The position numbers and the translations under genes were made by a program. Below, one piece after another: positions 1 to 64,000 of a DNA stretch of 64,000 nt. How positions within the stretch are numbered: position 1 is the stretch's first letter; the number at the start of each line of letters is the position of its first letter. Source of the DNA: Leptospiraceae bacterium (GTDB lineage: Bacteria > Spirochaetota > Leptospiria > Leptospirales > Leptonemataceae); contig PBEB01000038.1 in assembly GCA_002717505.1 (NCBI GenBank), positions 1-64,000 on the forward strand. The letters run 5' to 3'. Below the pieces are notes generated by a model. The model saw only the letters and a program-made list of their open reading frames with translations. It was not told the origin of the DNA and searched no databases.

Positions 1-104
1 CTGATTCCAAGGCCCTCCGCTATTTCGCGTATGGATTCATCTCCCGTTAGAGTCTTACGAACTGCCTGTTCCTGGAACTCCACGGAGTATTTTAGCTTCT
101 TCAT
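1..104 (-). CDS. IS3/IS911-type transposase OrfA, N-terminal fragment
   Basis: The ORF starts at ATG 104 (minus) with AGGAGG five bases upstream and runs off the left edge. The 34 visible residues begin MKKLKYSVEFQEQAVRK and continue through a short link into SIREIAEGLGI. This matches the start of the helix-turn-helix Transposase_8 domain of IS3/IS911 OrfA proteins, which bind the inverted repeats. It is missing from simple ORF lists because of its length. Family assignment rests on this N-terminus and the IS3-like terminal repeat. Whether the element is intact cannot be told. Confidence 0.75.
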   Translation of the reverse strand, partial: MKKLKYSVEFQEQAVRKTLTGDESIREIAEGLGI

Positions 105-163
105 CTTAACCTCCTATTCAGAGGTTACCCAAATCGGGTGTCCACTATTTCTGGAGCAGTCCA
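1..163 (-). mobile_element. End of an IS3-family-like insertion sequence
   Basis: Read on the minus strand, the element begins at 163 with TGGACTGCTCC, followed shortly by GTGGACACCCG. The start and the inner TGGACAC resemble the terminal inverted repeats of IS3-group elements. About 60 bp further in, a transposase ORF starts behind an AGGAGG site. The rest of the element, including its other end, lies left of the window, so neither the second inverted repeat nor the target duplication can be checked. The end lies 26 bp past the marR stop, so marR is not interrupted. Confidence 0.7.
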
Positions 164-188
164 ATGTGTATCGCCGGTATGCCATACT

Positions 189-656
189 TCAAATTCCAGG
201 TCTGGTCATTCGCGCATGCAGCCCCAGAGTTCTGCATAATCGACCCAATCCCAGTACATCCTCATTGGAAAGGCTGGAAAATGCAGACTGCAGCTCTTCC
301 AGGAAATCCGAAAAGGCTACTTGAATCTTCTTCTTCCCTGATGTAGTTATATACAGTACCATGGATCTGGCATCATCTGGATCTTTCCTTCGCAGTATCC
401 ATTTTCTTTTCTCTAGATTGCGAACCACTTGAGTTACGTTTCCTTCTGTAAAAAAAAGCTTCTCTCCCACAGCTTTCTGGTTTTGAGGCCCCAGATGATA
501 CAGGCATTCCAGAACGCCAAATTGGCTGGGAGTAAGGTCATGCCTTCGGGTCACGGAATACAGTAATGAATGCAGTTCTCCAGAGGCACGCATCAGCTTG
601 ATGTAGGCATCCAGAATACCTGTATCCCGGGACTTTCCTGAAAAATGGGTTGGCAT
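189..656 (-). CDS. MarR-family transcriptional regulator
   Basis: 155 residues, normal for the family. The winged-helix core is visible: helices around TPSQFGVLECLYHLGP, a recognition region EKLFFTEGNVTQVVRNLEKRKW, and a wing with the typical basic-acidic run RRKDPDDARSMVLYITTSGKKK. MarR proteins act as dimers on short palindromes and often respond to phenolics, oxidants or drugs; the effector here is unknown. A near-perfect palindrome sits six bases before the start codon and suggests autoregulation. No obvious efflux or oxidoreductase partner is adjacent: the left neighbour is the IS end and the right neighbour is a divergent membrane protein. Confidence 0.9.
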   Translation of the reverse strand: MPTHFSGKSRDTGILDAYIKLMRASGELHSLLYSVTRRHDLTPSQFGVLECLYHLGPQNQKAVGEKLFFTEGNVTQVVRNLEKRKWILRRKDPDDARSMVLYITTSGKKKIQVAFSDFLEELQSAFSSLSNEDVLGLGRLCRTLGLHARMTRPGI

Positions 657-662
657 ATCAGA

Positions 663-680
663 TGCTTTAACATTAAAGCA
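663..680. promoter_or_regulatory. Candidate MarR operator palindrome
   Basis: TGCTTTAACATTAAAGCA is a perfect inverted repeat with 8-bp arms and a 2-bp centre. It sits six bases upstream of the marR ATG (656). Size and position are what is expected for a MarR dimer site controlling its own gene. A second copy was not found in the window. Confidence 0.5.
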
Positions 681-795
681 ATTACAAGATGATGCACAGT
701 ACTTTTTCTCGATCCGAACCTCTCCGCCCGAAAAACTTCTCCTTCCTGGGGCCCGAGAAGCATTTGTGTCATCTCAGACGCCCTGCAAATTTCGG

Positions 796-823
796 TTGCC
801 GCTTTCCGGGTTCATTCTATAAT
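796..823 (+). promoter_or_regulatory. Candidate sigma-70-type promoter with near-leaderless start
   Basis: TATAAT at 818-823 matches the -10 consensus exactly. TTGCCG at 796-801 is a partial -35 with a 16-bp spacer. Transcription would begin near 830, only a few bases before the ATG at 834, so the message would be almost leaderless. The -35 match is only moderate. Confidence 0.35.
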
Positions 824-833
824 TCTGACAGGT

Positions 834-1649
834 ATGAATTCTCGCACTGTACGCATCGCATGGTTTGCCCTGGCCGCATTTGCAACTATAGCCCTGGTTC
901 GCCTGGCCTATAATCTGATTCATTATAATCCGTGGCAGGAATCGCTGCAGCTGGTGGAAGGAAAGGTCCCTGCTGACTGGAAAGCGCCGGAGCCACTGAG
1001 TTCAGGGCCGCAGGGATTCTATACAAAGAGTAGCGCTATCTGGCTGGCGGTTTCTCCAGAAGAATTCTCAACCGTGCAGAGTCAGATCCTGAAGGAACTG
1101 AACGCCAACCAGGCTATCATACAGCATCAAAAGCAGAGTTCCATAGAAGACACAGAATATTCGATGATGCAGTCGGTGATTGGTGCAGAGAGCGCCAACG
1201 CATTAATACAGAGATGGAAATCCAGTCATGAGGTTCTACGTTTCGAAGAGGACCGTCGGGATAGATCAGCAGAGTATGCATCCTTGAAGGCTCGACTGGA
1301 GTCTTTGCAACAGACTCGCGCTCGAATCACCATCACGCCAGAACAGTTCAAGCTCAGCGCTTCCAGAGAGGTGAGCGAGGAAGAGGCATCTTTACAGACG
1401 CGACTGGACGAATTCGAAAGAGCTCGAGCAGTTCCGGCCAGTCAGGCAATTACGGCAGTCATCGTTGCCAGACCTGGGCTGGGCTTTTCCTCCTTCGCCA
1501 GTATGCTGCTGGATGCAATGTGGTGGAGCATCGCTTTGTTCGGTGCCCTTACAATCCTTGCCCTGTTCGGCTATCTGGTCCTGAGATTGTTCCAGGGAGG
1601 AAAAGAATTCCTGGGCTGGGTAAACAATCGCCTTGATCCAAAGTCATAG
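834..1649 (+). CDS. Membrane protein with two TM segments and a central coiled coil
   Basis: 271 residues. Hydrophobic segments lie at about residues 8-28 and 228-252 (MLLDAMWWSIALFGALTILALFG). Between them is a hydrophilic stretch rich in Glu, Arg and Gln, likely coiled coil (about 85-185). This layout (N-terminal anchor or signal, coiled coil, C-terminal membrane helix) recalls DUF4349-type proteins, but no family motif was identified. The start at 834 is favoured because the N-terminal hydrophobic segment follows directly. The gene stands alone, divergent from marR and convergent with the chemoreceptor gene. Function unknown. Confidence 0.7.
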   Translation: MNSRTVRIAWFALAAFATIALVRLAYNLIHYNPWQESLQLVEGKVPADWKAPEPLSSGPQGFYTKSSAIWLAVSPEEFSTVQSQILKELNANQAIIQHQKQSSIEDTEYSMMQSVIGAESANALIQRWKSSHEVLRFEEDRRDRSAEYASLKARLESLQQTRARITITPEQFKLSASREVSEEEASLQTRLDEFERARAVPASQAITAVIVARPGLGFSSFASMLLDAMWWSIALFGALTILALFGYLVLRLFQGGKEFLGWVNNRLDPKS

Positions 1650-1754
1650 CTCAAAAGTTAGGCGCCTCCCGGAATTCGCACCCCTGTGGCCCGCGGAATG
1701 TGGTCTCTTAGACAGAAAGGTTTAGGATCAAGGTAAACTGTTTTCGAATCAGAT

Positions 1755-3332
1755 TCACGGCTCCTGATTCTTCTCCAGAGTTGCGGCCAGATGCTGCTTC
1801 TCCATTTCCAGAGAATCCACCACAGACTGGATGGCACCCACAGCTCCCGATAGCTCTTCCAGTTCGGTGCGCAATGTATCCAGTTCTGTATTGGCCTGAC
1901 TGGTCTGATTCGCCTGCTCATCGGTTCTGGACTTCATCTGGCCCGCTACGTTCTGAATTTCCAGCGTAGCCTTCTGGATATCTGTAAAAAATCCCTGCTG
2001 CCTGGAAATCAATTCATGGATTTCCTGGGTTCTGGTTTGCATATGCTCTGAACGCTCATGGATACGTTGCATGGTGCTTCCCATACTTCGGACCAGACCG
2101 GCGCCTTCCATGGTCTGATCATGGCTCCTTCGAATCAGACTTTCAATTTCGCTGGCATGTCGGCTGGACATCTCGGCCAGTTTTCCGACCTCCGATGCCA
2201 CAACGGAGAATCCCCGTCCCTCTTCGCCCGCCCGCGCAGCTTCAATTGCTGCGTTTAGAGCAAGAAGATTGGTTCTTTCTGCGATTTCATTTATAATGTC
2301 CAGGATCTCGAATATGCGATTTGAGCTTTCCTGGATTCCTTCCATTCCGCTCAAGGTTTTTTGCAACGTAGTCTCGCCATCGGTTAGCAAATCCATAATT
2401 TGCTGAGATCCAGTAAGATTCATCTCGCTGGAACGAATAATCTCTTCCATACGGGCCCGAAACTTGAGTACAAGGTCGGTGTTCGACTGACAGAGCTGAT
2501 CCTGTCTGCTGGCTCCGGCCGCCGCTTCCTGCATTTCACCGCTTACATTTCGAATCAATTCGCCAGTTTGATCCAGAGCATCTTTTTGATGCACCCTGGT
2601 CGCATCCAGGGTTTGAACACTGAGCTTGAGCTCTTCGATCTGATCACCAAGGCTATGAACCACAGAACGGGCGCTTCGCAATAGCTCCGATAACAACTGA
2701 AATCGCTTCTGCGAGTCTTCCCTTTCTTCGCTAACTTTGAAGATCATCCTGCGGATCATCTTTGTGGCCATGGCAAGAGCTACAGACAATCCCATCATGA
2801 AGATGCAGGCGATGATCAGTTCGACGGGGCTTAGATAATCAAGCTCAGTGCTTCCTTTCTCCAGACTCCACTGCACCGGAGTCATCTGGATAAGAATGAA
2901 ATGCAATGCGGTATTGACGGCCACAGCCAGAAGGCCAGTAATAACCACCAGACGAGGCGCGAAGCGTAACACGGATGCAGCGATGAGCACATAATAGAGA
3001 CCATGGCGTGTGGCATTTCTCACTGCCCATTCATGGCCATCTTCAACAAAGACGTGCCCGAGATATACAATGAACAGACCCGCCATTTCACCTACAGTAA
3101 AAAGATACTTCATGTAGGATTGATATCTGTGATACTTCAATGCAAGGAATGAAAGAAGGAATACCAGCGTATAGGTGCCAATGCCAGCCAGATAAAACAA
3201 TGTTTGCTGAAGTGGGGCAGATCCGGCAAGGTATCCAACCGCTGTGGCAGCGAGAAAGATTACAATTAGCAGAAGCCTGAGGCGCCCGGTGAGGCGCTCC
3301 CCTTCCATCTCAAAGGCAAGCTGACGATCCAT
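1755..3332 (-). CDS. Methyl-accepting chemotaxis protein with multi-pass membrane sensor
   Basis: 525 residues. The N-terminal 200 residues hold about six hydrophobic helices and almost no periplasmic domain. They are followed by a long helical cytoplasmic region containing the MCP signalling hairpin ([20 protein letters not shown], then [19 protein letters not shown]; about residues 340-390). Such receptors signal to CheA/CheW and steer flagellar motors. No HAMP linker is obvious, so the input probably comes through the membrane bundle. The start lies 11 bp after the stop of the upstream amino acid permease on the same strand, so the two are probably co-transcribed. The ligand is unknown. 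Confidence 0.92.
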
Positions 3333-3343
3333 GAAGGACTGTT

Positions 3344-5044
3344 TTAGGATTTCTTACGGGAGATGGCAAGCTGAACATCTTCTTCCGCGTCTTCACCGGA
3401 AGAATTTCGTTGCTCAAAGCTGCCATCGGCTTCCTGCTTGTTGGCACCGGATACTGGATCATCTTGGTGGATTGTTGATGTTCCATTCCCGGAATCTTTT
3501 CCATTGCTGGAACCTTCTGCAGGATTCTTTCCGTTGATGCCCGGATCTTCCGGCATAGGATAATCTGGATACTCAGAGAATCCAGAATGTCCGAAATCTG
3601 AATCGCCTTCATCCTCTTCCAGGAATTCTCCTGTGCCGTGGAACAGAGGCAGATTCATCAAAGTCTGGCGAAGTTCTTCATGATCTTTACCGCGGTGAAC
3701 AATTCGCATCCAGGCGAAATACAGGGGAACACCGGAAAGGACTACTGCCAGAGCAATCAGGCATTCCTCGTAGGAATACAGCAGACTGGCCACCATGACA
3801 AAAACAGAAATACCAATGAAGAAAAGCGGAGTCAACGGATACCAGGGAGTCTTGTAATGATCCTTCAGATCCGGACGATCCTTTCTCAGTTTCATCAAAC
3901 CCACAACCGCTACCACAGGAAAAATGGCCAGAGCGAATCCCATGTAAGTCTGGATCTGCTCGTAGGTTCCGCTGATGATGTAGAGGATAGCCAGAAATCC
4001 CTGCAGCAGAAAGCTCACAATAGGTGTTCCAAAACGGGGGGAAACCCTGGATGCCGCCTGGAAGAAAAGGTTATCGCGAGCCATGGCAAAGTACACCCGC
4101 GGCCCCAGCATGATAGTGGCAGAAAGCGTAGAAATTAGAATGAAGAAAAAACCAAGATTAAAAAGCGCTGTTACCTTCGCACCAAATAGACTGCCAGCAC
4201 TCATCGCAGCCACTGCCTTTTCGCCTGCCAGGTTTTCTGCAGGAACAGCCAGGTAGTAAACCAGGTTCAGCAGAATATAGAGAGTTGTTGTAAGCAGGGT
4301 TCCTACGATCAACGCTTTGGGAAGAGTCTTTTTAGGATCCTTCACTTCTTCCGCAAGATAGGCAGCACTATTCCATCCGCTATAGGCAAAAGTGACGTAC
4401 AAGAGACCGACCCCGGTTCCACCCCAGGCGATAGCACTTCCCGGAGTGACTGTCTGAGTAACCGGCACATCTTTTACCAGAAGTGCAACGTAAAGACCGG
4501 CCGCTACGAAAGCCAGGACCAGAGCAAGTTTCACTACCGTCAGGACGTTTTGTAGATATCCACCGGCGCGGACTCCAAACATATGGATGCCCGTAAAAAG
4601 CAGAACCAGGGCACAGGCTACCATCTTCTGATTCACGCTGGATTGTAAGAAGGGCACCAGAGGAGACGAAGGATCCAGTAGAGCTACTGTCTTTTCTGCA
4701 TATTCACTTGAAAGCAATGCTGCACTTGCTGCGGGCGCAGAGAAAGCCACAACGAATGAAACCCAGCCTGTAAGAAAACTGGGAAGTAAACCGAAGATGT
4801 TTTTTAAGTAAACGTACTCCCCACCGGCATGGGGCATAATTGTGGAGAGCTCTGCATAGCAAAGGGCACCAGAAAGCGCCAGCAAACCGCCTACCAACCA
4901 GAGTAAAATAACGTAACCCGGGTTGGATACTGCCTGTTGGATAATTCCAGTGTTTCCGAAGATTCCCGATCCAATCATGCTTGCGATGACCACAAGCGTA
5001 GCGGTCCAGAAACCCAGCTGTCTTGTTAAACCGTGGTGACTCAT
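3344..5044 (-). CDS. APC-superfamily amino acid permease with long hydrophilic tail
   Basis: 566 residues. About 12 transmembrane helices; the N-terminus carries the APC signature ([20 protein letters not shown]) and an early [11 protein letters not shown] motif, as in amino acid antiporters and permeases (APA/LAT-like). The family exchanges or imports amino acids at the inner membrane; the substrate cannot be read from sequence. Residues from about 450 on form an unusual acidic, Gly/Ser/Asn-rich tail of roughly 110 residues with no recognisable domain. The gene is first in a two-gene unit with the chemoreceptor, suggesting a functional link between transport and sensing. Confidence 0.92.
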
Positions 5045-5203
5045 GGGGCTCGGAGGGCTAAAATGACTTCATCGCAGAAAGGGCCCCTGAGGGCAAATTC
5101 TTATTGACATAATGCTTACCTTTTTTGATCAACCGGAGTGTCCCTGCATTTTCACTATCCAATGCAAAATCCCGGACAACTCTTGTTCCTCCCTTAACAT
5201 CCC

Positions 5204-6421
5204 ATGAAAGTTTTAAAACATGCACTGATTCTTACACTGTTCCTGGCTACCGCCTATTGCGGCCCAGCCAATCCGGGAGATGGAACCACTGATTCATCTT
5301 CGCAGGAAAACAAAGAGCAGTTGAACTCTTTTTTGCTTGGCTATGATGGTCTGTCCGATCCAGAACTTCAAAAAAAGGCGGATTACCTTGCAGGCAAAAA
5401 GGATTCCTATTCATCGAAGAGCTATGCGGATCATTCAAATGCCTTCGATCGCATCTGGAAAAAAGGCGAGGATCTAAGAATCTCTAAAATTAAGAGCTGG
5501 GGGCAGGAGGAGTTCAAACCTCTCTGCAAAGAAACAGCAACGGTATTCTATCCGTTTGGAGGCGCAGATGTCCTGCACTCCTCGCTCTTTTTTCCCTGTG
5601 GCAGAAACACCGTAATGATTGGATTGGAGCCACCTGGCACTATCGCAGATCTTGCAAAAATGTCCGAGCCCGCGCGTCGACGTTATCTTGGCGCAGTGCG
5701 GCAATCTCTGTTCAGTATTATCGAATTTTCTTTTTTTCGCACGCTTGCCATGCGAGATGACTTCGCCAATGTTCTGGACGGTGTAGCCCCGGTTCTGGCC
5801 GTTTTTCTTGCCCGCCTGGATTACGAACTTCTAGCCTTTCGCGAGATAAGAGTGGTCTCGAATGGAAAGACGGTTACAAAAACAGCGTTCGAATCGATGA
5901 AGAAAGAAAAACCCGAGCTAAGCGGCGTATCTGGCGTGCAGATTTTTTATCGCAAAGAAGCCGGAGGCCCGGTACACAGCGTTGCCTATTTTTCCACAGA
6001 CATTTCCAATCAGGGATTAAAGGAAACTCCGTATTTCCTGCCTACCATCAAGAGCGCCATGGGCGATCCAACCATTGGCTATTTAAAAGCAGCATCCTAT
6101 CTTATGCATAGAGACAGCTTCTCTGAGATTCGAGATTTCATTCTGGACGAAAGCGAATTTCTGCTGGGGGACAGTTCCGGTATACCCATCAAATACATGA
6201 AGGATGGTCGATGGGATCTCACCTATTACGGTAGATACGATCAACCCATAAAACTATTCTCTGTCAGACATCAACCAGATTTCAAAGCGGACTTTCGCAA
6301 CAAGGCAAATGATATTCGCCCTTTGCCTATCGGGATCGGATACAATTATATAAAAGGCACTTCGCACATGATTCTGGGCACGAAGAAATCGTCGGAAGAG
6401 AAGACAGTAGAGAAGAAATAG
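5204..6421 (+). CDS. Lipoprotein of unknown function
   Basis: 405 residues. A short basic start (MKVLKH), a hydrophobic core and a lipobox-like LATAYC place the modified cysteine at residue 19, followed by a Gly/Ser/Asp-rich linker. The remainder is a globular, mixed alpha/beta-looking domain with no motif I recognise. It should be exported and lipid-anchored. It is divergent from the permease and separated from the next gene by a minus-strand terminator, so it appears monocistronic. Confidence 0.8.
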   Translation: MKVLKHALILTLFLATAYCGPANPGDGTTDSSSQENKEQLNSFLLGYDGLSDPELQKKADYLAGKKDSYSSKSYADHSNAFDRIWKKGEDLRISKIKSWGQEEFKPLCKETATVFYPFGGADVLHSSLFFPCGRNTVMIGLEPPGTIADLAKMSEPARRRYLGAVRQSLFSIIEFSFFRTLAMRDDFANVLDGVAPVLAVFLARLDYELLAFREIRVVSNGKTVTKTAFESMKKEKPELSGVSGVQIFYRKEAGGPVHSVAYFSTDISNQGLKETPYFLPTIKSAMGDPTIGYLKAASYLMHRDSFSEIRDFILDESEFLLGDSSGIPIKYMKDGRWDLTYYGRYDQPIKLFSVRHQPDFKADFRNKANDIRPLPIGIGYNYIKGTSHMILGTKKSSEEKTVEKK

Positions 6422-6519
6422 AAGGTTAAGCGAAGGGATGGGCTGAAACAGGGGAGCGTCTCTCCAGCAGATTTTCCGTAGCTCCGCAATATATCTAGCT
6501 TCAACCAATCAAAGACAGG

Positions 6520-6549
6520 AAAAAGGCTCCGCAGCATTCATGCAGAGCC
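6520..6549 (-). terminator. Rho-independent terminator of the small lipoprotein gene
   Basis: Read on the minus strand, GGCTCTGC pairs with GCGGAGCC across a 7-base loop (one mismatch) and is followed directly by TTTTT. It lies about 60 bp past the stop of the minus-strand gene at 6612-7100. Confidence 0.7.
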
Positions 6550-6611
6550 GATTGCGATTTGAGCTCGATTCCCGGGCCCTGGTTCTGATCACTTGGTTTT
6601 CCAGAATTCGA

Positions 6612-7100
6612 TCAATTGATTTTATAGAACTCCTTGTCCAGATACTCCGGCGAAAGACAGGGTTGCAGTTCCTGCTTTCGGCTGTCAGACATCCATTCGT
6701 AGTTCGCGCTTCCTACCGGCCTGTAAACCTCTCCGCAATCCTTAATGTTTCGCGTAAACACGGGCCGAAAGGAATCCCAGCCACCTGTATTGCAGAGAAA
6801 GATTATTTCCCCTGGCTTTGCATCAACAGACAGCAGAGTTTCTCCAGAACTCTGCCTCACTCCATCATGGTAACGCAGAAGAAACTCATGCTTTCCGGCA
6901 GGCAATACCATTTTCAAGTCCAGCGGAGACCATACATAGTATTCTCCGTCGATTTCATTACTCTTTATTCCCTCATCTATACAGAGCGTGGCTGTGTTAT
7001 GGCCCTGCTCCTCGGCATCCTTAAGATACCTTACCGAGCAACCGGCCAGGGCACTCAAACCAACGCTCAAAACCGAAAGAATAGCTACTAACTTCTTCAT
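6612..7100 (-). CDS. Small lipoprotein, DUF2846-like
   Basis: 162 residues. The signal peptide MKKLVAILSVLSVGLSALAG ends in a classical lipobox LAGC, with Cys at 21. The mature part contains short beta-rich phrases (LPAGKHEFLLRYHDG, LSVDAKPGEIIFLC) typical of DUF2846/PEGA-like beta-sandwich modules found in envelope lipoproteins. The molecular role is unknown. It ends in its own terminator and has no close neighbour on the same strand, so it is probably a single-gene unit. Confidence 0.75.
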   Translation of the reverse strand: MKKLVAILSVLSVGLSALAGCSVRYLKDAEEQGHNTATLCIDEGIKSNEIDGEYYVWSPLDLKMVLPAGKHEFLLRYHDGVRQSSGETLLSVDAKPGEIIFLCNTGGWDSFRPVFTRNIKDCGEVYRPVGSANYEWMSDSRKQELQPCLSPEYLDKEFYKIN

Positions 7101-7222
7101 AAGAAAGCTCCTGGATCAAAGTAGCAAGACCTTGCCAGATGGTCAGACCCGGTCAAGGGAATACTCCAGATCGCCACAATTTCAATCCAATGAAAAGCCA
7201 GACCAGACGCTGATTCAGGTCA

Positions 7223-7251
7223 GAATTTCGGGAGGCTGAAGCCCGAGATTC
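7223..7251. other. Intergenic hairpin downstream of the flavodoxin gene
   Basis: GAATTTCGGG and CCCGAGATTC form a 10-bp stem with one mismatch and a 9-base loop that can itself pair further (GGCT/AGCC). It lies just past the flavodoxin stop on the minus strand. There is no T-run, so it may be a Rho-dependent or transcript-end stabiliser rather than an intrinsic terminator. Confidence 0.35.
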
Positions 7252-7269
7252 AAATGCCCCTTTTGCTAT

Positions 7270-7881
7270 TCAGCCCGGAACCTGGGCCGGGAATGACTCC
7301 CTGGCATTCTGGACATCCGTTTGCCATGCTCTGCTGAAAGCCCGGGATTGCCCGCTAGCCCAGTCCTGAATCTCGGAAAGATTCCGATAGTCCCCCTGCC
7401 TCAATCCAGTGATTAGCATAGCTGCGCGAAAAGGCATTCTGACCCAGAGCGGCATGGCTTTATAGTTGAGAGTACCTGCAAAGCCACGAACATCCACCGG
7501 ACGAATCGCAGGAACCAATTTGCGAATCCAGGACTCATATTTTCGAGCGCTATTCTGTCCTGCCTGACCACCGGCTAGAGAGAGGCAGGAAAAAAAGAAG
7601 GACACGGGCTTTGAAGCAAGCTCCATCTCGAAAGACTTCACATATTCGCTCATGGGCTGTAACCATCGATCATAGCGAATGGCGCTTCCAGCGATTACCG
7701 CATCAAACCCGGATGGATCTGGCCAGGACTGACGATTTAAATCAATTTCTTTCAGTGTAATCTCTGCAGTGTCCTGTAGCCCCCGGGCAATGGTCTCCGC
7801 AATCCGTGTGGTGGAACCTGTGCCTGTAGAAAAGAGCACCAGCACCTTTTTGTTACTTGAATGATTTTCTTCCCTTCCCAT
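7270..7881 (-). CDS. Flavodoxin-domain protein, HemG-like
   Basis: About 203 residues from ATG 7881, chosen because a GGGGGAAG site sits just upstream; a longer frame to 7935 would run through the shared operator. The N-terminus has the flavodoxin FMN phosphate loop (LVLFSTGTGSTTRIAETIA), then SAIRYDRW, similar to the GSPIR.G.W region of menaquinone-dependent protoporphyrinogen oxidase HemG and other flavodoxin-like quinone-linked oxidoreductases. The substrate is uncertain. It is divergent from a TetR regulator whose probable operators occupy the gap, so it is very likely the regulated target. Confidence 0.82.
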   Translation of the reverse strand: MGREENHSSNKKVLVLFSTGTGSTTRIAETIARGLQDTAEITLKEIDLNRQSWPDPSGFDAVIAGSAIRYDRWLQPMSEYVKSFEMELASKPVSFFFSCLSLAGGQAGQNSARKYESWIRKLVPAIRPVDVRGFAGTLNYKAMPLWVRMPFRAAMLITGLRQGDYRNLSEIQDWASGQSRAFSRAWQTDVQNARESFPAQVPG

Positions 7882-7905
7882 TTCACTTCCCCCTTTTTCG
7901 CTTGC

Positions 7906-7920
7906 TTGACACACTGTAAA
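7906..7920. promoter_or_regulatory. Candidate TetR operator 1 in the divergent gap
   Basis: TTGACACACTGTAAA is the left half of an inverted repeat pair with TTTACACAGTGTCAA at 7950-7964 (15 of 17 matching bases when flanks are included). It is itself an imperfect palindrome. It lies between the flavodoxin and tetR starts, as expected for a TetR site. Confidence 0.5.
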
Positions 7921-7949
7921 GCAAATGCTTTGCAAAAAGAAGGGGTTGA

Positions 7950-7964
7950 TTTACACAGTGTCAA
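7950..7964. promoter_or_regulatory. Candidate TetR operator 2, overlapping the tetR start
   Basis: TTTACACAGTGTCAA contains a perfect ACAC-A-GTGT core. It covers the likely GTG start of tetR (7958-7960), so a bound repressor would block both divergent genes. It is the mirror image of the site at 7906-7920. Confidence 0.5.
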
Positions 7965-8566
7965 GCAAAAAAGAAGAAAAGTCAGAAACCCGTAATCGAA
8001 TCCTTGAGGCCACACAGAAGCTCCTGGAAGGACCTGATACTTCCGTACCCGGTATGGCGGATGTGGCTGCTCAGGCCGGAATCTCACGGCAGGCAGTGTA
8101 TTTGCATTTTTCCTCTCGAGCCGATCTGTTAATCGAAACCATCCGTTTCATAGATGAGAGAAATGGACTTCCAGAACGATTGTCTGCACTTCAAGCCATA
8201 GAATCCGGAATAGAAAGGCTGGATCGATGCGTTCATGTTTGGGGAGAATATTTGCCGGAGATTCAGGGCATTTCCAGAGCTCTACTGATGCTACGGGACT
8301 CGGATCCGGAAGTAATGGAGGCCTGGGACGAAACCGTGAGATGCCTCAGCGATGTTTGCAGGGACTGCCTGACCACGCTGAAGAATCAGGGCCTCCTGGC
8401 CAGCGAATGGACAGTACCGAAAGCAACCATCATGCTCACAGGTATGCTATCCATTCCCTGCTGGGAAGAGTTGCAGAGATTGGGCTGGAGCAACCGCGAG
8501 TATATCAAGAGCTTGAAGCTTTCTGTGCGAAAGACCTTTTGCGCGCCACAGGAAAGAGAGGAGTGA
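7958..8566 (+). CDS. TetR/AcrR-family transcriptional regulator
   Basis: About 202 residues from GTG 7958, preferred because AGAAGGGG lies about 12 bases upstream; an ATG at 7925 in the same frame is also possible. The N-terminal helix-turn-helix is clear: TRNRILEATQKLL, then VAAQAGISRQAVYLHFSSRADLL. The C-terminal ligand domain is family-typical but not specific. The inverted operator pair in the divergent gap suggests it represses itself and the flavodoxin gene. Inducer unknown. Confidence 0.9.
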   Translation: MSSKKEEKSETRNRILEATQKLLEGPDTSVPGMADVAAQAGISRQAVYLHFSSRADLLIETIRFIDERNGLPERLSALQAIESGIERLDRCVHVWGEYLPEIQGISRALLMLRDSDPEVMEAWDETVRCLSDVCRDCLTTLKNQGLLASEWTVPKATIMLTGMLSIPCWEELQRLGWSNREYIKSLKLSVRKTFCAPQEREE

Positions 8567-8610
8567 CGGCTACCGAAATCTGAGTTTTTTGAAAGAGCGA
8601 CGAAAGAGAT

Positions 8611-9096
8611 TCACTCCATTTCCGTCTGCAACGGTAGAGCAATCTGACCGGTTCGGGCCACTTCCAGAATGCCGAATGGTTCCAGCATTGTAAGCATACT
8701 GTTCACCTGTCGTGGGCTACCCTGCATTTCGATCAACATGGATTCGGGCATGATTTCCTGAATTCGACCATGAAACACTTCTACAATTCCGAAAATCTGA
8801 GTCCGGTCATCCTTCTTGCATGCCACACGAATGAGGATCAACTCTCGAATCACGGAATCATGATAGGGAAGAGTCCGAACTTCAATAACATCCGCCAGCT
8901 TCAGGAGTTGGCCCTGAAATTGAGTGAGTACCCGATCATCCCCCCGCAAGACGATGGTAATTACGGAAACTCCATCTTCGTGGGTTACACCAACAGCGAT
9001 GCTATCGATATTGTAGCCCCGACGAGTAAACAGGCCCGATACATGGCTCATCACTCCCGGCTTGTTTCGTACGACTATGGACAGAATGTGCTTCAT
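8611..9096 (-). CDS. ilvN: Acetolactate synthase small (regulatory) subunit
   Basis: 161 residues, the standard IlvN/IlvH length. It starts with the ACT domain (MKHILSIVVRNKPGVMSHVSGLFTRRGYNID; note the NKPGV/RGYNIDS signature) and continues with the ALS_ss C-terminal domain (RTQIFGIVEVFHGRI). The protein binds valine and controls the large subunit in branched-chain amino acid synthesis. The catalytic subunit is not in this window, so the two are encoded apart, at least here. It is convergent with tetR and divergent from sppA. Confidence 0.93.
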   Translation of the reverse strand: MKHILSIVVRNKPGVMSHVSGLFTRRGYNIDSIAVGVTHEDGVSVITIVLRGDDRVLTQFQGQLLKLADVIEVRTLPYHDSVIRELILIRVACKKDDRTQIFGIVEVFHGRIQEIMPESMLIEMQGSPRQVNSMLTMLEPFGILEVARTGQIALPLQTEME

Positions 9097-9155
9097 CTAA
9101 GCAGTCAGTGCGCCCTTTTGTGACACCGGGTCAATTGAAAATCGGATTACAGAGA

Positions 9156-11270
9156 ATGCCCCACTGGCGGTCTGGACAGATGCTCCGTTGGATTCTCCTC
9201 CCCGTGCTTATTCCCGTTCGATTGCTGGTTTACATCTGGTTTAAGCTCACCCTCAGCTTTCTACGGGGCAACGTGCTCTTTCATTCTGTGCCGGATCGCT
9301 TTACTTCCACGGTTCAATCCGGCCTTTTGTATCGCATCATCAACAAGCAGGAAATGCTCTGGTTTCATTATCTCGGCTTCCTGTCTCGAATGAGCCGGGA
9401 CTCATCTATCCGGTGGGTTGTATTGTCCATACCGGACCTGGAAGATCTGGAATGGTCCCAGATTGAGGAGATTCGTATTCGCCTGAACGAACTGGTTAAA
9501 TCTGGAAAGCGTCTTGTGGGTCATGCGGAGAAAGGAGGATTAAAGACCCTTTGCCTGCTTTCCGCATGCGAGCGAAGGTTCCTGGCCCCGGGAGCCAGCT
9601 TCTTTACAGCTTTGCCCCATTCGGAATCTTTCTTTTTCGGTTCAGCTCTCAAAAAGCTGGGCATTCGCGTAGAAGTGCACACAGCCGGCGAGTTCAAAAG
9701 TGCTGGAGAGTCAGTGAGTCGAGATTCCATGACGCCATCGGCAAAAAAGAATCTGGAAGAATTGCTGGATGCTCGCACGCAGGCCATTCTGTCAGGACTC
9801 ACTGTTCTGCACAGCTCTGATCCCAATCCTGACGAAAAACTCCATACAAAGATTCGCCAGAATGCTTTTCTGGAGGCAGAAGAACTGTACGCCCTTAAAT
9901 TCTGTCAGGGACTGGTAGCAAGGGCCAATTTCAAAGATCTATGCGAAGACCTGTTACCATACTGGCATGCCGGCGAGCCACTGCCTTCGGACTCCAGTAT
10001 CAACGAGTCCGATCGGCTTCCCATTCTAAGTCTGGATGACGGAATTGAAGTAACCGATGCTCCTGTATCCCATTCCTTTCCTGGCGTGGCAGAGCGAACC
10101 ATGGATGAAGTGATCAAGGAACAACTGGAGCAGGATGAATCGGCGAGCAACGCGGCAATGCAAAAGAGTGTTCCCATTGAATCGGAAGCATCCAGTGCCA
10201 GCCGGTCCTCTGGTTCCATTCCTGGTCAGAGAACGGGAAATAAGAAAACGAAAGAAAGGAAGAAGAATAAAGAGAACACCAGGACATCTGAAGCGAAGTT
10301 ACCTGTATTCCGGTTTCTAGAAATGGACCAGGCCGAGAAGCGGTATCAGCGGAAACGATTTCAGCCATTTCGCATTCGCAGATACCCCTCGGTGGCACTG
10401 GTAAGCTGCGAAGGGATGATTGTATGGGGCGATGAACAACCGGACTCCGGACGCATTGGAGCTCTATCAATGCGAAAGATTTTTCGCGACCTGGAAGACT
10501 CGAAAAATGAAGCCATCTTTCTATACATTAACAGTCCGGGAGGACTGAGCGATGCCAGCGAGGCCCTGTATCAAGATATATACCGACTGTCTCGCTCCCG
10601 GCCGGTGTTCGCCATCATCGGGCCGGTAGCTGCATCGGGTGGGTACTACATGGCCTGCGCAGCCAACAGGATTTACAGCCCCGATCTCAGCCTCACTGGC
10701 AGTGTTGGAGTCTTACGCATGCGTCCCGAATTATCGGGATTATATCGCAAACTGGGAATACACAAGCAAAGGGTTCGCTTTGGCCCTACCACGGATCTGC
10801 TTTCGGAAGCCGGAAACTTGAGCAAGAAAAGCCAGGCTCTGCTTGACGAATCTATGGACCGGGCCTACAATTTGTTTCTGGACCGAGTGGGCAGGAGCCG
10901 GGGCCTCAATCGAAAAGAAACGGATCTCCGGGGTCGAGGCAAGGTATACACCGGTTCACAATTTAGAAGCGAAGGTATGGTAGACCGCAAAGGCGGATTC
11001 ATCGAAGCGTTCCGGGACTTCAGAAAGGAGGCAGGCTTTGGCGAGCAAATGTTTGACATTCAGATTTTTCCCGTCCTGCGTCCGGGTGCGGCGGATCTTA
11101 TTCGCCAGGGCCCCTTCTCGGCGATGCGACCTCTGGAAAAATCCGAGCTCTTTCAGAGCAAGAACCTGTATATGGTCCACCCTGATATTTGCTTTCAGCA
11201 TACTGGCTTTCAAACCGAGCTTCGCCGCGCCGGAGGATCCCTCATCGGTAGCGCAATCCTCCGACTGTAA
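9156..11270 (+). CDS. sppA: Signal peptide peptidase SppA (S49), long form
   Basis: About 704 residues from ATG 9156; a GTG at 9108 would add 16 residues but lies 12 bp from the divergent ilvN start. A membrane anchor is near the N-terminus (WILLPVLIPVRLLVYIW). Two S49 domains follow. The first holds GEFKSAGE, giving the general-base Lys (codon at 9696), and the second holds AASGGYYMA, with the nucleophile Ser (codon at 10635). SppA cleaves leftover signal peptides in the membrane. The two catalytic residues are about 313 residues apart, versus about 200 in E. coli; the difference is a charged low-complexity linker (10140-10310). Confidence 0.9.
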   Translation: MPHWRSGQMLRWILLPVLIPVRLLVYIWFKLTLSFLRGNVLFHSVPDRFTSTVQSGLLYRIINKQEMLWFHYLGFLSRMSRDSSIRWVVLSIPDLEDLEWSQIEEIRIRLNELVKSGKRLVGHAEKGGLKTLCLLSACERRFLAPGASFFTALPHSESFFFGSALKKLGIRVEVHTAGEFKSAGESVSRDSMTPSAKKNLEELLDARTQAILSGLTVLHSSDPNPDEKLHTKIRQNAFLEAEELYALKFCQGLVARANFKDLCEDLLPYWHAGEPLPSDSSINESDRLPILSLDDGIEVTDAPVSHSFPGVAERTMDEVIKEQLEQDESASNAAMQKSVPIESEASSASRSSGSIPGQRTGNKKTKERKKNKENTRTSEAKLPVFRFLEMDQAEKRYQRKRFQPFRIRRYPSVALVSCEGMIVWGDEQPDSGRIGALSMRKIFRDLEDSKNEAIFLYINSPGGLSDASEALYQDIYRLSRSRPVFAIIGPVAASGGYYMACAANRIYSPDLSLTGSVGVLRMRPELSGLYRKLGIHKQRVRFGPTTDLLSEAGNLSKKSQALLDESMDRAYNLFLDRVGRSRGLNRKETDLRGRGKVYTGSQFRSEGMVDRKGGFIEAFRDFRKEAGFGEQMFDIQIFPVLRPGAADLIRQGPFSAMRPLEKSELFQSKNLYMVHPDICFQHTGFQTELRRAGGSLIGSAILRL

Positions 11271-12300
11271 AGATATCGCAGAGAAACTCAATCATCCCTC
11301 CCGGTTGCAGCGATTGTATGCTGCGCGAGCCGCCGCGAATTGCACAGGCCCTTCCATTGGTGACGGACTTCTGGCCATAGTTCTGGGCGACCATCCAGAT
11401 GTGCAGGAAGCGGCTTTGATATCTCTGGAAACACATCTGCATCCGGGTTACCTTCCGGCGCTGGTGGAGTTCGGAAAAAGCATACAACCTGTGGACTCAG
11501 CCTATCTGATGCAGGAGCGAGAGCCCATGCCGGACCTTCCACGCGCCTCCTGGCAAAAAAAGAAGCAAGTCTATAGATACATCCATGCCGTGCTGGAAAA
11601 GGAACGAAAGTCATCCGGCGAGTCCCGGGGAATGCGAAGCAAGGACTTCCAGCAAAAGCTTGTCCTGTTCTTAAAGCAGGGACTCTACGAAAGCCGAAGC
11701 GGTATGCGACTGTACTTCTCCGAGTCCAGAGATGTCGCATGCTATAACCTGGACAGTCTGGCCATGGTGGGCGAATCGCCGAACTACATCCTGGAATTTG
11801 TTGAGTCGGAAGCAGACAACCCGGGCATCCTGGCCTGCGGCCTCTATGCCATGGCGCGATTCCGGATGAACCATGACACCGGAGAGTATAATCGGACGGA
11901 GGCACTGGCCTCCCGGGCCTTGAAGGGAGACCAGTTAACCAGGAAGGCAGCACGACAATGGTATGCCGGACAACCAGAGCTCGGCTCCTTAACTCGCTTA
12001 ATGAGATCCTTTCGCAAAATCCTTCCTTTCAATGAACCGGAAATCCGCACGCTTGCAAGAGCTCTGCCGGGTACGCAGGGACTTATTAATAGGAAGGCTC
12101 CGATGTACGCCAATCCGTTTTCTTCCGGACCAGTGATCCGAGTACTTTCCCACGGAGAAGCGGTGGATGTACTTCGTCGCAGTACCGGTTACGATCCGGC
12201 CGGACCCGGAGATGGATACAGCTACCTGGTAAAAACAGAAGATGGGCTTACTGGCTGGGTCGCTTCCGAACATTTGATCACTGAATCCAAAAAAAATTGA
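11038..12300 (+). CDS. Exported protein with HEAT-like helices and C-terminal SH3-like domain
   Basis: Up to 420 residues. A signal-like segment STLIFAFSILAFKPSFA, cleaved before APEDP, sits at residues 47-63 of this frame. Next come repeated helical pairs resembling HEAT repeats (LQRLYAARAAANC, DVQEAALISLETHL). The C-terminus looks like a bacterial SH3 domain (GPVIRVLSHGEAVDVLRR, DGLTGWVASEHL). No ATG precedes the signal segment. The only well-supported start is TTG 11038, which has AGAAAGGAGG six bases upstream but lies 233 bp inside sppA. The protein is probably periplasmic; function unknown. Confidence 0.75.
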   Translation: MASKCLTFRFFPSCVRVRRILFARAPSRRCDLWKNPSSFRARTCIWSTLIFAFSILAFKPSFAAPEDPSSVAQSSDCKDIAEKLNHPSRLQRLYAARAAANCTGPSIGDGLLAIVLGDHPDVQEAALISLETHLHPGYLPALVEFGKSIQPVDSAYLMQEREPMPDLPRASWQKKKQVYRYIHAVLEKERKSSGESRGMRSKDFQQKLVLFLKQGLYESRSGMRLYFSESRDVACYNLDSLAMVGESPNYILEFVESEADNPGILACGLYAMARFRMNHDTGEYNRTEALASRALKGDQLTRKAARQWYAGQPELGSLTRLMRSFRKILPFNEPEIRTLARALPGTQGLINRKAPMYANPFSSGPVIRVLSHGEAVDVLRRSTGYDPAGPGDGYSYLVKTEDGLTGWVASEHLITESKKN

Positions 12301-12354
12301 TCTCGATTGACAGGTCAGTGTGCGCCCGCCATTCGGACTGTAACCTACCCGATT

Positions 12355-13704
12355 ATGAACCAATACAAGATTAAAAAAGGCTACGACCTTCCTATAAAAG
12401 GCCAGGCAGAGAAATCTATTCTGGGATCTACGGAGCCGTCCCGTCTGCACGTTCATCCTACTCATTTTGCTGGCATAAAACCTCGCATGCTTCTAAAGAA
12501 AGGCGACGCTGTAAAACGCGGCACTCCTCTCTTTCATGACAAGAAGCATCCGGAAAGAGTTTTCGTTTCTCCGGGAGCAGGTATTATTGAAGATATCGTT
12601 CTGGGCGAGCGACGAGCCCTGGACAAAGTAACCATCAAGCTAAGCGGCGATGATGCAGAGCAGTTTCGCGCCTATAAAAAGGAAGAAGTCTCCGGCATTA
12701 ATCGCGAGGACTTGATCGACCATCTTCTTAAAGGTGGACTCTGGCCGCAGATTCGTCAGCGGCCTTTCAGCCGAGTAGCCAATCCGGAAATCACTCCTTC
12801 TTCAATCTTTGTAAATTGTATGGATACGGCCCCTCTGGCAGCGGATCCCGAGTTCAACCTTCAGGGGAAAACCATTGAATTCCAGACCGGCATTGAAGCA
12901 TTGAAAGTGCTCTGCCCTACAGTTCATGTAGTAGTGGCTGCTGGAAACAACAGCTCGGATTTTCTCAAATTAGATGGCGTTCAACAGCATAGCTTCGCTG
13001 GAAAGCATCCATCGGGTCTGACAAGCACTCACATTCAAAGAATCGATCCAATCGTTCCAGGGAAGCAGGTCTGGTATCTTAACGCCAGAGATGTAGTTGA
13101 TATTGGAGATTACCTGCTGGTAGGCCAATATCCTGTGGAGCGGGTGGTAGCTCTGGCAGGCCCAGGAGCCAGTAAAACCGGCTATGTAAAAACTAGAAAG
13201 GGAGCCCCTCTGGCAGAGATCGCTTCAGTGGCAGGAACTCAGGAAAGCGTTCGCCTGATTTCGGGCAATGTCCTGGTTGGTTTCGGTGATAAGGCAGACG
13301 ATGGCCTGGCCCTTTACGATGACCTTGTTACGGTGGTTCCAGAAGGCGGGCATGAACGATTTCTGGGTTGGCTTATCCCAGGATTTTCCCGTCCCACTTT
13401 TAGCCGATCTTATCTGGCAGGGTTTCTTCCTGGCCGACGACTATCCATGGACACATCGCTGAATGGCGAAGAGAGAGCCTTCGTTAAGACCGGGGATTAC
13501 GAAAAGGTGATGGGAATCGATGTGCTCCCTGATGTCCTGACTAAAGCAATCCTTATCGAAGATGTAGAACGTATGGAGAAGCTGGGAATCCTGGAAGTGG
13601 ATCCCGAAGACTTTGCCCTGTGTGCCTACATCTGTCCTTCCAAAATTGAGTTCTGCGACATTGTTTCCCGCGGCATTGAAATGATGGAAGCCGAGATGGT
13701 TTAA
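12355..13704 (+). CDS. nqrA: Na+-translocating NADH:quinone reductase subunit A
   Basis: 449 residues from ATG 12355, which gives the canonical N-terminus YKIKKGYDLPIKG; in-frame upstream codons to 12307 are not needed. NqrA is the soluble quinone-associated subunit of the sodium-pumping NADH dehydrogenase. Family sequences include FVSPGAGIIEDIVLGERRAL and HPSGLTSTHI. It is the first of six consecutive genes with tight spacing. No strong ribosome site precedes the ATG. A candidate TTGACA at 12307 has no convincing -10. Confidence 0.95.
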   Translation: MNQYKIKKGYDLPIKGQAEKSILGSTEPSRLHVHPTHFAGIKPRMLLKKGDAVKRGTPLFHDKKHPERVFVSPGAGIIEDIVLGERRALDKVTIKLSGDDAEQFRAYKKEEVSGINREDLIDHLLKGGLWPQIRQRPFSRVANPEITPSSIFVNCMDTAPLAADPEFNLQGKTIEFQTGIEALKVLCPTVHVVVAAGNNSSDFLKLDGVQQHSFAGKHPSGLTSTHIQRIDPIVPGKQVWYLNARDVVDIGDYLLVGQYPVERVVALAGPGASKTGYVKTRKGAPLAEIASVAGTQESVRLISGNVLVGFGDKADDGLALYDDLVTVVPEGGHERFLGWLIPGFSRPTFSRSYLAGFLPGRRLSMDTSLNGEERAFVKTGDYEKVMGIDVLPDVLTKAILIEDVERMEKLGILEVDPEDFALCAYICPSKIEFCDIVSRGIEMMEAEMV

Positions 13705-13733
13705 TCCCATCCCCTACTGGAGAGAGAAAAACT

Positions 13734-14969
13734 GTGAAGTTTCTACTAAAGCAAATCCATAAGAACGATCATCTATTCCAGAAAGGCGGCAAGCTAGAGC
13801 GATTGCATCCGCTCTGGGAAGCTCAAAACACCTTTCTGTTCACCCCACCCCTGAAGACCCAAAACGGTCCTCATGTGCGAGACTCCATCGATCTGAAGCG
13901 ACTGATGATTACGGTTGTGGTGGCATTGATTCCGGCAACGATCTTCGGCATCTACAATGCCGGGTATCAGCAATTGCTGGCCCAGGGAGTAATTAAGCTC
14001 AGCGAAGGTGGATTCTCTGCCATGACCGGCGACCAGCATCTGCAGGCGCTGATCAGCGGCGCCACGCTTGTTCTTCCCATCATTCTGGTAAGCTATGCCG
14101 TGGGTGGCCTCTGGGAAGGAGTGTTCAGTGTAATTAGACGTCATCCGATTAGCGAAGGCTTCCTGGTTACGGGTCTGCTTTTTCCTCTCACTCTTCCTGC
14201 CACGATTCCTCTCTGGCAAGTTGCCCTGGGGATTTCTTTTGGCGTTGTCATCGGCAAAGAGATCTTTGGAGGCACGGGGATGAACATTCTGAACCCGGCC
14301 CTCACAGCTCGTGTATTTTTGTTCTTTTCCTTTCCTACTGACATCTCCGGCGAAGAACCCTGGATTGCCGTGGCATCCGATGCAGCAGTGGACGGATTTT
14401 CCGGCGCCACTGCACTGTTGATTGCTGCAGCTCCGGATGTTACAAATCCCATTCAAGCGTTGAGCAACTTCGGTTACTCGGGCGCAAATTTCAGTCTTGA
14501 AAATATGTTTCTGGGTTTTATTCCCGGTAGTATAGGGGAAACATCCACTCTGGCCATCTTGATTGGTGCAGCTATTCTGATCATCACTGGCGTTGGTAGC
14601 TGGCAAATCATGGTAAGCACTGTTCTGGGAGCCGTGGGTATGGCCTTCTTCCTGAACCAGTTCGCCGGGCCAGATCTACCTTCTATGCTGGCCCTTCGTC
14701 CGGAATACCATCTGGTCATGGGCGGATTTATGTTCGGAACGGTCTTTATGACCACGGACCCTGTAAGCGCGGCCCAAACAACCATGGGCAAATGGATCTA
14801 CGGTTTGCTTATTGGTATGCTATGCGTCCTGATTCGTGTATGGAACCCGGCCTATCCGGAAGGGATGATGCTGGCCATCCTGTTCATGAATATCTTCGCC
14901 CCGCTCATCGACCACTATGTAGTGGAAGGCAATATTAAGAGGAGGCTTCAACGTGCGGAAGCAAAGTAA
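13734..14969 (+). CDS. nqrB: Na+-NQR subunit B, covalent FMN carrier
   Basis: 411 residues starting at GTG 13734 with GGAGAGAG upstream. It is a polytopic membrane protein of the RnfD/NqrB family. The flavinylation motif DGFSGATAL is present; Thr226 is the predicted FMN attachment residue, modified by ApbE (encoded downstream at 18.4 kb). The subunit carries FMN and riboflavin and lines the sodium path. The C-terminal 17 bp overlap the nqrC start, suggesting translational coupling. Confidence 0.96.
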   Translation: MKFLLKQIHKNDHLFQKGGKLERLHPLWEAQNTFLFTPPLKTQNGPHVRDSIDLKRLMITVVVALIPATIFGIYNAGYQQLLAQGVIKLSEGGFSAMTGDQHLQALISGATLVLPIILVSYAVGGLWEGVFSVIRRHPISEGFLVTGLLFPLTLPATIPLWQVALGISFGVVIGKEIFGGTGMNILNPALTARVFLFFSFPTDISGEEPWIAVASDAAVDGFSGATALLIAAAPDVTNPIQALSNFGYSGANFSLENMFLGFIPGSIGETSTLAILIGAAILIITGVGSWQIMVSTVLGAVGMAFFLNQFAGPDLPSMLALRPEYHLVMGGFMFGTVFMTTDPVSAAQTTMGKWIYGLLIGMLCVLIRVWNPAYPEGMMLAILFMNIFAPLIDHYVVEGNIKRRLQRAEAK

Positions 14970-15813
14970 TCTTTATATCTTCGGATTCGCCATTGCGGTT
15001 TGTCTGTTCGCCAGTGTTGTTCTGGCTGTTGCATCCACCGCATTGAAGCCAGCGCAAACCCAGCAGGTAAGGTTGGACATTATCAACAATATCCTCAGCG
15101 TATCGGGATACTCCGAGCAGGAGCTGAAAGGAAAGAAGCCGGCGGAAATCATTGATCTCTACGAAAAGAAATTCGAGGTACTGCTGGTTGATAAGAACAA
15201 TGAACCGGTGGAACGTTCGGAAATGGAAAGCGAGCTGAAAGGCCTGGGCTATAAGGCGGATGAGTTGGAGGAGAAGAAGACCTTCGAACTCCTGGAAGTC
15301 TATAATAGCAAGATCGGATTACTGGCCAGAAGAGCTGGAAAGCCTCGAGAAGAGTATGACCGAGGCATCAAAGTAGTCTATCTCTACAAACCGGAAGGTG
15401 AGATCAAATACTACATCATTCCTATAGAAGGAAATGGTCTCTGGGGCATGATGTATGGCTACATTGCTCTGGAAACCGATTTGAACACAGTAGCCGGTAT
15501 CCGCTTCTATAAGCATATTGAAACTCCAGGCCTGGGCGCTGAACTGGCCAAGATTGACCACAACGAAAAATGGATTGGTAAGAAAATCTTGGATGAAGAC
15601 GGAAAACTCGTCTCTGTGAAAGTGGCCAAAGGAGACGCCGAGCAAACCCATGCGCAGGAGATCGAACACTACGTCGACGGAATCAGTGGTGCAACCCTGA
15701 CAGCAAAAGGGATCAATGAATTCCTGAGAGCGGACCTACTGACCTACGAGCCATACTTCAAGACGCAGCGTAAAGATGAAACCGCCAATGAAACGGCAGG
15801 AGAAGAACAATGA
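14953..15813 (+). CDS. nqrC: Na+-NQR subunit C, covalent FMN carrier
   Basis: 286 residues from GTG 14953 with GGAGG eight bases upstream, inside the end of nqrB. An N-terminal membrane helix (LYIFGFAIAVCLFASVVLAVA) is followed by a periplasmic FMN-binding domain. DGISGATLT places the flavinylated residue at Thr248. The first third holds a somewhat long, charged insert (about residues 50-110). NqrC passes electrons between the 2Fe-2S site of NqrD/E and the FMN of NqrB. It overlaps nqrD by ATGA. Confidence 0.95.
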   Translation: MRKQSNLYIFGFAIAVCLFASVVLAVASTALKPAQTQQVRLDIINNILSVSGYSEQELKGKKPAEIIDLYEKKFEVLLVDKNNEPVERSEMESELKGLGYKADELEEKKTFELLEVYNSKIGLLARRAGKPREEYDRGIKVVYLYKPEGEIKYYIIPIEGNGLWGMMYGYIALETDLNTVAGIRFYKHIETPGLGAELAKIDHNEKWIGKKILDEDGKLVSVKVAKGDAEQTHAQEIEHYVDGISGATLTAKGINEFLRADLLTYEPYFKTQRKDETANETAGEEQ

Positions 15814-16490
15814 GTGCAGCAACTGAAACCAAAACAGCCGCTCCCGCCAGACCCAAACAGCCGCTGTTTGGAAAGCAAGAACGGGAAGCCATCAAGGATC
15901 CTTTGTGGGACAATAACCCCATCACCATCCAGGTGTTGGGAATCTGTTCCGCACTGGCTGTTACCACTCAGATGCAAGCCTCCCTGGTAATGGGTTTATC
16001 AGTGGTAGCCGTACTAACGTCTTCCAACCTCATCGTTTCTCTGCTGCGGAATTTGATTCCGGGAAAAATTCGGATTATTGTGCAGCTGGCTGTGGTGGCC
16101 AGTCTTGTGATCCTGGTGGATCAGATTCTCAAGGCCTACATGTTTGGGATGAGCAAGCAGCTCTCCGTCTTTGTGGGATTGATCATTACCAACTGTATTA
16201 TTCTGGGCCGGGCGGAAGGCTTCGCCATGGCAAACAAACCTCTGCCCTCTATTATGGACGGACTGGGTAATGCGTTCGGCTATGCAGCCATTCTGTTGAT
16301 CGTAGCGTTGTTCCGCGAAGTTCTGGGTAACGGAAGCTTTTTTGGACTAAGAGTAATTCCTGAAGCCATGTATGAGATTGGCTACAAGAACATCGGTCTG
16401 ATGATTCTGCCTCCGGGTGCCTTTTTGATCCTGGGTCTTCTAATCTGGGTTCAGCGTAGCGTGTCCGGCAAGTATGAGGCCAATCGATAG
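15810..16490 (+). CDS. nqrD: Na+-NQR subunit D
   Basis: 226 residues; an integral membrane protein of the RnfA/RnfE/NqrD/NqrE family with six predicted helices. Two conserved cysteines are visible in membrane helices (VLGICSALAV and TNCIILGRAEGFA). Together with two in NqrE they hold the intramembrane iron (2Fe-2S) site. A hydrophilic N-terminal extension of about 30 residues is rich in Ala, Pro and Lys. It overlaps nqrC by 4 bp and is 9 bp from nqrE. Confidence 0.95.
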   Translation: MSAATETKTAAPARPKQPLFGKQEREAIKDPLWDNNPITIQVLGICSALAVTTQMQASLVMGLSVVAVLTSSNLIVSLLRNLIPGKIRIIVQLAVVASLVILVDQILKAYMFGMSKQLSVFVGLIITNCIILGRAEGFAMANKPLPSIMDGLGNAFGYAAILLIVALFREVLGNGSFFGLRVIPEAMYEIGYKNIGLMILPPGAFLILGLLIWVQRSVSGKYEANR

Positions 16491-16499
16491 GAGATAACC

Positions 16500-17108
16500 A
16501 TGGCAGATCTGATTAGCATAGCAACCAAAGCAATCTTCGTTGAGAACATTCTCCTGGCCTACTTCCTGGGGATGTGCTCCTTTCTCGCTGTTTCGAAAAA
16601 GGTATCCACGGCCGTAGGTCTGGGATTCGCCGTAGTTTTCGTAAACGGTATTACAGCTCCTATCAACTGGCTGATTAACAACTATCTGCTGGCGGATGGT
16701 GCTCTGGCCTGGGCAGGCATGCCTACCATCGACCTTAGCTTTCTGCAGTTTATTCTATATATTTCCACCATTGCAGCCCTGGTGCAGCTGGTAGAGATGA
16801 TCATCGATAAGGTGTCCCCTACTCTCTATGCAAACCTGGGGATCTTTCTACCCTTGATTGCAGTGAACTGCGCCATTCTGGGAACGTCCCTGTTTATGGG
16901 CACCAAAGGTTATGGCTTTGTAGAAAGTACAGTCTTTGGATTCTCCAGTGGCATTGGCTGGATGCTGGCCATCGTTGCCATGGCTGCCATTCGAACCAAG
17001 ATCCAGTATTCCAACGTTCCTTATGGATTGCGAGGTCTTGGTATGACTATGATTCTCACCGGGCTAATGGCCATTGGCTTTATGTGCTTTGTGGGCATCA
17101 ACCTCTGA
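16500..17108 (+). CDS. nqrE: Na+-NQR subunit E
   Basis: 202 residues, matching the family length, with six membrane helices and inverted topology relative to NqrD. The paired cysteines ([11 protein letters not shown] and [12 protein letters not shown]) complete the NqrD/E iron site that takes electrons across the membrane. A GGAGATAACC site precedes the ATG. It belongs to the six-gene nqr operon. Confidence 0.96.
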
Positions 17109-17126
17109 TAGGGTACGGACTATAGC

Positions 17127-18359
17127 ATGGAAAATTTACTGATTATTGGATTAAGTGCAGCGGTCTTTACAGCTGTAATTATTGGCCTCGTGGCTATCAT
17201 TACCGTGCTGGAAAGAAAGCTGGTGGCCCAGGGTAGTGTTCGTATTAACATCAATGACAACGAAGAGAAAAGCATTGATGTGGCCGCCGGTAGCAACCTG
17301 CTCAGTGCTTTGAGTGAAGCCGGTATCTACCTTCCATCGGCCTGTGGTGGCGGTGGAACCTGCGCAATGTGTCGTTGTCAGATTACCGACGGCGGGGGGG
17401 ACATTCTTCCCACGGAAGAAGGTCATTTCTCCAGAAAAGAAATCAAAGAGCAGTGGAGATTGTCCTGCCAGGTCAAAGTGAAAAACGATATGAAGATTCA
17501 CGTTCCGGACGAAATCTTCAGCATTCAAAAATTCAAAACCAAAGTTCGCTCCAACGACAATGTGGCCACTTTCATTAAAGAACTGGTACTGGAAATCGAA
17601 CCTGGCTCAGAGATGGATTTTGATGCAGGTGGATACATTCAGATCTACATCCCACCCTATCATCTGAACTTCAAAGAGTTCGATGTAGAAAAGGAATACC
17701 ACGAGGACTGGGACAAGTTCAACCTGTGGCGATACAATGCTTCCAACGATGAAGAGATCTTTCGAGCCTATTCCATGGCCAATCATCCTGCGGAAGGAAA
17801 CATTGTAATGCTTAACGTACGAATTGCCACTCCTCCGCCCAAAAAGGACGTTCCCCCGGGTATTGCATCCAGCTACATCTTCAACCTGAAACCGGGAGAT
17901 GAAGTGGATGTCAGTGGGCCCTACGGAGAATTCTTCATCAAGGATACAGACCGTGAGATGGTATACATCGGTGGTGGTGCCGGTATGGCTCCGCTGCGAA
18001 GCCATATCTTTCATCTCTTCCATACACTGAAGACCGGTCGCAAGGTATCCTACTGGTATGGGGCCCGGAGCTTGCGCGAAGTTTTTTATGAAGAGCATTT
18101 CAGAGAGATTGAAAAGCAATTTCCGAATTTCTCATTCCATCTGGCTCTTTCAGACCCACTTCCGGAAGACAAATGGGAAGGTCCCACTGGATTCATCCAC
18201 GAAGTGGTGCTGAATGAGTATCTGGACAAGCATGAGGATCCCAGCGAAATCGAGTATTATCTCTGCGGCCCTCCATTGATGCTCTCAGCCGTACAGAAGA
18301 TGCTGTACGACCTGGGCGTTGAAAAGGAAATGATTGCGTTCGACGACTTCGGAAACTGA
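17127..18359 (+). CDS. nqrF: Na+-NQR subunit F, NADH-oxidising subunit
   Basis: 410 residues: one N-terminal membrane helix, a ferredoxin domain with Cys73, Cys79, Cys82 and Cys114 ([12 protein letters not shown] and SCQV), an FAD domain (RAYSMANHP; then SGPYGEFFI), and a NADH domain ([23 protein letters not shown]). It feeds electrons from NADH into the pump. It is the last gene of the operon and is followed 30 bp on by a strong terminator. Confidence 0.97.
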
Positions 18360-18388
18360 TAACGAAGATTTCGCACAGCATGGAAAAT

Positions 18389-18422
18389 CACAAAAGCCGG
18401 AGGAGTTCCTTCGGCTTTTGTG
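18389..18422 (+). terminator. Intrinsic terminator of the nqr operon
   Basis: CACAAAAGCCG pairs perfectly with CGGCTTTTGTG, and inner AGGA/TCCT pairing extends the stem. TTTATT follows. It lies 30 bp after nqrF. The A-rich left flank also permits bidirectional use, but no minus-strand gene ends here. Confidence 0.85.
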
Positions 18423-18446
18423 TTTATTAGAGCAAAGTAATTGAAG

Positions 18447-19700
18447 ATGAGCGAATCAGGAAAAATGAGAAAACCCGAGCGAGACTCCTACCTTTCTCAG
18501 CGGCAATTCCGGTCATGGAATTCAGGGGCTCTGACCTTCCTGGTTTCCCTGGCCGTTCTGGCACTCGGTTTCGGATGCAAGGCCCGGGAATCGGTAACAT
18601 TGCAGGGCAGCACCATGGGCACGAGCTACAGTATCAAGCTCCGTAACCTGCCCCCGGAACAGGACGCCGCTGAGCTCAAAAAGGCCATCGATGAGCTTCT
18701 TCATGAAACCGATTATCGCTTTTCCAGCTGGCAACAGGATGAGCTATATAAAGTGAACAATCATCCGGTAGGGTCTGAACTTCAGATCAGCCCGGATTTC
18801 TGCCTTGTTCTCTATAAATCCCAGCTGGTCTGGAAATCCAGCGAAGGCGAGTTCGACCCAACCATCGGCGATCTTATCAATCTCTGGGGCTTTGGGCCAG
18901 AGGAGAACCAGGGAAAACCCGGCGATGCACAGATAAAGGCTGCTCTCGCACAGGCAGGCTTTCAGAATCTGAAGCTCAGCCTGCCTGGCGGTGGTCCTGG
19001 ATCTACAGGCGAATACCAGAAGGAGATTCAATCCATTTCGGATTTGTATTCCCTCACATCGGTGAACTCCCTTCCGAACGCTTCACAACCCGAAGACTCT
19101 CCTTCGAATCAGGATGCGAAAGCCGGATGCTCCCTCATTCGCAGCACGGATCTAAATCTGAATCTGAGCGCCATTGCCAAGGGGCATGGTGTGGATCGCG
19201 TGGCTCAACTGTTGCGGAAAAAGGGGCTTCAGGACTTCATGGTGGAAATCGGCGGAGAGATAAAGACGGGTCCCGGAGGTGCATTTCGCATTGGCATCGA
19301 GCGGCCCAACTACGATGGAACGAGAAGCCTTTATACCGTGCTGGAATCCAGGAACAATTGCATCGCAACCAGTGGTAACTACAGAAACTTCTTTGAGAAG
19401 GATGGTAAGATCTACTCCCACATTCTGGATCCCAATACCGGCCGGCCCGGATTGAGCCGAATCCAATCGGCCACCGTGGTAGGACCGGATTGCGCTCTGG
19501 CAGATGCCCTGGCGACCGCAGCCATGATTCTGGATCCAGAGTCCTCCGCCCGAATGCTAAATGCCATTCATGAGAGCACCGGGGAAAAGTACGAATTTCT
19601 AATTCTGGAATCCGGTGAACTAATTCAAGGTGATACAGAGAATTTCAAGATTGAGGAGTATACAAGCTCCGGTCTGAGCGACATTCGAATCCAGAAGTAA
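18447..19700 (+). CDS. apbE: FAD:protein FMN transferase, lipoprotein form
   Basis: About 417 residues. The signal peptide ends in a lipobox LALGFGC (Cys44 from ATG 18447; a TTG two codons earlier is possible). ApbE-family motifs follow: GSTMGTSYSIKLR, LSAIAKGHGVDRVA, MVEIGGEIKTG, IATSGNYRNF and SHILDPNTGRPG. The enzyme attaches FMN from FAD to Thr in the SGAT motifs of NqrB and NqrC, both encoded just upstream. A Ser/Pro-rich insertion of about 50 residues (19000-19130) is not usual. It is separated from nqrF by a terminator, so it probably has its own promoter. Confidence 0.94.
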   Translation: MSESGKMRKPERDSYLSQRQFRSWNSGALTFLVSLAVLALGFGCKARESVTLQGSTMGTSYSIKLRNLPPEQDAAELKKAIDELLHETDYRFSSWQQDELYKVNNHPVGSELQISPDFCLVLYKSQLVWKSSEGEFDPTIGDLINLWGFGPEENQGKPGDAQIKAALAQAGFQNLKLSLPGGGPGSTGEYQKEIQSISDLYSLTSVNSLPNASQPEDSPSNQDAKAGCSLIRSTDLNLNLSAIAKGHGVDRVAQLLRKKGLQDFMVEIGGEIKTGPGGAFRIGIERPNYDGTRSLYTVLESRNNCIATSGNYRNFFEKDGKIYSHILDPNTGRPGLSRIQSATVVGPDCALADALATAAMILDPESSARMLNAIHESTGEKYEFLILESGELIQGDTENFKIEEYTSSGLSDIRIQK

Positions 19701-19998
19701 GCGAAATCATGGAAGCGTTCGGCAAATGTGTATTGGCTCCAGGAGGCCTCCTTGAGAAGAGAGCTCTCATGGGCATGACCCGGAAGGAGTCCATCTCGAT
19801 TTCCATTCCAGGTAGGATCAGGACCCGCGGTATTACCATTCAGTATAAGCTGCAGTTAGATAAGCCGGCATTGTTTCATTTCGCGATACAGCCAGTTTGA
19901 TACAAGATCCAGTATATTCGCGGCAAAAGGAATGCAAGGTCGACGCCACCCCCGAGGGCTTCAAAGAGCCACAGGATGTAAGGGGGATGCAAGACCCC

Positions 19999-20128
19999 AA
20001 ATGCTCATTGGCGAGAGAGATGTCAGGTAGACTCAAGGCACTAAATGCTCATTGGCGAGATTGATTTCAGGTAGACTCAAGGCACTAAATGCTCGTTGGC
20101 GAGAGAGATGTCAGGTAGACTCAAGGCC
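19999..20128. repeat. Three tandem copies of a 44-bp repeat
   Basis: Units begin at 19999, 20043 and 20087, each with AAATGCTCATTGGCGAGA or a one-base variant, and continue to CAGGTAGACTCAAGGCACT; the last copy is cut a few bases short. Copies differ at only a few positions. They occupy the 529-bp non-coding gap between the apbE and nqrM stops. No spacers are present, so this is not a CRISPR array. The rest of the gap (19701-19998, 20129-20229) shows no supported gene. Confidence 0.9.
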
Positions 20129-20229
20129 CGAATTGGTGGATTACTAGTTTTATACCGGGTAAACGCAATGCTCGCCCTGGTCAGTCAGAAGCTTCATGCC
20201 TGGTAGATGCGCCGGTTGGCTCAGAAAAA

Positions 20230-20430
20230 TCAGGAAATGCCGGCCGGCTCTTTTCTGGATGGATGATCGCCGGTCTCGCATTTGCTTGCATCGTTGCCGC
20301 AAACGGAACAGGCGCCGCCGCCTACACCACCGCATGATCCTTTGATTTCGGACCTGCCGAAAAGAAGGCCAATACCAATTCCCAGCATGGCAATTCCCAG
20401 TATTCCGATGGTAAGAAGCACGGTAGTCAT
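20230..20430 (-). CDS. nqrM: Na+-NQR maturation protein NqrM
   Basis: 66 residues from ATG 20430; the longer frame upstream lacks sense. One N-terminal membrane helix (TVLLTIGILGIAMLGIGIGL) is followed by a cysteine motif: KGSCGGVGGGACSVCG, with Cys33, 41, 44 and 51. The GSCGG element after a membrane helix is the signature of NqrM (DUF539), needed to insert iron into the NqrD/NqrE site. It is on the opposite strand 1.9 kb past nqrF, so it is transcribed separately from the pump. A clear ribosome site was not found. Confidence 0.88.
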   Translation of the reverse strand: MTTVLLTIGILGIAMLGIGIGLLFGRSEIKGSCGGVGGGACSVCGNDASKCETGDHPSRKEPAGIS

Positions 20431-20739
20431 ACTAAAGTCAGGATAAGAAGGATGCCTATAAAAGCAAAACTCTTTTTCGCACTGAAAGTCTCGTGGCCAG
20501 TACGACTTTTCGAGTTTCACAGCCCTCGGAGGCACTCTTCGCCGCTACCATTGTGGGAGAGCGCCTCATTCCTGCCGTTCCGAAAAACAGTAGTGGCATT
20601 GTGCTCGAGTGATCTCGGGGAGCTGTGCAGCGACAGGCCAGGGGCCTACGATTGGAAGCATCCGTCTGGGACACCGGATCACTCCCCACGGGCGGGCCAG
20701 AAACCAACAGGCTGTTTCAGCCATCGCAGACGGTGACCA
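20431..20739. other. 309-bp gap between nqrM and the large exported peptidase gene
   Basis: Only short overlapping frames occur here (for example 20456-20707 minus), with no start signal, no recognisable domain and unconvincing composition. It presumably holds the nqrM promoter and the 3' end of the upstream minus-strand transcript. I see no terminator or repeat. Confidence 0.4.
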
Positions 20740-23700
20740 TCAAAAGGAGAATCCCACAGAGAACCGGCCTTCCCACTGGCTCAAAGGTAGACTCCGTTTT
20801 CCGTCATAGGGAGTGGCCCATTCGATTTTCATCAGCGCTCCCGGAAAAATGAACCACAGGAAATTGCTCCAGTGCACTCCCACTCCGAAGGATGCGTTCA
20901 GATCCCGGGTTACACCCACATCGCCATCGAAGGCCTGAAACCGTCGGTGGTCATCGAAAGCAGCCCCGGCATCAAAGAAAATGGCTCCGCGAATCAAACC
21001 AGGAGACCAACGAAACGGAGTTCCGAACAACAACTGATGAATGAAGGTAAAGCGATACTCCAGATTGATCACAAAGGCATTCCTGCCTTCAAACTCAAGG
21101 AAGGGGTAGCCGCGAATTGTGTAGTAACCACCTACAGACAATGGATACAGATCCGCATCGGGACCGCTGACCCGAGCAGCCAGGGCACGGAATGCAAAGA
21201 GCGAAAAGTCATCAAACAAATGATAGAACCTGTATTCGGCGCCGGCCACATAGACATGCCTCTGGTTTCCACCGGGCCGAAATGGAGCGGAATAGCTTAA
21301 TCGCAGAGCCTGGCCATCCAGAGGTCCATAAATCGAGTTTACCGTATTATCAAATGTGTACTGAAAAGAAAAGCTCTGGCGATTCTGAAAAATGTCTTCT
21401 CGCTCCCTCTGCTCCGGCTGAGCTTGAGTAAATGCCTTTTCTTCTCGAGCCACCTCGTAGGTTACGCTCAAGGCACCAAAGCTGTGCAGAGGATAACTTA
21501 CCGCCGCATATCCACCGGTACTTCTTTGATCGATGAGACGAAAGTAAGGATTATATAGCAGCTGATTGAGGCTGAAATCCAGAAAACTAAAGATGGCAAA
21601 GGTTCCCCGGGAGCTGTAAAGTCCGGCATAAAAATTGGCTCTCCATCTCGAATAACCATAGCGAATGTCCACATTGGTATTCACCGGACTATCCTGGTAA
21701 GTGATCAGGCCTTCCAGATCATGAAAACCGGAATCATCCGCCAGCGCGAAATAGGCGGCCCCGGCCAGACTGCTATTTCCGTTGGCATCGCTACCGCCTG
21801 TAATGAAGAGAATGGGAGGACGGGCCAGGGTCAAAGCCGGATCATAGGGACGATCCAGGGATTGTAGCTCCGGTCGTTTCGGATCGAGATCGGGCAATTG
21901 ATATTCGGAAGGATGAAATGTAGCGAAAGATGGCTCTTGAACCTCACTGTCTCCTTTCGGATCGGGGGAAATCATCCGGACCTCCAGTGCTCCCTCTTCC
22001 AGCCGCGAAAATAACAGGGAAAACTCGTCCAGGCCAGCGTCGGCTGGACTATCGCCCTGGTCCGTTCTCGAGGCCCGGGAACTCTCATTTGCTCCTTTTG
22101 AAGTAACATAGGAGTCCAGAAATAGAATTTCGGTATCGGAAGCGGTAATTCGCTGAATGCGCCGCTCATCCAGAGCTTCTTCTCGTTCGCATGCTCCGGA
22201 GAGTCTGTACACATTTCTTACTCCTTCATGGTTGGAGAGAAAATATACGGAGCAATTCGGCCCCATCACTGGATGGCTGACATCTCCTTTCAGTTTCAGT
22301 AGTGGCTTGCCTGGATTTCTGAATTCGCCGCCGCATTTGCGAAACAATGTACGAAAACCTGCATCCGCCGGACGGTTCGGATCACCCTGATCTGAAATAT
22401 AGAAAATGCAATCGCCATATTGAATCGCATCGGATTCGTAGAAAGGGTTTTCGCTTATGCGCTCCAGTGTTCCGGTGCTCCAGCCAATTCGATACAGATC
22501 TGCAGCGGCCCCGGCCACTCCGGTAAATAGAATACTATCGCTTTGAGAATCATACTTCGGGAATTGCACCATATCAAAGGGAAGCGGTACAAACTTGATC
22601 AGCTCACCGTCCCTCACAGAAACCTGTGCGATTCCGGGCCTGCCCTCTTTGCGAGTGACCAGAAAAACGCTGCCAGATGGGCCAAAGCTAAGACGGTTGG
22701 TGAGCGGATACCATTGCTCAAAATCCCTGGACCGGAGCTGTCGCAATACCACCATCCTCTCGTTTCGCTTCTCCGGTTCCATGTACGGTCTCCCCACTCT
22801 CTGAATCACCAGGGCAGGAAAGATACCATCGTAACTCAGGTACGCGAAATATTGACCGTCTGGCGAAAATACCGGTCGCAGCTGAAATCCGACTCCGTCC
22901 AGGTATCGGAAGGTAAGTCTGGAAATGCGCTCATCGATTTCTGCCTCGGCCATCGCCTGACCGTATCGGGCAGAGAGAAAATCGCGGTACATGAGATCAA
23001 AAGCAGCCGGCGATACTCCGAAAGCAGACTTGAAAGCTGCATCAAAATCTTCAAGGGTAACCAGCTCCTTGTAGAACAAACCGATTCTTTCTTCGCCAAA
23101 CGTCTCAGCAATAAAATGCATTATGGATTGGCCGCCCTTATAATACATATAGGGATTTACGTTGCCATAGTGAAGATCAACCAGACCGGGCATGCGATGA
23201 TGAATCATCAAATCCCGAATCCGGGCATCCGCTTCCGCATCCCAGCCTATGGAAAGATATTCGCACATCCCCTCCATGAGCCAGAGAGGATACCGACCCG
23301 GATTTTCCTCGGCGATGTCAAACTGATAAGCATGAACAATTTCATGAACCAGTACATGACGCAACTTCTGGTAATCTCCAGTAAACGGTAGTACCACCCG
23401 GTGGCGTGCGAAATCTGTAAATCCGCCGGTGGACTCCGAAGGAATAATCGGTAAAATGCTGGTGGCCTGAAAATCCTGATCCGAAGGATAGAGAAAAACT
23501 TTGATCTTGTGGCCGATGGAATGCCTTAGAAGCTCTTCAATCCGGTTGGCTTCGGACTCTGCAATTCGACCGGCTTCTAGAGCCAGAAGGTAGCTACCTT
23601 TCTGGTAATGAATCTGGAATCGGCTGGTTTCCAGAATCCGCCAATGTGGTGTATTCAGAGATATCTTCTGCTGCGCCTCCAGGGTCATGGGGCTGAAAAG

Positions 23701-23745
23701 CAGAACAAGAACGAGCAATGCGACAAAATCCTTGACCCTCTGCAC
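20740..23745 (-). CDS. Exported zinc-peptidase-like, beta-propeller and Omp85-type barrel fusion
   Basis: About 1001 residues from GTG 23745, chosen because GGAGAAAAGG precedes it and it yields a clean signal peptide (FVALLVLVLLFSPMTLEA). Residues about 25-265 form a peptidase MA/M1-like domain with HEIVH (134-138) and a downstream glutamate in LMEGMCEYL (about 158), the gluzincin metal site. The middle (about 270-620) reads as TolB/WD40-like propeller repeats (RPVFSPDGQYFAYLSYDG). The C-terminal 350 residues look like an Omp85/surface-antigen barrel: YTIRGYPFLEFEGRNAFV resembles the conserved VRGF loop, and the chain ends in Phe (VGFSF). It is probably an outer-membrane protein with a periplasmic protease. 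Substrate unknown. Confidence 0.85.
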   Translation of the reverse strand: MQRVKDFVALLVLVLLFSPMTLEAQQKISLNTPHWRILETSRFQIHYQKGSYLLALEAGRIAESEANRIEELLRHSIGHKIKVFLYPSDQDFQATSILPIIPSESTGGFTDFARHRVVLPFTGDYQKLRHVLVHEIVHAYQFDIAEENPGRYPLWLMEGMCEYLSIGWDAEADARIRDLMIHHRMPGLVDLHYGNVNPYMYYKGGQSIMHFIAETFGEERIGLFYKELVTLEDFDAAFKSAFGVSPAAFDLMYRDFLSARYGQAMAEAEIDERISRLTFRYLDGVGFQLRPVFSPDGQYFAYLSYDGIFPALVIQRVGRPYMEPEKRNERMVVLRQLRSRDFEQWYPLTNRLSFGPSGSVFLVTRKEGRPGIAQVSVRDGELIKFVPLPFDMVQFPKYDSQSDSILFTGVAGAAADLYRIGWSTGTLERISENPFYESDAIQYGDCIFYISDQGDPNRPADAGFRTLFRKCGGEFRNPGKPLLKLKGDVSHPVMGPNCSVYFLSNHEGVRNVYRLSGACEREEALDERRIQRITASDTEILFLDSYVTSKGANESSRASRTDQGDSPADAGLDEFSLLFSRLEEGALEVRMISPDPKGDSEVQEPSFATFHPSEYQLPDLDPKRPELQSLDRPYDPALTLARPPILFITGGSDANGNSSLAGAAYFALADDSGFHDLEGLITYQDSPVNTNVDIRYGYSRWRANFYAGLYSSRGTFAIFSFLDFSLNQLLYNPYFRLIDQRSTGGYAAVSYPLHSFGALSVTYEVAREEKAFTQAQPEQREREDIFQNRQSFSFQYTFDNTVNSIYGPLDGQALRLSYSAPFRPGGNQRHVYVAGAEYRFYHLFDDFSLFAFRALAARVSGPDADLYPLSVGGYYTIRGYPFLEFEGRNAFVINLEYRFTFIHQLLFGTPFRWSPGLIRGAIFFDAGAAFDDHRRFQAFDGDVGVTRDLNASFGVGVHWSNFLWFIFPGALMKIEWATPYDGKRSLPLSQWEGRFSVGFSF

Positions 23746-23779
23746 GGGCGAACCTTTTCTCCTAATCGCCCCTCCTCCT

Positions 23780-25945
23780 ATGAATAAGAAATGGTACATT
23801 CTGATTGGTCTGACGCTGGCTATCTTGCTCGGCGGCTGGCTCTCTATCCCTCTGGTAGAAGCCCGACTTCATGCCTCCCTGGAGGCCATGCAACTGGAAT
23901 CTACAATTCAGAAGGAACTGGAAACCACAGGACTACGGCTCACCTTTCAGGGAAAGAGATTTGAATTACTACACGGACTGATTCTCAAGGGGGCCAGGCT
24001 TGAGAAAGAAGAAAACGGTAAATTCTATGAAGTAGCGGAATTCAGAGATCTGGTGCTGGACGTTTCCTATCTTGCCTGGCTGACCGGTGGTCAGCCTCTG
24101 AGAAGCATTCGAAGCTACAATGGCAGGCTATATTCCAATGCAATCCTCAGCCATAGATCTGGTTCATTTCTAGAAGAACTCAGGACTTTGCTGGCAGAGC
24201 GTGATCTGGATGTACATTTGCAAAACATTGCATGGGAGACGGCCGGCAACAATGCACAGAGTGGTATTCGTGCAGATCTGGATCTGGAACCGGACCAATC
24301 TGGTTTGAACCTGGACTTTCGATTTCATGGAGATAGTGGAGAGATCCGTTTCCATGGCACTCTAAACAATGACAGACGTCGCATATTCATTACACTGTCC
24401 GAAGTGCCGTTCAAACTACTCATGGACTTCATGAGGACATCGGAATCGGTGCCCTCGCTTCAGATTCTACCTCGTTGGACCCAGGTCCGAGGAGAAATTA
24501 ATGGAAAGGGAAGCATGGATCTCAGGGAACCCGGAACGGCCATCAACCTGAAGGGCCGTTTCCATAGCCTTTACATGGACGGTAGCGAACCTCTGGGCCT
24601 TCGCTTTCGCAACCTGGAAGGAGACTATCATTTTACTCAGGTTCATTCCTATGAACGCGGAGTTCTGCAATCCGACATCGAAATCCAGGCATCCCCGCAT
24701 CTAAACGCAAAGCTGACCTATAGCCGAAAGGAGGATGGCCTGGCCCATTCTCTGGGATTGGAAGGAAGCATGAGTTTCCAGGATATGCGCGAAAACCAGA
24801 ATGCCCGATTGTTCAATACCCTGGTTCATTGCGATGGAGATGTAGATTTTCAGATCCAAACGAGGTACAATGAATCCCTGACTCGCATAGAGGTTGAACC
24901 GGACATCCGATTTAAGGATCTAAAACTCTATCCGCCTATGAGTTGGCCCGGCGGCAAAGAAGCCCTGGTAAACCTGAATATTCATCTGGATCCGGTGACC
25001 CGAAAGCTAACAGGAAAAGGAATGGTTTTAGACGCTCCCTTCACGGTGGACTCCCGGGGTACGGTAGATGTGACCAGGGTAAACGATGGAGGACTACGAC
25101 TGATTCAGAATTTTGATCATTCAGCTACGGTGGATGGTCTGTCCTATCGCAAGCTAACACAGCTCATTTTGCATGCCCATACATGGATCCTGGATCGAGC
25201 CTCCCGGCCAGATGCACGAAAGGCAGAGGATCTGGGGCCACTCTGGGAAAACGAGTTCATCGATATGCCGCTGTACACTCAGTTACTCGCCGGGCTGAAT
25301 CTTAAGGGACAGATCCAGCTTATCAACCTTCAAGGCGGCCAGGGGTTACCCGAGAATGCAACGCTACGTATCTCTTCCAATCCGCAAAACTTCAACTTAA
25401 CTCTCGACGAAGACTCCGGCGAACCCGGGCTTTTTCGTGCCCGATATATGGGAGTCTGGAATGAACAGTTGCCCAGCCACACGTTGAGTCTAAACATCAA
25501 ACAGAAAAATATTCAGATCGATTGGCCGGAGATAACCAGGAAAAAAGGGCCTTCCGGAGTTAGCATCGATGCAAACTTCAGCTCCAGCGGTCTGTATCCT
25601 GCTGACTTGATGAATTACAGCAACGGTCAGCTTTACTTTGAAGCCTATGAAATGGACATGAAAGCGTTCGCACCTTTCGAACTGGCCCTGAAAATGCTGG
25701 GAAAAAAAGTCCCGGATGCTGCAGTGATCGGGGATATTGAAGTAGTAAGATCCGGAACCGGGCAGGAAATAGAATACTATCGCATTGTTGTAGAGACCGA
25801 TTCCTTCGTAGCCCGAGGTGGTGGCCGTTATACAATCTACGAAGGCGGAAATACATGGCTCAAAGTTGCCATGGATGGAAATCAGGATACCTTGAATTTT
25901 CAGGTTCAAAAGAACGGAAAATGGCTACCCGACGATGGTCTCTAG
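23780..25945 (+). CDS. AsmA-like envelope protein
   Basis: About 721 residues from ATG 23780. One N-terminal membrane helix (KWYILIGLTLAILLGGWL) is followed by a long beta-strand-rich periplasmic region with phrases typical of AsmA/TamB/DUF748 proteins (LTFQGKRFELLHGLILKGARL, GTAINLKGRFHSLYMDG). These proteins form hydrophobic grooves linked to phospholipid transport or outer-membrane assembly. The start is only 34 bp from the divergent barrel protein, so the pair may share a control region, and both could act in envelope biogenesis. Exact subfamily uncertain. Confidence 0.78.
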   Translation: MNKKWYILIGLTLAILLGGWLSIPLVEARLHASLEAMQLESTIQKELETTGLRLTFQGKRFELLHGLILKGARLEKEENGKFYEVAEFRDLVLDVSYLAWLTGGQPLRSIRSYNGRLYSNAILSHRSGSFLEELRTLLAERDLDVHLQNIAWETAGNNAQSGIRADLDLEPDQSGLNLDFRFHGDSGEIRFHGTLNNDRRRIFITLSEVPFKLLMDFMRTSESVPSLQILPRWTQVRGEINGKGSMDLREPGTAINLKGRFHSLYMDGSEPLGLRFRNLEGDYHFTQVHSYERGVLQSDIEIQASPHLNAKLTYSRKEDGLAHSLGLEGSMSFQDMRENQNARLFNTLVHCDGDVDFQIQTRYNESLTRIEVEPDIRFKDLKLYPPMSWPGGKEALVNLNIHLDPVTRKLTGKGMVLDAPFTVDSRGTVDVTRVNDGGLRLIQNFDHSATVDGLSYRKLTQLILHAHTWILDRASRPDARKAEDLGPLWENEFIDMPLYTQLLAGLNLKGQIQLINLQGGQGLPENATLRISSNPQNFNLTLDEDSGEPGLFRARYMGVWNEQLPSHTLSLNIKQKNIQIDWPEITRKKGPSGVSIDANFSSSGLYPADLMNYSNGQLYFEAYEMDMKAFAPFELALKMLGKKVPDAAVIGDIEVVRSGTGQEIEYYRIVVETDSFVARGGGRYTIYEGGNTWLKVAMDGNQDTLNFQVQKNGKWLPDDGL

Positions 25946-25971
25946 TATCTGCTTATAGAGAAGCACAAACT

Positions 25972-26388
25972 ATGTCGCTGCCTCAGAAAAAAAGAAATCC
26001 TTTCCGGAGCCCTGAAACCTTACGGAGCCTCTGCTGTGTGGCGGCCTTGCTGGGCCTCTCTCTGACATTCAATGGCCACTGTTCCGATGATTCCCGGGAG
26101 CAATACCAGCAGTCCATTCAGAAAGATCCAGGGGAGTATGCCGGTCGGTATCTCATTGAACCTTCGCGCAAACTGCACTATCTGACACTCAAGGAAGATG
26201 GTACAGCCATCAGCGAAAAGGAAGGCAGGCGTCAGATTGGTTTCGTGCAGCGAGATTCTAGAATGCTGCGTATCTATATTGAGGATCGTAATCGGCCCAC
26301 GGGCCTTTTCTTGCTATCCGATTACAGTGCGAAGGACTGGCGGGGTATGTGGAACAATTCCGTTCGCATCCTGAAAAAACAGCCCTAA
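25972..26388 (+). CDS. Small exported protein, possible lipoprotein
   Basis: About 138 residues from ATG 25972; the in-frame extension to 25855 overlaps the AsmA-like gene and carries no signal. A basic N-terminus and hydrophobic segment (CCVAALLGLSLTF) end at NGHC (Cys37), a weak lipobox. The remainder contains an alternating pattern (YLIEPSRKLHYLTLKEDGT, RQIGFVQRD, LRIYIEDR) suggesting a small beta-barrel or lipocalin-like fold. It follows the AsmA-like gene by 26 bp and is probably co-transcribed. Function unknown. Confidence 0.65.
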   Translation: MSLPQKKRNPFRSPETLRSLCCVAALLGLSLTFNGHCSDDSREQYQQSIQKDPGEYAGRYLIEPSRKLHYLTLKEDGTAISEKEGRRQIGFVQRDSRMLRIYIEDRNRPTGLFLLSDYSAKDWRGMWNNSVRILKKQP

Positions 26389-26580
26389 TGCTAGCATTCT
26401 TCGGTTCGTTATATGGCATCGCAATCCCCGATACACTGGGGCCAGAGCAAACCGGGCCTGGTTCAGATGCAGGGAAATACATTTATCTGCAATTTTTATG
26501 CTAATTACACATATTTCCTCAAAAAATTAACAGACCGGGTGCCTGGCTGATTCAAGCCGTGTTGCAGCTCAACCTGGCGA

Positions 26581-27024
26581 TTGTACATCGGCAATGTGCC
26601 GCCGGCCTACGACAAACTTCTTCTGGAAATGATTTCACGATTCGGGCAGGATGTGAAACTATACAGAGAGAACCGAGGACTTAGAATGTCCGATGCTGCG
26701 GAAGATCTGCGCAAGCGATACGGACTGAAGATCGATCAGAGTTACCTTTCCAGAATCGAATCCGGCCAGGTAGACATCAAATTGAAGCATTTCCTCGCTC
26801 TGGCCGATTATCTGCAACTGGACATTTCTGCGCTGGTGGCATCGCTGGTCGCGCCTTCCGGAATCGAATACCTGGCCCGGGATCCGTATGTATTTCGTTC
26901 TCTGGTCAGACTCAGAGAAGAACTGGGACCGGACGATGCTCTGCAAACCCTGAATCAGTTCTTCGAATGGATGGAAGATTACGACGATCGGCGAAAAAGG
27001 AATCGAGGGAAAAAGAAGCCCTGA
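26581..27024 (+). CDS. XRE-family helix-turn-helix regulator
   Basis: 147 residues from TTG 26581; an ATG at 26629 is an alternative. A Cro/C1-type HTH runs from about residue 22 to 82: KLYRENRGLRMSDAAEDL, then IDQSYLSRIESGQVDI and KHFLALADYLQLDISAL. The C-terminal part is short and acidic, then ends in a basic tail (RKRNRGKKK). An AT-rich stretch (26480-26530) upstream is the likely promoter region. Target genes unknown; the next gene downstream is a phospholipid synthase 47 bp away. Confidence 0.82.
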   Translation: MYIGNVPPAYDKLLLEMISRFGQDVKLYRENRGLRMSDAAEDLRKRYGLKIDQSYLSRIESGQVDIKLKHFLALADYLQLDISALVASLVAPSGIEYLARDPYVFRSLVRLREELGPDDALQTLNQFFEWMEDYDDRRKRNRGKKKP

Positions 27025-27071
27025 ATTGCTCTTGACTTGAGGCCGATCGGGGGCACCCCTGATTCGTTCGC

Positions 27072-27704
27072 ATGAAGTTCCGGGACGCCTTCCAGGAAAA
27101 TTATCTCACTCTGAGCAACTTTCTATCGGTTAGTCGCGTACTTCTGGTCCCCCCGTTTCTGTACCTGGGACATTCCTTCAGTCAGGCCCCACGTGAGCTT
27201 CATCTTCTATATGGTCTGCTGGTCATCGTTTTCATCGCCATCCTATCTGACTTCCTGGATGGATTCCTGGCTCGAAGATGGAGTCAGGTGACCATGGTAG
27301 GTCAATACCTGGATCCGATCTGCGATAAGATCGTAACCCTGGCTGCCCTCACTCTACTGCTCATTGATTTCGAATTCCCCATCTGGATCTATGCATTTTA
27401 CTGGCTTCGAGAAATCGCAGGTGTCTGGGCCGGTACCTATCTCTATTTTAAGAGGGATGTGCAGGGAAAACCCAACATCTGGGGCAAGATAGGTGTATTT
27501 GTTGTGGGGCTCTGTACTACATGGTATCTGCTGAACCCTTTCTTGAAGCAGCATTTGTCAGAGGATCACTGGCTGACTCATCCAGTGATATCTGCCTATG
27601 TACTGGCTCTGGTTCTGATTCTGGGCATCATTTCCTACGCCCGCTCCTATGGTAAGCTGGTGTTCCGGCCTCAGTCATTGGAAAAGCCCGAATCCAGGCC
27701 CTAG
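27072..27704 (+). CDS. CDP-alcohol phosphatidyltransferase (PgsA-like)
   Basis: 210 residues with several membrane helices. The complete family motif D-x2-D-G-x2-A-R-x8-G-x3-D-x3-D is present: Asp60, Asp63, Gly64, Ala67, Arg68, Gly77, Asp81 and Asp85. These residues bind metal and the CDP-diacylglycerol substrate. The closest guess is phosphatidylglycerophosphate synthase, but PssA- or other headgroup transferases share the motif, so the acceptor alcohol is not certain. It stands 47 bp after the XRE regulator and ahead of recA. Confidence 0.88.
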   Translation: MKFRDAFQENYLTLSNFLSVSRVLLVPPFLYLGHSFSQAPRELHLLYGLLVIVFIAILSDFLDGFLARRWSQVTMVGQYLDPICDKIVTLAALTLLLIDFEFPIWIYAFYWLREIAGVWAGTYLYFKRDVQGKPNIWGKIGVFVVGLCTTWYLLNPFLKQHLSEDHWLTHPVISAYVLALVLILGIISYARSYGKLVFRPQSLEKPESRP

Positions 27705-27742
27705 ACCAATCCATGGTTTTCCAGGCTTCCGATTTCTTTCAC

Positions 27743-27771
27743 TTGACACCTGTATAGTGCGCAATAATGAT
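27743..27771 (+). promoter_or_regulatory. Candidate recA promoter
   Basis: A perfect -35 TTGACA (27743-27748) is followed after 17 bp by AATGAT (27766-27771), a four-of-six -10 match. The predicted start near 27778 leaves a leader of about 180 nt before the recA ATG. No copy of the Leptospira-type LexA box (TTTG-N5-CAAA) or the Bacillus type was seen; CTGTATAG within the spacer is at best half an E. coli-type site. Confidence 0.5.
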
Positions 27772-27818
27772 TCTTTATGTCACAGGGCTGATTTACAGTG
27801 GGATTATCTGACGGGGTA

Positions 27819-27944
27819 ATGGTAATGGCAAGACATCGCTCTGGACTGCAAAAACCTGGAATGGAATACACGGAAAAAACAGGGACGAAAGAACCAGAGA
27901 TTACCCTTAAAGTAGCCGGCCTAGGGCCGGATCAGAAACTTTAG
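27819..27944 (+). CDS. Possible 41-codon leader ORF upstream of recA
   Basis: An ATG at 27819 (second in-frame ATG at 27825) with ACGGGG just upstream opens a 41-residue frame beginning [11 protein letters not shown]. It ends at TAG 27942-27944, 13 bp before the recA start. The peptide is polar and matches nothing I know. It lies wholly in the predicted recA leader. It could be a real leader peptide or a chance frame; evidence is position and a weak ribosome site only. Confidence 0.25.
27916..27930 (+). promoter_or_regulatory. GC-rich hairpin in the recA leader
   Basis: CCGGCC-TAG-GGCCGG is a perfect 6-bp all-GC stem with a 3-base loop. It ends 27 bases before the recA ATG and 16 bases before its AAGGA site (27946-27950). 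No T-run follows, so it is not an intrinsic terminator. It could influence translation or mRNA stability. Confidence 0.45.
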
Positions 27945-27957
27945 CAAGGAATTCAAC

Positions 27958-29082
27958 ATGGCAAAAAAGAAAGTAGAGAAGATTACAGCTCCCAAGCCGG
28001 AAAAGAACGAACGAGCGCAGGCAGTGGAAGGAGCTATCCAGCAGATTGAAAAGCAGTTCGGAAAAGGCTCTATCATGAAGCTGGGAGACAACTCCGTTCG
28101 CTCGGAAATTGGCTTTATCCCCACCGGAGCCATGACTCTGGACTTTGCTCTGGGCCTGGGCGGATTCCCCCGAGGAAGGATCGTGGAGATCTACGGACCT
28201 GAATCCTCCGGAAAAACCACCCTCTGTCTTTCGGCCGTAGCCAATGCCCAGCGAAATGGCGGGATTGCAGCTTTTGTGGACGCAGAGCATGCGCTGGATC
28301 CCAGTTTTGCTACTCGCCTGGGTGTAAACATCGATGACCTTCTTGTAGCTCAGCCGGACAACGGCGAAGAGGCCCTGGAAATTACAGAGTCCCTGGTGCG
28401 ATCCAATGCTGTAGATATCATTGTTGTAGACTCGGTAGCTGCTCTGGTTCCTCGTTCCGAGCTGGAAGGCAACATGGGCGATGCTCAGATGGGATTGCAT
28501 GCCAGACTTATGAGCCAGGCAATGCGAAAACTCACAGGAACTATTTCCAAGTCCAATACTACCATTATATTCGTGAATCAGATTCGAAACAAGATTGGCG
28601 TAATGTTTGGTTCGCCGGAGACCACCACCGGTGGAAACGCTCTAAAATTCTACGCTTCAGTTCGACTGGATATTCGTCGCATTGAAACGCTGAAAAAAGG
28701 AGATAGTCCCTATGGCAACCGCGTTCGAGTCAAGGTTGTAAAGAATAAGGTAGCTCCTCCCTTCCGTCAGGCAGAGTTCGATATACTCTTCGATTCCGGT
28801 ATCAATCGCGAAGGTTGTATCCTGGATCTCTCGCTGGAGCACGGACTCATCGAACGCTCCGGAACCTGGTATTCTCACCAGAGCAATCGCATTGGACAGG
28901 GCAGAGACAATGCATGTAACTTCCTGAAAGAAAATCCGGATATTATGGAAGAGCTGGATCAGTCTTTGCGCAAAGTACTCAAGGAAATGCGCGCACCGGC
29001 CAATGCGAAGCAAGAACAGGAAGAAGAACCACAGATCGATCCAGAGACCGGAGAGATTCTGAATGAGGAAGCCGCTGGATGA
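27958..29082 (+). CDS. recA: Recombinase RecA
   Basis: 374 residues with AAGGA seven bases before the ATG. Walker A is GPESSGKTT (80-88); [13 protein letters not shown] and [17 protein letters not shown] are canonical RecA core sequences. The protein polymerises on single-stranded DNA, drives strand exchange and triggers LexA self-cleavage. The N-terminus carries a short Lys-rich extension and the C-terminus an acidic tail ([13 protein letters not shown]), both usual. The stop overlaps the argC start by ATGA, an uncommon pairing. Confidence 0.99.
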
Positions 29083-30119
29083 TTCCTGTCTCAATCTTTG
29101 GTGGGGCCGGCCTTACCGGACGTGAATTGCTTACCTGGCTCAGACACCATCCTGAAGCCAGGCCTGTATTTGTTACGTCCGATCAGCATGCTGGGGCCAC
29201 CGTGGAGCAGGTATTTCCGGAGATCTCTGAATTTCCGGACCTGAAGTTCTCCAGGCATTCAGATCCCTGCCCTTCGGACTCGGTGGCTTTTCTGGCCACT
29301 CCGAACAAAACCAGCATGGAGCTGGTTCCAGAGCTCCTGGCAAAGGGATTGCGAGTCATCGATCTAAGCGGAAGCTTTCGCATACCGGATAAGGACCTAT
29401 TCGAAGAGTATTACGGTCTGCAGCATTCAGCCTTTTCTACAATGGATCAGGCCGTGTACGGCATGCCGGAGCTATTCCGCGATCAAATCAAAGATGCGCG
29501 CTTCATCTCCAATCCGGGCTGTTATCCCACAGGCTCCATTCTCCCTCTGTATTTGCTGGGAGAACGTAGAAGCCAAATTCGCCAGGTCATCATAGATGCA
29601 AAGTCTGGAGTATCTGGCGCTGGCGGCCGAACCGAAGATTCCGGATTTGCATTTCAGAATGTCTACGAAAACTTTCGCGCTTACAAGGTTCTAAAGCATC
29701 AGCATACGCCGGAAATTCAGATCTATTCCCTGGCTGGAATGCAGCGCTTCCGTAGTCCTGAAGAAGCCGGGGATGCACCTTCCCTTGTTTTTACTCCGCA
29801 TCTTCTGCCGATCTACAGAGGTATTCTATCGAGCATAGTGGTGGAATGGAAAGAAAATGCACCGGCCGATCTAGATCATGAGCTGAAAGCCGCAACAGCC
29901 GGAGAGTCTTTTCTACGATTTCTGGATACCCCGGAACAGGTAGAACTTCGCAGGGTTCAGCATACTAATTTCGTAGATTTTGGAATACGCACCCTGGGAA
30001 ACATCACCATCATCGTATCTGCCATTGATAATCTGGTGAAGGGCGCCGCCGGACAGGCCATTCAGAATATGAATATCATGTGCGGCCTGGACGAGACTGC
30101 TGGCTTGCTAGACCGCTAG
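29079..30119 (+). CDS. argC: N-acetyl-gamma-glutamyl-phosphate reductase
   Basis: 346 residues. The N-terminal NADP-binding fold begins [15 protein letters not shown]; the active-site cysteine is Cys148 in SNPGCYPTG. The enzyme reduces N-acetylglutamyl phosphate to the semialdehyde in arginine synthesis. The start codon overlaps the recA stop (ATGA), so translation is probably coupled to recA. No other arg gene is in the window. It is convergent with ktrA, 16 bp away. Confidence 0.97.
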
Positions 30120-30135
30120 AGCCAGCGTCCGCGAT

Positions 30136-30819
30136 CTACATTAATTCATCGATAAAATCTTCCAGGCTGGTTTCCTTTCCGAACAGAACCAGGATATCAT
30201 TGGATTTGATAATCGTCTTTCCATCCGGTATTCCAATGAATTCCTGTTTCTCCGTTGGCCTTTCCGGATCCATCGCTCGCCGCACGGTCACAATGCTTAT
30301 GTTGAATCGCTTCTTCAGGCTGGCCCCATTCAGGCTCATGCCCACAAGAGCGGGTGGCGCTTCGACTTCAAACAGGCGATAGCCTTCTTCCAGAAACATA
30401 CTGCGCTTAATGGAGGGATGGGCAAATTGCTCCGCCATGTTTTCTGCAGCCCTTTCTTCTGGATTGAATAGCTCTTTCACTCCAAGCATTTCGAGGATAC
30501 GTTTATGAAGCCCCGTGCGATACCGCACAATCAATTGACCGTTGAAAATTCGCCGCAGAATGTCTGCCGTCACGATAAGAGTCTCAAAGCTCTGGGCGGC
30601 TGAAAGAATTACAGTGTCCATCTGTTCCACTCCCTGAGAACGTAGAGCCTTTTCATCGGTAGAATTCAGACATACTGCATGGGTGCAACGTGTCTTGATG
30701 GCTTCGATAGTGGCCAGGTCATGATCAATGGCAGTTACTTCATGACCTTCCTCATGCAAATGTTTGACCAGTGCTTTTCCAAAATCTCCCAGTCCTATTA
30801 CCGCTATCTTCTTTCTCAT
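30136..30819 (-). CDS. ktrA: Potassium uptake regulatory subunit, TrkA/KtrA type
   Basis: 227 residues: one RCK_N (Rossmann) domain with IAVIGLGDFGKALVKHL and the acidic strand end VTAIDHD, then one RCK_C domain (about 135-220). A single RCK pair of this size matches KtrA rather than the doubled TrkA of E. coli. It forms a cytoplasmic nucleotide-binding ring gating the TrkH/KtrB channel, encoded upstream on the same strand. A 42-codon ORF overlaps its start by ATGA. Confidence 0.92.
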   Translation of the reverse strand: MRKKIAVIGLGDFGKALVKHLHEEGHEVTAIDHDLATIEAIKTRCTHAVCLNSTDEKALRSQGVEQMDTVILSAAQSFETLIVTADILRRIFNGQLIVRYRTGLHKRILEMLGVKELFNPEERAAENMAEQFAHPSIKRSMFLEEGYRLFEVEAPPALVGMSLNGASLKKRFNISIVTVRRAMDPERPTEKQEFIGIPDGKTIIKSNDILVLFGKETSLEDFIDELM

Positions 30820-30944
30820 GGAATTTCCTTGAACCTCCCGGGATCAGGGCGCCGGTAAGCCAGCGACTCCCAAGCTCTCATCCGCATATTTAACTCCATC
30901 CGCATAGCATTAAATCCCTCATTGAGTTCGCTCCGATCTGTCAT
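30816..30944 (-). CDS. Small ORF between the two potassium-uptake genes
   Basis: 42 codons, from ATG 30944 (15 bp past the trkH stop) to TGA 30816-30818, which overlaps the ktrA ATG as ATGA. The product begins MTDRSELNEGFNAMRM and contains repeated Met/Arg (MELNMRMRAW), giving a basic, amphipathic-looking helix. No family recognised. The frame fits exactly between two subunits of one transporter, favouring a real gene or a translational coupler. No strong ribosome site precedes it. Confidence 0.45.
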   Translation of the reverse strand: MTDRSELNEGFNAMRMELNMRMRAWESLAYRRPDPGRFKEIP

Positions 30945-30958
30945 AGTTCTATTCTAGA

Positions 30959-32773
30959 TTATCCTACAACGATGTACTCTGTAGGATAAGTATAATTCAC
31001 CGGTCGTGCCCGAGGCACTACTGCAAGAAGGAAGGTCATAGATCCAACCCGGCCTACAAACATTACAAGACAGAGCACAGCCTTACCTTCATCCGAAAGC
31101 GAGGATGTAATCCCGCGGGATAGTCCCACTGTACCGAAGGCCGATACAACTTCAAAGATAATATCCAGAAACGGTTCCGATTCCAGGAAGAGTAGAGCAA
31201 AGATGGCCGCAAATATCGAGAAAAAGGAAAGCAACACCGTGGAATAGGCCCGGGCCACAGTATCATCGGATACGGTTCTGCCGAATACTTCTACCTGCTG
31301 TTTACCGCGAATCAGGTTCATGATATGAACCGTGGCCACGCTAATAGTAGAAGTCTTAATTCCTCCGCCTGTACTTACGGGACTGGCGCCAATCCACATC
31401 AGAAGGAAAGTGAAGAAAACTGTAGGCAGAGCCAGGGTTGCTGTAGATACAGTTTCAAACCCTGCCGTTCGCGTTGTAATCGAATAGAACAGACTGTGCA
31501 TCCACGCTTCGCCGGCGCTCATTCCGACCAATCGCCCCTTTTGTTCCATGAAGTAAAATGCAACAGTGCCCGCCACCAGGAGAATTGCAGTGGCAATCAG
31601 TACAAGTCGCGTACTAACACTCAGTCGATAATGAACACTGGCAGGATGGATAATGCGTAGAAAAAGAGCTCGCAGCACAGGAAAGCCCAGACCGCCCAGA
31701 ACGATGAGGACCATAAAGGTGCTTATGGAAAATCCGTGCCACTGAGACAGGGTAGCCAGACTGTCCTTATAAAGAGAAAAACCAGCGTTGCAAAATGCTG
31801 ATATGCTGTGAAAGATCGAATGAAACAAACGATTTTCGAAGCTACCCAGAAATCCCTCGGGCAAAGAATGGTAGAGTGATAGAGCCCCTACCCCTTCGAT
31901 GGCAAAAGTGAAAACAGCCACGGATCGCACGATTTTGCGGACCTCGCCAAGGCTGTCTTCGCTGAGCAGGTCTCGCATCAACAGCTGCTCGGATATACTA
32001 TGACCACCTGCTAGAAACAGCGAAAAAAATGAAGTAAGGGTCATAAGCCCCAGACCACCAATCTGAATCAGAATCAGAATTACCAGCTGGCCGGCAAATG
32101 TGAAATCCCGGGCAATATCCACAGGCGACAATCCCGTGACGCAGGTGGCGCTTACGGCAATAAATAGCCGGTCAATGAACGAAATTTCAGCAGCAGTAAA
32201 TCTGGGAAGCGAAAGCAATGCGAATCCACAGAGGATGACGAAGATGAAGCTTCCAACAAAGATCATCGCCGGATTCACGCGAAGAAAGCGCAATGCCTGG
32301 ACCCTTCGCACTAGATGGATGAGATTGTTTAAGACGAAAATTCCCTGACTGATCGCCAGAAAGAGCAATACAGCGGTGGTAGAGGTGAAGCCTCTGGCAT
32401 CCAGATAGGAAATCAACGGATCCCGAAAGATCCATTGAAAGATTACCAGGCCCGCCAGACCTATTTCCAGTTTGTGCTCCGATAAATGCTGACGTACCGT
32501 AGGACGGGCGAAGAATAGACTGATCACCTCGTAGGCCACCAGAACCACCAGAATAACCTCGGTGGCCAGAGTTGCCAGATACCTGTGCTTCTGGTCGATT
32601 CCAAAGCCAATTTCCATGATCAGAATGGCCCCGGATGCAAGACCTGCCAGAAAAAAGACCCAGCGAGAGAAAGGATGCAGATGGTGATGGTAGAGACTAC
32701 GAGAGGTGTAATAGAGCCTTCGGAGGGCCGATAGGGAGCGAGACAGATCGCGGCGCAACCGAAAAATCTTCAT
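30959..32773 (-). CDS. TrkH/KtrB-family potassium transporter
   Basis: About 604 residues from ATG 32773; a GTG at 32791 is possible. The C-terminal two thirds carry the four-repeat TrkH/KtrB pore: selectivity regions around ATCVTGLSPVD, FCNAGFSLYKDS, TRTAGFETVST and FGTVGLSRGIT, each with the expected glycine. About 150 extra N-terminal residues add several membrane helices before the conserved core. The protein imports potassium at the inner membrane and works with the KtrA-like subunit encoded downstream. The gene is divergent from the rel/spoT gene. Confidence 0.92.
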   Translation of the reverse strand: MKIFRLRRDLSRSLSALRRLYYTSRSLYHHHLHPFSRWVFFLAGLASGAILIMEIGFGIDQKHRYLATLATEVILVVLVAYEVISLFFARPTVRQHLSEHKLEIGLAGLVIFQWIFRDPLISYLDARGFTSTTAVLLFLAISQGIFVLNNLIHLVRRVQALRFLRVNPAMIFVGSFIFVILCGFALLSLPRFTAAEISFIDRLFIAVSATCVTGLSPVDIARDFTFAGQLVILILIQIGGLGLMTLTSFFSLFLAGGHSISEQLLMRDLLSEDSLGEVRKIVRSVAVFTFAIEGVGALSLYHSLPEGFLGSFENRLFHSIFHSISAFCNAGFSLYKDSLATLSQWHGFSISTFMVLIVLGGLGFPVLRALFLRIIHPASVHYRLSVSTRLVLIATAILLVAGTVAFYFMEQKGRLVGMSAGEAWMHSLFYSITTRTAGFETVSTATLALPTVFFTFLLMWIGASPVSTGGGIKTSTISVATVHIMNLIRGKQQVEVFGRTVSDDTVARAYSTVLLSFFSIFAAIFALLFLESEPFLDIIFEVVSAFGTVGLSRGITSSLSDEGKAVLCLVMFVGRVGSMTFLLAVVPRARPVNYTYPTEYIVVG

Positions 32774-32870
32774 TTCACCAGAGAGTAACACCCTTCATGA
32801 GGTGTCATCTTTTCTCTTGCCATTCGGTGTCCAGGGATGCACCTTGTCAGGGATGTTAAAAGAAGGCTTT

Positions 32871-35045
32871 ATGAGCATCAAGATCTTGGCCTCCTACCGC
32901 CAGCTGCTCAAGACCTTTCGTGAGAGGGTTCCGGAGGGCGATGAAGATCTTGTACGTCGAGCCTTCCAGTTTGCCTACCGGGCTCACCGGGACCAGAAAA
33001 GGCTTTCCGGGGAGCCCTATATCATCCATCCAATTGCCGTTTCCCAGACTCTGGCGGAATTGGGCCTCGATACCCCCACCGTGGCCGCGGGCCTGTTACA
33101 CGACGTCGTGGAGGACACCCAGTTCGGAGAGGATTTCATCAAACGCGAATTTGGGGAAGAAATCCAGAATCTTGTCAAAGCCGTGACCAAGATCTCCCTG
33201 GTAAAGAAGGACAGTATACAGCCTCCGGCAGAAGGGAGCTTAAGAACTCTTAAGGAAAAAGAGGCGGCGGAGAATATTCGACTGATGCTTCTGGCCACAG
33301 CCCGAGACGTTCGGGTGATCCTGATCAAACTTTCAGATAAGCTTCATAACATGCGAACACTTCAGTTTCAGAAGCCAGAGAAAGTGGAACGAATCGCAGG
33401 CGAAACCTTGAACATTTATGCACCCATAGCCGGTCGCCTGGGCATGTTTGGCATTAAATCCGAACTGGAGGATCTGGCTTTTGCCAGTCTGGACCGATCC
33501 ACTTACAAGGAAATCGTAGTAGGTCTCAAGCAAAGCCGAAGTGAACGAGAAGAGTTTATAAAGAAGCTGAGGAAGATTCTTCAACAAAGACTGGCAGACA
33601 TCAACATTACGGCTCGAGTGGAAGGCCGCGCCAAGCATATATATTCCATTTATCAGAAAATGAACCGGGACAACCGGGACCTGACCCGTGTTTACGATCT
33701 GCGAGGAGTTCGGATTATTGTAGACGAAGTGCGAGATTGTTACGGAGCCCTGGGAATTGTGCATACTCTCTGGCCTCCCATTCCGGGCCGCTTCAAAGAC
33801 TACATTGCAATGCCCAAAATCAACGGTTATCAGAGTCTGCATACCACCGTTGTAGGCCCCGACGGCCGTCCCCTGGAAGTGCAGATTCGAACTCGGGATA
33901 TGGATGAGCGAGCGGTGTTCGGCATCGCGGCCCACTGGCTCTATAAAACCGGCAGTACCAAAGAAGAAAGACGGAACGAAAAGCTCAAATGGCTGGCTCA
34001 TCTATCGCGACTTACCCAGGAATTTCATGGAGATACAAGTGAATTCATTGAAGATCTCCGCCATGAGCTGAATCCGCACGAAGTTTTCGTGTTCACTCCA
34101 AAAGGAGAAATCCTGAACCTTCCGGTAGGCGCTACGGTCCTGGATTTTGCCTTTCGCATTCATACAGACATTGGTCTGCGCTGCCGTGGCGCTATCGTAA
34201 ATGACCGGATGGTGCCTTTACGAACCGAACTCAAGAGCGGAGATCGAGTTGAAATTCTCACCAATGCTCAGCCGAACCCTTCGCCGGTCTGGCTGCGATA
34301 TGTAAACTCGCCCAGAGCCCGCCAGAAGCTTCGCGGATACTTTCGTAAACAGGAAGAAGATGAGCCGGAGTTTCATGAAGATCGTCCGGGGCCTGAAAAA
34401 CAGCGGGACAAGGAACCCATCAAGATTCGCCGCAGAAAATCGGTGGATCCCAAGAAGGTACCCATTGAAGTCGCGGGCGCCACAGATATTCCAGTGCGAT
34501 ACGCCGGCTGTTGTTCCCCGGTACCTGGAGATAGAATTATCGGATTCGTTACGCGCGGCCGCGGAGTCACAGTGCATCGCACCGACTGCCCTCACATCCC
34601 TTCCGAGGAATCAGAAAAAGACAGGCTCATTTCGGTTCGATGGGAAGGACTTACTGAGACGTATCCAGTGCAAATCGAAATTGATGCCGAGGACCGGCAG
34701 GGCCTCTATCTTGACCTGGTAGGCGCTATTGCCAGAACTCAAACCAACATCCTCAAAGCGCAGGCAGATATTCCCCGCAACCACAGGGGAACCATGAAAG
34801 CAACCTTCCTCCTGGAAGTGGAGCATGTGGATCAGCTAAACGATATTCGAGAGACTTTGATGGCGATTCCGGGTGTGCATGAGGTTCGCCGAGTGCTGGG
34901 CCCAGGGGTGGGCCCGGAAAAAGTCGCAGGAAACGGAAAGCTTGATGCAGCTGCCATCGCTACCAGCGGCAATCTACCGGGTACCGCCAACGAAAACGGC
35001 CATAGTCCCAGACCAAAAAAGAAACAGAAATCCAATCCAGGATGA
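32871..35045 (+). CDS. rsh: Bifunctional (p)ppGpp synthetase/hydrolase
   Basis: About 724 residues from ATG 32871, which has AGAAGG five bases upstream; earlier in-frame starts add only a non-conserved extension. The HD hydrolase domain shows HDVVEDT (His77-Asp78). The synthetase domain has RVYDLRGVRIIV and the R307-F-K-D310 signature of bifunctional enzymes, rather than the acidic variant of RelA. TGS (VFVFTPKGEILNLPVGAT) and C-terminal ACT domains follow. It makes and degrades the stringent-response alarmone; with no second copy in the window, it may be the sole long enzyme. The C-terminal 50 residues are a variable basic tail. Confidence 0.96.
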   Translation: MSIKILASYRQLLKTFRERVPEGDEDLVRRAFQFAYRAHRDQKRLSGEPYIIHPIAVSQTLAELGLDTPTVAAGLLHDVVEDTQFGEDFIKREFGEEIQNLVKAVTKISLVKKDSIQPPAEGSLRTLKEKEAAENIRLMLLATARDVRVILIKLSDKLHNMRTLQFQKPEKVERIAGETLNIYAPIAGRLGMFGIKSELEDLAFASLDRSTYKEIVVGLKQSRSEREEFIKKLRKILQQRLADINITARVEGRAKHIYSIYQKMNRDNRDLTRVYDLRGVRIIVDEVRDCYGALGIVHTLWPPIPGRFKDYIAMPKINGYQSLHTTVVGPDGRPLEVQIRTRDMDERAVFGIAAHWLYKTGSTKEERRNEKLKWLAHLSRLTQEFHGDTSEFIEDLRHELNPHEVFVFTPKGEILNLPVGATVLDFAFRIHTDIGLRCRGAIVNDRMVPLRTELKSGDRVEILTNAQPNPSPVWLRYVNSPRARQKLRGYFRKQEEDEPEFHEDRPGPEKQRDKEPIKIRRRKSVDPKKVPIEVAGATDIPVRYAGCCSPVPGDRIIGFVTRGRGVTVHRTDCPHIPSEESEKDRLISVRWEGLTETYPVQIEIDAEDRQGLYLDLVGAIARTQTNILKAQADIPRNHRGTMKATFLLEVEHVDQLNDIRETLMAIPGVHEVRRVLGPGVGPEKVAGNGKLDAAAIATSGNLPGTANENGHSPRPKKKQKSNPG

Positions 35046-35154
35046 TCCCCTTAGTTCTGATGCCCTTCGCAAGGGGTAGCCTGAGAACTGCGGGCCATCA
35101 GATCTAGCCGCAGCGAATTGCCCCTCCGTCAGGAATCCTTTCTTTTGACTCGAT

Positions 35155-36840
35155 TCAGATACTGGCCAGCCGCACCTGATCTTCGAAAAGACTGAATCGT
35201 GCTCCAGGCAAAGAACGCCGCTCCACGCGGTATTTTCGCACGCCAACGCCAAAGGATATTTCCACCCCGGGAAAGACTTGCTCTCGAACCTCAACCTCCG
35301 CTCCTTCCACAGGATTGATGCTAGCAATCAACCGTTCCCGCTGCAATTCAAGGTTCTCCAAAAGCTTTTCCAGCTTTTGCTGAACCAGGCGAAGCCTGTT
35401 CTCTGTTTCCTCGTCTTCAGTAGTAGATTTCCCTCGCTTGCGGCTTTCTTCTATTTGTTGAATGTGAAGCAGGACTCGGTGATAGGTCTTTTTCTGATCC
35501 TCGTATTGAGCGTCCATTTCCCGTAATTTCTGAAATGTGTCCGGGTCCACGCCCACTGTAATTCGAGTAGCGGTCTCCATCTTTGTTCCGAGCTTTCGAG
35601 CTTTCACTCTCTGTCCGGCCAGGGAGTCCCCACCAATGATTTCCCCTCGGCCCTCTTCCACGATAATCTCCTGACCTGCGGTTAGCCTGGAATGCATGCT
35701 AACCTCCTGAATGTAAATCCCATGGCCGGCCAAAAGAGAGGTCTTTTGCGCAAAGCGAGCGAAGATGCTACCGGCGGCCTCGATGTATCCGCTATTTCTG
35801 GTAACAGCGCCACCAGTAAGAATAATGTCGCCTTCTGCTTTGAGAAATACATTACTCACTGTCTTTTCGATAATGATATCGCCTCTTGCATTCACCTGGA
35901 AACCGTCGAATACAGTGTTTCGCACTACAACTGTGCCCGGAAAGTCAATGTGTCCCGTGGAATAATCAACATTGTCCAGCTCCAGGATCTCTTCAATGTC
36001 CAGTCTGGGAAAACGCGTCTGAAAGTTGGATACCCTGGCATGGCCATCAATACGAGCGTAATACTCATTCCCCCGTGCTTCCACGTTCATACCCGGCTCC
36101 AGTACTATGGAGCTTCCGTCGGTGGCGGGTAGAGTCCTTCCCGTTACGGTATAACCAGCCTCTCCAGGCTCCCCGGGCAGCACTCTGGCCAGTAAATCCC
36201 CGGCCTGGCAGGTCTGAACTACGTTTAAATTGCGAAAGTCCACCGGATCCTCTTCCTTCTGGCCCGCTTCTCTTACAGGTACCGCCCTGGGGTTCGGTTC
36301 GATTTGCCATTCTACGCTGGCATCTCGCGCTGCAGTGGGGGACTTCATGGATGCGATCCGATAGGCTTTCTTCTGGAAGCCTTTGTTGGTCAGTTCGGGC
36401 AAAGTACGCTTCGCGATGGCCTGTAGAAGCTCCTCATCGATGCCAGCAACAACGCCGCGAGAGGCCAGAAGGCTCAGTATCTCTTCTGATCCTGGCCAGC
36501 GTCCTCCATGGCGAGGGGCGAGCACTGTGAGCATTGCCTGGCTTTCGTCTTCTGCCACCTCAAGTTCCAACCTTGCATCTTCGCTGGGTAACTCTTCCCA
36601 GGCGGCAATATCGTAAGCTTCACCGGAAGCTCCTGCAATCGCTTCATCTAGAGCTGCAGTATCGTATTCTGTGATTCCAAAAAGACCAAGCCTTGCCTGA
36701 ACATCCACTTTCTTGACCGAACGCCCTTTCTTGCCTGCAGGAAATACTCGAAGAATGGCCCGCCCTCCTTCATTCTCCAGTAGGAAGTGACCGTTTTCGT
36801 TATCCTCGATGGACTTCAAAAAGTCTTGATGCGATTCCAT
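35155..36840 (-). CDS. FapA-family (DUF342) protein
   Basis: 561 residues. The N-terminal third resembles the FapA N-domain. The centre is a run of parallel beta-helix repeats (DYSTGHIDFPGTVVVRNTV, GFQVNARGDIIIEKTV, NVFLKAEGDIILTGG), and the end has a coiled coil (about 440-510) followed by a short beta region. Family members were named for flagellar assembly in Vibrio; the mechanism is unclear. No flagellar gene is adjacent. The start is 31 bp after the aroA stop, so both may share a transcript. Confidence 0.87.
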   Translation of the reverse strand: MESHQDFLKSIEDNENGHFLLENEGGRAILRVFPAGKKGRSVKKVDVQARLGLFGITEYDTAALDEAIAGASGEAYDIAAWEELPSEDARLELEVAEDESQAMLTVLAPRHGGRWPGSEEILSLLASRGVVAGIDEELLQAIAKRTLPELTNKGFQKKAYRIASMKSPTAARDASVEWQIEPNPRAVPVREAGQKEEDPVDFRNLNVVQTCQAGDLLARVLPGEPGEAGYTVTGRTLPATDGSSIVLEPGMNVEARGNEYYARIDGHARVSNFQTRFPRLDIEEILELDNVDYSTGHIDFPGTVVVRNTVFDGFQVNARGDIIIEKTVSNVFLKAEGDIILTGGAVTRNSGYIEAAGSIFARFAQKTSLLAGHGIYIQEVSMHSRLTAGQEIIVEEGRGEIIGGDSLAGQRVKARKLGTKMETATRITVGVDPDTFQKLREMDAQYEDQKKTYHRVLLHIQQIEESRKRGKSTTEDEETENRLRLVQQKLEKLLENLELQRERLIASINPVEGAEVEVREQVFPGVEISFGVGVRKYRVERRSLPGARFSLFEDQVRLASI

Positions 36841-36871
36841 AATGCCTGATTCGCCGGTACGCTTGCCAGCT

Positions 36872-38245
36872 CTACTTCCTAACCACCTTGAGAAAATCCA
36901 GAAAATAGTCCGGATAGGTTTTTCTTACGCAGCCGGGGTCCTCGATCTCTATACTGGAACCGGCGCTTACCAGGGAAAAGGCCATGGCCATGCGATGGTC
37001 CTGGTATGTCTGAAACCTGGCTGGCTGTATCTTTGAAGGAGGAGAAATCCTCAGATAGTCCACTCCTTCTTCCACGGTGGCGCCGGTTCGCTCCAGCTCT
37101 GTTTTTAAGCCATGAATCCTCTCGGACTCCTTAACTCTGAGATTGGCAATATTACGAATGCTGCTCTGTCCTTCGGCGAAAAGGTTTAGCGTTGCCAGAG
37201 TCATGGCAGCATCCGGCATGGCGTTCATATCCAGATCCAGCGCCTTCAGTCCAGGGCCTCCCCGGGCCTCAATGGAATGCTCACCTAGCTCGATTTCTGC
37301 GCCCATCTCCTGCAGGATTCGGACAAAATCTTGATCGCCTTGAATGGAAGAGCGGCCCAGGCCATGGACCTGGATGGGCCCCTGATTGGTCAGGGCGCCG
37401 GCTGCGAGAAAGTAGGTTGCGGCAGAGGCATCGCCTTCAATTTCGTATTCGTCCGGAGCATGATACGCCTGGCCCCCAGGAACGGTAAACTCCTGAAAAT
37501 TCTTGCGATGCACTTCCACGCCAAAGTCCTTCATCATGGCGATGGTAAGATCAATGTAGGGCTTGCTAACAGGCTCATCTTCCAACTGAAGAACAAACTC
37601 TTTCTCGGTAAGTGGAGCTGCCATTAACATGGCCGAAATAAACTGACTGGATGTTTTACCCTGAATCCTGGCTCGATCTCCTTTCCAGCCTTCGCTTGTA
37701 ATTCGCACCGGAGGGCATCCGCCTTCGCTGGCCGAGACTTCCACTCCCAGACTTTGCAAACATCTGGCAAGATCACCGATGGGTCTGCGATTCATCTGCT
37801 CGTTTCCGTAAATCAGATAGGAGCCTTTCAGGGCCGAAAGAATGGCAAGTAACGGCCGCAAGGCAGTGCCTGCATTTTCCACATAGAATTCGCCTTCGGA
37901 GGGTGAAAGCCGATGGTGATCGGCCTGAATCTGTACCCCTGAATCGGATTCCTTTACCGAGACTCCCAGGGAGGGTAAAATGTTTCGCAGAATGACTACA
38001 TCATCTGAGTTGGGAAGGCGCTTCAGATTACAGCTATGATCTGGATTGGTGCCCAGAGCGGCCATCAACAGAGCCCGATTCGCAATGGATTTCGAGCCAG
38101 GAAGCTCCACAGAGCCTGAAACCCTCGCAAGCCGTGGAATTTGCAGAACGTCGCAAGAATCCACATAAGCAGAGAAAAGCCCATTGCTTGCATCTGCCAT
38201 CCGCTCGGCAAACGATGGTTCTAAAGATGGGGACCGGGCAGACAT
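36872..38245 (-). CDS. aroA: 3-phosphoshikimate 1-carboxyvinyltransferase (EPSP synthase)
   Basis: About 457 residues from ATG 38245. The frame continues upstream to 38371 but would overlap the divergent hisI gene, so the shorter start is preferred. Signature segments: ELPGSKSIANRALLMAAL (Lys52, Arg57), ENAGTALRPLLAIL and EGDASAATYFLAAG. The enzyme joins phosphoenolpyruvate to shikimate 3-phosphate in aromatic amino acid synthesis. The N-terminal 40 residues are longer than in E. coli. No other aro gene is nearby. Confidence 0.96.
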   Translation of the reverse strand: MSARSPSLEPSFAERMADASNGLFSAYVDSCDVLQIPRLARVSGSVELPGSKSIANRALLMAALGTNPDHSCNLKRLPNSDDVVILRNILPSLGVSVKESDSGVQIQADHHRLSPSEGEFYVENAGTALRPLLAILSALKGSYLIYGNEQMNRRPIGDLARCLQSLGVEVSASEGGCPPVRITSEGWKGDRARIQGKTSSQFISAMLMAAPLTEKEFVLQLEDEPVSKPYIDLTIAMMKDFGVEVHRKNFQEFTVPGGQAYHAPDEYEIEGDASAATYFLAAGALTNQGPIQVHGLGRSSIQGDQDFVRILQEMGAEIELGEHSIEARGGPGLKALDLDMNAMPDAAMTLATLNLFAEGQSSIRNIANLRVKESERIHGLKTELERTGATVEEGVDYLRISPPSKIQPARFQTYQDHRMAMAFSLVSAGSSIEIEDPGCVRKTYPDYFLDFLKVVRK

Positions 38246-38295
38246 ATCCTTCAATGATTGCTCTGGCCTAACTGACAACCACTTTGAGATATACC

Positions 38296-38784
38296 ATGAA
38301 AGCAAATGCACAGCAGTTAAGAGATGAAAGAAAGAAATCGGATCATGAAAGCCTGGAGGAAGGCTCGGCATTGCTCCTGGATTTCTTCAAGCTGGCAGCA
38401 ATCCAGGCTTCGGCTGAATCCGGGCTGGTACCTGCGGTTGTCCAGAATGCAGAAACAGGAGAAGTCCTGATTCTTGCCTATGTAAACGAGGAAGCTTTAA
38501 ATCAAAGTCTGGAGAAGAAGATCGCAGTTTTCTACAGTACATCGCGAAAAGAGCTCTGGATCAAAGGGTCTACTTCAGGAGATTATCTGGATCTGGTGGA
38601 AATTCGAATCAATTGTGAGCAGAATTCTTTGCTCTTTCTGGTGAGGCCCCGAGCAGGCGGAGTATGCCATACGAAAGATGAATCAGGGGCCACCAGGAAA
38701 GCCTGCTATTACAGAAAACTGCAATCCTCCGATCTCAGTCTTGTAGCCAGCGGGCCACTTCCATGGCATGATAGCTCAAAATGA
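38296..38784 (+). CDS. hisI: Phosphoribosyl-AMP cyclohydrolase, divergent metal site
   Basis: About 162 residues from ATG 38296. Family features: EVLILAYVNEEAL, FYSTSRKELWIKGSTSGD, and the zinc cysteines Cys107, Cys124 (GVCHT) and Cys137 (KACYYR). The enzyme opens the adenine ring in histidine synthesis. The usual acidic D-C-D-x-D segment, whose three aspartates bind magnesium, reads N106-C107-E108-Q109-N110 here. The N-terminus is longer by about 30 residues. No HisE domain is fused and no other his gene is nearby. The 3' end overlaps hemB by 50 bp, tail to tail. Confidence 0.9.
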   Translation: MKANAQQLRDERKKSDHESLEEGSALLLDFFKLAAIQASAESGLVPAVVQNAETGEVLILAYVNEEALNQSLEKKIAVFYSTSRKELWIKGSTSGDYLDLVEIRINCEQNSLLFLVRPRAGGVCHTKDESGATRKACYYRKLQSSDLSLVASGPLPWHDSSK

Positions 38785-39709
38785 TATTGGCGCCGGCCCG
38801 CTTCATCCCCAGCAAAGACTCCAGTACAACGCTGCGATAATCCAGCCATCCTGCATTGGCCGCAGCCTTCAACATAGCATATTCGCCGGAAACATTGTAA
38901 ACCGCCACGGGAACATCGCTCACTTCTGCCAGGGCACGCACCACATCCAGATAGGGTAGGCCCGGCTTGACCATCACCATGTCAGCGCCTTCCTGAAAAT
39001 CCAGTTCGTATTCGCGCAAGGCCTCCCGAACGTTTGCAGGATCCATCTGATAGGTCTTCTTATCTCCAGATTTAGGGGCGCTCTGAAGTGCATCTCGGAA
39101 CGGGCCATAAAAGGACGAGGCATACTTTGCACAATAAGATAGAATTCCTGTGCCAGTAAAACCTTCTCCGTCCAATGCATCCCGTAAAAACTCTACGCGG
39201 CCATCCATCATGTCGCTGGGGGCCACGAAGTCTGCACCGGCCTGTGCCTGAGCAATTGCCATTTCTCCCAGAATCTCCAGGGTTTCATCATTCAGAATTT
39301 CGCCTGTGGATGATACGATACCATCATGTCCGTCGCTGGAATAAGGATCCAGAGCAACGTCGGAGAATACTATCAGTTCCGGGTATTTTTCTTTGATGGT
39401 CCGAATGGCTCGCAGATATAGGCCATCCGAGTTCGTCGACTCGGTCCCCCGGGAGTTTTTCAGGGCTTCGTCAATAGCGGGAAACGGGGCCACAGCTCGA
39501 ATCCCCAGTTTCATTGCCTCATCCAGAAATCCGCTCAATTGATCCAGCCCATGACGGTATACCCCGGGCATGGAAGGTATTTCCTGCTTCTCGCTGCCTT
39601 CCATAATGAATACGGGAAGGATAAAATCTTCCACACGAAGATGATTTTCGCGCACCAGATCTCTCAAGAAGGGAGAGGTACGATTGCGACGGGTTCTATG
39701 GATGAGCAT
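38735..39709 (-). CDS. hemB: Delta-aminolevulinic acid dehydratase
   Basis: 324 residues. The two active-site lysines lie in SYCAKYASSFYGPFRDA and MVMVKPGLPYLD. The metal loop reads DVALDPYSSDGHDG, with aspartates where zinc enzymes carry cysteines, so the magnesium-type (non-zinc) form is predicted. It condenses two aminolevulinate molecules to porphobilinogen in haem synthesis. Length and start (MLIHRTRRNR) match the family. No other hem gene is adjacent. Confidence 0.97.
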   Translation of the reverse strand: MLIHRTRRNRTSPFLRDLVRENHLRVEDFILPVFIMEGSEKQEIPSMPGVYRHGLDQLSGFLDEAMKLGIRAVAPFPAIDEALKNSRGTESTNSDGLYLRAIRTIKEKYPELIVFSDVALDPYSSDGHDGIVSSTGEILNDETLEILGEMAIAQAQAGADFVAPSDMMDGRVEFLRDALDGEGFTGTGILSYCAKYASSFYGPFRDALQSAPKSGDKKTYQMDPANVREALREYELDFQEGADMVMVKPGLPYLDVVRALAEVSDVPVAVYNVSGEYAMLKAAANAGWLDYRSVVLESLLGMKRAGANIILSYHAMEVARWLQD

Positions 39710-39746
39710 AGATCCAGAGTGAAAAATCCGGCCAGAAAATCGAGTG

Positions 39747-40457
39747 TTATCTTGGCATTAGATTCCTATTCCGTTCGATTTGGTCGATCAAATGGTCAAA
39801 GTTCTGCGCTTTGCTTGCACGGAATTGTTCCAGCATTCGCATTCGGGACTGCTCAAAGTCATCCATCATGTTCTTTTCTATGCCGATGGTCTTGTTCGGA
39901 CCAAGCTCTGCCATGGCCTTTTCGCCGGCTTTTACGAACAGATTCGCCGCTCCTGGTCCCTGAACTTCTACCTCGCCCTCGCCTACAAGAACCCTTGTGG
40001 TCTGTTCTTCGGCTTCTACAATGAACGTTGTTCCACGCACCAGCGCAACCGCCGTAGGTCCCTGAACCCGAATGTCGTATTTCTGCCCCGCCCTGTTCTG
40101 TGCATCTACACCCAATCTTCCAGAGAGAAGTCTAACAAAGAAATTCAATCTGGATGGAGAATGATCGATGGTCTGAACCTGCACTTCGCTATTCTCCTGC
40201 ACTGCGATAAAGGCCCCTTCCGAAAATTGAATGATTACCTTTGAGTTCTTACCCGTGATGACCACGTCCTTCTCTTCTATGATCTCCCGCACTCTGATCT
40301 TTCGGATCTTATTCTCTCGTTTAATCTCCGCATTTCCGACGCGAAAGGTCACCAGGCCAATTTTCCGGCTAACCTCTTTTTCAGCATTCAATTCCTGTAA
40401 TGGTCCTACCATGAGAGATAGCAGGGCCGTAAGGGAGATTAGAACGATTCTCTTCAT
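39747..40457 (-). CDS. FecR-domain exported protein
   Basis: About 236 residues from ATG 40457. A signal peptide (KRIVLISLTALLSLMVGP) precedes a FecR domain (about 35-165): GLVTFRVGNAEIKRE, DVVITGKNSKVIIQFSEGAFIAVQENSEV and VRGTTFIVEA. The C-terminal 50 residues are helical and rich in Met, Arg and Gln. Free-standing exported FecR-domain proteins, such as LipL45 in Leptospira, are common in spirochaetes; none here has a lipobox. No FecI sigma factor or TonB receptor is adjacent, so a signalling role is doubtful. It is 37 bp upstream of hemB on the same strand. Confidence 0.85.
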   Translation of the reverse strand: MKRIVLISLTALLSLMVGPLQELNAEKEVSRKIGLVTFRVGNAEIKRENKIRKIRVREIIEEKDVVITGKNSKVIIQFSEGAFIAVQENSEVQVQTIDHSPSRLNFFVRLLSGRLGVDAQNRAGQKYDIRVQGPTAVALVRGTTFIVEAEEQTTRVLVGEGEVEVQGPGAANLFVKAGEKAMAELGPNKTIGIEKNMMDDFEQSRMRMLEQFRASKAQNFDHLIDQIERNRNLMPR

Positions 40458-40664
40458 TTTGATCCTCAAATTTGTCCGGCCCGGATTGCGATATAAAATC
40501 GAACCGCAGTTTCCATCCGGCTTCTCGCCTTCTTCAATCAGATGAGACGAAATGCATAATCAAGCATTAGATGGATTCTGGCAGCCGGGGGGTTCGAGAA
40601 AAGCGCAATTTCATGGCTTTTTTGACTCCATGGGAGATTCCCTGTTCTCGGCTTTCTACAGCCT

Positions 40665-42614
40665 TCAAGTTTGCAGTTCCCTTGCCAGATCCTCGTACTC
40701 CGCCAGGCATTCTGGATTGCTTAACGCTTCCCGGTTTCTTACCGGCTTACCGTCCACAATCTCCCGGACCGCGATTTCCACTTTCTTCATATTTCTGGTA
40801 TAGGGAATAGCGCTCACCGAAAGTACGATGGCTGGCACATGTCTCGGGGATGCTTCATGCTTGAGGGTTTTCTGTATCTTTTCAATTTCCTGCGGCTGTA
40901 AAGCTCTCCCTGCATCACTCTTCAGCTTTACAAAAAGTACCACCCTAACGTCACCCTTATAGTTCTGGCCAATGACCACACTGTCCTCAATGAAGTCCAG
41001 GGATTCCACAATACGATAGATATCTGCGGTCCCTATGCGAACTCCGCCGGGGTTCAAGGTAGCGTCAGAACGACCCAGAAATAGAAATCCTCCGGACTCC
41101 GTTCTCAATGCAAAATCTCCGTGAGTCCAGACATTGGGCCAGACGTCAAAATAAGCCGAGTGGTACCTTTTCCCGTCCGGGTCGTTCCAGAAATACAGAG
41201 GCATGGAGGGAAATGGTTCTGTGCAGGTTAGTTCACCCTGTTGTCCGGTAACGTCTTTTCCGCTTTCGTCTTTAATTTCTACCTTCATCCCCAGTCCGGC
41301 GGCCTGGATCTCGCCTTTACGCACAGGCATCAAGGGATTGCCCAGGGAGAAGCAACCGTTGAGATCTGTGCCTCCGGAAATGGAAGCCAGTTGAACATCT
41401 TTTTTTATAGAGTTATAAACGTAATCGAATTGCTCGGGCAACAATGGAGAGCCTGTGGAAAGCATGGTTCGCACAGTGCTCAGATCGTGCTGCTTCATTA
41501 CATCGTAGCCGGACTGCTCAACAGCAGCGAAATAGCGGGCACTGGTGCCAAAGACCTGAACCTTTTCTTGATCCGCCAGGCGAAACAGGGCTCCGGGATC
41601 CGGATGGAAGGGATTGCCGTCGAAGAGCACTACACAGGCTCCAGTGGCCAGTGCGCTCACAAGCCAGTTCCACATCATCCATCCACAGGTGGTGAAATAA
41701 AAGGTGGTTTCCTCCGGAGTTAAATCGCAATGCAACACATGTTCTTTCAGATGGTTCAAAAGCACTCCATGCCCCTGCACCATACATTTGGGCAGACCAG
41801 TGGTTCCCGAAGAGTACATGATATAAACTGGATCCATAAAGGACCTGGGCACGAAGTCAATGTTACCGGGCTCTTCCAGAAAATCGGACAGGGCTATGGC
41901 ACCAGGAATTCCATCAAGATCCGCTGGATCCGAAGAACCAGGCACGATGACAATGCGCTCCAGAGCAATGGACTCAGCGATATGCTTTACCTTGTCCAGA
42001 ATGGAGATCCATTTTCCTTTAAAGAAATAGCCATCGCATGTAAATAATACCCGGGGCTGAATCTGGCCGAATCGATCCAGTACGGCCTGTGCACCGAAGT
42101 CCGGTGATGCGCTGGAAAAAACGCCACCCAGCGAAGTAGTACCTAGCATAGCAAGAACCGTATGCGCTCGATTGGGCAAATAGGCAGCCACGCGATCCCC
42201 CGGCTGTAGCCCCAGCTTCTTCAGACTGCGATGATACCTGGATGCTTCTTCAAATAATTCCGAATGATTATACCGAATTTCCTGACCCACTTCATCCAAT
42301 GAGATTAATGCTGGTCGGTTGTCTCGATGCTTGAGCAAATTCTCTGCGAAATTCAAAGTGGAACCGGGGAACCATTCCGTGTCCTGAATTCTATCACCTC
42401 TCTTCAAGACTTCGTCTCCAATATGATTGAAGCGGAGATCGCAGAATTCCGCTACTTCCTTCCAGAAATTCTCCAGATTATTTACGGACCAGGAATGAAT
42501 GCTGGCGTAGTCCAGGGAGTCTAGATCTGCATTGTATTTCTTTCGCAGCGTCTCCGCGAAAGAATGCATTTGACTCTTTTCCGGACTGGCCGGGGACCAC
42601 AGGATTGGATTCAT
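40665..42614 (-). CDS. Acetoacetyl-CoA synthetase (AMP-forming)
   Basis: About 649 residues from ATG 42614 (MNPILWSPASPEK). The ANL-family core is clear: YIMYSSGTTGLPKCMVQGHG (phosphate loop), TTCGWMMWNW, ISGGTDLNGCF, THGDFAL and the catalytic lysine region YTRNMKKVEIAVREIV. The W-x-P start, the ACN fold and the GGTD motif match acetoacetate-CoA ligases more closely than acetyl-CoA synthetases. The enzyme activates acetoacetate for central or polymer metabolism. It stands alone; the 226-bp gap upstream holds no supported feature. Confidence 0.92.
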   Translation of the reverse strand: MNPILWSPASPEKSQMHSFAETLRKKYNADLDSLDYASIHSWSVNNLENFWKEVAEFCDLRFNHIGDEVLKRGDRIQDTEWFPGSTLNFAENLLKHRDNRPALISLDEVGQEIRYNHSELFEEASRYHRSLKKLGLQPGDRVAAYLPNRAHTVLAMLGTTSLGGVFSSASPDFGAQAVLDRFGQIQPRVLFTCDGYFFKGKWISILDKVKHIAESIALERIVIVPGSSDPADLDGIPGAIALSDFLEEPGNIDFVPRSFMDPVYIMYSSGTTGLPKCMVQGHGVLLNHLKEHVLHCDLTPEETTFYFTTCGWMMWNWLVSALATGACVVLFDGNPFHPDPGALFRLADQEKVQVFGTSARYFAAVEQSGYDVMKQHDLSTVRTMLSTGSPLLPEQFDYVYNSIKKDVQLASISGGTDLNGCFSLGNPLMPVRKGEIQAAGLGMKVEIKDESGKDVTGQQGELTCTEPFPSMPLYFWNDPDGKRYHSAYFDVWPNVWTHGDFALRTESGGFLFLGRSDATLNPGGVRIGTADIYRIVESLDFIEDSVVIGQNYKGDVRVVLFVKLKSDAGRALQPQEIEKIQKTLKHEASPRHVPAIVLSVSAIPYTRNMKKVEIAVREIVDGKPVRNREALSNPECLAEYEDLARELQT

Positions 42615-42876
42615 ATACTCAGGTTCATCGCAAGGTGCCCGGTGTTGCAAGTAGATTCCCGTTTGCTACCTGCGGTGCCGCTGGCGGAATCAGTAGGTGC
42701 CTCTGGAAGCTACTGTAGCCCTAGTGGGACCCCGACTTCGAAAAAGCGGAAAAAATCACCCCATAGTACTACGGGAGAATCAGAAAGGAGCAGTGGAAGA
42801 AGTGGAAAGGAAACGATGCCGGAGTCTTCGGTGTAGCGCATTTCCCGGCAGCAATGCTTTGGCCCATGGGCCACTT

Positions 42877-44814
42877 CTATTCGGATGGTAAAAGTACATC
42901 AAAGAATGGTCTGGCCGGATTGCCTGCAAGATCGTCGATCTGAATAGAAAGATAGGACCCTTCCTGATTCAGCCATTTTTCCGGAACACGAATTCGTAGC
43001 AGGGAACGATCTCCGGCCCATTCGAAGCGAAGAGGAACACCATCCAGAAACACTGCGGTACTCTTTCGATCCACCCAGGATTCTTTGTCGTAAATATCGT
43101 ATTGAAGCATGCGGATTGGATTTTCTTCATTGGATTGATGAACCAGATCATCCTCTGGACGTTGCCAGGCAAAGGAAGGATAGATTACCGGCGCCCCCGT
43201 ATCGCGCAGTATCGCAAAGACACCTCCTCTCTTCAGGCGAAGGCGATAGAATGCTCTGGTATCTGTTTCCTGATACGGCTTACCTACCCAATTCCATTTC
43301 CCGCTGGAGGGATTCCAGAGATAGAGTTCTTCATCCGGATGGCGCTTCTCGATTTGTCCGGAAATATACATGTAACCGGATAGCACCAGATCTCGGGCAT
43401 CAAAAACAAATGCTCGGATTTCTCGGGGCGACTCCAGACCTTCGCTGGCCGGTGGAATGGCACGAATCCATTTCTTGTCCAGGATTCTGGCCCTGGCCTG
43501 GCCTCTCTGATTCCCCCCTGGAATCTGAATCGTAAGGTTCATCCCCTCGCCGGAATAGGAGAAGCTTGCTCCCGCATAGGGATTCAGAGTGCGAAAGCTT
43601 ACATTTGCTTCTTTAAGCAGAGGATCTTCCTCCTCTGTGCTGGCCTGTTCTTCCGGCGGATGTTCTGGTTTTTCGCTGGTCAGATCGGCCTGTGTGGCCT
43701 CCCCGATCTGAAAAAGTAGCCGGGATCGGTTGCCAGAGCTATCCAGAACTTCCACCAGATACACTCCGGTATCCAGTTCCTTGCGATTGCGTTTCAATGA
43801 GTCGTACAGATAATAAACGTATTCATCGCCTATGGCGGTTTTTTCTGGATCATAATAGCGATCTGCCGTGCGAAGCTCCGAAGTTGCAATACCATCCAGT
43901 TCCATCTTATATAGCGGGCTCTGTTCAAGTTCTTCGGGTATGGATTTGTAAAGCTCGGGACTGAGGGACTTTGCATCCAGAGCATAGAAACGAATCCCAT
44001 GAACCCCATTTCGATTTAGAGCAGCCATGGTATCGTAGGTTCCAATGCGATAGTCGGCAGAAGGAAGGGCTCTGGTTCCATCCAGGGTATAGTAGTCGAT
44101 GGTATGCCCTGCCTGAGTGTATTTTCTATCCACCCTTTTTAATGGAAATGATCGCGTTCGCGTATGCAGACGAAGCAGAGTAGGTGCAGTGAAGTCCAGA
44201 ATGGCCCTTTCTGGATCTTCTAGAGGGCTGCGAAAGTAACCACCGGAACCCACTTCGAAGTGTAGATGAGGAGCACCTGAGCCGCTTTCGCCGCTTCGAC
44301 CAATAATGTCTCCTTTCTTGAACGGGAAATATGCTGGAAGATTGACCGATGCACGATTGGTAGGATGCATCAAGAACAATGCAAGGCGCAAGTATTCCAG
44401 GCCTGGATGACGACCCACGAAGTCATGCATATGGCCGTAGGTAAAATGGCGACCATCGGCGGAAGCCAGAACGAGACCGTTGCCATAACCAATTTCGGAG
44501 GTGTACAGCCTGGCTACAGTCATATCCTGCACAGCTTTTATGGGGATTCCGTTGCGATTGAAGGTTTTGTAATCCAGTCCATGATGGAAGCGGCCACCGG
44601 ATCGGTACTCGCCAAAGCTACCGGATATGTGGGGAAACTCTATAGGATGGTTGGAGCCCACAGAGTGCTCCTGGCGCGCCTTGCGCACTTCAGGCGGCAA
44701 TTCAGGCTTACATCCCAGAAGAAAAGTTAAGAGTAGCAACAGAACCGGAATTAGATTCCGGCCTGAGCTGCGAACCGAATCAGTTCGACACGTTGAAGTA
44801 GGATACCATTTCAT
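42877..44814 (-). CDS. M23-family peptidase lipoprotein
   Basis: 645 residues. The lipobox LTFLLGC places the lipid cysteine at residue 35. The M23 (LytM) domain follows, with the first zinc ligands in FHHGLDY (His77, Asp81), then FTYGHMHDF and the catalytic pair in HLHFEV; all metal ligands are present, so it should cut peptidoglycan cross-bridges or be structurally similar. About 430 further residues are beta-rich with no assigned fold (for example YHHLDG-like phrases absent). The start overlaps the CBM48-like gene upstream by 35 bp; the two are likely co-transcribed. Confidence 0.88.
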   Translation of the reverse strand: MKWYPTSTCRTDSVRSSGRNLIPVLLLLLTFLLGCKPELPPEVRKARQEHSVGSNHPIEFPHISGSFGEYRSGGRFHHGLDYKTFNRNGIPIKAVQDMTVARLYTSEIGYGNGLVLASADGRHFTYGHMHDFVGRHPGLEYLRLALFLMHPTNRASVNLPAYFPFKKGDIIGRSGESGSGAPHLHFEVGSGGYFRSPLEDPERAILDFTAPTLLRLHTRTRSFPLKRVDRKYTQAGHTIDYYTLDGTRALPSADYRIGTYDTMAALNRNGVHGIRFYALDAKSLSPELYKSIPEELEQSPLYKMELDGIATSELRTADRYYDPEKTAIGDEYVYYLYDSLKRNRKELDTGVYLVEVLDSSGNRSRLLFQIGEATQADLTSEKPEHPPEEQASTEEEDPLLKEANVSFRTLNPYAGASFSYSGEGMNLTIQIPGGNQRGQARARILDKKWIRAIPPASEGLESPREIRAFVFDARDLVLSGYMYISGQIEKRHPDEELYLWNPSSGKWNWVGKPYQETDTRAFYRLRLKRGGVFAILRDTGAPVIYPSFAWQRPEDDLVHQSNEENPIRMLQYDIYDKESWVDRKSTAVFLDGVPLRFEWAGDRSLLRIRVPEKWLNQEGSYLSIQIDDLAGNPARPFFDVLLPSE

Positions 44815-45646
44815 CCAGATGCCTGTGGTAGCGAGTATCTGGATTCAATGGGTCCAGAACCCACTTACCATCGGCCACCAGCATGTACAGGTATTCTCCG
44901 GGACGCAAGTGCAATCTCAATCGAAATACCCCATCCTCTCCTTTCTGGAAGAAATGGGTTTCTGGATTCCAGTGATTGAATTCCCCCACCAGAGACAGGT
45001 TTTCGATGCTTTCCTGAAATGTCCTTTGCTCCAGGATTCGGCTGTGGACAGCAAACTCCACCAGACGCTCTCGGCCGGCTTTCTTTTCTTTTAGTACTCG
45101 CACAGTGGCCAGCTCATTCGGATACTCTCGATCCAGAAAGAAGGTCGAAATGTAGCCCCCCATCCCATCGTCTTTTCGATTGGGATGCGTCGGATCATGT
45201 TGCCAGATTCCGTCCACTCGGAATCTGTATTCGTAGCTTCGAATCCGTTTTCCTTGCTCCAGTTCTCGAATCGGAATCACAAGATAGAAGACTCCCTGGG
45301 GATTTCGCTTCATGGGCACCGGCTTCCAGTTGCTGAAGTCTCCGGCCAGATGCACATCCCGGGCTCGATAATCCTGATACGTAAAAAGAATACCGGTACG
45401 ACTGGGATTGGAGCTCACTGCATATTGCTCCCAGTCCAGCAAGTGAATATACCGGGGTGAGATGGCCTTTCTCAACTTCTTGAGGTGAAAGGTTGTATAG
45501 GTCTTGATCTGTTCTACATCTGCAGTTTCAAGGCCGGATTGCTCCGAATTATAGGATACAATGCCATCCGGCTCGGCCCACAAACCGGCCAGTGTGATTA
45601 TGGAAAAAAGAAAAATGAACTGTACAACATTTCTGGGCTTCAGCAT
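44780..45646 (-). CDS. Exported protein with two CBM48/AMPK-like domains
   Basis: About 288 residues from ATG 45646 (earlier in-frame starts possible). The signal peptide (VVQFIFLFSIITLAGLWA) is followed by two early-set beta-sandwich domains. The first has VHLAGDFSNWKPVPMKRNPQG and YEYRFRVDGIWQHDP; the second has LSLVGEFNHWNPETHFFQK and YLYMLVADGKWVLDP. The F-N-W and D-G-x-W pattern is the glycogen-binding CBM48/isoamylase N-domain signature. No catalytic domain is attached. It precedes the M23 peptidase and overlaps it, so a cell-wall carbohydrate link is conceivable. Confidence 0.85.
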   Translation of the reverse strand: MLKPRNVVQFIFLFSIITLAGLWAEPDGIVSYNSEQSGLETADVEQIKTYTTFHLKKLRKAISPRYIHLLDWEQYAVSSNPSRTGILFTYQDYRARDVHLAGDFSNWKPVPMKRNPQGVFYLVIPIRELEQGKRIRSYEYRFRVDGIWQHDPTHPNRKDDGMGGYISTFFLDREYPNELATVRVLKEKKAGRERLVEFAVHSRILEQRTFQESIENLSLVGEFNHWNPETHFFQKGEDGVFRLRLHLRPGEYLYMLVADGKWVLDPLNPDTRYHRHLDEMVSYFNVSN

Positions 45647-45797
45647 ATGAGATTGTGTCCTTTCAAAGTGAGGCATTCCAGAAATGAGAATCAATGACCC
45701 GCAAAGAGGTCTGAAGAAGTCTCAATTTTTCAGGAGCGCCACTGCTCTATAGTGTCGATAATTCTACTGGAATCGCTGAAGTAATTCTTCCTTTAAC

Positions 45798-48700
45798 ATG
45801 GCAGACACAGAAACAGGAGACAGCCGTAACGAGCAGATCGAGGAGCTACTGGGGGACCTGGACCGGGACCTTACAGAGGTTATTTCTCCCCTGGAAGATC
45901 AGTTCAAAGAGGATCTGATGGAAATCCGGGGCGAGGATCCGGATCTGCAGTCCATTGAAGACGGCATGAACGCTGGAGATGATCCGGAGGGGTCCAGTGC
46001 GGACCTCGAAGACTCCTTTTCTGACGATACCCCGGAAACCGATTCAGATCCCTTTGCAGGTATGGACCTGGGCGCTGAAGGCCAGGGCGAAACAGATGAG
46101 CTTGCCGATGCTCTGAGCGGCCTGGATTTCGGAGGAGAGCCTGCCCCGGAAAGCCAGGGAGAATCCGATCTCTCCGACCTGGATGATCTGATGGGCGGCA
46201 TGGGAGATCCGGGTGGTGAAGATAGCGGATTCGATCTGGGAGAAGAGACCCAGGGCGAAGAAATGGACCTGGGGGATCTGGGTCTTGATGAACCTGGCGG
46301 AGAAGATGCAGGCGGCGAGCCGGCATTCGAAGACCTCACAGAGCCCCTGGAAGCCGAAGGCGATACAACTCAAGATACCGGAACAGAAGATCCATTTGCG
46401 GACCTGGGAGACTTCGGCGCAGAGCCAGCGGCCACCGATGATGCTGAGGCTGATCCATTTGCGGACCTGGGATCAGGGGATCCCTTTGCGGATGCAGGCG
46501 GCGGAGATACCGGCACCGATGATTTCGGAGCAGATCTCGGAGGAGCTGACCTTGGAGGCACTGACCTCGGTGGGGCCGATGACTTCGGCAGCGACCTGGG
46601 AGGCTCGGAGGATTTTGGCACAGATCTGGGAGGAGCAGACGACTTCGGCACCGACCTGGGTGGAGCAGATGACTTTGGTGCGGACCTTTCCGGCGGAGGA
46701 GACCTGGGAGGATCCGAGGACTTTGGGGCCGACCTTGGAAGTTCGGACCTCGATAGCGGTGGCGGGGATGAATTATCCGGCCAGTCCGATCAGGATTTTG
46801 GAATGGATCTGGGAACCATGGATGACATGGGTCTGGATGATTCCGGTGGCAGCGAAACAGAAGCCAGCTCTACACCAGCGGCCCAGGAAGATCTGGGCGG
46901 TCTTGAAGATCTGGGTAGCTTCTCCAGCGGCGATCTGGAAGACATGGCCAGTCAGGCACAGATGGCCCAGGGGATCGGCGACGAGTTCACCGACGAGGAA
47001 CTGGCCACCATTCGCACGGAAATCGTGGATTTCCCGCAGGAACTACGAAAGGCCATTATCGATGCAGTAGTTAACGAGAAATTATCTCATCCAGATCAGC
47101 GCATGCTGATGAACATGATCGTGGATCAGGCGGATCCGGATCAAATCGCCGATTTTCTGGAACCCAGAATGGGGTTCCGGGCCGACACTTCGCCCCCCGA
47201 TGTGCGCAAAGATGGGGTTCCCATCATCTATGCAGACGAATTCTCTCCGGAAGCCCTGGGGCGAAAAAGACGCAGAGCGAAAATGATGCTCCTGGGACTG
47301 AGCGGCGTGGTGCTGGGACTGCTGGGAGTTTTCGGCGGATTGCTACTCTATCGCAATCTTTCTATTCAGGGAATGTACGAATCGGGGCTGGAAAAGCTAC
47401 AGGAAGCAAGGCAGGCCGGACCCGACCGAAAAGCAGACCTGGCAAAAGAAGCGGAAAGCTATTTTCAAAGGGCCCTGGAGTCAGACGACGGGGTCTACGA
47501 TGTAGAATACCTGAATCGTTACGGTATTGCCTATCTGAAGGCTGGTTTCTACGATGAGGCCTTCTACAAATTGTTCGGTAAGATTGAACCGGAGTATTCC
47601 TGGAACGATCCTTCTTTCCGGGCTCCTCTAATCAATGTTGCGGAGAATTCTCGCTGGTACAACCCGGATGAACGTAAAGACGGATACCAGACAACCTTCG
47701 TAGATAAAGAGAAGATTCCAAGAAAGGTTCAAATTCCTGGCGCTTACATCGTTTCCCGACTTAGAGACCGTGAAATGGACCGGGAAAATCTAATGGCCCT
47801 GGGACGTTTTCATTCCCATAACTCCAGGCGCTTTCTTTCCACAGAGGAAGGACAGAAATACAAGAATGATCAACTGGGCATCGACTACTACAGGTTGATT
47901 ACAACGTTGCTCAATCAGCCCAATGATCCCGAAGCTCTGGCTGGCATTGGAAAGATCCATTACAACCGCGAAGAGTTCGGAGCGGCTGCGCGAAAATACA
48001 ATGAAATCCTGGAAACCCATCCGGCAGAAGTAGAAGGTCATGCAGGTCTGATCAACACTTACATCGAACTCTGGAAAAGGGATGGGGATCCCCGCTTTGT
48101 AATCGCAAGACACAGAGAAGCCCGTCGCCTGGGCCTGGAAGAGGAACTACCTATTTACGTTATTACAAAGCTGGCTGGCTTCTACATTGACCTGGATCCC
48201 ACAGATTTGCGCATTAAATACCAGGTGGATCCTGTGGATGCGGTTTCCGGCCATGATCTGGATCAGAACGTAGTTCATCTGCTTACCATCGTATTTGACA
48301 AAGAAGAAAAGCGGGACGAGGAGACCATCAAAGGCTCCGAGTACGGAGAAGGCTTTTATCAGAGGGGCCGCTACCTGTTATCCCGGGGCGAAAGCGCTCG
48401 AGCAATGCGCCAATTCGAAAATGCAGTGCGCACCGACCCCTGGCATTACCCGGCACTCACCGAGATGGGTGAATATTATCAATCAATACTGGACTTCTCT
48501 CGCGCAGAGCAGTATTACCGGGCTGCTCTGCAGACCTACGAGTCCCATAAAGAGGATTACGGAAACCGACCGGAAGATGAAACGCTTGCGGATGGCGACA
48601 TTGGTAAAATATACTTCAATATTGGTTCCCTTCTCTATCTTCAAAATGCAGGCGGTAGCGATCCTACCTTGATGCCGCGGTCCAGGATATATCCATTTAG

Positions 48701-49358
48701 GGCTGAAAGAGCAGAAACAGAAGAAACCGCCAATCGCAGATCGCAGCTTCTTCAGGCCGCCGAATATTTCGATACAGCCCTGGAAAAAGACTTAAAGGAT
48801 TCTGATGCTACCGCCAGAGCCCATTATCGAAAAGGCTGGGTTCGATACATGGGATCCGATTTTGAATCAGCGCTCAATGAATGGAATAAACTGGATAGCA
48901 GTTACGATGCCGTCCACGAAGACCGCTCCGTATTGATGGGCCGGGCCAATGCTGCCTACCATGAAGATCAATTGAGCTACAGCCTTGGAAATTATCTCAA
49001 GCTAAAGGATGAGCTGGAAACAGAATCCATCCGAATTTCCAGCCCGGATCCTCAGAATCGATCCCACCGACTTGTGTATGAGCAGCTCACTCAGGTGTAC
49101 AATAACCTGGGAGCAGTTTACGAAAAACAGTACATGGAAAAGAAAGAGGCCGGCGCTTCGCAGAATGTCCTGGACAGTTTGCAGGAGCAGGCGATGAACC
49201 ATTACTGGAAATCGGTGGAAACAGCGGGGCGCATTGACCTTCCGGCCGAAATCCCACGGCAGAATATTCAGTTAAGTTTTCCGCGAAACGGGGAACGCGA
49301 ACCGCTTCTGGATGAATGGTTGAATCCGATGCTGGAAGAACTGGAAGTCGAAGAGTAG
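45798..49358 (+). CDS. Acidic-repeat, single-TM, TPR protein; candidate flagellar collar protein FlcA
   Basis: 1186 residues. Residues 1-400 are very acidic with a low-complexity Asp/Gly/Leu/Phe section (repeats of DPFADLG and ADDFGTDLGG). A folded-looking segment (about 395-470) precedes RKRRRAK and one membrane helix (about 496-518). The C-terminal 660 residues hold TPR-type repeats (DPEALAGIGKIHYNREEFG, WHYPALTEMGEYYQ), predicted periplasmic. This cytoplasm-membrane-TPR layout matches the spirochaete periplasmic flagellar collar protein FlcA. The match is by architecture; a different TPR scaffold is possible. It is divergent from the CBM48-like gene and has no close partner downstream. Confidence 0.78.
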   Translation: MADTETGDSRNEQIEELLGDLDRDLTEVISPLEDQFKEDLMEIRGEDPDLQSIEDGMNAGDDPEGSSADLEDSFSDDTPETDSDPFAGMDLGAEGQGETDELADALSGLDFGGEPAPESQGESDLSDLDDLMGGMGDPGGEDSGFDLGEETQGEEMDLGDLGLDEPGGEDAGGEPAFEDLTEPLEAEGDTTQDTGTEDPFADLGDFGAEPAATDDAEADPFADLGSGDPFADAGGGDTGTDDFGADLGGADLGGTDLGGADDFGSDLGGSEDFGTDLGGADDFGTDLGGADDFGADLSGGGDLGGSEDFGADLGSSDLDSGGGDELSGQSDQDFGMDLGTMDDMGLDDSGGSETEASSTPAAQEDLGGLEDLGSFSSGDLEDMASQAQMAQGIGDEFTDEELATIRTEIVDFPQELRKAIIDAVVNEKLSHPDQRMLMNMIVDQADPDQIADFLEPRMGFRADTSPPDVRKDGVPIIYADEFSPEALGRKRRRAKMMLLGLSGVVLGLLGVFGGLLLYRNLSIQGMYESGLEKLQEARQAGPDRKADLAKEAESYFQRALESDDGVYDVEYLNRYGIAYLKAGFYDEAFYKLFGKIEPEYSWNDPSFRAPLINVAENSRWYNPDERKDGYQTTFVDKEKIPRKVQIPGAYIVSRLRDREMDRENLMALGRFHSHNSRRFLSTEEGQKYKNDQLGIDYYRLITTLLNQPNDPEALAGIGKIHYNREEFGAAARKYNEILETHPAEVEGHAGLINTYIELWKRDGDPRFVIARHREARRLGLEEELPIYVITKLAGFYIDLDPTDLRIKYQVDPVDAVSGHDLDQNVVHLLTIVFDKEEKRDEETIKGSEYGEGFYQRGRYLLSRGESARAMRQFENAVRTDPWHYPALTEMGEYYQSILDFSRAEQYYRAALQTYESHKEDYGNRPEDETLADGDIGKIYFNIGSLLYLQNAGGSDPTLMPRSRIYPFRAERAETEETANRRSQLLQAAEYFDTALEKDLKDSDATARAHYRKGWVRYMGSDFESALNEWNKLDSSYDAVHEDRSVLMGRANAAYHEDQLSYSLGNYLKLKDELETESIRISSPDPQNRSHRLVYEQLTQVYNNLGAVYEKQYMEKKEAGASQNVLDSLQEQAMNHYWKSVETAGRIDLPAEIPRQNIQLSFPRNGEREPLLDEWLNPMLEELEVEE

Positions 49359-49403
49359 ACCGTGAAAGAGTAGACAATCCTGTGCTGGAAGCACCTGCTC
49401 GAC

Positions 49404-49634
49404 TTTGCCTCTATTTCCGCGATACAGACCATCACTGTTCAAAGCCAGAACAATCGCACTGCCTCCGGTTCCACGATGCGAACGATTGCAAATCTAAATC
49501 CAAAACAATCGCTCCGCATCCAGTTCCACGATACGAACAATTGCAGTTCCAGGCGACAGCCTTCGCTATAGCTTTGGCTCCGCCTCGATTCTCACGTTAC
49601 AGACAATTTCAGTTCCAGGCTAGAACAATCGCCC
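49404..49634. repeat. Degenerate tandem repeat of about 60 bp, four units
   Basis: Units start near 49404, 49461, 49516 and 49581. Shared phrases are TTCCACGATACGAACAATTG, CAGTTCCAGGC and AACAATCGC, with many substitutions and small length changes. The array lies in the 462-bp gap after the TPR gene and before the GT26 stop. The remaining gap (49635-49820) holds nothing I can support. No spacers of the CRISPR kind. Confidence 0.6.
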
Positions 49635-49820
49635 TGGGAGGATTTTGCGTTGTCAGGATCTTTAACTATAAGCGAAGGCTCGCCTATCCTACGAAAAATC
49701 GGTAATCTCTCAGAGACAGTTGGATTGAGGCATTACTGCCTTATTATGTATGCTGAACAGTCCGACGTACTCTGTCCGCTGAATGGCGCGGATTTCAACA
49801 AGCCTCGGCAGACAGGCAAG

Positions 49821-50681
49821 TTACTTCTGAGCGGCTAACTTCTGTTCCTTTCGCTTTCTACGGTTCACTTTAATTCCGCGAAAGAAGGTCTTGATGTAAA
49901 ATCCATACATCGCAAACCATCGGATGAGATTCATGGGACGTACCAGGGTTCTCCAGAACCAGCTCAGTCCACGAACCTGAAAGTAATCTGGAGACTTTCT
50001 TTCCATGCCGGAAAGAATATCAAATGCACCGTCCACGCCGATGACCACTGCTCTAGAAAGACTCTGGATATTCTCCCTGGTCCACAGCTCTTGAATGGGA
50101 AAACCCATCCCTACAAAGATAATATCCGGAGAGGACTTTCGCAGGGATTCCTTGATCCTCTCGCCGCGCTCTTCGTTAAAGTACCCTCCCTGACGTCCGA
50201 TGATCCGCACGCCAGGAAAGCTCCGGGTGAGATTCAGAAATACCTTTTCCAGATACTCCATTCTAGAACCGAGCAGGTAAATCGTAAACTCGCGCTTAAC
50301 GCTAAGCCGAATCACATCCATGAGAAATGCAATCATTGGAATGCGTTCCTTTAGCGGAGTGCCCAGCTTTCGAGCTGCCCACGGTAGGCCGGCCCCGTCA
50401 GCAAGAATTAGATCACTGTCCCGGGCAATGAAGGAAAGCTTCTTTCCGGGACGAACTTGCATCAGCTTTACCGGATCGGCGAAGAATACAAAATGAGGGC
50501 CGTCTTTGCGCTCCACCAGATCCATGATGCGAGCGACAGCTTCGTCTCGATTCACATTATCTACCGGCACATCCAGCACATCTACGCGCTGGAGTGAAGA
50601 CAGATCTATGCTCTTGTAATCCAGGAGGTAATCTCGATCCTCCCTGGCCGATGCATATGGCTTCACAGTTGCTCCCTTCAT
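49821..50681 (-). CDS. WecG/TagA/CpsF-family glycosyltransferase (GT26)
   Basis: 286 residues. Family sequences: VDVLDVPVDNVNRDEAVARI, FFADPVKLMQVRPG, ADGAGLPWAARKLG, IYLLGSRMEYLEKVF, FVGMGFPIQELW and VIGVDGAFDILSG. Members transfer a UDP-activated N-acetyl-hexosamine to a lipid-linked acceptor during teichoic acid, enterobacterial common antigen or O-antigen synthesis. Here the product is probably part of a surface polysaccharide. A basic C-terminal tail (KVNRRKRKEQK) is likely membrane-proximal. The gene is 230 bp from thiE and appears separate from it. Confidence 0.9.
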   Translation of the reverse strand: MKGATVKPYASAREDRDYLLDYKSIDLSSLQRVDVLDVPVDNVNRDEAVARIMDLVERKDGPHFVFFADPVKLMQVRPGKKLSFIARDSDLILADGAGLPWAARKLGTPLKERIPMIAFLMDVIRLSVKREFTIYLLGSRMEYLEKVFLNLTRSFPGVRIIGRQGGYFNEERGERIKESLRKSSPDIIFVGMGFPIQELWTRENIQSLSRAVVIGVDGAFDILSGMERKSPDYFQVRGLSWFWRTLVRPMNLIRWFAMYGFYIKTFFRGIKVNRRKRKEQKLAAQK

Positions 50682-50913
50682 TCTCTCTTCCCGGACCCTG
50701 TCCCTATTATGTCTCCATCTAGCAGAGCCACCCGGATTAATACAGCAAATTTTTGCCCCTATCAGGATTTTCTAATCTCTACTCCCATTTCCAGGTACAG
50801 GCTGCTTTTTTTTATTCCAGGGCCGGCAAGACCCAGGAAATAGATGTGGAAAACTTGCTCTGTCCAGGGTCCTGTCCGATTCCGGATATCAGATGAGATT
50901 GGCTTCAGAACAT

Positions 50914-51678
50914 CTAAGAATGCCCTTCCAGGGCTTCATTCCACCTTTGAGCGCCGTCCAGGACCGAAGCAATGGCCGCCGGAACAAGAGACAATTCCTC
51001 CACATTCCTCCGCTCCGTAGCCTCCCGTAATGCCCGCCATCGGTCTGGATCCAGTCCTCCGATCAGCACTGCTGTACTCCGAATTTGTCTGCCGGAAAGG
51101 ACATCAGACAGGGCCGGATCGGCCACAATTTCCGACACTTTCTCAACACCCAGGGCAGGATTTTGATCCAGGGAATTGGTTTTGGAATCGGAAGAAAAAA
51201 CGGGCCCCAGAGCTACGTAAGACCATCCGGTCCCTCCCCTTTTCTCTTCCAGAGCGTTTCGGAACTCCTCTGCAGTATGGGTAGAGCATCCGGCCACGCC
51301 TCCGGAATCCAGGATTTGTCCCAGCATTTGTTCCTCTCTTGGACTCAATGACTGAAGGTCCGATCTCCCAAGATGGATTCCACAAAACCAGTCCGAATGA
51401 TGCCAGGCCACTTCCAGAAAATCATTGGCAATGATAGCGGGTCGACTGTGCCATCGATTCTCTCCGCCGGATTCCGCGCTGATCCACCGGGCATGCAAAT
51501 GCTCGGCCATGGCAGCATACTCCTCGGCTTGCAGGCTCTTGGCTCGAAGCTGATAAGGTCCCCAACCCAATTTCTTCCATTGTAGTATTATTTCATCTGG
51601 GTTCAGATTTCGGTTCCGGCATGCATCAAGATCAAGGATGGGATACAGGCCTGCCGGAAAATGCGGCGCAGACATCAT
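50914..51678 (-). CDS. thiE: Thiamine-phosphate synthase
   Basis: 254 residues; slightly longer than usual. ThiE signatures: YQLRAKSL (pyrophosphate site), IIANDFLEVA, GIHLGRSDLQ, AGCSTHTAEE and YVALGPVFSSDSKTN. It couples hydroxymethylpyrimidine pyrophosphate and thiazole phosphate to thiamine phosphate. A short insertion sits in the middle and after the GPVF motif. The start overlaps the thiS stop by ATGA, so ThiS and ThiE are translationally coupled. No thiG or thiC is in the window. Confidence 0.9.
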   Translation of the reverse strand: MMSAPHFPAGLYPILDLDACRNRNLNPDEIILQWKKLGWGPYQLRAKSLQAEEYAAMAEHLHARWISAESGGENRWHSRPAIIANDFLEVAWHHSDWFCGIHLGRSDLQSLSPREEQMLGQILDSGGVAGCSTHTAEEFRNALEEKRGGTGWSYVALGPVFSSDSKTNSLDQNPALGVEKVSEIVADPALSDVLSGRQIRSTAVLIGGLDPDRWRALREATERRNVEELSLVPAAIASVLDGAQRWNEALEGHS

Positions 51679-51875
51679 CCTCCACCAACGAAGCGAATGA
51701 TTTCCAGTTTATCCTCTTCCAGAAGCTCGGTGTTTTCCCAGAGGTCTCGCTTGAGGATGGCCCCGTTTCGCTCCACTGCCACGGTTCTGGGGTCCAGGCC
51801 CAGGGACTTGATGAATTCCATCAGGTTCGCTGCATCTACGGGATGACTTTCTCCGTTCACTATCATCACACTCAT
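51675..51875 (-). CDS. thiS: Thiamine biosynthesis sulfur carrier ThiS
   Basis: 66 residues with a ubiquitin-like fold and a C-terminal Gly-Gly tail (IIRFVGGG), the carrier end adenylated and thiocarboxylated by ThiF/ThiI-type enzymes. Start MSVMIVNGESHPV resembles the family's MxVxxNG. It supplies sulfur for the thiazole moiety. It overlaps thiE by 4 bp. No TPP riboswitch fits in the 99-bp gap to the divergent exbB gene. Confidence 0.9.
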   Translation of the reverse strand: MSVMIVNGESHPVDAANLMEFIKSLGLDPRTVAVERNGAILKRDLWENTELLEEDKLEIIRFVGGG

Positions 51876-51905
51876 AGCAAGAACAGTGAAAGCCCTGGCA
51901 GCAAT

Positions 51906-51915
51906 ACAAATTTGT
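51906..51915. promoter_or_regulatory. Palindrome between thiS and exbB starts
   Basis: ACAAATTTGT is a perfect 10-bp palindrome in the 99-bp divergent gap, flanked by two copies of CCTGGCAGC (near 51895 and 51920). It could be an operator for the energy-transducing operon or thiS. No known regulator consensus is matched with certainty. Confidence 0.25.
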
Positions 51916-51974
51916 TTGCCTGGCAGCCTTCCAGGAATAGATATGACTGACCGTTACAAGCAACCGAGGAATAC

Positions 51975-52772
51975 ATGCAAAGAAAGGCCCTGATCACACT
52001 GAATTCATTACTTCTTATCGTATTATTTACATTCATGAGCGCTCCGCTGCTGTCGGAAGAACCACCGGCCGAACCAGAGCAAACGGAAGAAACTCAGCAA
52101 GAAGAACAATCGGCCCCTGATACCCAGAATCCTGCCGATCCAGAGGAAGATTCCTCGGGATCCATTCTGGATCTACTCATCAAAGGCGGCTATACAATGA
52201 TCGGGCTGCTTCTGATCTCCACAATTATCGCTGCATTCTCCCTTGAGCGATATTTCTTCTTTCGCCGCAATAAACTGAATACCAAGGGCTACTTCGATCG
52301 TATTCGCCAGGCTCTGGATTCGGGCGGCCTGGATGCTCTGGAAAAAGAAATCGCATCCGACGATCTATTTTTGAGCCGAATCCTCAAAGATGGACTGAGA
52401 AGAAGAACCCATGGAAGGCAGGAAGTTGAGAAGGCCATTGAAACTTCGGCAACGGTAGAAATCGGTAAACTGGAACGAGGATTGAACCTGCTCTCCAATC
52501 TGGGGAACCTGGCACCACTACTGGGATTCTTTGGTACGGTGGTGGGAATGCGTGCCAGCTTTCTGCAGTTTGTGGAAAAGGCAGCCCCTACGGCCCGGGA
52601 TCTGGCTATTGGTGTGGAAGAAGCTTTGATTACTACCGCCACGGGTCTTTTCATCGCCATGCCCACATATCTGATCTATAATCTGTTCATTTACAATATA
52701 GATTCTGTTTCTATTGAACTGGAGCGTTGCACCGCTGCTGTTTTGACAGCAGTTGAAGATGAGAACGGCTAA
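51975..52772 (+). CDS. exbB: ExbB/TolQ/MotA-type proton channel subunit
   Basis: 265 residues. A signal-like N-terminus is followed by an acidic, Pro/Gln-rich stretch (residues about 28-62), then three membrane helices: TMIGLLLISTIIAAF, and NLAPLLGFFGTVVGMRASF with the following ATTGLFIAMPTYLIYNLF. The MotA/TolQ/ExbB domain is typical. A GAGGA ribosome site precedes the ATG. ExbB surrounds ExbD and supplies proton-motive force to TonB. It overlaps exbD by one base. Confidence 0.94.
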   Translation: MQRKALITLNSLLLIVLFTFMSAPLLSEEPPAEPEQTEETQQEEQSAPDTQNPADPEEDSSGSILDLLIKGGYTMIGLLLISTIIAAFSLERYFFFRRNKLNTKGYFDRIRQALDSGGLDALEKEIASDDLFLSRILKDGLRRRTHGRQEVEKAIETSATVEIGKLERGLNLLSNLGNLAPLLGFFGTVVGMRASFLQFVEKAAPTARDLAIGVEEALITTATGLFIAMPTYLIYNLFIYNIDSVSIELERCTAAVLTAVEDENG

Positions 52773-53179
52773 TGCGAATTCGCCGCAAAATCAGAGAAGC
52801 GGATGAAATCCCGCTTTCCAGTACTGCAGATATCGCTTTTCTGCTGATTGTCTTCTTTCTCGCAGCCAGTGCCCTTCTGGAAATGCGTGGAGTAGCCATT
52901 CCTTTACCCAAGAAAAACGCTCCGCCGATGGAAATCGAAGAGAAGAATCTCTTTCGCGTGGAGATCAGCGATGACGGGCAATACATTCAAGATGGAAACT
53001 CAGTAAGTCTGGATCAACTGAAGAAGGAAACCGAAAAGGCCTTCAAAGAGAACGAAGATCTGGTTGTGGTCATCCGACCCTTTCCTGATGCCCCCACAGG
53101 CAGCGTACCTCGATTGATTCGCATGTTGCAGGAGCTGAATATCCAGAGGGTATCTCTGGCTATGAAGAAGGGAAAATGA
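52772..53179 (+). CDS. exbD: ExbD/TolR-family protein, first copy
   Basis: 135 residues. One membrane helix contains the conserved aspartate (STADIAFLLIVFFLAAS), the proton-binding residue. A periplasmic domain follows (VEISDDGQYIQDG, ELNIQRVSLAMKKGK). With ExbB it forms the proton-driven motor for TonB. The last base pairs overlap a 23-codon ORF by ATGA. Confidence 0.94.
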   Translation: MRIRRKIREADEIPLSSTADIAFLLIVFFLAASALLEMRGVAIPLPKKNAPPMEIEEKNLFRVEISDDGQYIQDGNSVSLDQLKKETEKAFKENEDLVVVIRPFPDAPTGSVPRLIRMLQELNIQRVSLAMKKGK

Positions 53180-53247
53180 ATCAGTATTTCCGATTAGAAT
53201 ATCAAAAGCGATTGAGACGGCAAAGAGGAGCTGACGCCGCGCTATGA
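53176..53247 (+). CDS. 23-codon mini-ORF coupling the two exbD genes
   Basis: ATG 53176 lies in the exbD stop as ATGA, and the TGA at 53245-53247 overlaps the second exbD ATG as ATGA. The product starts MNQYFRLEYQKRLRRQ and is very basic. Too short to be a known protein; it may serve only as a translational coupler, or be a small membrane-associated peptide. AAGAGGAG inside it lies 13 bases before the second exbD ATG. Confidence 0.4.
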   Translation: MNQYFRLEYQKRLRRQRGADAAL

Positions 53248-53666
53248 AGTTTCGAAAGCGAAGAAAAGGAGAGAGCATTCCTCTGGCAGCCATGGGCGAC
53301 ATTGCCTTTCTGCTTCTGGTTTTCTATATGGCCACTACCATGGTAACGGACCAGAAGCCCAGAGAAGTAGATGTACCTGCCGCTGAAAGCCCATCCCAGG
53401 CAAGCCCATTTCCTCTCATCATTTACGTGGACCGGAATCTGGGCGATAAGCAATTAGCGTACTTTTTTAATGAGACAGTAGCCATTTCGCAGCTCCCATC
53501 GCTTGTGAAGCAAAAGGCAACCGAGGCACCAGGGCCGGTACGGGTGTATCTGAGCATTTCCCGGGATCTACCGTACCGCACAATGGATACAGTGATTCAA
53601 AGATTGAAGGATGCTGGCATTGAAAACCTGGTAATCACCACCCGGGAAGGAGGCTCTTCTGACTGA
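53244..53666 (+). CDS. exbD: ExbD/TolR-family protein, second copy
   Basis: 140 residues. One membrane helix with the conserved aspartate (AAMGDIAFLLLVFYMATTM) and a periplasmic domain (LGDKQLAYFFNETVAI, VIQRLKDAGIENLVITT). Two ExbD paralogues in one operon are common in spirochaetes and other bacteria with an extended motor. It may form a heteromer with the first copy. Its end overlaps the candidate CTG start of tonB. Confidence 0.93.
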   Translation: MKFRKRRKGESIPLAAMGDIAFLLLVFYMATTMVTDQKPREVDVPAAESPSQASPFPLIIYVDRNLGDKQLAYFFNETVAISQLPSLVKQKATEAPGPVRVYLSISRDLPYRTMDTVIQRLKDAGIENLVITTREGGSSD

Positions 53667-53730
53667 GCTAGCTCTTGATGTAAGAGATCGTATCGCATTC
53701 AAGACTCGGGACTGGAGCCTTCGGGAATGG

Positions 53731-54297
53731 ATGGGAGCAGGATTTGCGGTGCAGGTCCTGGGATTGATATTGTACCAGCTGGTAGTCTGGATTATTCCAG
53801 AACCTGAAAAAGAAATCGCAGAGTTCACCATGGATCCAGGTATGAGCTTTGTGGAATATCAGGAGCCCAGTGAAGCAGATCTATCTAGCACGAAAGAGCT
53901 TTCCGAAGAAATCATTGAATCCAAAAAAGAGCAAGATGATAAGATCAACTGGACCAATGCAGCGAATCCTGGCGCTGATTTTTCTTCCCGGTACTCGGCC
54001 CAATTCGCCGTAACCGTATCCCCGGATGATTATCCTGCATCAGCAGCCCGAGCCGGGGCCGGTACCGTGACTGTTCGGGCGCAACTCCTGGTATTGCCAG
54101 ATGGTCGCATAGGCGACGTACGCATCCAGAATGTGCGATTCAGCAATCCCGTGGGCGAAGATTATAGAGCGGAGTTCATAGCCAAGGCCAGGCAGATTTT
54201 GCTTACCCGGGCCCGGCTGGTTTCGCCTCCCTACAAAGAAAATGGAAAGCCAGCCAAGTTCATCTGGACTAAAGTGATTCAGTTCACCCTGCCCTGA
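53731..54297 (+). CDS. tonB: TonB-like energy transducer lacking a Pro-rich spacer
   Basis: 188 residues from ATG 53731. Upstream in-frame codons reach CTG 53659, which has GGAAGGAGG five bases before it, so a 24-residue cytoplasmic extension (TELALDVRDRIAFKTRDW) is possible. A membrane helix (AVQVLGLILYQLVVWIIP) is followed by a Glu/Ser-rich linker and a TonB C-terminal domain: AGTVTVRAQLLVLPDGRIG, then KFIWTKVIQFTLP. The linker is short and not proline-rich, unlike E. coli TonB, so its reach is limited. The protein should couple ExbBD to outer-membrane receptors. Confidence 0.85.
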   Translation: MGAGFAVQVLGLILYQLVVWIIPEPEKEIAEFTMDPGMSFVEYQEPSEADLSSTKELSEEIIESKKEQDDKINWTNAANPGADFSSRYSAQFAVTVSPDDYPASAARAGAGTVTVRAQLLVLPDGRIGDVRIQNVRFSNPVGEDYRAEFIAKARQILLTRARLVSPPYKENGKPAKFIWTKVIQFTLP

Positions 54298-54300
54298 GAA

Positions 54301-55860
54301 ATGAGATTTTATTTCTTCATTACCGGTCTGGCCATGGTTATCGTCCCATTGTCGGTTACCGGTAGCCAGAGTCTAATGGCTCTTTCCATCGTCACCGGTG
54401 TTGGCCTTCAGCTCCATAAACAAATTAAAAGGCTTCTCAAATCGCATTCATCGGCAGACCACGATCGTCTGGCCCCAGGCTTTCATAGTCGAACTGGCAC
54501 TCTCATCGGAAAATGGCCTCTATATTCGGGCTGGATTCTATTTGCCTGGCTTTTACTCATTTATGGAATCCGAAGCTTGCAGTATCTGATTTCAGGAAAT
54601 CCACTGTTCCATCCTGCTCCGTATCACAATGAGCTTACAGACTTCTTTCTATTTCTATTCGCCTTTCTGGCCGCCGTCCCCCTGCTAGCAGGTTCGGCTC
54701 TGCGACAGGAGAAAAACAGTCAATCAACCTTTCGATGGCTCTATCTAGTTCTCACCGTGTTCGCTGTCCTGGTCGTTCTTTCTGGATTGGGAGCTGTATT
54801 CTCGGAAGTGAGGTTATCCAAGCTCTTTACTGGACACGGCAGCGAATTTAGCGCCAGCAATCGACCTCAGTTTGTTTTTCGCACGGTGGGAGAGCTGGTA
54901 CTCTATAGACCTATTGGTTTTATGAATACCAGGTTGAGCTACGCGGGGATTCTGATCTTTGCTCTGGCCGTATTGCTCCATAGATTTCATGAATCAGCTC
55001 TGACCCTGAGATCGCCGCACTCCGCAGGCGAAGAGTCTATGGAAATCAAAGAAAAACACATTTCAGGTAATCGGGCTTCTTTGCGGAAATGGGCATTGCT
55101 TCTGACCTGGGCAGGGCTCTGGTTTACCGGGGTTATTCTTCTATTGATGAACGGCTCTCGATCGGGCCAGATAGGGGCTCTAATCTCTCAGCTTTGCATA
55201 CTGGCTTTCTTTTCGCGAAACCTCTGGAGTCCCCTGCTCCCGAAGAAGAAGTCCCTGTGGGCAACTCTGGCCGCCGTTCTGGTATTGGTAATGGGCTCCG
55301 GCTTATACATATATCTGCTGGATTCAGGAACGCATAGGCATACGGATTTCATGCGACCTCTGATCTGGAAGGGATCCTATTCCCTCTTCGCCGAGCATCC
55401 TCTTCTGGGTGTAGGACCAGGAAATTTTACGGATTGGTTTCACAGATGGGTCTCTGAATTCTATCTGGAACATCCCAGAACCATGTATTTTCTGGAAATC
55501 ACTCCAGACAGCCATGCCCATAATGATCTGCTTCATCTTCTGACTCTTGGCGGTCTGCCAGCAGGTATTCTCTTTTTGACGCTGATTCTGTATTCAGTAC
55601 AATCGCTCTTTGATACCATGTCCAGGGGCTGGCATCGCACTGCCCGGAGCCGAACAAAGGAAAACAAAATAGAAGGTTTCGAAGACTACCGGTTTATAGA
55701 CCTGGAGATGGCCTTGCGATCTACTCTGCCAGGCTTTTTTGTGGCCGGCCTTTCCCAGTGTTATTTCCAGGATGATGAGGTAGTGGTTGTGTTCTGGGTC
55801 TTCCTTCTTTCAGCATTGGTCTTGAAGGCTCTTCGCAGTAAGCCTCGCCATCAAGGGTAG
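54301..55860 (+). CDS. O-antigen ligase/polymerase-like membrane protein
   Basis: 519 residues with about 10-12 membrane helices and a Wzy_C/WaaL-type motif: SHAHNDLLHLLTLGGLPAGI, where the histidine is usually important. A large periplasmic loop precedes it (about 380-410). Family members join O-antigen to lipid A core or polymerise surface polysaccharides. It begins 3 bp after tonB, so it is likely in the exb operon. Whether ligase or polymerase cannot be told. Confidence 0.88.
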   Translation: MRFYFFITGLAMVIVPLSVTGSQSLMALSIVTGVGLQLHKQIKRLLKSHSSADHDRLAPGFHSRTGTLIGKWPLYSGWILFAWLLLIYGIRSLQYLISGNPLFHPAPYHNELTDFFLFLFAFLAAVPLLAGSALRQEKNSQSTFRWLYLVLTVFAVLVVLSGLGAVFSEVRLSKLFTGHGSEFSASNRPQFVFRTVGELVLYRPIGFMNTRLSYAGILIFALAVLLHRFHESALTLRSPHSAGEESMEIKEKHISGNRASLRKWALLLTWAGLWFTGVILLLMNGSRSGQIGALISQLCILAFFSRNLWSPLLPKKKSLWATLAAVLVLVMGSGLYIYLLDSGTHRHTDFMRPLIWKGSYSLFAEHPLLGVGPGNFTDWFHRWVSEFYLEHPRTMYFLEITPDSHAHNDLLHLLTLGGLPAGILFLTLILYSVQSLFDTMSRGWHRTARSRTKENKIEGFEDYRFIDLEMALRSTLPGFFVAGLSQCYFQDDEVVVVFWVFLLSALVLKALRSKPRHQG

Positions 55861-56073
55861 ATCCATTCAGGCAGGGGCCAAAAACGATGGGTTATACTGC
55901 CTACTGTGAGTAGTGAATCCAGGGAGTGGTCCATTGCACCGGGGCCCACCACGGATCATTACAGGCCCTGGCATTCGAGCCCGCCGGTGATGATTGCAGG
56001 GCCTTTCTATCGGGTCCGCCACCACATTCGCCGAGCCAGGGACCGAGAACGTGGAGCGGACATGCCCATTTCC

Positions 56074-56853
56074 CTAAAACCTGGTGGGAAATCGATTCAA
56101 TCCGCAATCCGCGGATGGGTTCACAGCGCCAAAATCGATGATCATTGCTTCTGGAGCGGCACCGGCCTTGCGAGCGTTGATGATCAATCTTCCCGGAATG
56201 GCCGGGCTTTTGGATCGGAGGCCCTGCAGATCCAGCTGGATCTTTTCCGAAGTCTGTTCGCTGGCATACTGGATTTGCTCCAGGTAACCCGATACGAATT
56301 TATACTCTACCTGCTGGCCTGGATTGTTAACCAGAACGGATACACTACCATCCTGGTTTTCAGACCATTTTCCCTTTGCGAGAACGTTCTCAGGAAGTCC
56401 TGCAAAGAGCAATTCCTGAAAGAAAATGAAAGGCAGTCGAATGGAGTTCTGACCCATTCCCTGTACCATAAGGTTTTCTACGGGGATGGTTTCCATTCGC
56501 TCCATCTTTACATTCTTTACGTAGGCCTGTCCTTCCAGAATACTCAACTGGCTCAAAGTGATTCCAATGTAGGGCACTCGAAATTCCAGATGCAGTCTGC
56601 GATTCTGAGGATCACTTCTTACTTCACCCACTGCAGACTGAGATCCTTCGGAGTTGCGAATACTGATATTGAAGCCAGCCAGAAAGCAACTACCGGGCTT
56701 ATAATTCTCAACGATTCGTTCTTTCTTGGCCTTTAACCCTGGAGGCAATTCAGGTTCAGGAGTAACATCGACGGTCTTGCAGAAGCCAAGACAGCTAACC
56801 GTTGTCAAGACTGTCAGAAGTATTACGTTCGGATGGATATTTCTAAAGTTCAT
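56074..56853 (-). CDS. LolA/LolB-like lipoprotein
   Basis: About 259 residues from ATG 56853 (MNFRNIHPNV). The signal peptide ends in a weak lipobox (SCLGFC). The mature part is a beta-rich domain reminiscent of LolA/LolB or DUF4292 (LHLEFRVPYIGITLSQLSILEG, VSVLVNNPGQQVEYKFVSGYLEQIQY). It may carry lipoproteins or lipids in the periplasm. Identification rests on fold-like patterns only. It is convergent with the O-antigen ligase-like gene; 214 bp between them holds nothing distinct. Confidence 0.65.
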   Translation of the reverse strand: MNFRNIHPNVILLTVLTTVSCLGFCKTVDVTPEPELPPGLKAKKERIVENYKPGSCFLAGFNISIRNSEGSQSAVGEVRSDPQNRRLHLEFRVPYIGITLSQLSILEGQAYVKNVKMERMETIPVENLMVQGMGQNSIRLPFIFFQELLFAGLPENVLAKGKWSENQDGSVSVLVNNPGQQVEYKFVSGYLEQIQYASEQTSEKIQLDLQGLRSKSPAIPGRLIINARKAGAAPEAMIIDFGAVNPSADCGLNRFPTRF

Positions 56854-56942
56854 TTTCTTCCTTTTGCGCATTTTGCTCTTTCTATCTTTTTTCGGGGGCT
56901 TTCCCGATTTTCTGATTATTGGTTCTCTCTTTTTAATATAAC

Positions 56943-57135
56943 GTTTCGCTGCTCGGATTAACTTATCGATTTCGGCACTACATCAACGGATTTTTCCAAT
57001 TCCTGCAACCTTTTGCTTCCTGGACTGGATCCCCGGTTTCGCTGCTCGCATTCGACTGTCGGTTTCCGGAATGCCTCAATGGTCCTCTCGAGTTTCTGTA
57101 ATCGTTCCGCTTGCCCGCGAATTCCTTTGTATGCT
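56943..57135. repeat. Degenerate duplication, two 93-bp units
   Basis: GTTTCGCTGCTCG recurs at 56943 and 57036, followed by ATT-ACT-TCG-TTTC-like segments in both units and a C/T-rich end (TCCTGCAACC versus TCTGTAATCG). Identity is partial. The array fills most of the 341-bp gap between the LolA-like and TPR genes. No gene is supported in this gap. Confidence 0.5.
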
Positions 57136-57194
57136 ATAAAATCTAAAAAGGCTCAAATCCAAAATGCTTCCGTAGCATTGGTGACGCCCTTCCA

Positions 57195-59300
57195 TCACTG
57201 GGCCCTACCTTGTATGGAAGCAAGTATCATAAAGCCCCTGGAGTCCGGATCGGTGCTTCCATAAAACGTCCTGAAAAGACCGTTTGTACCCCTGAGTTCT
57301 TGCATCTTTTTTTGAATGCTCTTTTCCCAGCTTGCGGGCCTCTGAGCCGGACCCACGTTTAAGCGAAGCGCTTCTTTGTAAGATTCTAAAGCTCGCAATG
57401 GCATATTCAGTTTGTGGTAAACATCGCCAAGATGTTCATAGATTTCCGGACTGGGACTGCTCTCATTTTTCATCAGTGTTGCTGCCATTTCCAGATGAAA
57501 GCGAGCCAGATTGTACTCCCCGGTCTGATAGTACACCCAGCCCAGACTATCCCGGTAAGCCGCATTGGAAGGTTCTTGCTGCACTGCCTGCTCGATCAAT
57601 GAGCGAGCCTTATCGAGGTTTTTTCCCTGTCTGGCATAGAGATAACCCAGCGAATTCTGGGCTGGTGCAAAATTGGAGTTGGCATTCAGCACTTCCAGAT
57701 ACCCTTTCTCCGCGCGATCCAGCTCGCCCTCTTCAGATAAAAGTACAGATTCCAGAAACAGATAGTCCAGACGATTAGGAGCCAGCTCTCTTGCGCGGTT
57801 CATATGCTTCAGGGCCGAATTCCAATCCTGCTCTCTCCACTCCACAAGCCCCAGCACCATATAGGTTTCATGTCGTTCAGGAGTCTTTTTCAGCTGCTCG
57901 GTCAATAACCTCTTCGCATCTTCGTGTCGACCAATCTCTTCATGCGAATAGAGCCTGGCCAGGTTTTCTACAGCCACCACTCTCTGCAGCCCCTGGTCCC
58001 ATTGTCCGTCCCGATCTCCAATTTCAATTGTACGTTCCGCTTCGATCAAAGCACGATGTGGATGGCCTGAATCCTGGAGATGAATCCAGCTAAGTCGATG
58101 AATATGAAACTGCGAAATGTCTGCATCCGGCCTCGCTTCCTTGAAACTACGGGCCCTTTGAATCACCTTCCAGCCAGTGTCCGGTTCATGCAAACGAGCG
58201 GCCAGTTCACTCACTGCAATCAGTTCTGAAGAGTAAGCATCAAAGGCTTCCTGTTGCTTTAAAGCATAAAGCAGGGCCACTCTGGCCGGTAGATGTTCGG
58301 GATGCTTTTTTACAAATTGAAGCAATGGAGCATAGGAAGCCGGCGGCTGATTCGTAAGCAACAACCAGTACTGCTCGGCCAGAGGATTGGAGTCCTTGCA
58401 TCGGGAGAAGTAAGTAATGGCCCGTGGGTCAAATCGCATCATGAAGATTTGCCCCAGAATAAAGTCCAGGCGAGCGGTATCTACCCCTGCCTCTTTCAAT
58501 TGATCCCGAGGCATTCGATCCAGCTTCAATAGATGTGGTAAAGAACGATTGTACTTTCCGTTCTCGAAATAGACTCCTGCACCAAGCAAGTAGCGACCGC
58601 CCACGCTTTCTGGATGATATTCCAGAAACCTCATAGCATAGAGAGATGCCAGATCAGCGTTCTTCTTACCCACATAGTACACCGCCAGTTTCCAGAGGGA
58701 ATTTGAGCGATAGTACCCGCTGCGATAATCCCCGGGAGGCGATACATGAAGCACCCGGGTATAATAGTTCATGCTTTTTTCTTCGGCGCCGGCCACCCGA
58801 AAGAGTTCCGCTGCATGGTAATTCAATTCAACGTTGGCCGGGAACCTGGTGAGAGCTTTCAGAGTCAATTCCAGGGAGCGCTCCTGCTTTCCCAGATCCG
58901 CCAGAAGCAGAAGGCCATCCATCAGGTCCGCCTCAGTGGTAGGTTCCTCCAGAGCCAGTTCTACCTGAGCCGCGGCCTGCTCCGTTCTCTTGAGCTGGAA
59001 CAGGACCTCGCCATATTGCAATCTTACGAAATCCAGATCTTCCGGTTTGCTGGAATCCGAAATGTCCTTTCGGGCCTGAAGGTACTTTTCAAAGAAATCG
59101 GCCGCAATGGGATACTGCTCCCTGGTTTGAGCCGCGAAGGCCTTCTGTAAGAGCAGTTCAAACCCTGGCGGCTCTGGTTTCGCTTCTGCAGGCATTGGAC
59201 TGCCCGGCAAGGTTGCGGAATAACCCAGGCTGAAAACAGAAAGAAATAGAACAATGAACCGACGACGCAGGCCGGACGAAGCAGTATAAGCTGTCCACAT
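57195..59300 (-). CDS. Exported TPR-repeat protein
   Basis: 701 residues. Signal peptide (IVLFLSVFSLGYSATLPGS) followed by about ten TPRs: for example AFAAQTREQYPIAADFFEKYL near the start and NFAPAQNSLGYLYARQGKNLDKA, AAYRDSLGWVYYQTGEYNLA near the end. These provide a solenoid for protein interactions, in the periplasm or secreted. No enzymatic domain is seen. Divergent from the next gene by 80 bp. Confidence 0.85.
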   Translation of the reverse strand: MWTAYTASSGLRRRFIVLFLSVFSLGYSATLPGSPMPAEAKPEPPGFELLLQKAFAAQTREQYPIAADFFEKYLQARKDISDSSKPEDLDFVRLQYGEVLFQLKRTEQAAAQVELALEEPTTEADLMDGLLLLADLGKQERSLELTLKALTRFPANVELNYHAAELFRVAGAEEKSMNYYTRVLHVSPPGDYRSGYYRSNSLWKLAVYYVGKKNADLASLYAMRFLEYHPESVGGRYLLGAGVYFENGKYNRSLPHLLKLDRMPRDQLKEAGVDTARLDFILGQIFMMRFDPRAITYFSRCKDSNPLAEQYWLLLTNQPPASYAPLLQFVKKHPEHLPARVALLYALKQQEAFDAYSSELIAVSELAARLHEPDTGWKVIQRARSFKEARPDADISQFHIHRLSWIHLQDSGHPHRALIEAERTIEIGDRDGQWDQGLQRVVAVENLARLYSHEEIGRHEDAKRLLTEQLKKTPERHETYMVLGLVEWREQDWNSALKHMNRARELAPNRLDYLFLESVLLSEEGELDRAEKGYLEVLNANSNFAPAQNSLGYLYARQGKNLDKARSLIEQAVQQEPSNAAYRDSLGWVYYQTGEYNLARFHLEMAATLMKNESSPSPEIYEHLGDVYHKLNMPLRALESYKEALRLNVGPAQRPASWEKSIQKKMQELRGTNGLFRTFYGSTDPDSRGFMILASIQGRAQ

Positions 59301-59384
59301 GGATGGGTTAAGTTTTGGAATCGGAAACCTCAGTTCCAGATTTTTTTGGCTGGCCAGGAGGCTTTTTTCCTGTGATCTGGGGTG

Positions 59385-60605
59385 ATGATTCGGCTGATCC
59401 TGAGACAGATGAGCAAGTACCGTTGGCCTATTCTGGGTCTGGTCCTTATCTGGCTGGGTGCAGGATACTGGCTGATGAACAATCGGTACAACCTGGTTTC
59501 TTTTCTTTCCGCAATAAGCACGGATTTTCCTGATCCAGGCAGGCAGGACTCATCCCATGCCTATTTTCAGTACGTTAAACCTGCGCTGGATTCCGTGGAA
59601 GATGAGGGCATACGTCTGGACCTGATGAAGCGGGCCTGTCCGGAAAGAAGCGAAAGACCTTTCTTTGAAGTCAACCTTGCTCGAAACCACTGGCTGGACA
59701 AAATTCAGAACTGGAACATCGCTTCGCCCGGGGAGAGTCCCCGGGTGGTGGAACCAGAAGGATACTGGAAGGAAAACAAAGAGCTTGTTCTGGAATCCTT
59801 GCAAGAATTGATTCATGCAACCTACTATGCTTACGAGGTCTCTGGCGAGGACCGAGGTCTGCCGGGTCAGGAAACCATTCTATTGCCGGCCTTAATTACC
59901 AGGTTTGCCGAAGCTCTCTGCATGCCCTTGATGGGACGTCTTTCCTGGGGGGACTACGTGGAGTTCCAGGAGCAAAGGGCCTATCTGGAAATGGAAGAAG
60001 GAGAACCGGAATACTTCAAATATAGACTGCCAGCAGAAAGAGATTTACTGACGCTCGGTAGTCTACGCAACTCTCGCAATTACCAGGAAGCCTTACTTCA
60101 ATACCTGGGCGGAGGGGCTCCCAGTCCTTTTTCACCAGAAGGATGCAACACCCGATCCCTGGTTTGTCTGGCTCCCAGAGAAGCATTTCAGGTCTACAAT
60201 AAGCTAATCTTCGCAGCACCAGAGGAAAGACTGCCCTATCTCTATCTGGAGCAGGGTCAGGTTCTGGGCTGGTTGGCACGAAAGGGAGATCATAGCCTGG
60301 AAGAACCCTATTCTCTGGCTCTGGACACCCTCAGCGGTGCGGCCGCCCATCGATCCCTGGAGCGAATCGCCCGGGTGGAAATGACCAGGATCTATCTTCA
60401 AAAAGAACTCTATGAAGAAGCTCGCGCCGAACTGAGACAGATTTCATTGATTGTAAATATCGATGCTCCTGAAGCCGCCGAAGCAAGGGAACTGGCTCGC
60501 AAGACGCTGAGCGCCCAGGGTCTGCATAAAGAGGCGGATTGTTTCTCGGAGATTCTTGGCACCATTCGTCCCCATTGTCAGAACCGGCTGGAGTATCTTC
60601 GCTAG
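59385..60605 (+). CDS. Membrane-anchored protein of unknown function
   Basis: About 406 residues from ATG 59385 (GTG 59382 also possible). One N-terminal membrane helix (WPILGLVLIWLGAGYWL); the rest is probably periplasmic and helical, with a TPR-like end (RSLERIARVEMTRIYLQKEL, EARAELRQISLIVN). No enzyme motif is visible. It is co-directional with and two bases from the cysteine desulfurase start, so the two are a likely operon. Function unknown. Confidence 0.65.
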   Translation: MIRLILRQMSKYRWPILGLVLIWLGAGYWLMNNRYNLVSFLSAISTDFPDPGRQDSSHAYFQYVKPALDSVEDEGIRLDLMKRACPERSERPFFEVNLARNHWLDKIQNWNIASPGESPRVVEPEGYWKENKELVLESLQELIHATYYAYEVSGEDRGLPGQETILLPALITRFAEALCMPLMGRLSWGDYVEFQEQRAYLEMEEGEPEYFKYRLPAERDLLTLGSLRNSRNYQEALLQYLGGGAPSPFSPEGCNTRSLVCLAPREAFQVYNKLIFAAPEERLPYLYLEQGQVLGWLARKGDHSLEEPYSLALDTLSGAAAHRSLERIARVEMTRIYLQKELYEEARAELRQISLIVNIDAPEAAEARELARKTLSAQGLHKEADCFSEILGTIRPHCQNRLEYLR

Positions 60606-60607
60606 AC

Positions 60608-61756
60608 ATGATTTACCTGGATTATAATGCTACTCATCCTCCCATTTCCGAGATCTTTGAGCGGAACTGGAAGAGGTACCAGGAGAATCCGGCCAATCCC
60701 AGCGGGATCTCGGCGGCTTCCCAGAAGAATCAATCGTTCATAGATAAAAAGCGAAAATCCATGGCAGATGCACTGAATCTGCCATCGGCCTCAGTGCGCT
60801 TCGCCAGCACCGGCACCGAGGCAACCTACTGGCTGGTTCGCAGCTTCGCTTCTCGGGGCGGAAAACGGTGTATCCTTTCTTCCTGCGAACATGATGCCAT
60901 GATCGCTGCCTGCAGGGATGTTGGCCTGAAGATTGACTTTCTTCCTCTGGATAAGTCCGGCCTTACAAAACCCATAGACCTGGAAAACCTATTGAGCCAG
61001 GCCGATGTTCAACCGGAGCATTTCGCTTTCGTAAGCGTCATTCATGCATCCAATGAAACAGGTGTGATTCAGCCAGTAGAAGAACTGTCTGAGATTGCTA
61101 GAAGCTACGGGATTCCCTTTCTCTCGGACACCATTCAAAGCGCGGGAAAGCTTACGATACCTGCGAAGGCGCTGGATGGATTTCTGATAAACGGTCATAA
61201 GCTGGGTGCAGGTGCTGGGGGCTCGGCCACGGTAGTCGCGCCAGAATTTCAGGAATCCATAGTTCCTCTTTATCGAGGAGGATTACAGGAGGACGAAACC
61301 AGGGCTGGCACGGAAAACCTGATGGCCATTGGTTGTCTGTCAGATGCCTTTCTTTTGCAGCAAACAGAGATGGAGAGCAAACATGAGAGGCTGGGCAAAC
61401 TGCATGCTGAATTAGAAGAATTCCTGGCACGGCGTGGAGTAGTCATCGCCGGACAGAATAGTCCAAGGCTATCCAACACAACCTATGCCATTTTTTCAAG
61501 CATCGAACATATGGACTTTCTCTTGATGGGTCTGGACCAGGCTGGAGTAGTATGCTCCACAGGTAGCTCCTGCAAATCCCGAACAAGACAGCCCTCCCGA
61601 GTATTAAGAAGCATGGGCTACTCGGAAAAAGAGAGTATGCAGGCACTTAGATTCTCCAGCGGTTTGAGCTCCAGCGAAGAAGACCTCCAGGCCTTAATGA
61701 GTGCACTGGAACCAATTCTAAAAAGACTGATGCCGGAAGCTAGCGCGGCCGGCTAA
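60608..61756 (+). CDS. Cysteine desulfurase (IscS/NifS family)
   Basis: 382 residues from ATG 60608; an upstream in-frame extension to 60539 lies within the previous gene. Class V aminotransferase features: MIYLDYNATHPP at the N-terminus, SSCEHDAM (His95), SDTIQSAGKL (Asp and Gln), NGHKLGAGAGGSA with the PLP lysine at 198, and CSTGSSCKS with the active cysteine at 322. It releases sulfur from cysteine for iron-sulfur clusters, thiamine or tRNA. Subgroup not settled. No iscU or iscR neighbour. Confidence 0.94.
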   Translation: MIYLDYNATHPPISEIFERNWKRYQENPANPSGISAASQKNQSFIDKKRKSMADALNLPSASVRFASTGTEATYWLVRSFASRGGKRCILSSCEHDAMIAACRDVGLKIDFLPLDKSGLTKPIDLENLLSQADVQPEHFAFVSVIHASNETGVIQPVEELSEIARSYGIPFLSDTIQSAGKLTIPAKALDGFLINGHKLGAGAGGSATVVAPEFQESIVPLYRGGLQEDETRAGTENLMAIGCLSDAFLLQQTEMESKHERLGKLHAELEEFLARRGVVIAGQNSPRLSNTTYAIFSSIEHMDFLLMGLDQAGVVCSTGSSCKSRTRQPSRVLRSMGYSEKESMQALRFSSGLSSSEEDLQALMSALEPILKRLMPEASAAG

Positions 61757-61774
61757 AGCCAAGGTGCTCCGACA

Positions 61775-61879
61775 CTAGCAGCGCCCCTTCAAGCAGTCAC
61801 AGTCCAGAACTAGCAGCGCCGTTTGAAGCAATCACAATCCAGAGCTAGCAGCGCCGTTTGAAGCAATCACGATCCAGAG
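61775..61879. repeat. Three tandem copies of a 35-bp repeat
   Basis: Units start at 61775, 61810 and 61845; each begins CTAGCAGCGCCGTTTGAAGC (the first is CCCCTTCAAGC). They continue to ATCACAATCCAGAG, with single-base changes between copies. They occupy the gap just after the cysteine desulfurase stop and before a terminator. No spacers, so not CRISPR. A related core (CAAT-CA-T-CCAG-GCTAG) may be shared with the array near 49.6 kb. Confidence 0.88.
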
Positions 61880-61907
61880 CCGACGCATCCTCCGGAACAA
61901 AAATAAG

Positions 61908-61931
61908 AAAGCCCGGATTTCTCCGGGCTTT
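61908..61931 (-). terminator. Intrinsic terminator for the minus-strand lipoprotein gene
   Basis: AAAGCCCGGA pairs perfectly with TCCGGGCTTT over a 4-base loop. On the minus strand the stem is followed by CTTATTTTTG, a T-rich end typical of an intrinsic terminator. It may also stop the plus-strand cysteine desulfurase transcript. Confidence 0.8.
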
Positions 61932-62017
61932 CGGGCCAGGCCATTGCGATGATTGACTTTATGGCCGGCTCAGGGATTACATCGGCTTCGAAGTGTTCCC
62001 TGAAATTTCCTGATCGA

Positions 62018-62755
62018 TTACTCCTGGGGAGCCTCTTCTGCAGGCGCAGGGGCAGGAGTATCTTCGTAGCAATTGCCCGCCTTTCGCATCTCGTTGTAAG
62101 CTGGAATGCCAGTTTTTAGAAAGGCATCTTTATCGAAATTGTCGTTCGTATCCACCGTGATTCGCTCGCGCATTTCTTCGCGGATGGCTTCTGACTCTCT
62201 TTCCATGATCTCTTGTTTCAGAGTGGCCTCAGCGTAGGACAGACAATCATCCAGAGTCATTGAAGCGGCCTGAGCTCCGTACTGAGTACGGATTTGCTGA
62301 CATCTTTCTTCTTTTTGAGCTTCTGTGATCTTGATCTGGGCTTCGATCTTATCCATCATGTAAAGACGGCTCAGGGTTTCCAGTCTTACCTGTTCCAGTA
62401 CTTCCTTTACCATCGGTCGATCGGTGAAGCCTTCTTCCATGGCTCTTTGCTCGATGATTCGCATTTCCCTGTATTGCTTGTAGTTGAATTCCGGATTCAG
62501 CAGAAGCAATGCCTGACGGAATTCGGGACGAGTTCTCTGAATATCATCCGGGTTACAGATGAATTTGATCAGTGTTTTCTTCTCTGCGTTGGCCATACGT
62601 GCTGTTTTTTCCACGTAGCCTTCATAGTAACGCTCGTACTCTTTTGTAGTGATGGTATGATTTCCGATGGTTTCGATTTTTTCTCCATCTTTGCAGGCGC
62701 TGAATGAGATCAGGATCGCTGCGGTAATGGAAATGAACTGAAATTGCCTTTTCAT
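62018..62755 (-). CDS. Lipoprotein with SurA-N-like helical domain, no PPIase
   Basis: About 245 residues from ATG 62755 with AGGAG eight bases upstream (a TTG one codon earlier also possible). Signal peptide and lipobox (LISFSAC). The body is helical with GNHTITTKEYERYYEG and EGFTDRPMVKEVLEQVRLETLSRLYM, which resemble the N-terminal chaperone part of SurA/PpiC proteins. The parvulin domain is absent. A Glu/Ala/Pro-rich tail ends the chain. It lies 105 bp downstream of mfd on the same strand. Role inferred: periplasmic chaperone-like. Confidence 0.72.
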   Translation of the reverse strand: MKRQFQFISITAAILISFSACKDGEKIETIGNHTITTKEYERYYEGYVEKTARMANAEKKTLIKFICNPDDIQRTRPEFRQALLLLNPEFNYKQYREMRIIEQRAMEEGFTDRPMVKEVLEQVRLETLSRLYMMDKIEAQIKITEAQKEERCQQIRTQYGAQAASMTLDDCLSYAEATLKQEIMERESEAIREEMRERITVDTNDNFDKDAFLKTGIPAYNEMRKAGNCYEDTPAPAPAEEAPQE

Positions 62756-62860
62756 CAAGATTTCTCCTGCTATTGCAAATGAAAGATTGCCTAGATTTTA
62801 TGCACCGGACGGCCGGTTCTCAGTCATGGCATGACATCCGGCCCCGGACGGCAAGCGAAA

Positions 62861-64000
62861 CTATCCGGCCACAACTTCCTTTTCCTTTTCATGAACCGGG
62901 CCGGTAAGCTCCATTAGGGCGGCCAGAAAGGCAGACAGACGCTCTTCCAGACCGGCCTTCTGGACGGCTGAGGGGGGCTCGAAGTACAGCGTATCGGACT
63001 TGCCAGGTTTAACTCGGAAACCACGGCCGGATTTCAGAACTTTGATCATATGCTCCGGAGGAATCCGAAAGTTTTCCCCGGCCTCCAGCTGTATCATTCC
63101 CGCCGCTTCTTCGAACACTTTTTCAAAACCTGCAATGGAACAAAGAGTTCGAATTTTCTCTACTATTACGAACTGACTGGCAGCGCCCACCGGCTCGCCA
63201 AAACGGTCCTCCATTTCCGCCGCCAGAGATTCCACTTCTTCCAGATCAATGGCCGCCTCGAACCGTTTATAGAATTCGATCTTCTGTCGTGTATCCGGGA
63301 TGTAGTCATCTGGCAAATAGAAGTCCGTTTTCAGATTCACGGCGCACCGGAAATCCGAAGGCACTTCCTCTCCTTTCAGCCGGCGGACCGCATCGTCCAG
63401 AAACTTGATATAGAGCTCATAGCCCACATCCATGATATCGCCGCTCTGCTCTTTGCCCAGGAGGTTACCCGCTCCTCGAATCTCAAGATCTCGCATAGCT
63501 ACTTTAAAACCACTCCCCAGTTCCTGGTATTCCAGAAGGGTATTCAATCTCTTCTGTGCATGCTCGGTAAGGATGTGTTTTCCGGGATGAAAGAAATAGG
63601 CATAAGCCTGTCTGGAGGATCGCCCCACGCGCCCGCGGATTTGATAGAGCTGCGAAAGACCAAAGGAGTCCGCCCGATCCACAATCAAGGTATTCACATT
63701 GGGCATATCGATGCCATTTTCGATGATGGCTGTAGTGAGTAAGAGGTCGTACTTCCGATTCACAAAATCCAGAAGAATGTTTTCGATGTCATCCTCATCC
63801 ATCTGTCCATGAAGACTGGTAAAGCTGACATCGGGCATAAGACTCTGGATGCGGGCCGCAACTGCATCCAGATCCTGGATTCGATTGTGCAGATAGAATA
63901 CCTGACCTCCTCGCTCCAATTCTCGTTCCACGGCCTCTACCAGCACAGTGTCCGAATCTTCCATAACAAAAGTCTGTACCGGACGCCTGTCCCGGGGCGG
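62861..64000 (-). CDS. mfd: Transcription-repair coupling factor, C-terminal part
   Basis: At least 380 residues; the frame runs off the right edge (the upstream codons read PPRDRRPVQTFV, as in Mfd). The helicase C-terminal motifs are clear: VFYLHNRIQDLD, TTAIIENGIDMPNVNTLI, DRADSFGLSQLYQIRGRVGR. The TRCF (D7) domain follows (about the last 200 residues). Mfd removes stalled RNA polymerase and recruits UvrA. The ATG at 63964 is internal, not a start. The N-terminal two thirds lie outside the window. Confidence 0.97.
   Translation of the reverse strand, partial: PPRDRRPVQTFVMEDSDTVLVEAVERELERGGQVFYLHNRIQDLDAVAARIQSLMPDVSFTSLHGQMDEDDIENILLDFVNRKYDLLLTTAIIENGIDMPNVNTLIVDRADSFGLSQLYQIRGRVGRSSRQAYAYFFHPGKHILTEHAQKRLNTLLEYQELGSGFKVAMRDLEIRGAGNLLGKEQSGDIMDVGYELYIKFLDDAVRRLKGEEVPSDFRCAVNLKTDFYLPDDYIPDTRQKIEFYKRFEAAIDLEEVESLAAEMEDRFGEPVGAASQFVIVEKIRTLCSIAGFEKVFEEAAGMIQLEAGENFRIPPEHMIKVLKSGRGFRVKPGKSDTLYFEPPSAVQKAGLEERLSAFLAALMELTGPVHEKEKEVVAG

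Follow-up and report, generated by a model that had tools for sequence, protein, structure and literature searches.

A spirochaete Omp85 protein joined to a TolB-like propeller and a predicted zinc peptidase, and its linkage to an AsmA-like gene in one bacterial family

The window, a stretch of 64,000 nucleotides from a Leptospiraceae bacterium (contig PBEB01000038.1 of assembly GCA_002717505.1), contains on its minus strand a gene whose product joins a peptidase domain, a beta-propeller and an Omp85-superfamily barrel in a single chain. The RecA encoded in the window shares 74% identity with the RecA of a MAG labelled Leptospirales bacterium, in keeping with a spirochaete origin. The longest open reading frame at this position, 20740-23799(-), has 1019 aa, and residue numbers given here refer to that frame. 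Since a GTG at 23745 has AGGAG/AAGG upstream and, as read from the sequence, opens directly into a clean signal peptide, we consider it a better start than 23799. In the window, 34 bp separate this proposed start from that of a divergently oriented gene for an AsmA-like protein, which is followed by a gene for a small putative lipoprotein. The features of the locus are as follows.

20740..23745 (-), whole gene, peptidase MA, TolB-like propeller and Omp85 barrel, 1001 aa from the GTG at 23745
23674..23745 (-), predicted Sec signal peptide (MQRVKDFVALLVLVLLFSPMTLEA), read from the sequence
22930..23667 (-), gluzincin-type peptidase domain, residues 45-290, the most conserved domain of the chain, with collagenase peptidase domains as weak matches in Foldseek
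23332..23346 (-), HEIVH, predicted zinc and catalytic motif, residues 152-156
23260..23274 (-), EGMCE, residues 176-180
22180..22929 (-), TolB-like beta-propeller by profile match, approximately residues 291-540; further blades may reach approximately residue 640
21835..22179 (-), variable linker or last part of the propeller, residues 541-655, the least conserved part of the mature chain
20743..21834 (-), Omp85-superfamily barrel, residues 656-1019, with a terminal aromatic residue, F1019
21106..21114 (-), RGY loop-6 motif, residues 896-898, R896 present in 33 of 34 relatives
20965..20979 (-), FxDxG Omp85 motif, residues 941-945, with F941, D943 and G945 invariant in 34 of 34
23780..25945 (+), AsmA-like protein, predicted to be anchored in the inner membrane, divergent
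25972..26388 (+), small putative lipoprotein, downstream of the AsmA-like gene, with a Cys that is invariant in 13 sequences and comes after a hydrophobic stretch (alignment A4)

In a Pfam scan of the single protein, Omp85 (PF01103) exceeded the cut-off (E 3.9e-11), Peptidase_MA_2 fell slightly below it (E 1.9e-6; 28.3 bits vs a 32.4-bit cut-off) and PD40 matched weakly; the same scan gave no patatin domain and no match to PF00149. The reference set for conservation consisted of 34 full-length spirochaete relatives, which were aligned and each scanned singly with Pfam. Peptidase_MA_2 was found in 32 of them, PD40 in 30 and Omp85 in 29, with best E-values of 3.8e-14, 4.4e-34 and 7.2e-16, respectively, and no POTRA family was among the Pfam matches listed for the protein or its 34 relatives, the variable linker included. 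Measured as consensus frequency in this alignment, conservation was highest in the peptidase domain (0.55), followed by the barrel (0.51) and the propeller (0.44). Judged from the sequences, the three-domain anatomy and the conservation of its motifs far exceed chance. Thus the chain of peptidase, propeller and barrel with an RGY loop, which the preliminary description had read from one sequence, is borne out by profile searches and by conservation among the 34 relatives.

The peptidase domain is marked by a set of invariant residues (H152, E153, H156, W173, E176, G177, E180 and Y220, each in 34/34 relatives), and the 15-residue window of highest conservation in the chain, residues 171-185 (0.81), lies beside HExxH. 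E176 probably provides the third zinc ligand, and the W-x-x-E-G-x-x-E pattern around it is that of M1-type gluzincins. HExxH and the downstream E-G are also retained in homologues from Anaeromyxobacter, Geomonas and an FCB-group bacterium. Since the catalytic and zinc residues are conserved across relatives, we infer that the predicted peptidase is very likely active. The peptidase domain is also very likely periplasmic; we place it and the propeller there because of the precedent of PlpD, whose enzyme domain, likewise located N-terminally of an Omp85 barrel, was once thought to be secreted and instead stays in the periplasm (PMC11116518). Accordingly, of the active periplasmic zinc peptidase proposed in the preliminary description, HExxH and the downstream glutamate stand in every relative, and the activity and the location are argued from these residues and from PlpD, respectively.

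For the other two domains, the family profile was also compared with solved structures and matched TolB at E 1.6e-33 and, among the matches listed, BamA at approximately 3e-8 to 1e-6; a PDB search with the single protein sequence gave no match. The C-terminal residue is F or Y in all 34 relatives. The window's own genome encodes two Omp85 proteins, the present one and another with a stronger match that is probably BamA. Structure prediction, which had been proposed as the check on the barrel and the gluzincin fold, was run weakly. AlphaFold models built from two sequences were poor (pLDDT 31 for the full-length protein, which is unusable, and a mediocre 57 for the peptidase domain alone), and the fold assignment therefore rests on homology. 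The leading PDB matches of the peptidase-domain model were the peptidase domains of ColH and ColG, two collagenases of the gluzincin type (prob 0.9, TM ~0.3), at an E-value of 0.4 that is not significant alone; these matches agree with the homology and fall short of proof.

The divergent arrangement with the AsmA-like gene is kept in 17 genomes of 8 genera, all of the same bacterial family. A small-lipoprotein gene lies near the AsmA-like gene in 13 loci, and an HMM search added one more (14 in total); at one locus (L114) it is several kb distant. In one genome (G016) the peptidase-barrel gene is missing from beside the AsmA-like gene, and in two others (G012 and G013) the latter sits at a contig end. 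Other neighbours mostly change between genera of the family, and no neighbour conserved outside the family was found among the loci of the other relatives. The divergent gene itself appears real, and its assignment as AsmA-like is a weak one: hhalign aligned the first ~240 residues with the start of E. coli AsmA (prob 41, E 2.8e-4; 0.33 for a reversed control), comparisons with YhdP, YdbH and TamB gave no signal, and DUF748 was matched by two of the 16 AsmA-like members (best E 3e-4). PF04357 (TamB, DUF490) matched neither the AsmA-like neighbour nor any protein of the window's own genome. The conserved linkage with the AsmA-like and lipoprotein genes appears to be new and points to outer-membrane maintenance. 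The preliminary description had suggested that the peptidase-barrel and AsmA-like genes form an envelope assembly or secretion-processing device, with co-occurrence as a check. Their linkage is upheld in the 17 genomes of this family, but since it is absent elsewhere, the AsmA-like neighbour cannot be a general part of such a device.

A search of 61 relatives gave a match in 40, comprising 17 of the 22 genomes of the same bacterial family, none of the eight from the order's other family, and almost all genomes of the remaining class. In a sample of 295 genomes, made up of Spirochaetota of at least 90% completeness and the window's own genome, approximately 59 carry a member at E < 1e-50, nearly always as a single copy. 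The three-part chain also occurs in Anaeromyxobacter, Geomonas and an FCB-group bacterium and is thus not peculiar to this genome, in keeping with the earlier remark that such domain combinations are seen in some genomes; the chain recurs across several phyla. As far as the sequences can tell, the anatomy is real and widespread, and what is said below of mechanism is a proposal. We also considered a role specific to LPS. At the same threshold the family is present in 44 of 84 LpxC-positive genomes vs 15 of 211 LpxC-negative ones (raw counts, uncorrected for relatedness), and these clear exceptions make an LPS-specific role unlikely despite the enrichment.

Several variants were seen at the edges of this distribution. 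Viral contigs contained no relatives among those scanned, and a plasmid search returned one relative without a barrel, on Salinibacter ruber plasmid pSR116 (L177, 3869-5770), where a peptidase-propeller protein is annotated as basic secretory protein-like. A relative of 566 aa (L182, genome G163, 6864-8564) stops after the propeller at a stop read in frame, so that either the barrel was lost or the gene is broken. Anaeromyxobacter sp. PSR-1 has two distinct three-domain members (L160 and L159) vs the usual one in spirochaetes. Genomes of the sister family f2 that lack the gene (G022, G024-G027 and G029) contain very large frames of ~1500-2750 aa that match the propeller part only (e.g., G027:C186 and G022:C2).

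Omp85 proteins construct or supply the outer membrane. Among them, a beta-propeller N-terminal to the barrel, the lack of POTRA and TolB as the closest propeller are shared by the present protein and the WD40-Omp85 subfamily, which received its name from Heinz and Lithgow (2014, PMC4104836) and in 2024 was described as not yet well characterised (PMC11116518). The barrel-propeller part fits this subfamily, and by its sequence the protein is a peptidase-bearing form of this known but unstudied kind. A peptidase MA domain goes unmentioned in the main text of PMC4104836, where the word peptidase is absent, and relative to this subfamily the invariant catalytic centre appears to be new. The 'Metallo' Omp85 subfamily (PMC4104836) likewise combines an Omp85 barrel with a metalloenzyme domain; however, that domain, PF00149, differs from Peptidase_MA. 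As the preliminary description had remarked, no job has been described for a chain of this type, and the closest group is itself uncharacterised (PMC11116518).

We propose, with a probability of roughly 0.4, that the protein is an outer-membrane-anchored Omp85 protein in which a propeller and a zinc peptidase replace POTRA and which acts as a periplasmic processing or quality-control peptidase. The barrel would sit in the outer membrane, and the propeller would hold the peptidase beneath it and present substrates or partners. The peptidase may then trim or remove outer-membrane or periplasmic proteins, a function like that of BepA at BAM but within a single chain. In this bacterial family only, the AsmA-like inner-membrane protein and the small lipoprotein, presumably in the outer membrane, probably work with it. 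This reading is favoured by domains found in 29-32 of the 34 relatives, the invariant catalytic residues, the presence of two Omp85 proteins in the window's own genome, the PlpD precedent and synteny over 8 genera. BepA, a zinc metallopeptidase acting on barrel proteins at the outer membrane (PMC8423444), is proposed as a functional analogue, although it is a separate periplasmic protein. PlpD, of the patatin-Omp85 group, shares a periplasmic enzyme N-terminal to the barrel, but is a lipase with POTRA and without a propeller (PMC11116518), whereas the present chain carries a predicted zinc peptidase. Against this reading, the gene is absent from the sister family, where it is therefore dispensable, and the AsmA-like link is restricted to one family and broken in G016. 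A deeply conserved Omp85 protein with an invariant peptidase centre in the same chain suggests that, in several phyla, proteolysis is an integral part of maintaining the outer membrane; the AsmA-like and lipoprotein genes, being conserved, provide named candidate partners. BepA, for its part, belongs to a different peptidase family, M48.

A possible but doubtful alternative is a trans-envelope module resembling TAM, in which the AsmA-like protein would bridge the periplasm and dock on the barrel for lipid transfer or barrel insertion, with the peptidase in a regulatory part. TamA-TamB is a pair of an Omp85 and an AsmA-family protein, and in TAM, as with TamL, the two are genetically linked (PMC4494059). 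The divergent pairing in 17 genomes and the precedent of the E. coli YdbH-YnbE operon, an AsmA-like and small-lipoprotein pair, are consistent with such a module, as is the finding that nearly every genome of this class has no Pfam TamB match or a marginal one, with clear matches in several other spirochaete lineages, in other classes. However, TamA combines POTRA domains with its barrel and POTRA is absent from the Pfam matches here, the partner has no Pfam TamB, and the genes are divergent rather than in an operon. Moreover, the AsmA assignment is weak, the pairing is confined to one bacterial family, and TamB and the peptidase-barrel protein coexist in several spirochaetes (G049, G057, G058 and G060). 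A further conjecture, which we regard as unlikely, is that in this Leptospirales-like family, which shows no confident canonical TamB, the protein, the AsmA-like protein and the lipoprotein form a distinct trans-envelope module in which peptidase and propeller replace POTRA and lipid or protein delivery is coupled to proteolysis.

The remaining explanations turn on how much weight the peptidase domain bears. That the protein is a BamA-BamB-like fusion for assembling outer-membrane proteins, as Heinz and Lithgow proposed for WD40-Omp85 (PMC4104836), would suit the conserved RGY and FxDxG motifs, but it makes the peptidase minor to the main task when this is the most conserved domain, and a probable BamA is also present in the genome; we consider it unlikely. 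In a further reading the barrel would export the peptidase and propeller, giving a self-secreted surface peptidase of a type Vd-like kind, a route earlier suggested for patatin-Omp85 proteins (PMC4104836). PlpD has since been shown not to follow it (PMC11116518), and we reject self-secretion on that precedent; a folded propeller of ~300 residues between peptidase and barrel makes it all the more improbable. Least credible is a catalytically dead peptidase domain serving as a binding scaffold, which draws no direct support beyond a single-protein profile match just under the Pfam cut-off and has against it the invariance of all expected catalytic and zinc residues.

Other genes in the window surround this locus. 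The lipoprotein gene is followed by a helix-turn-helix gene (26581-27024, +) and then by a CDP-alcohol phosphatidyltransferase gene of phospholipid synthesis (27072-27704, +), which is found repeatedly in the family, at 9 loci. At 12307-19700 (+), the translations look like those of an nqr operon, for a Na+-translocating NADH:quinone reductase, with apbE after it (ApbE, E 9e-72).
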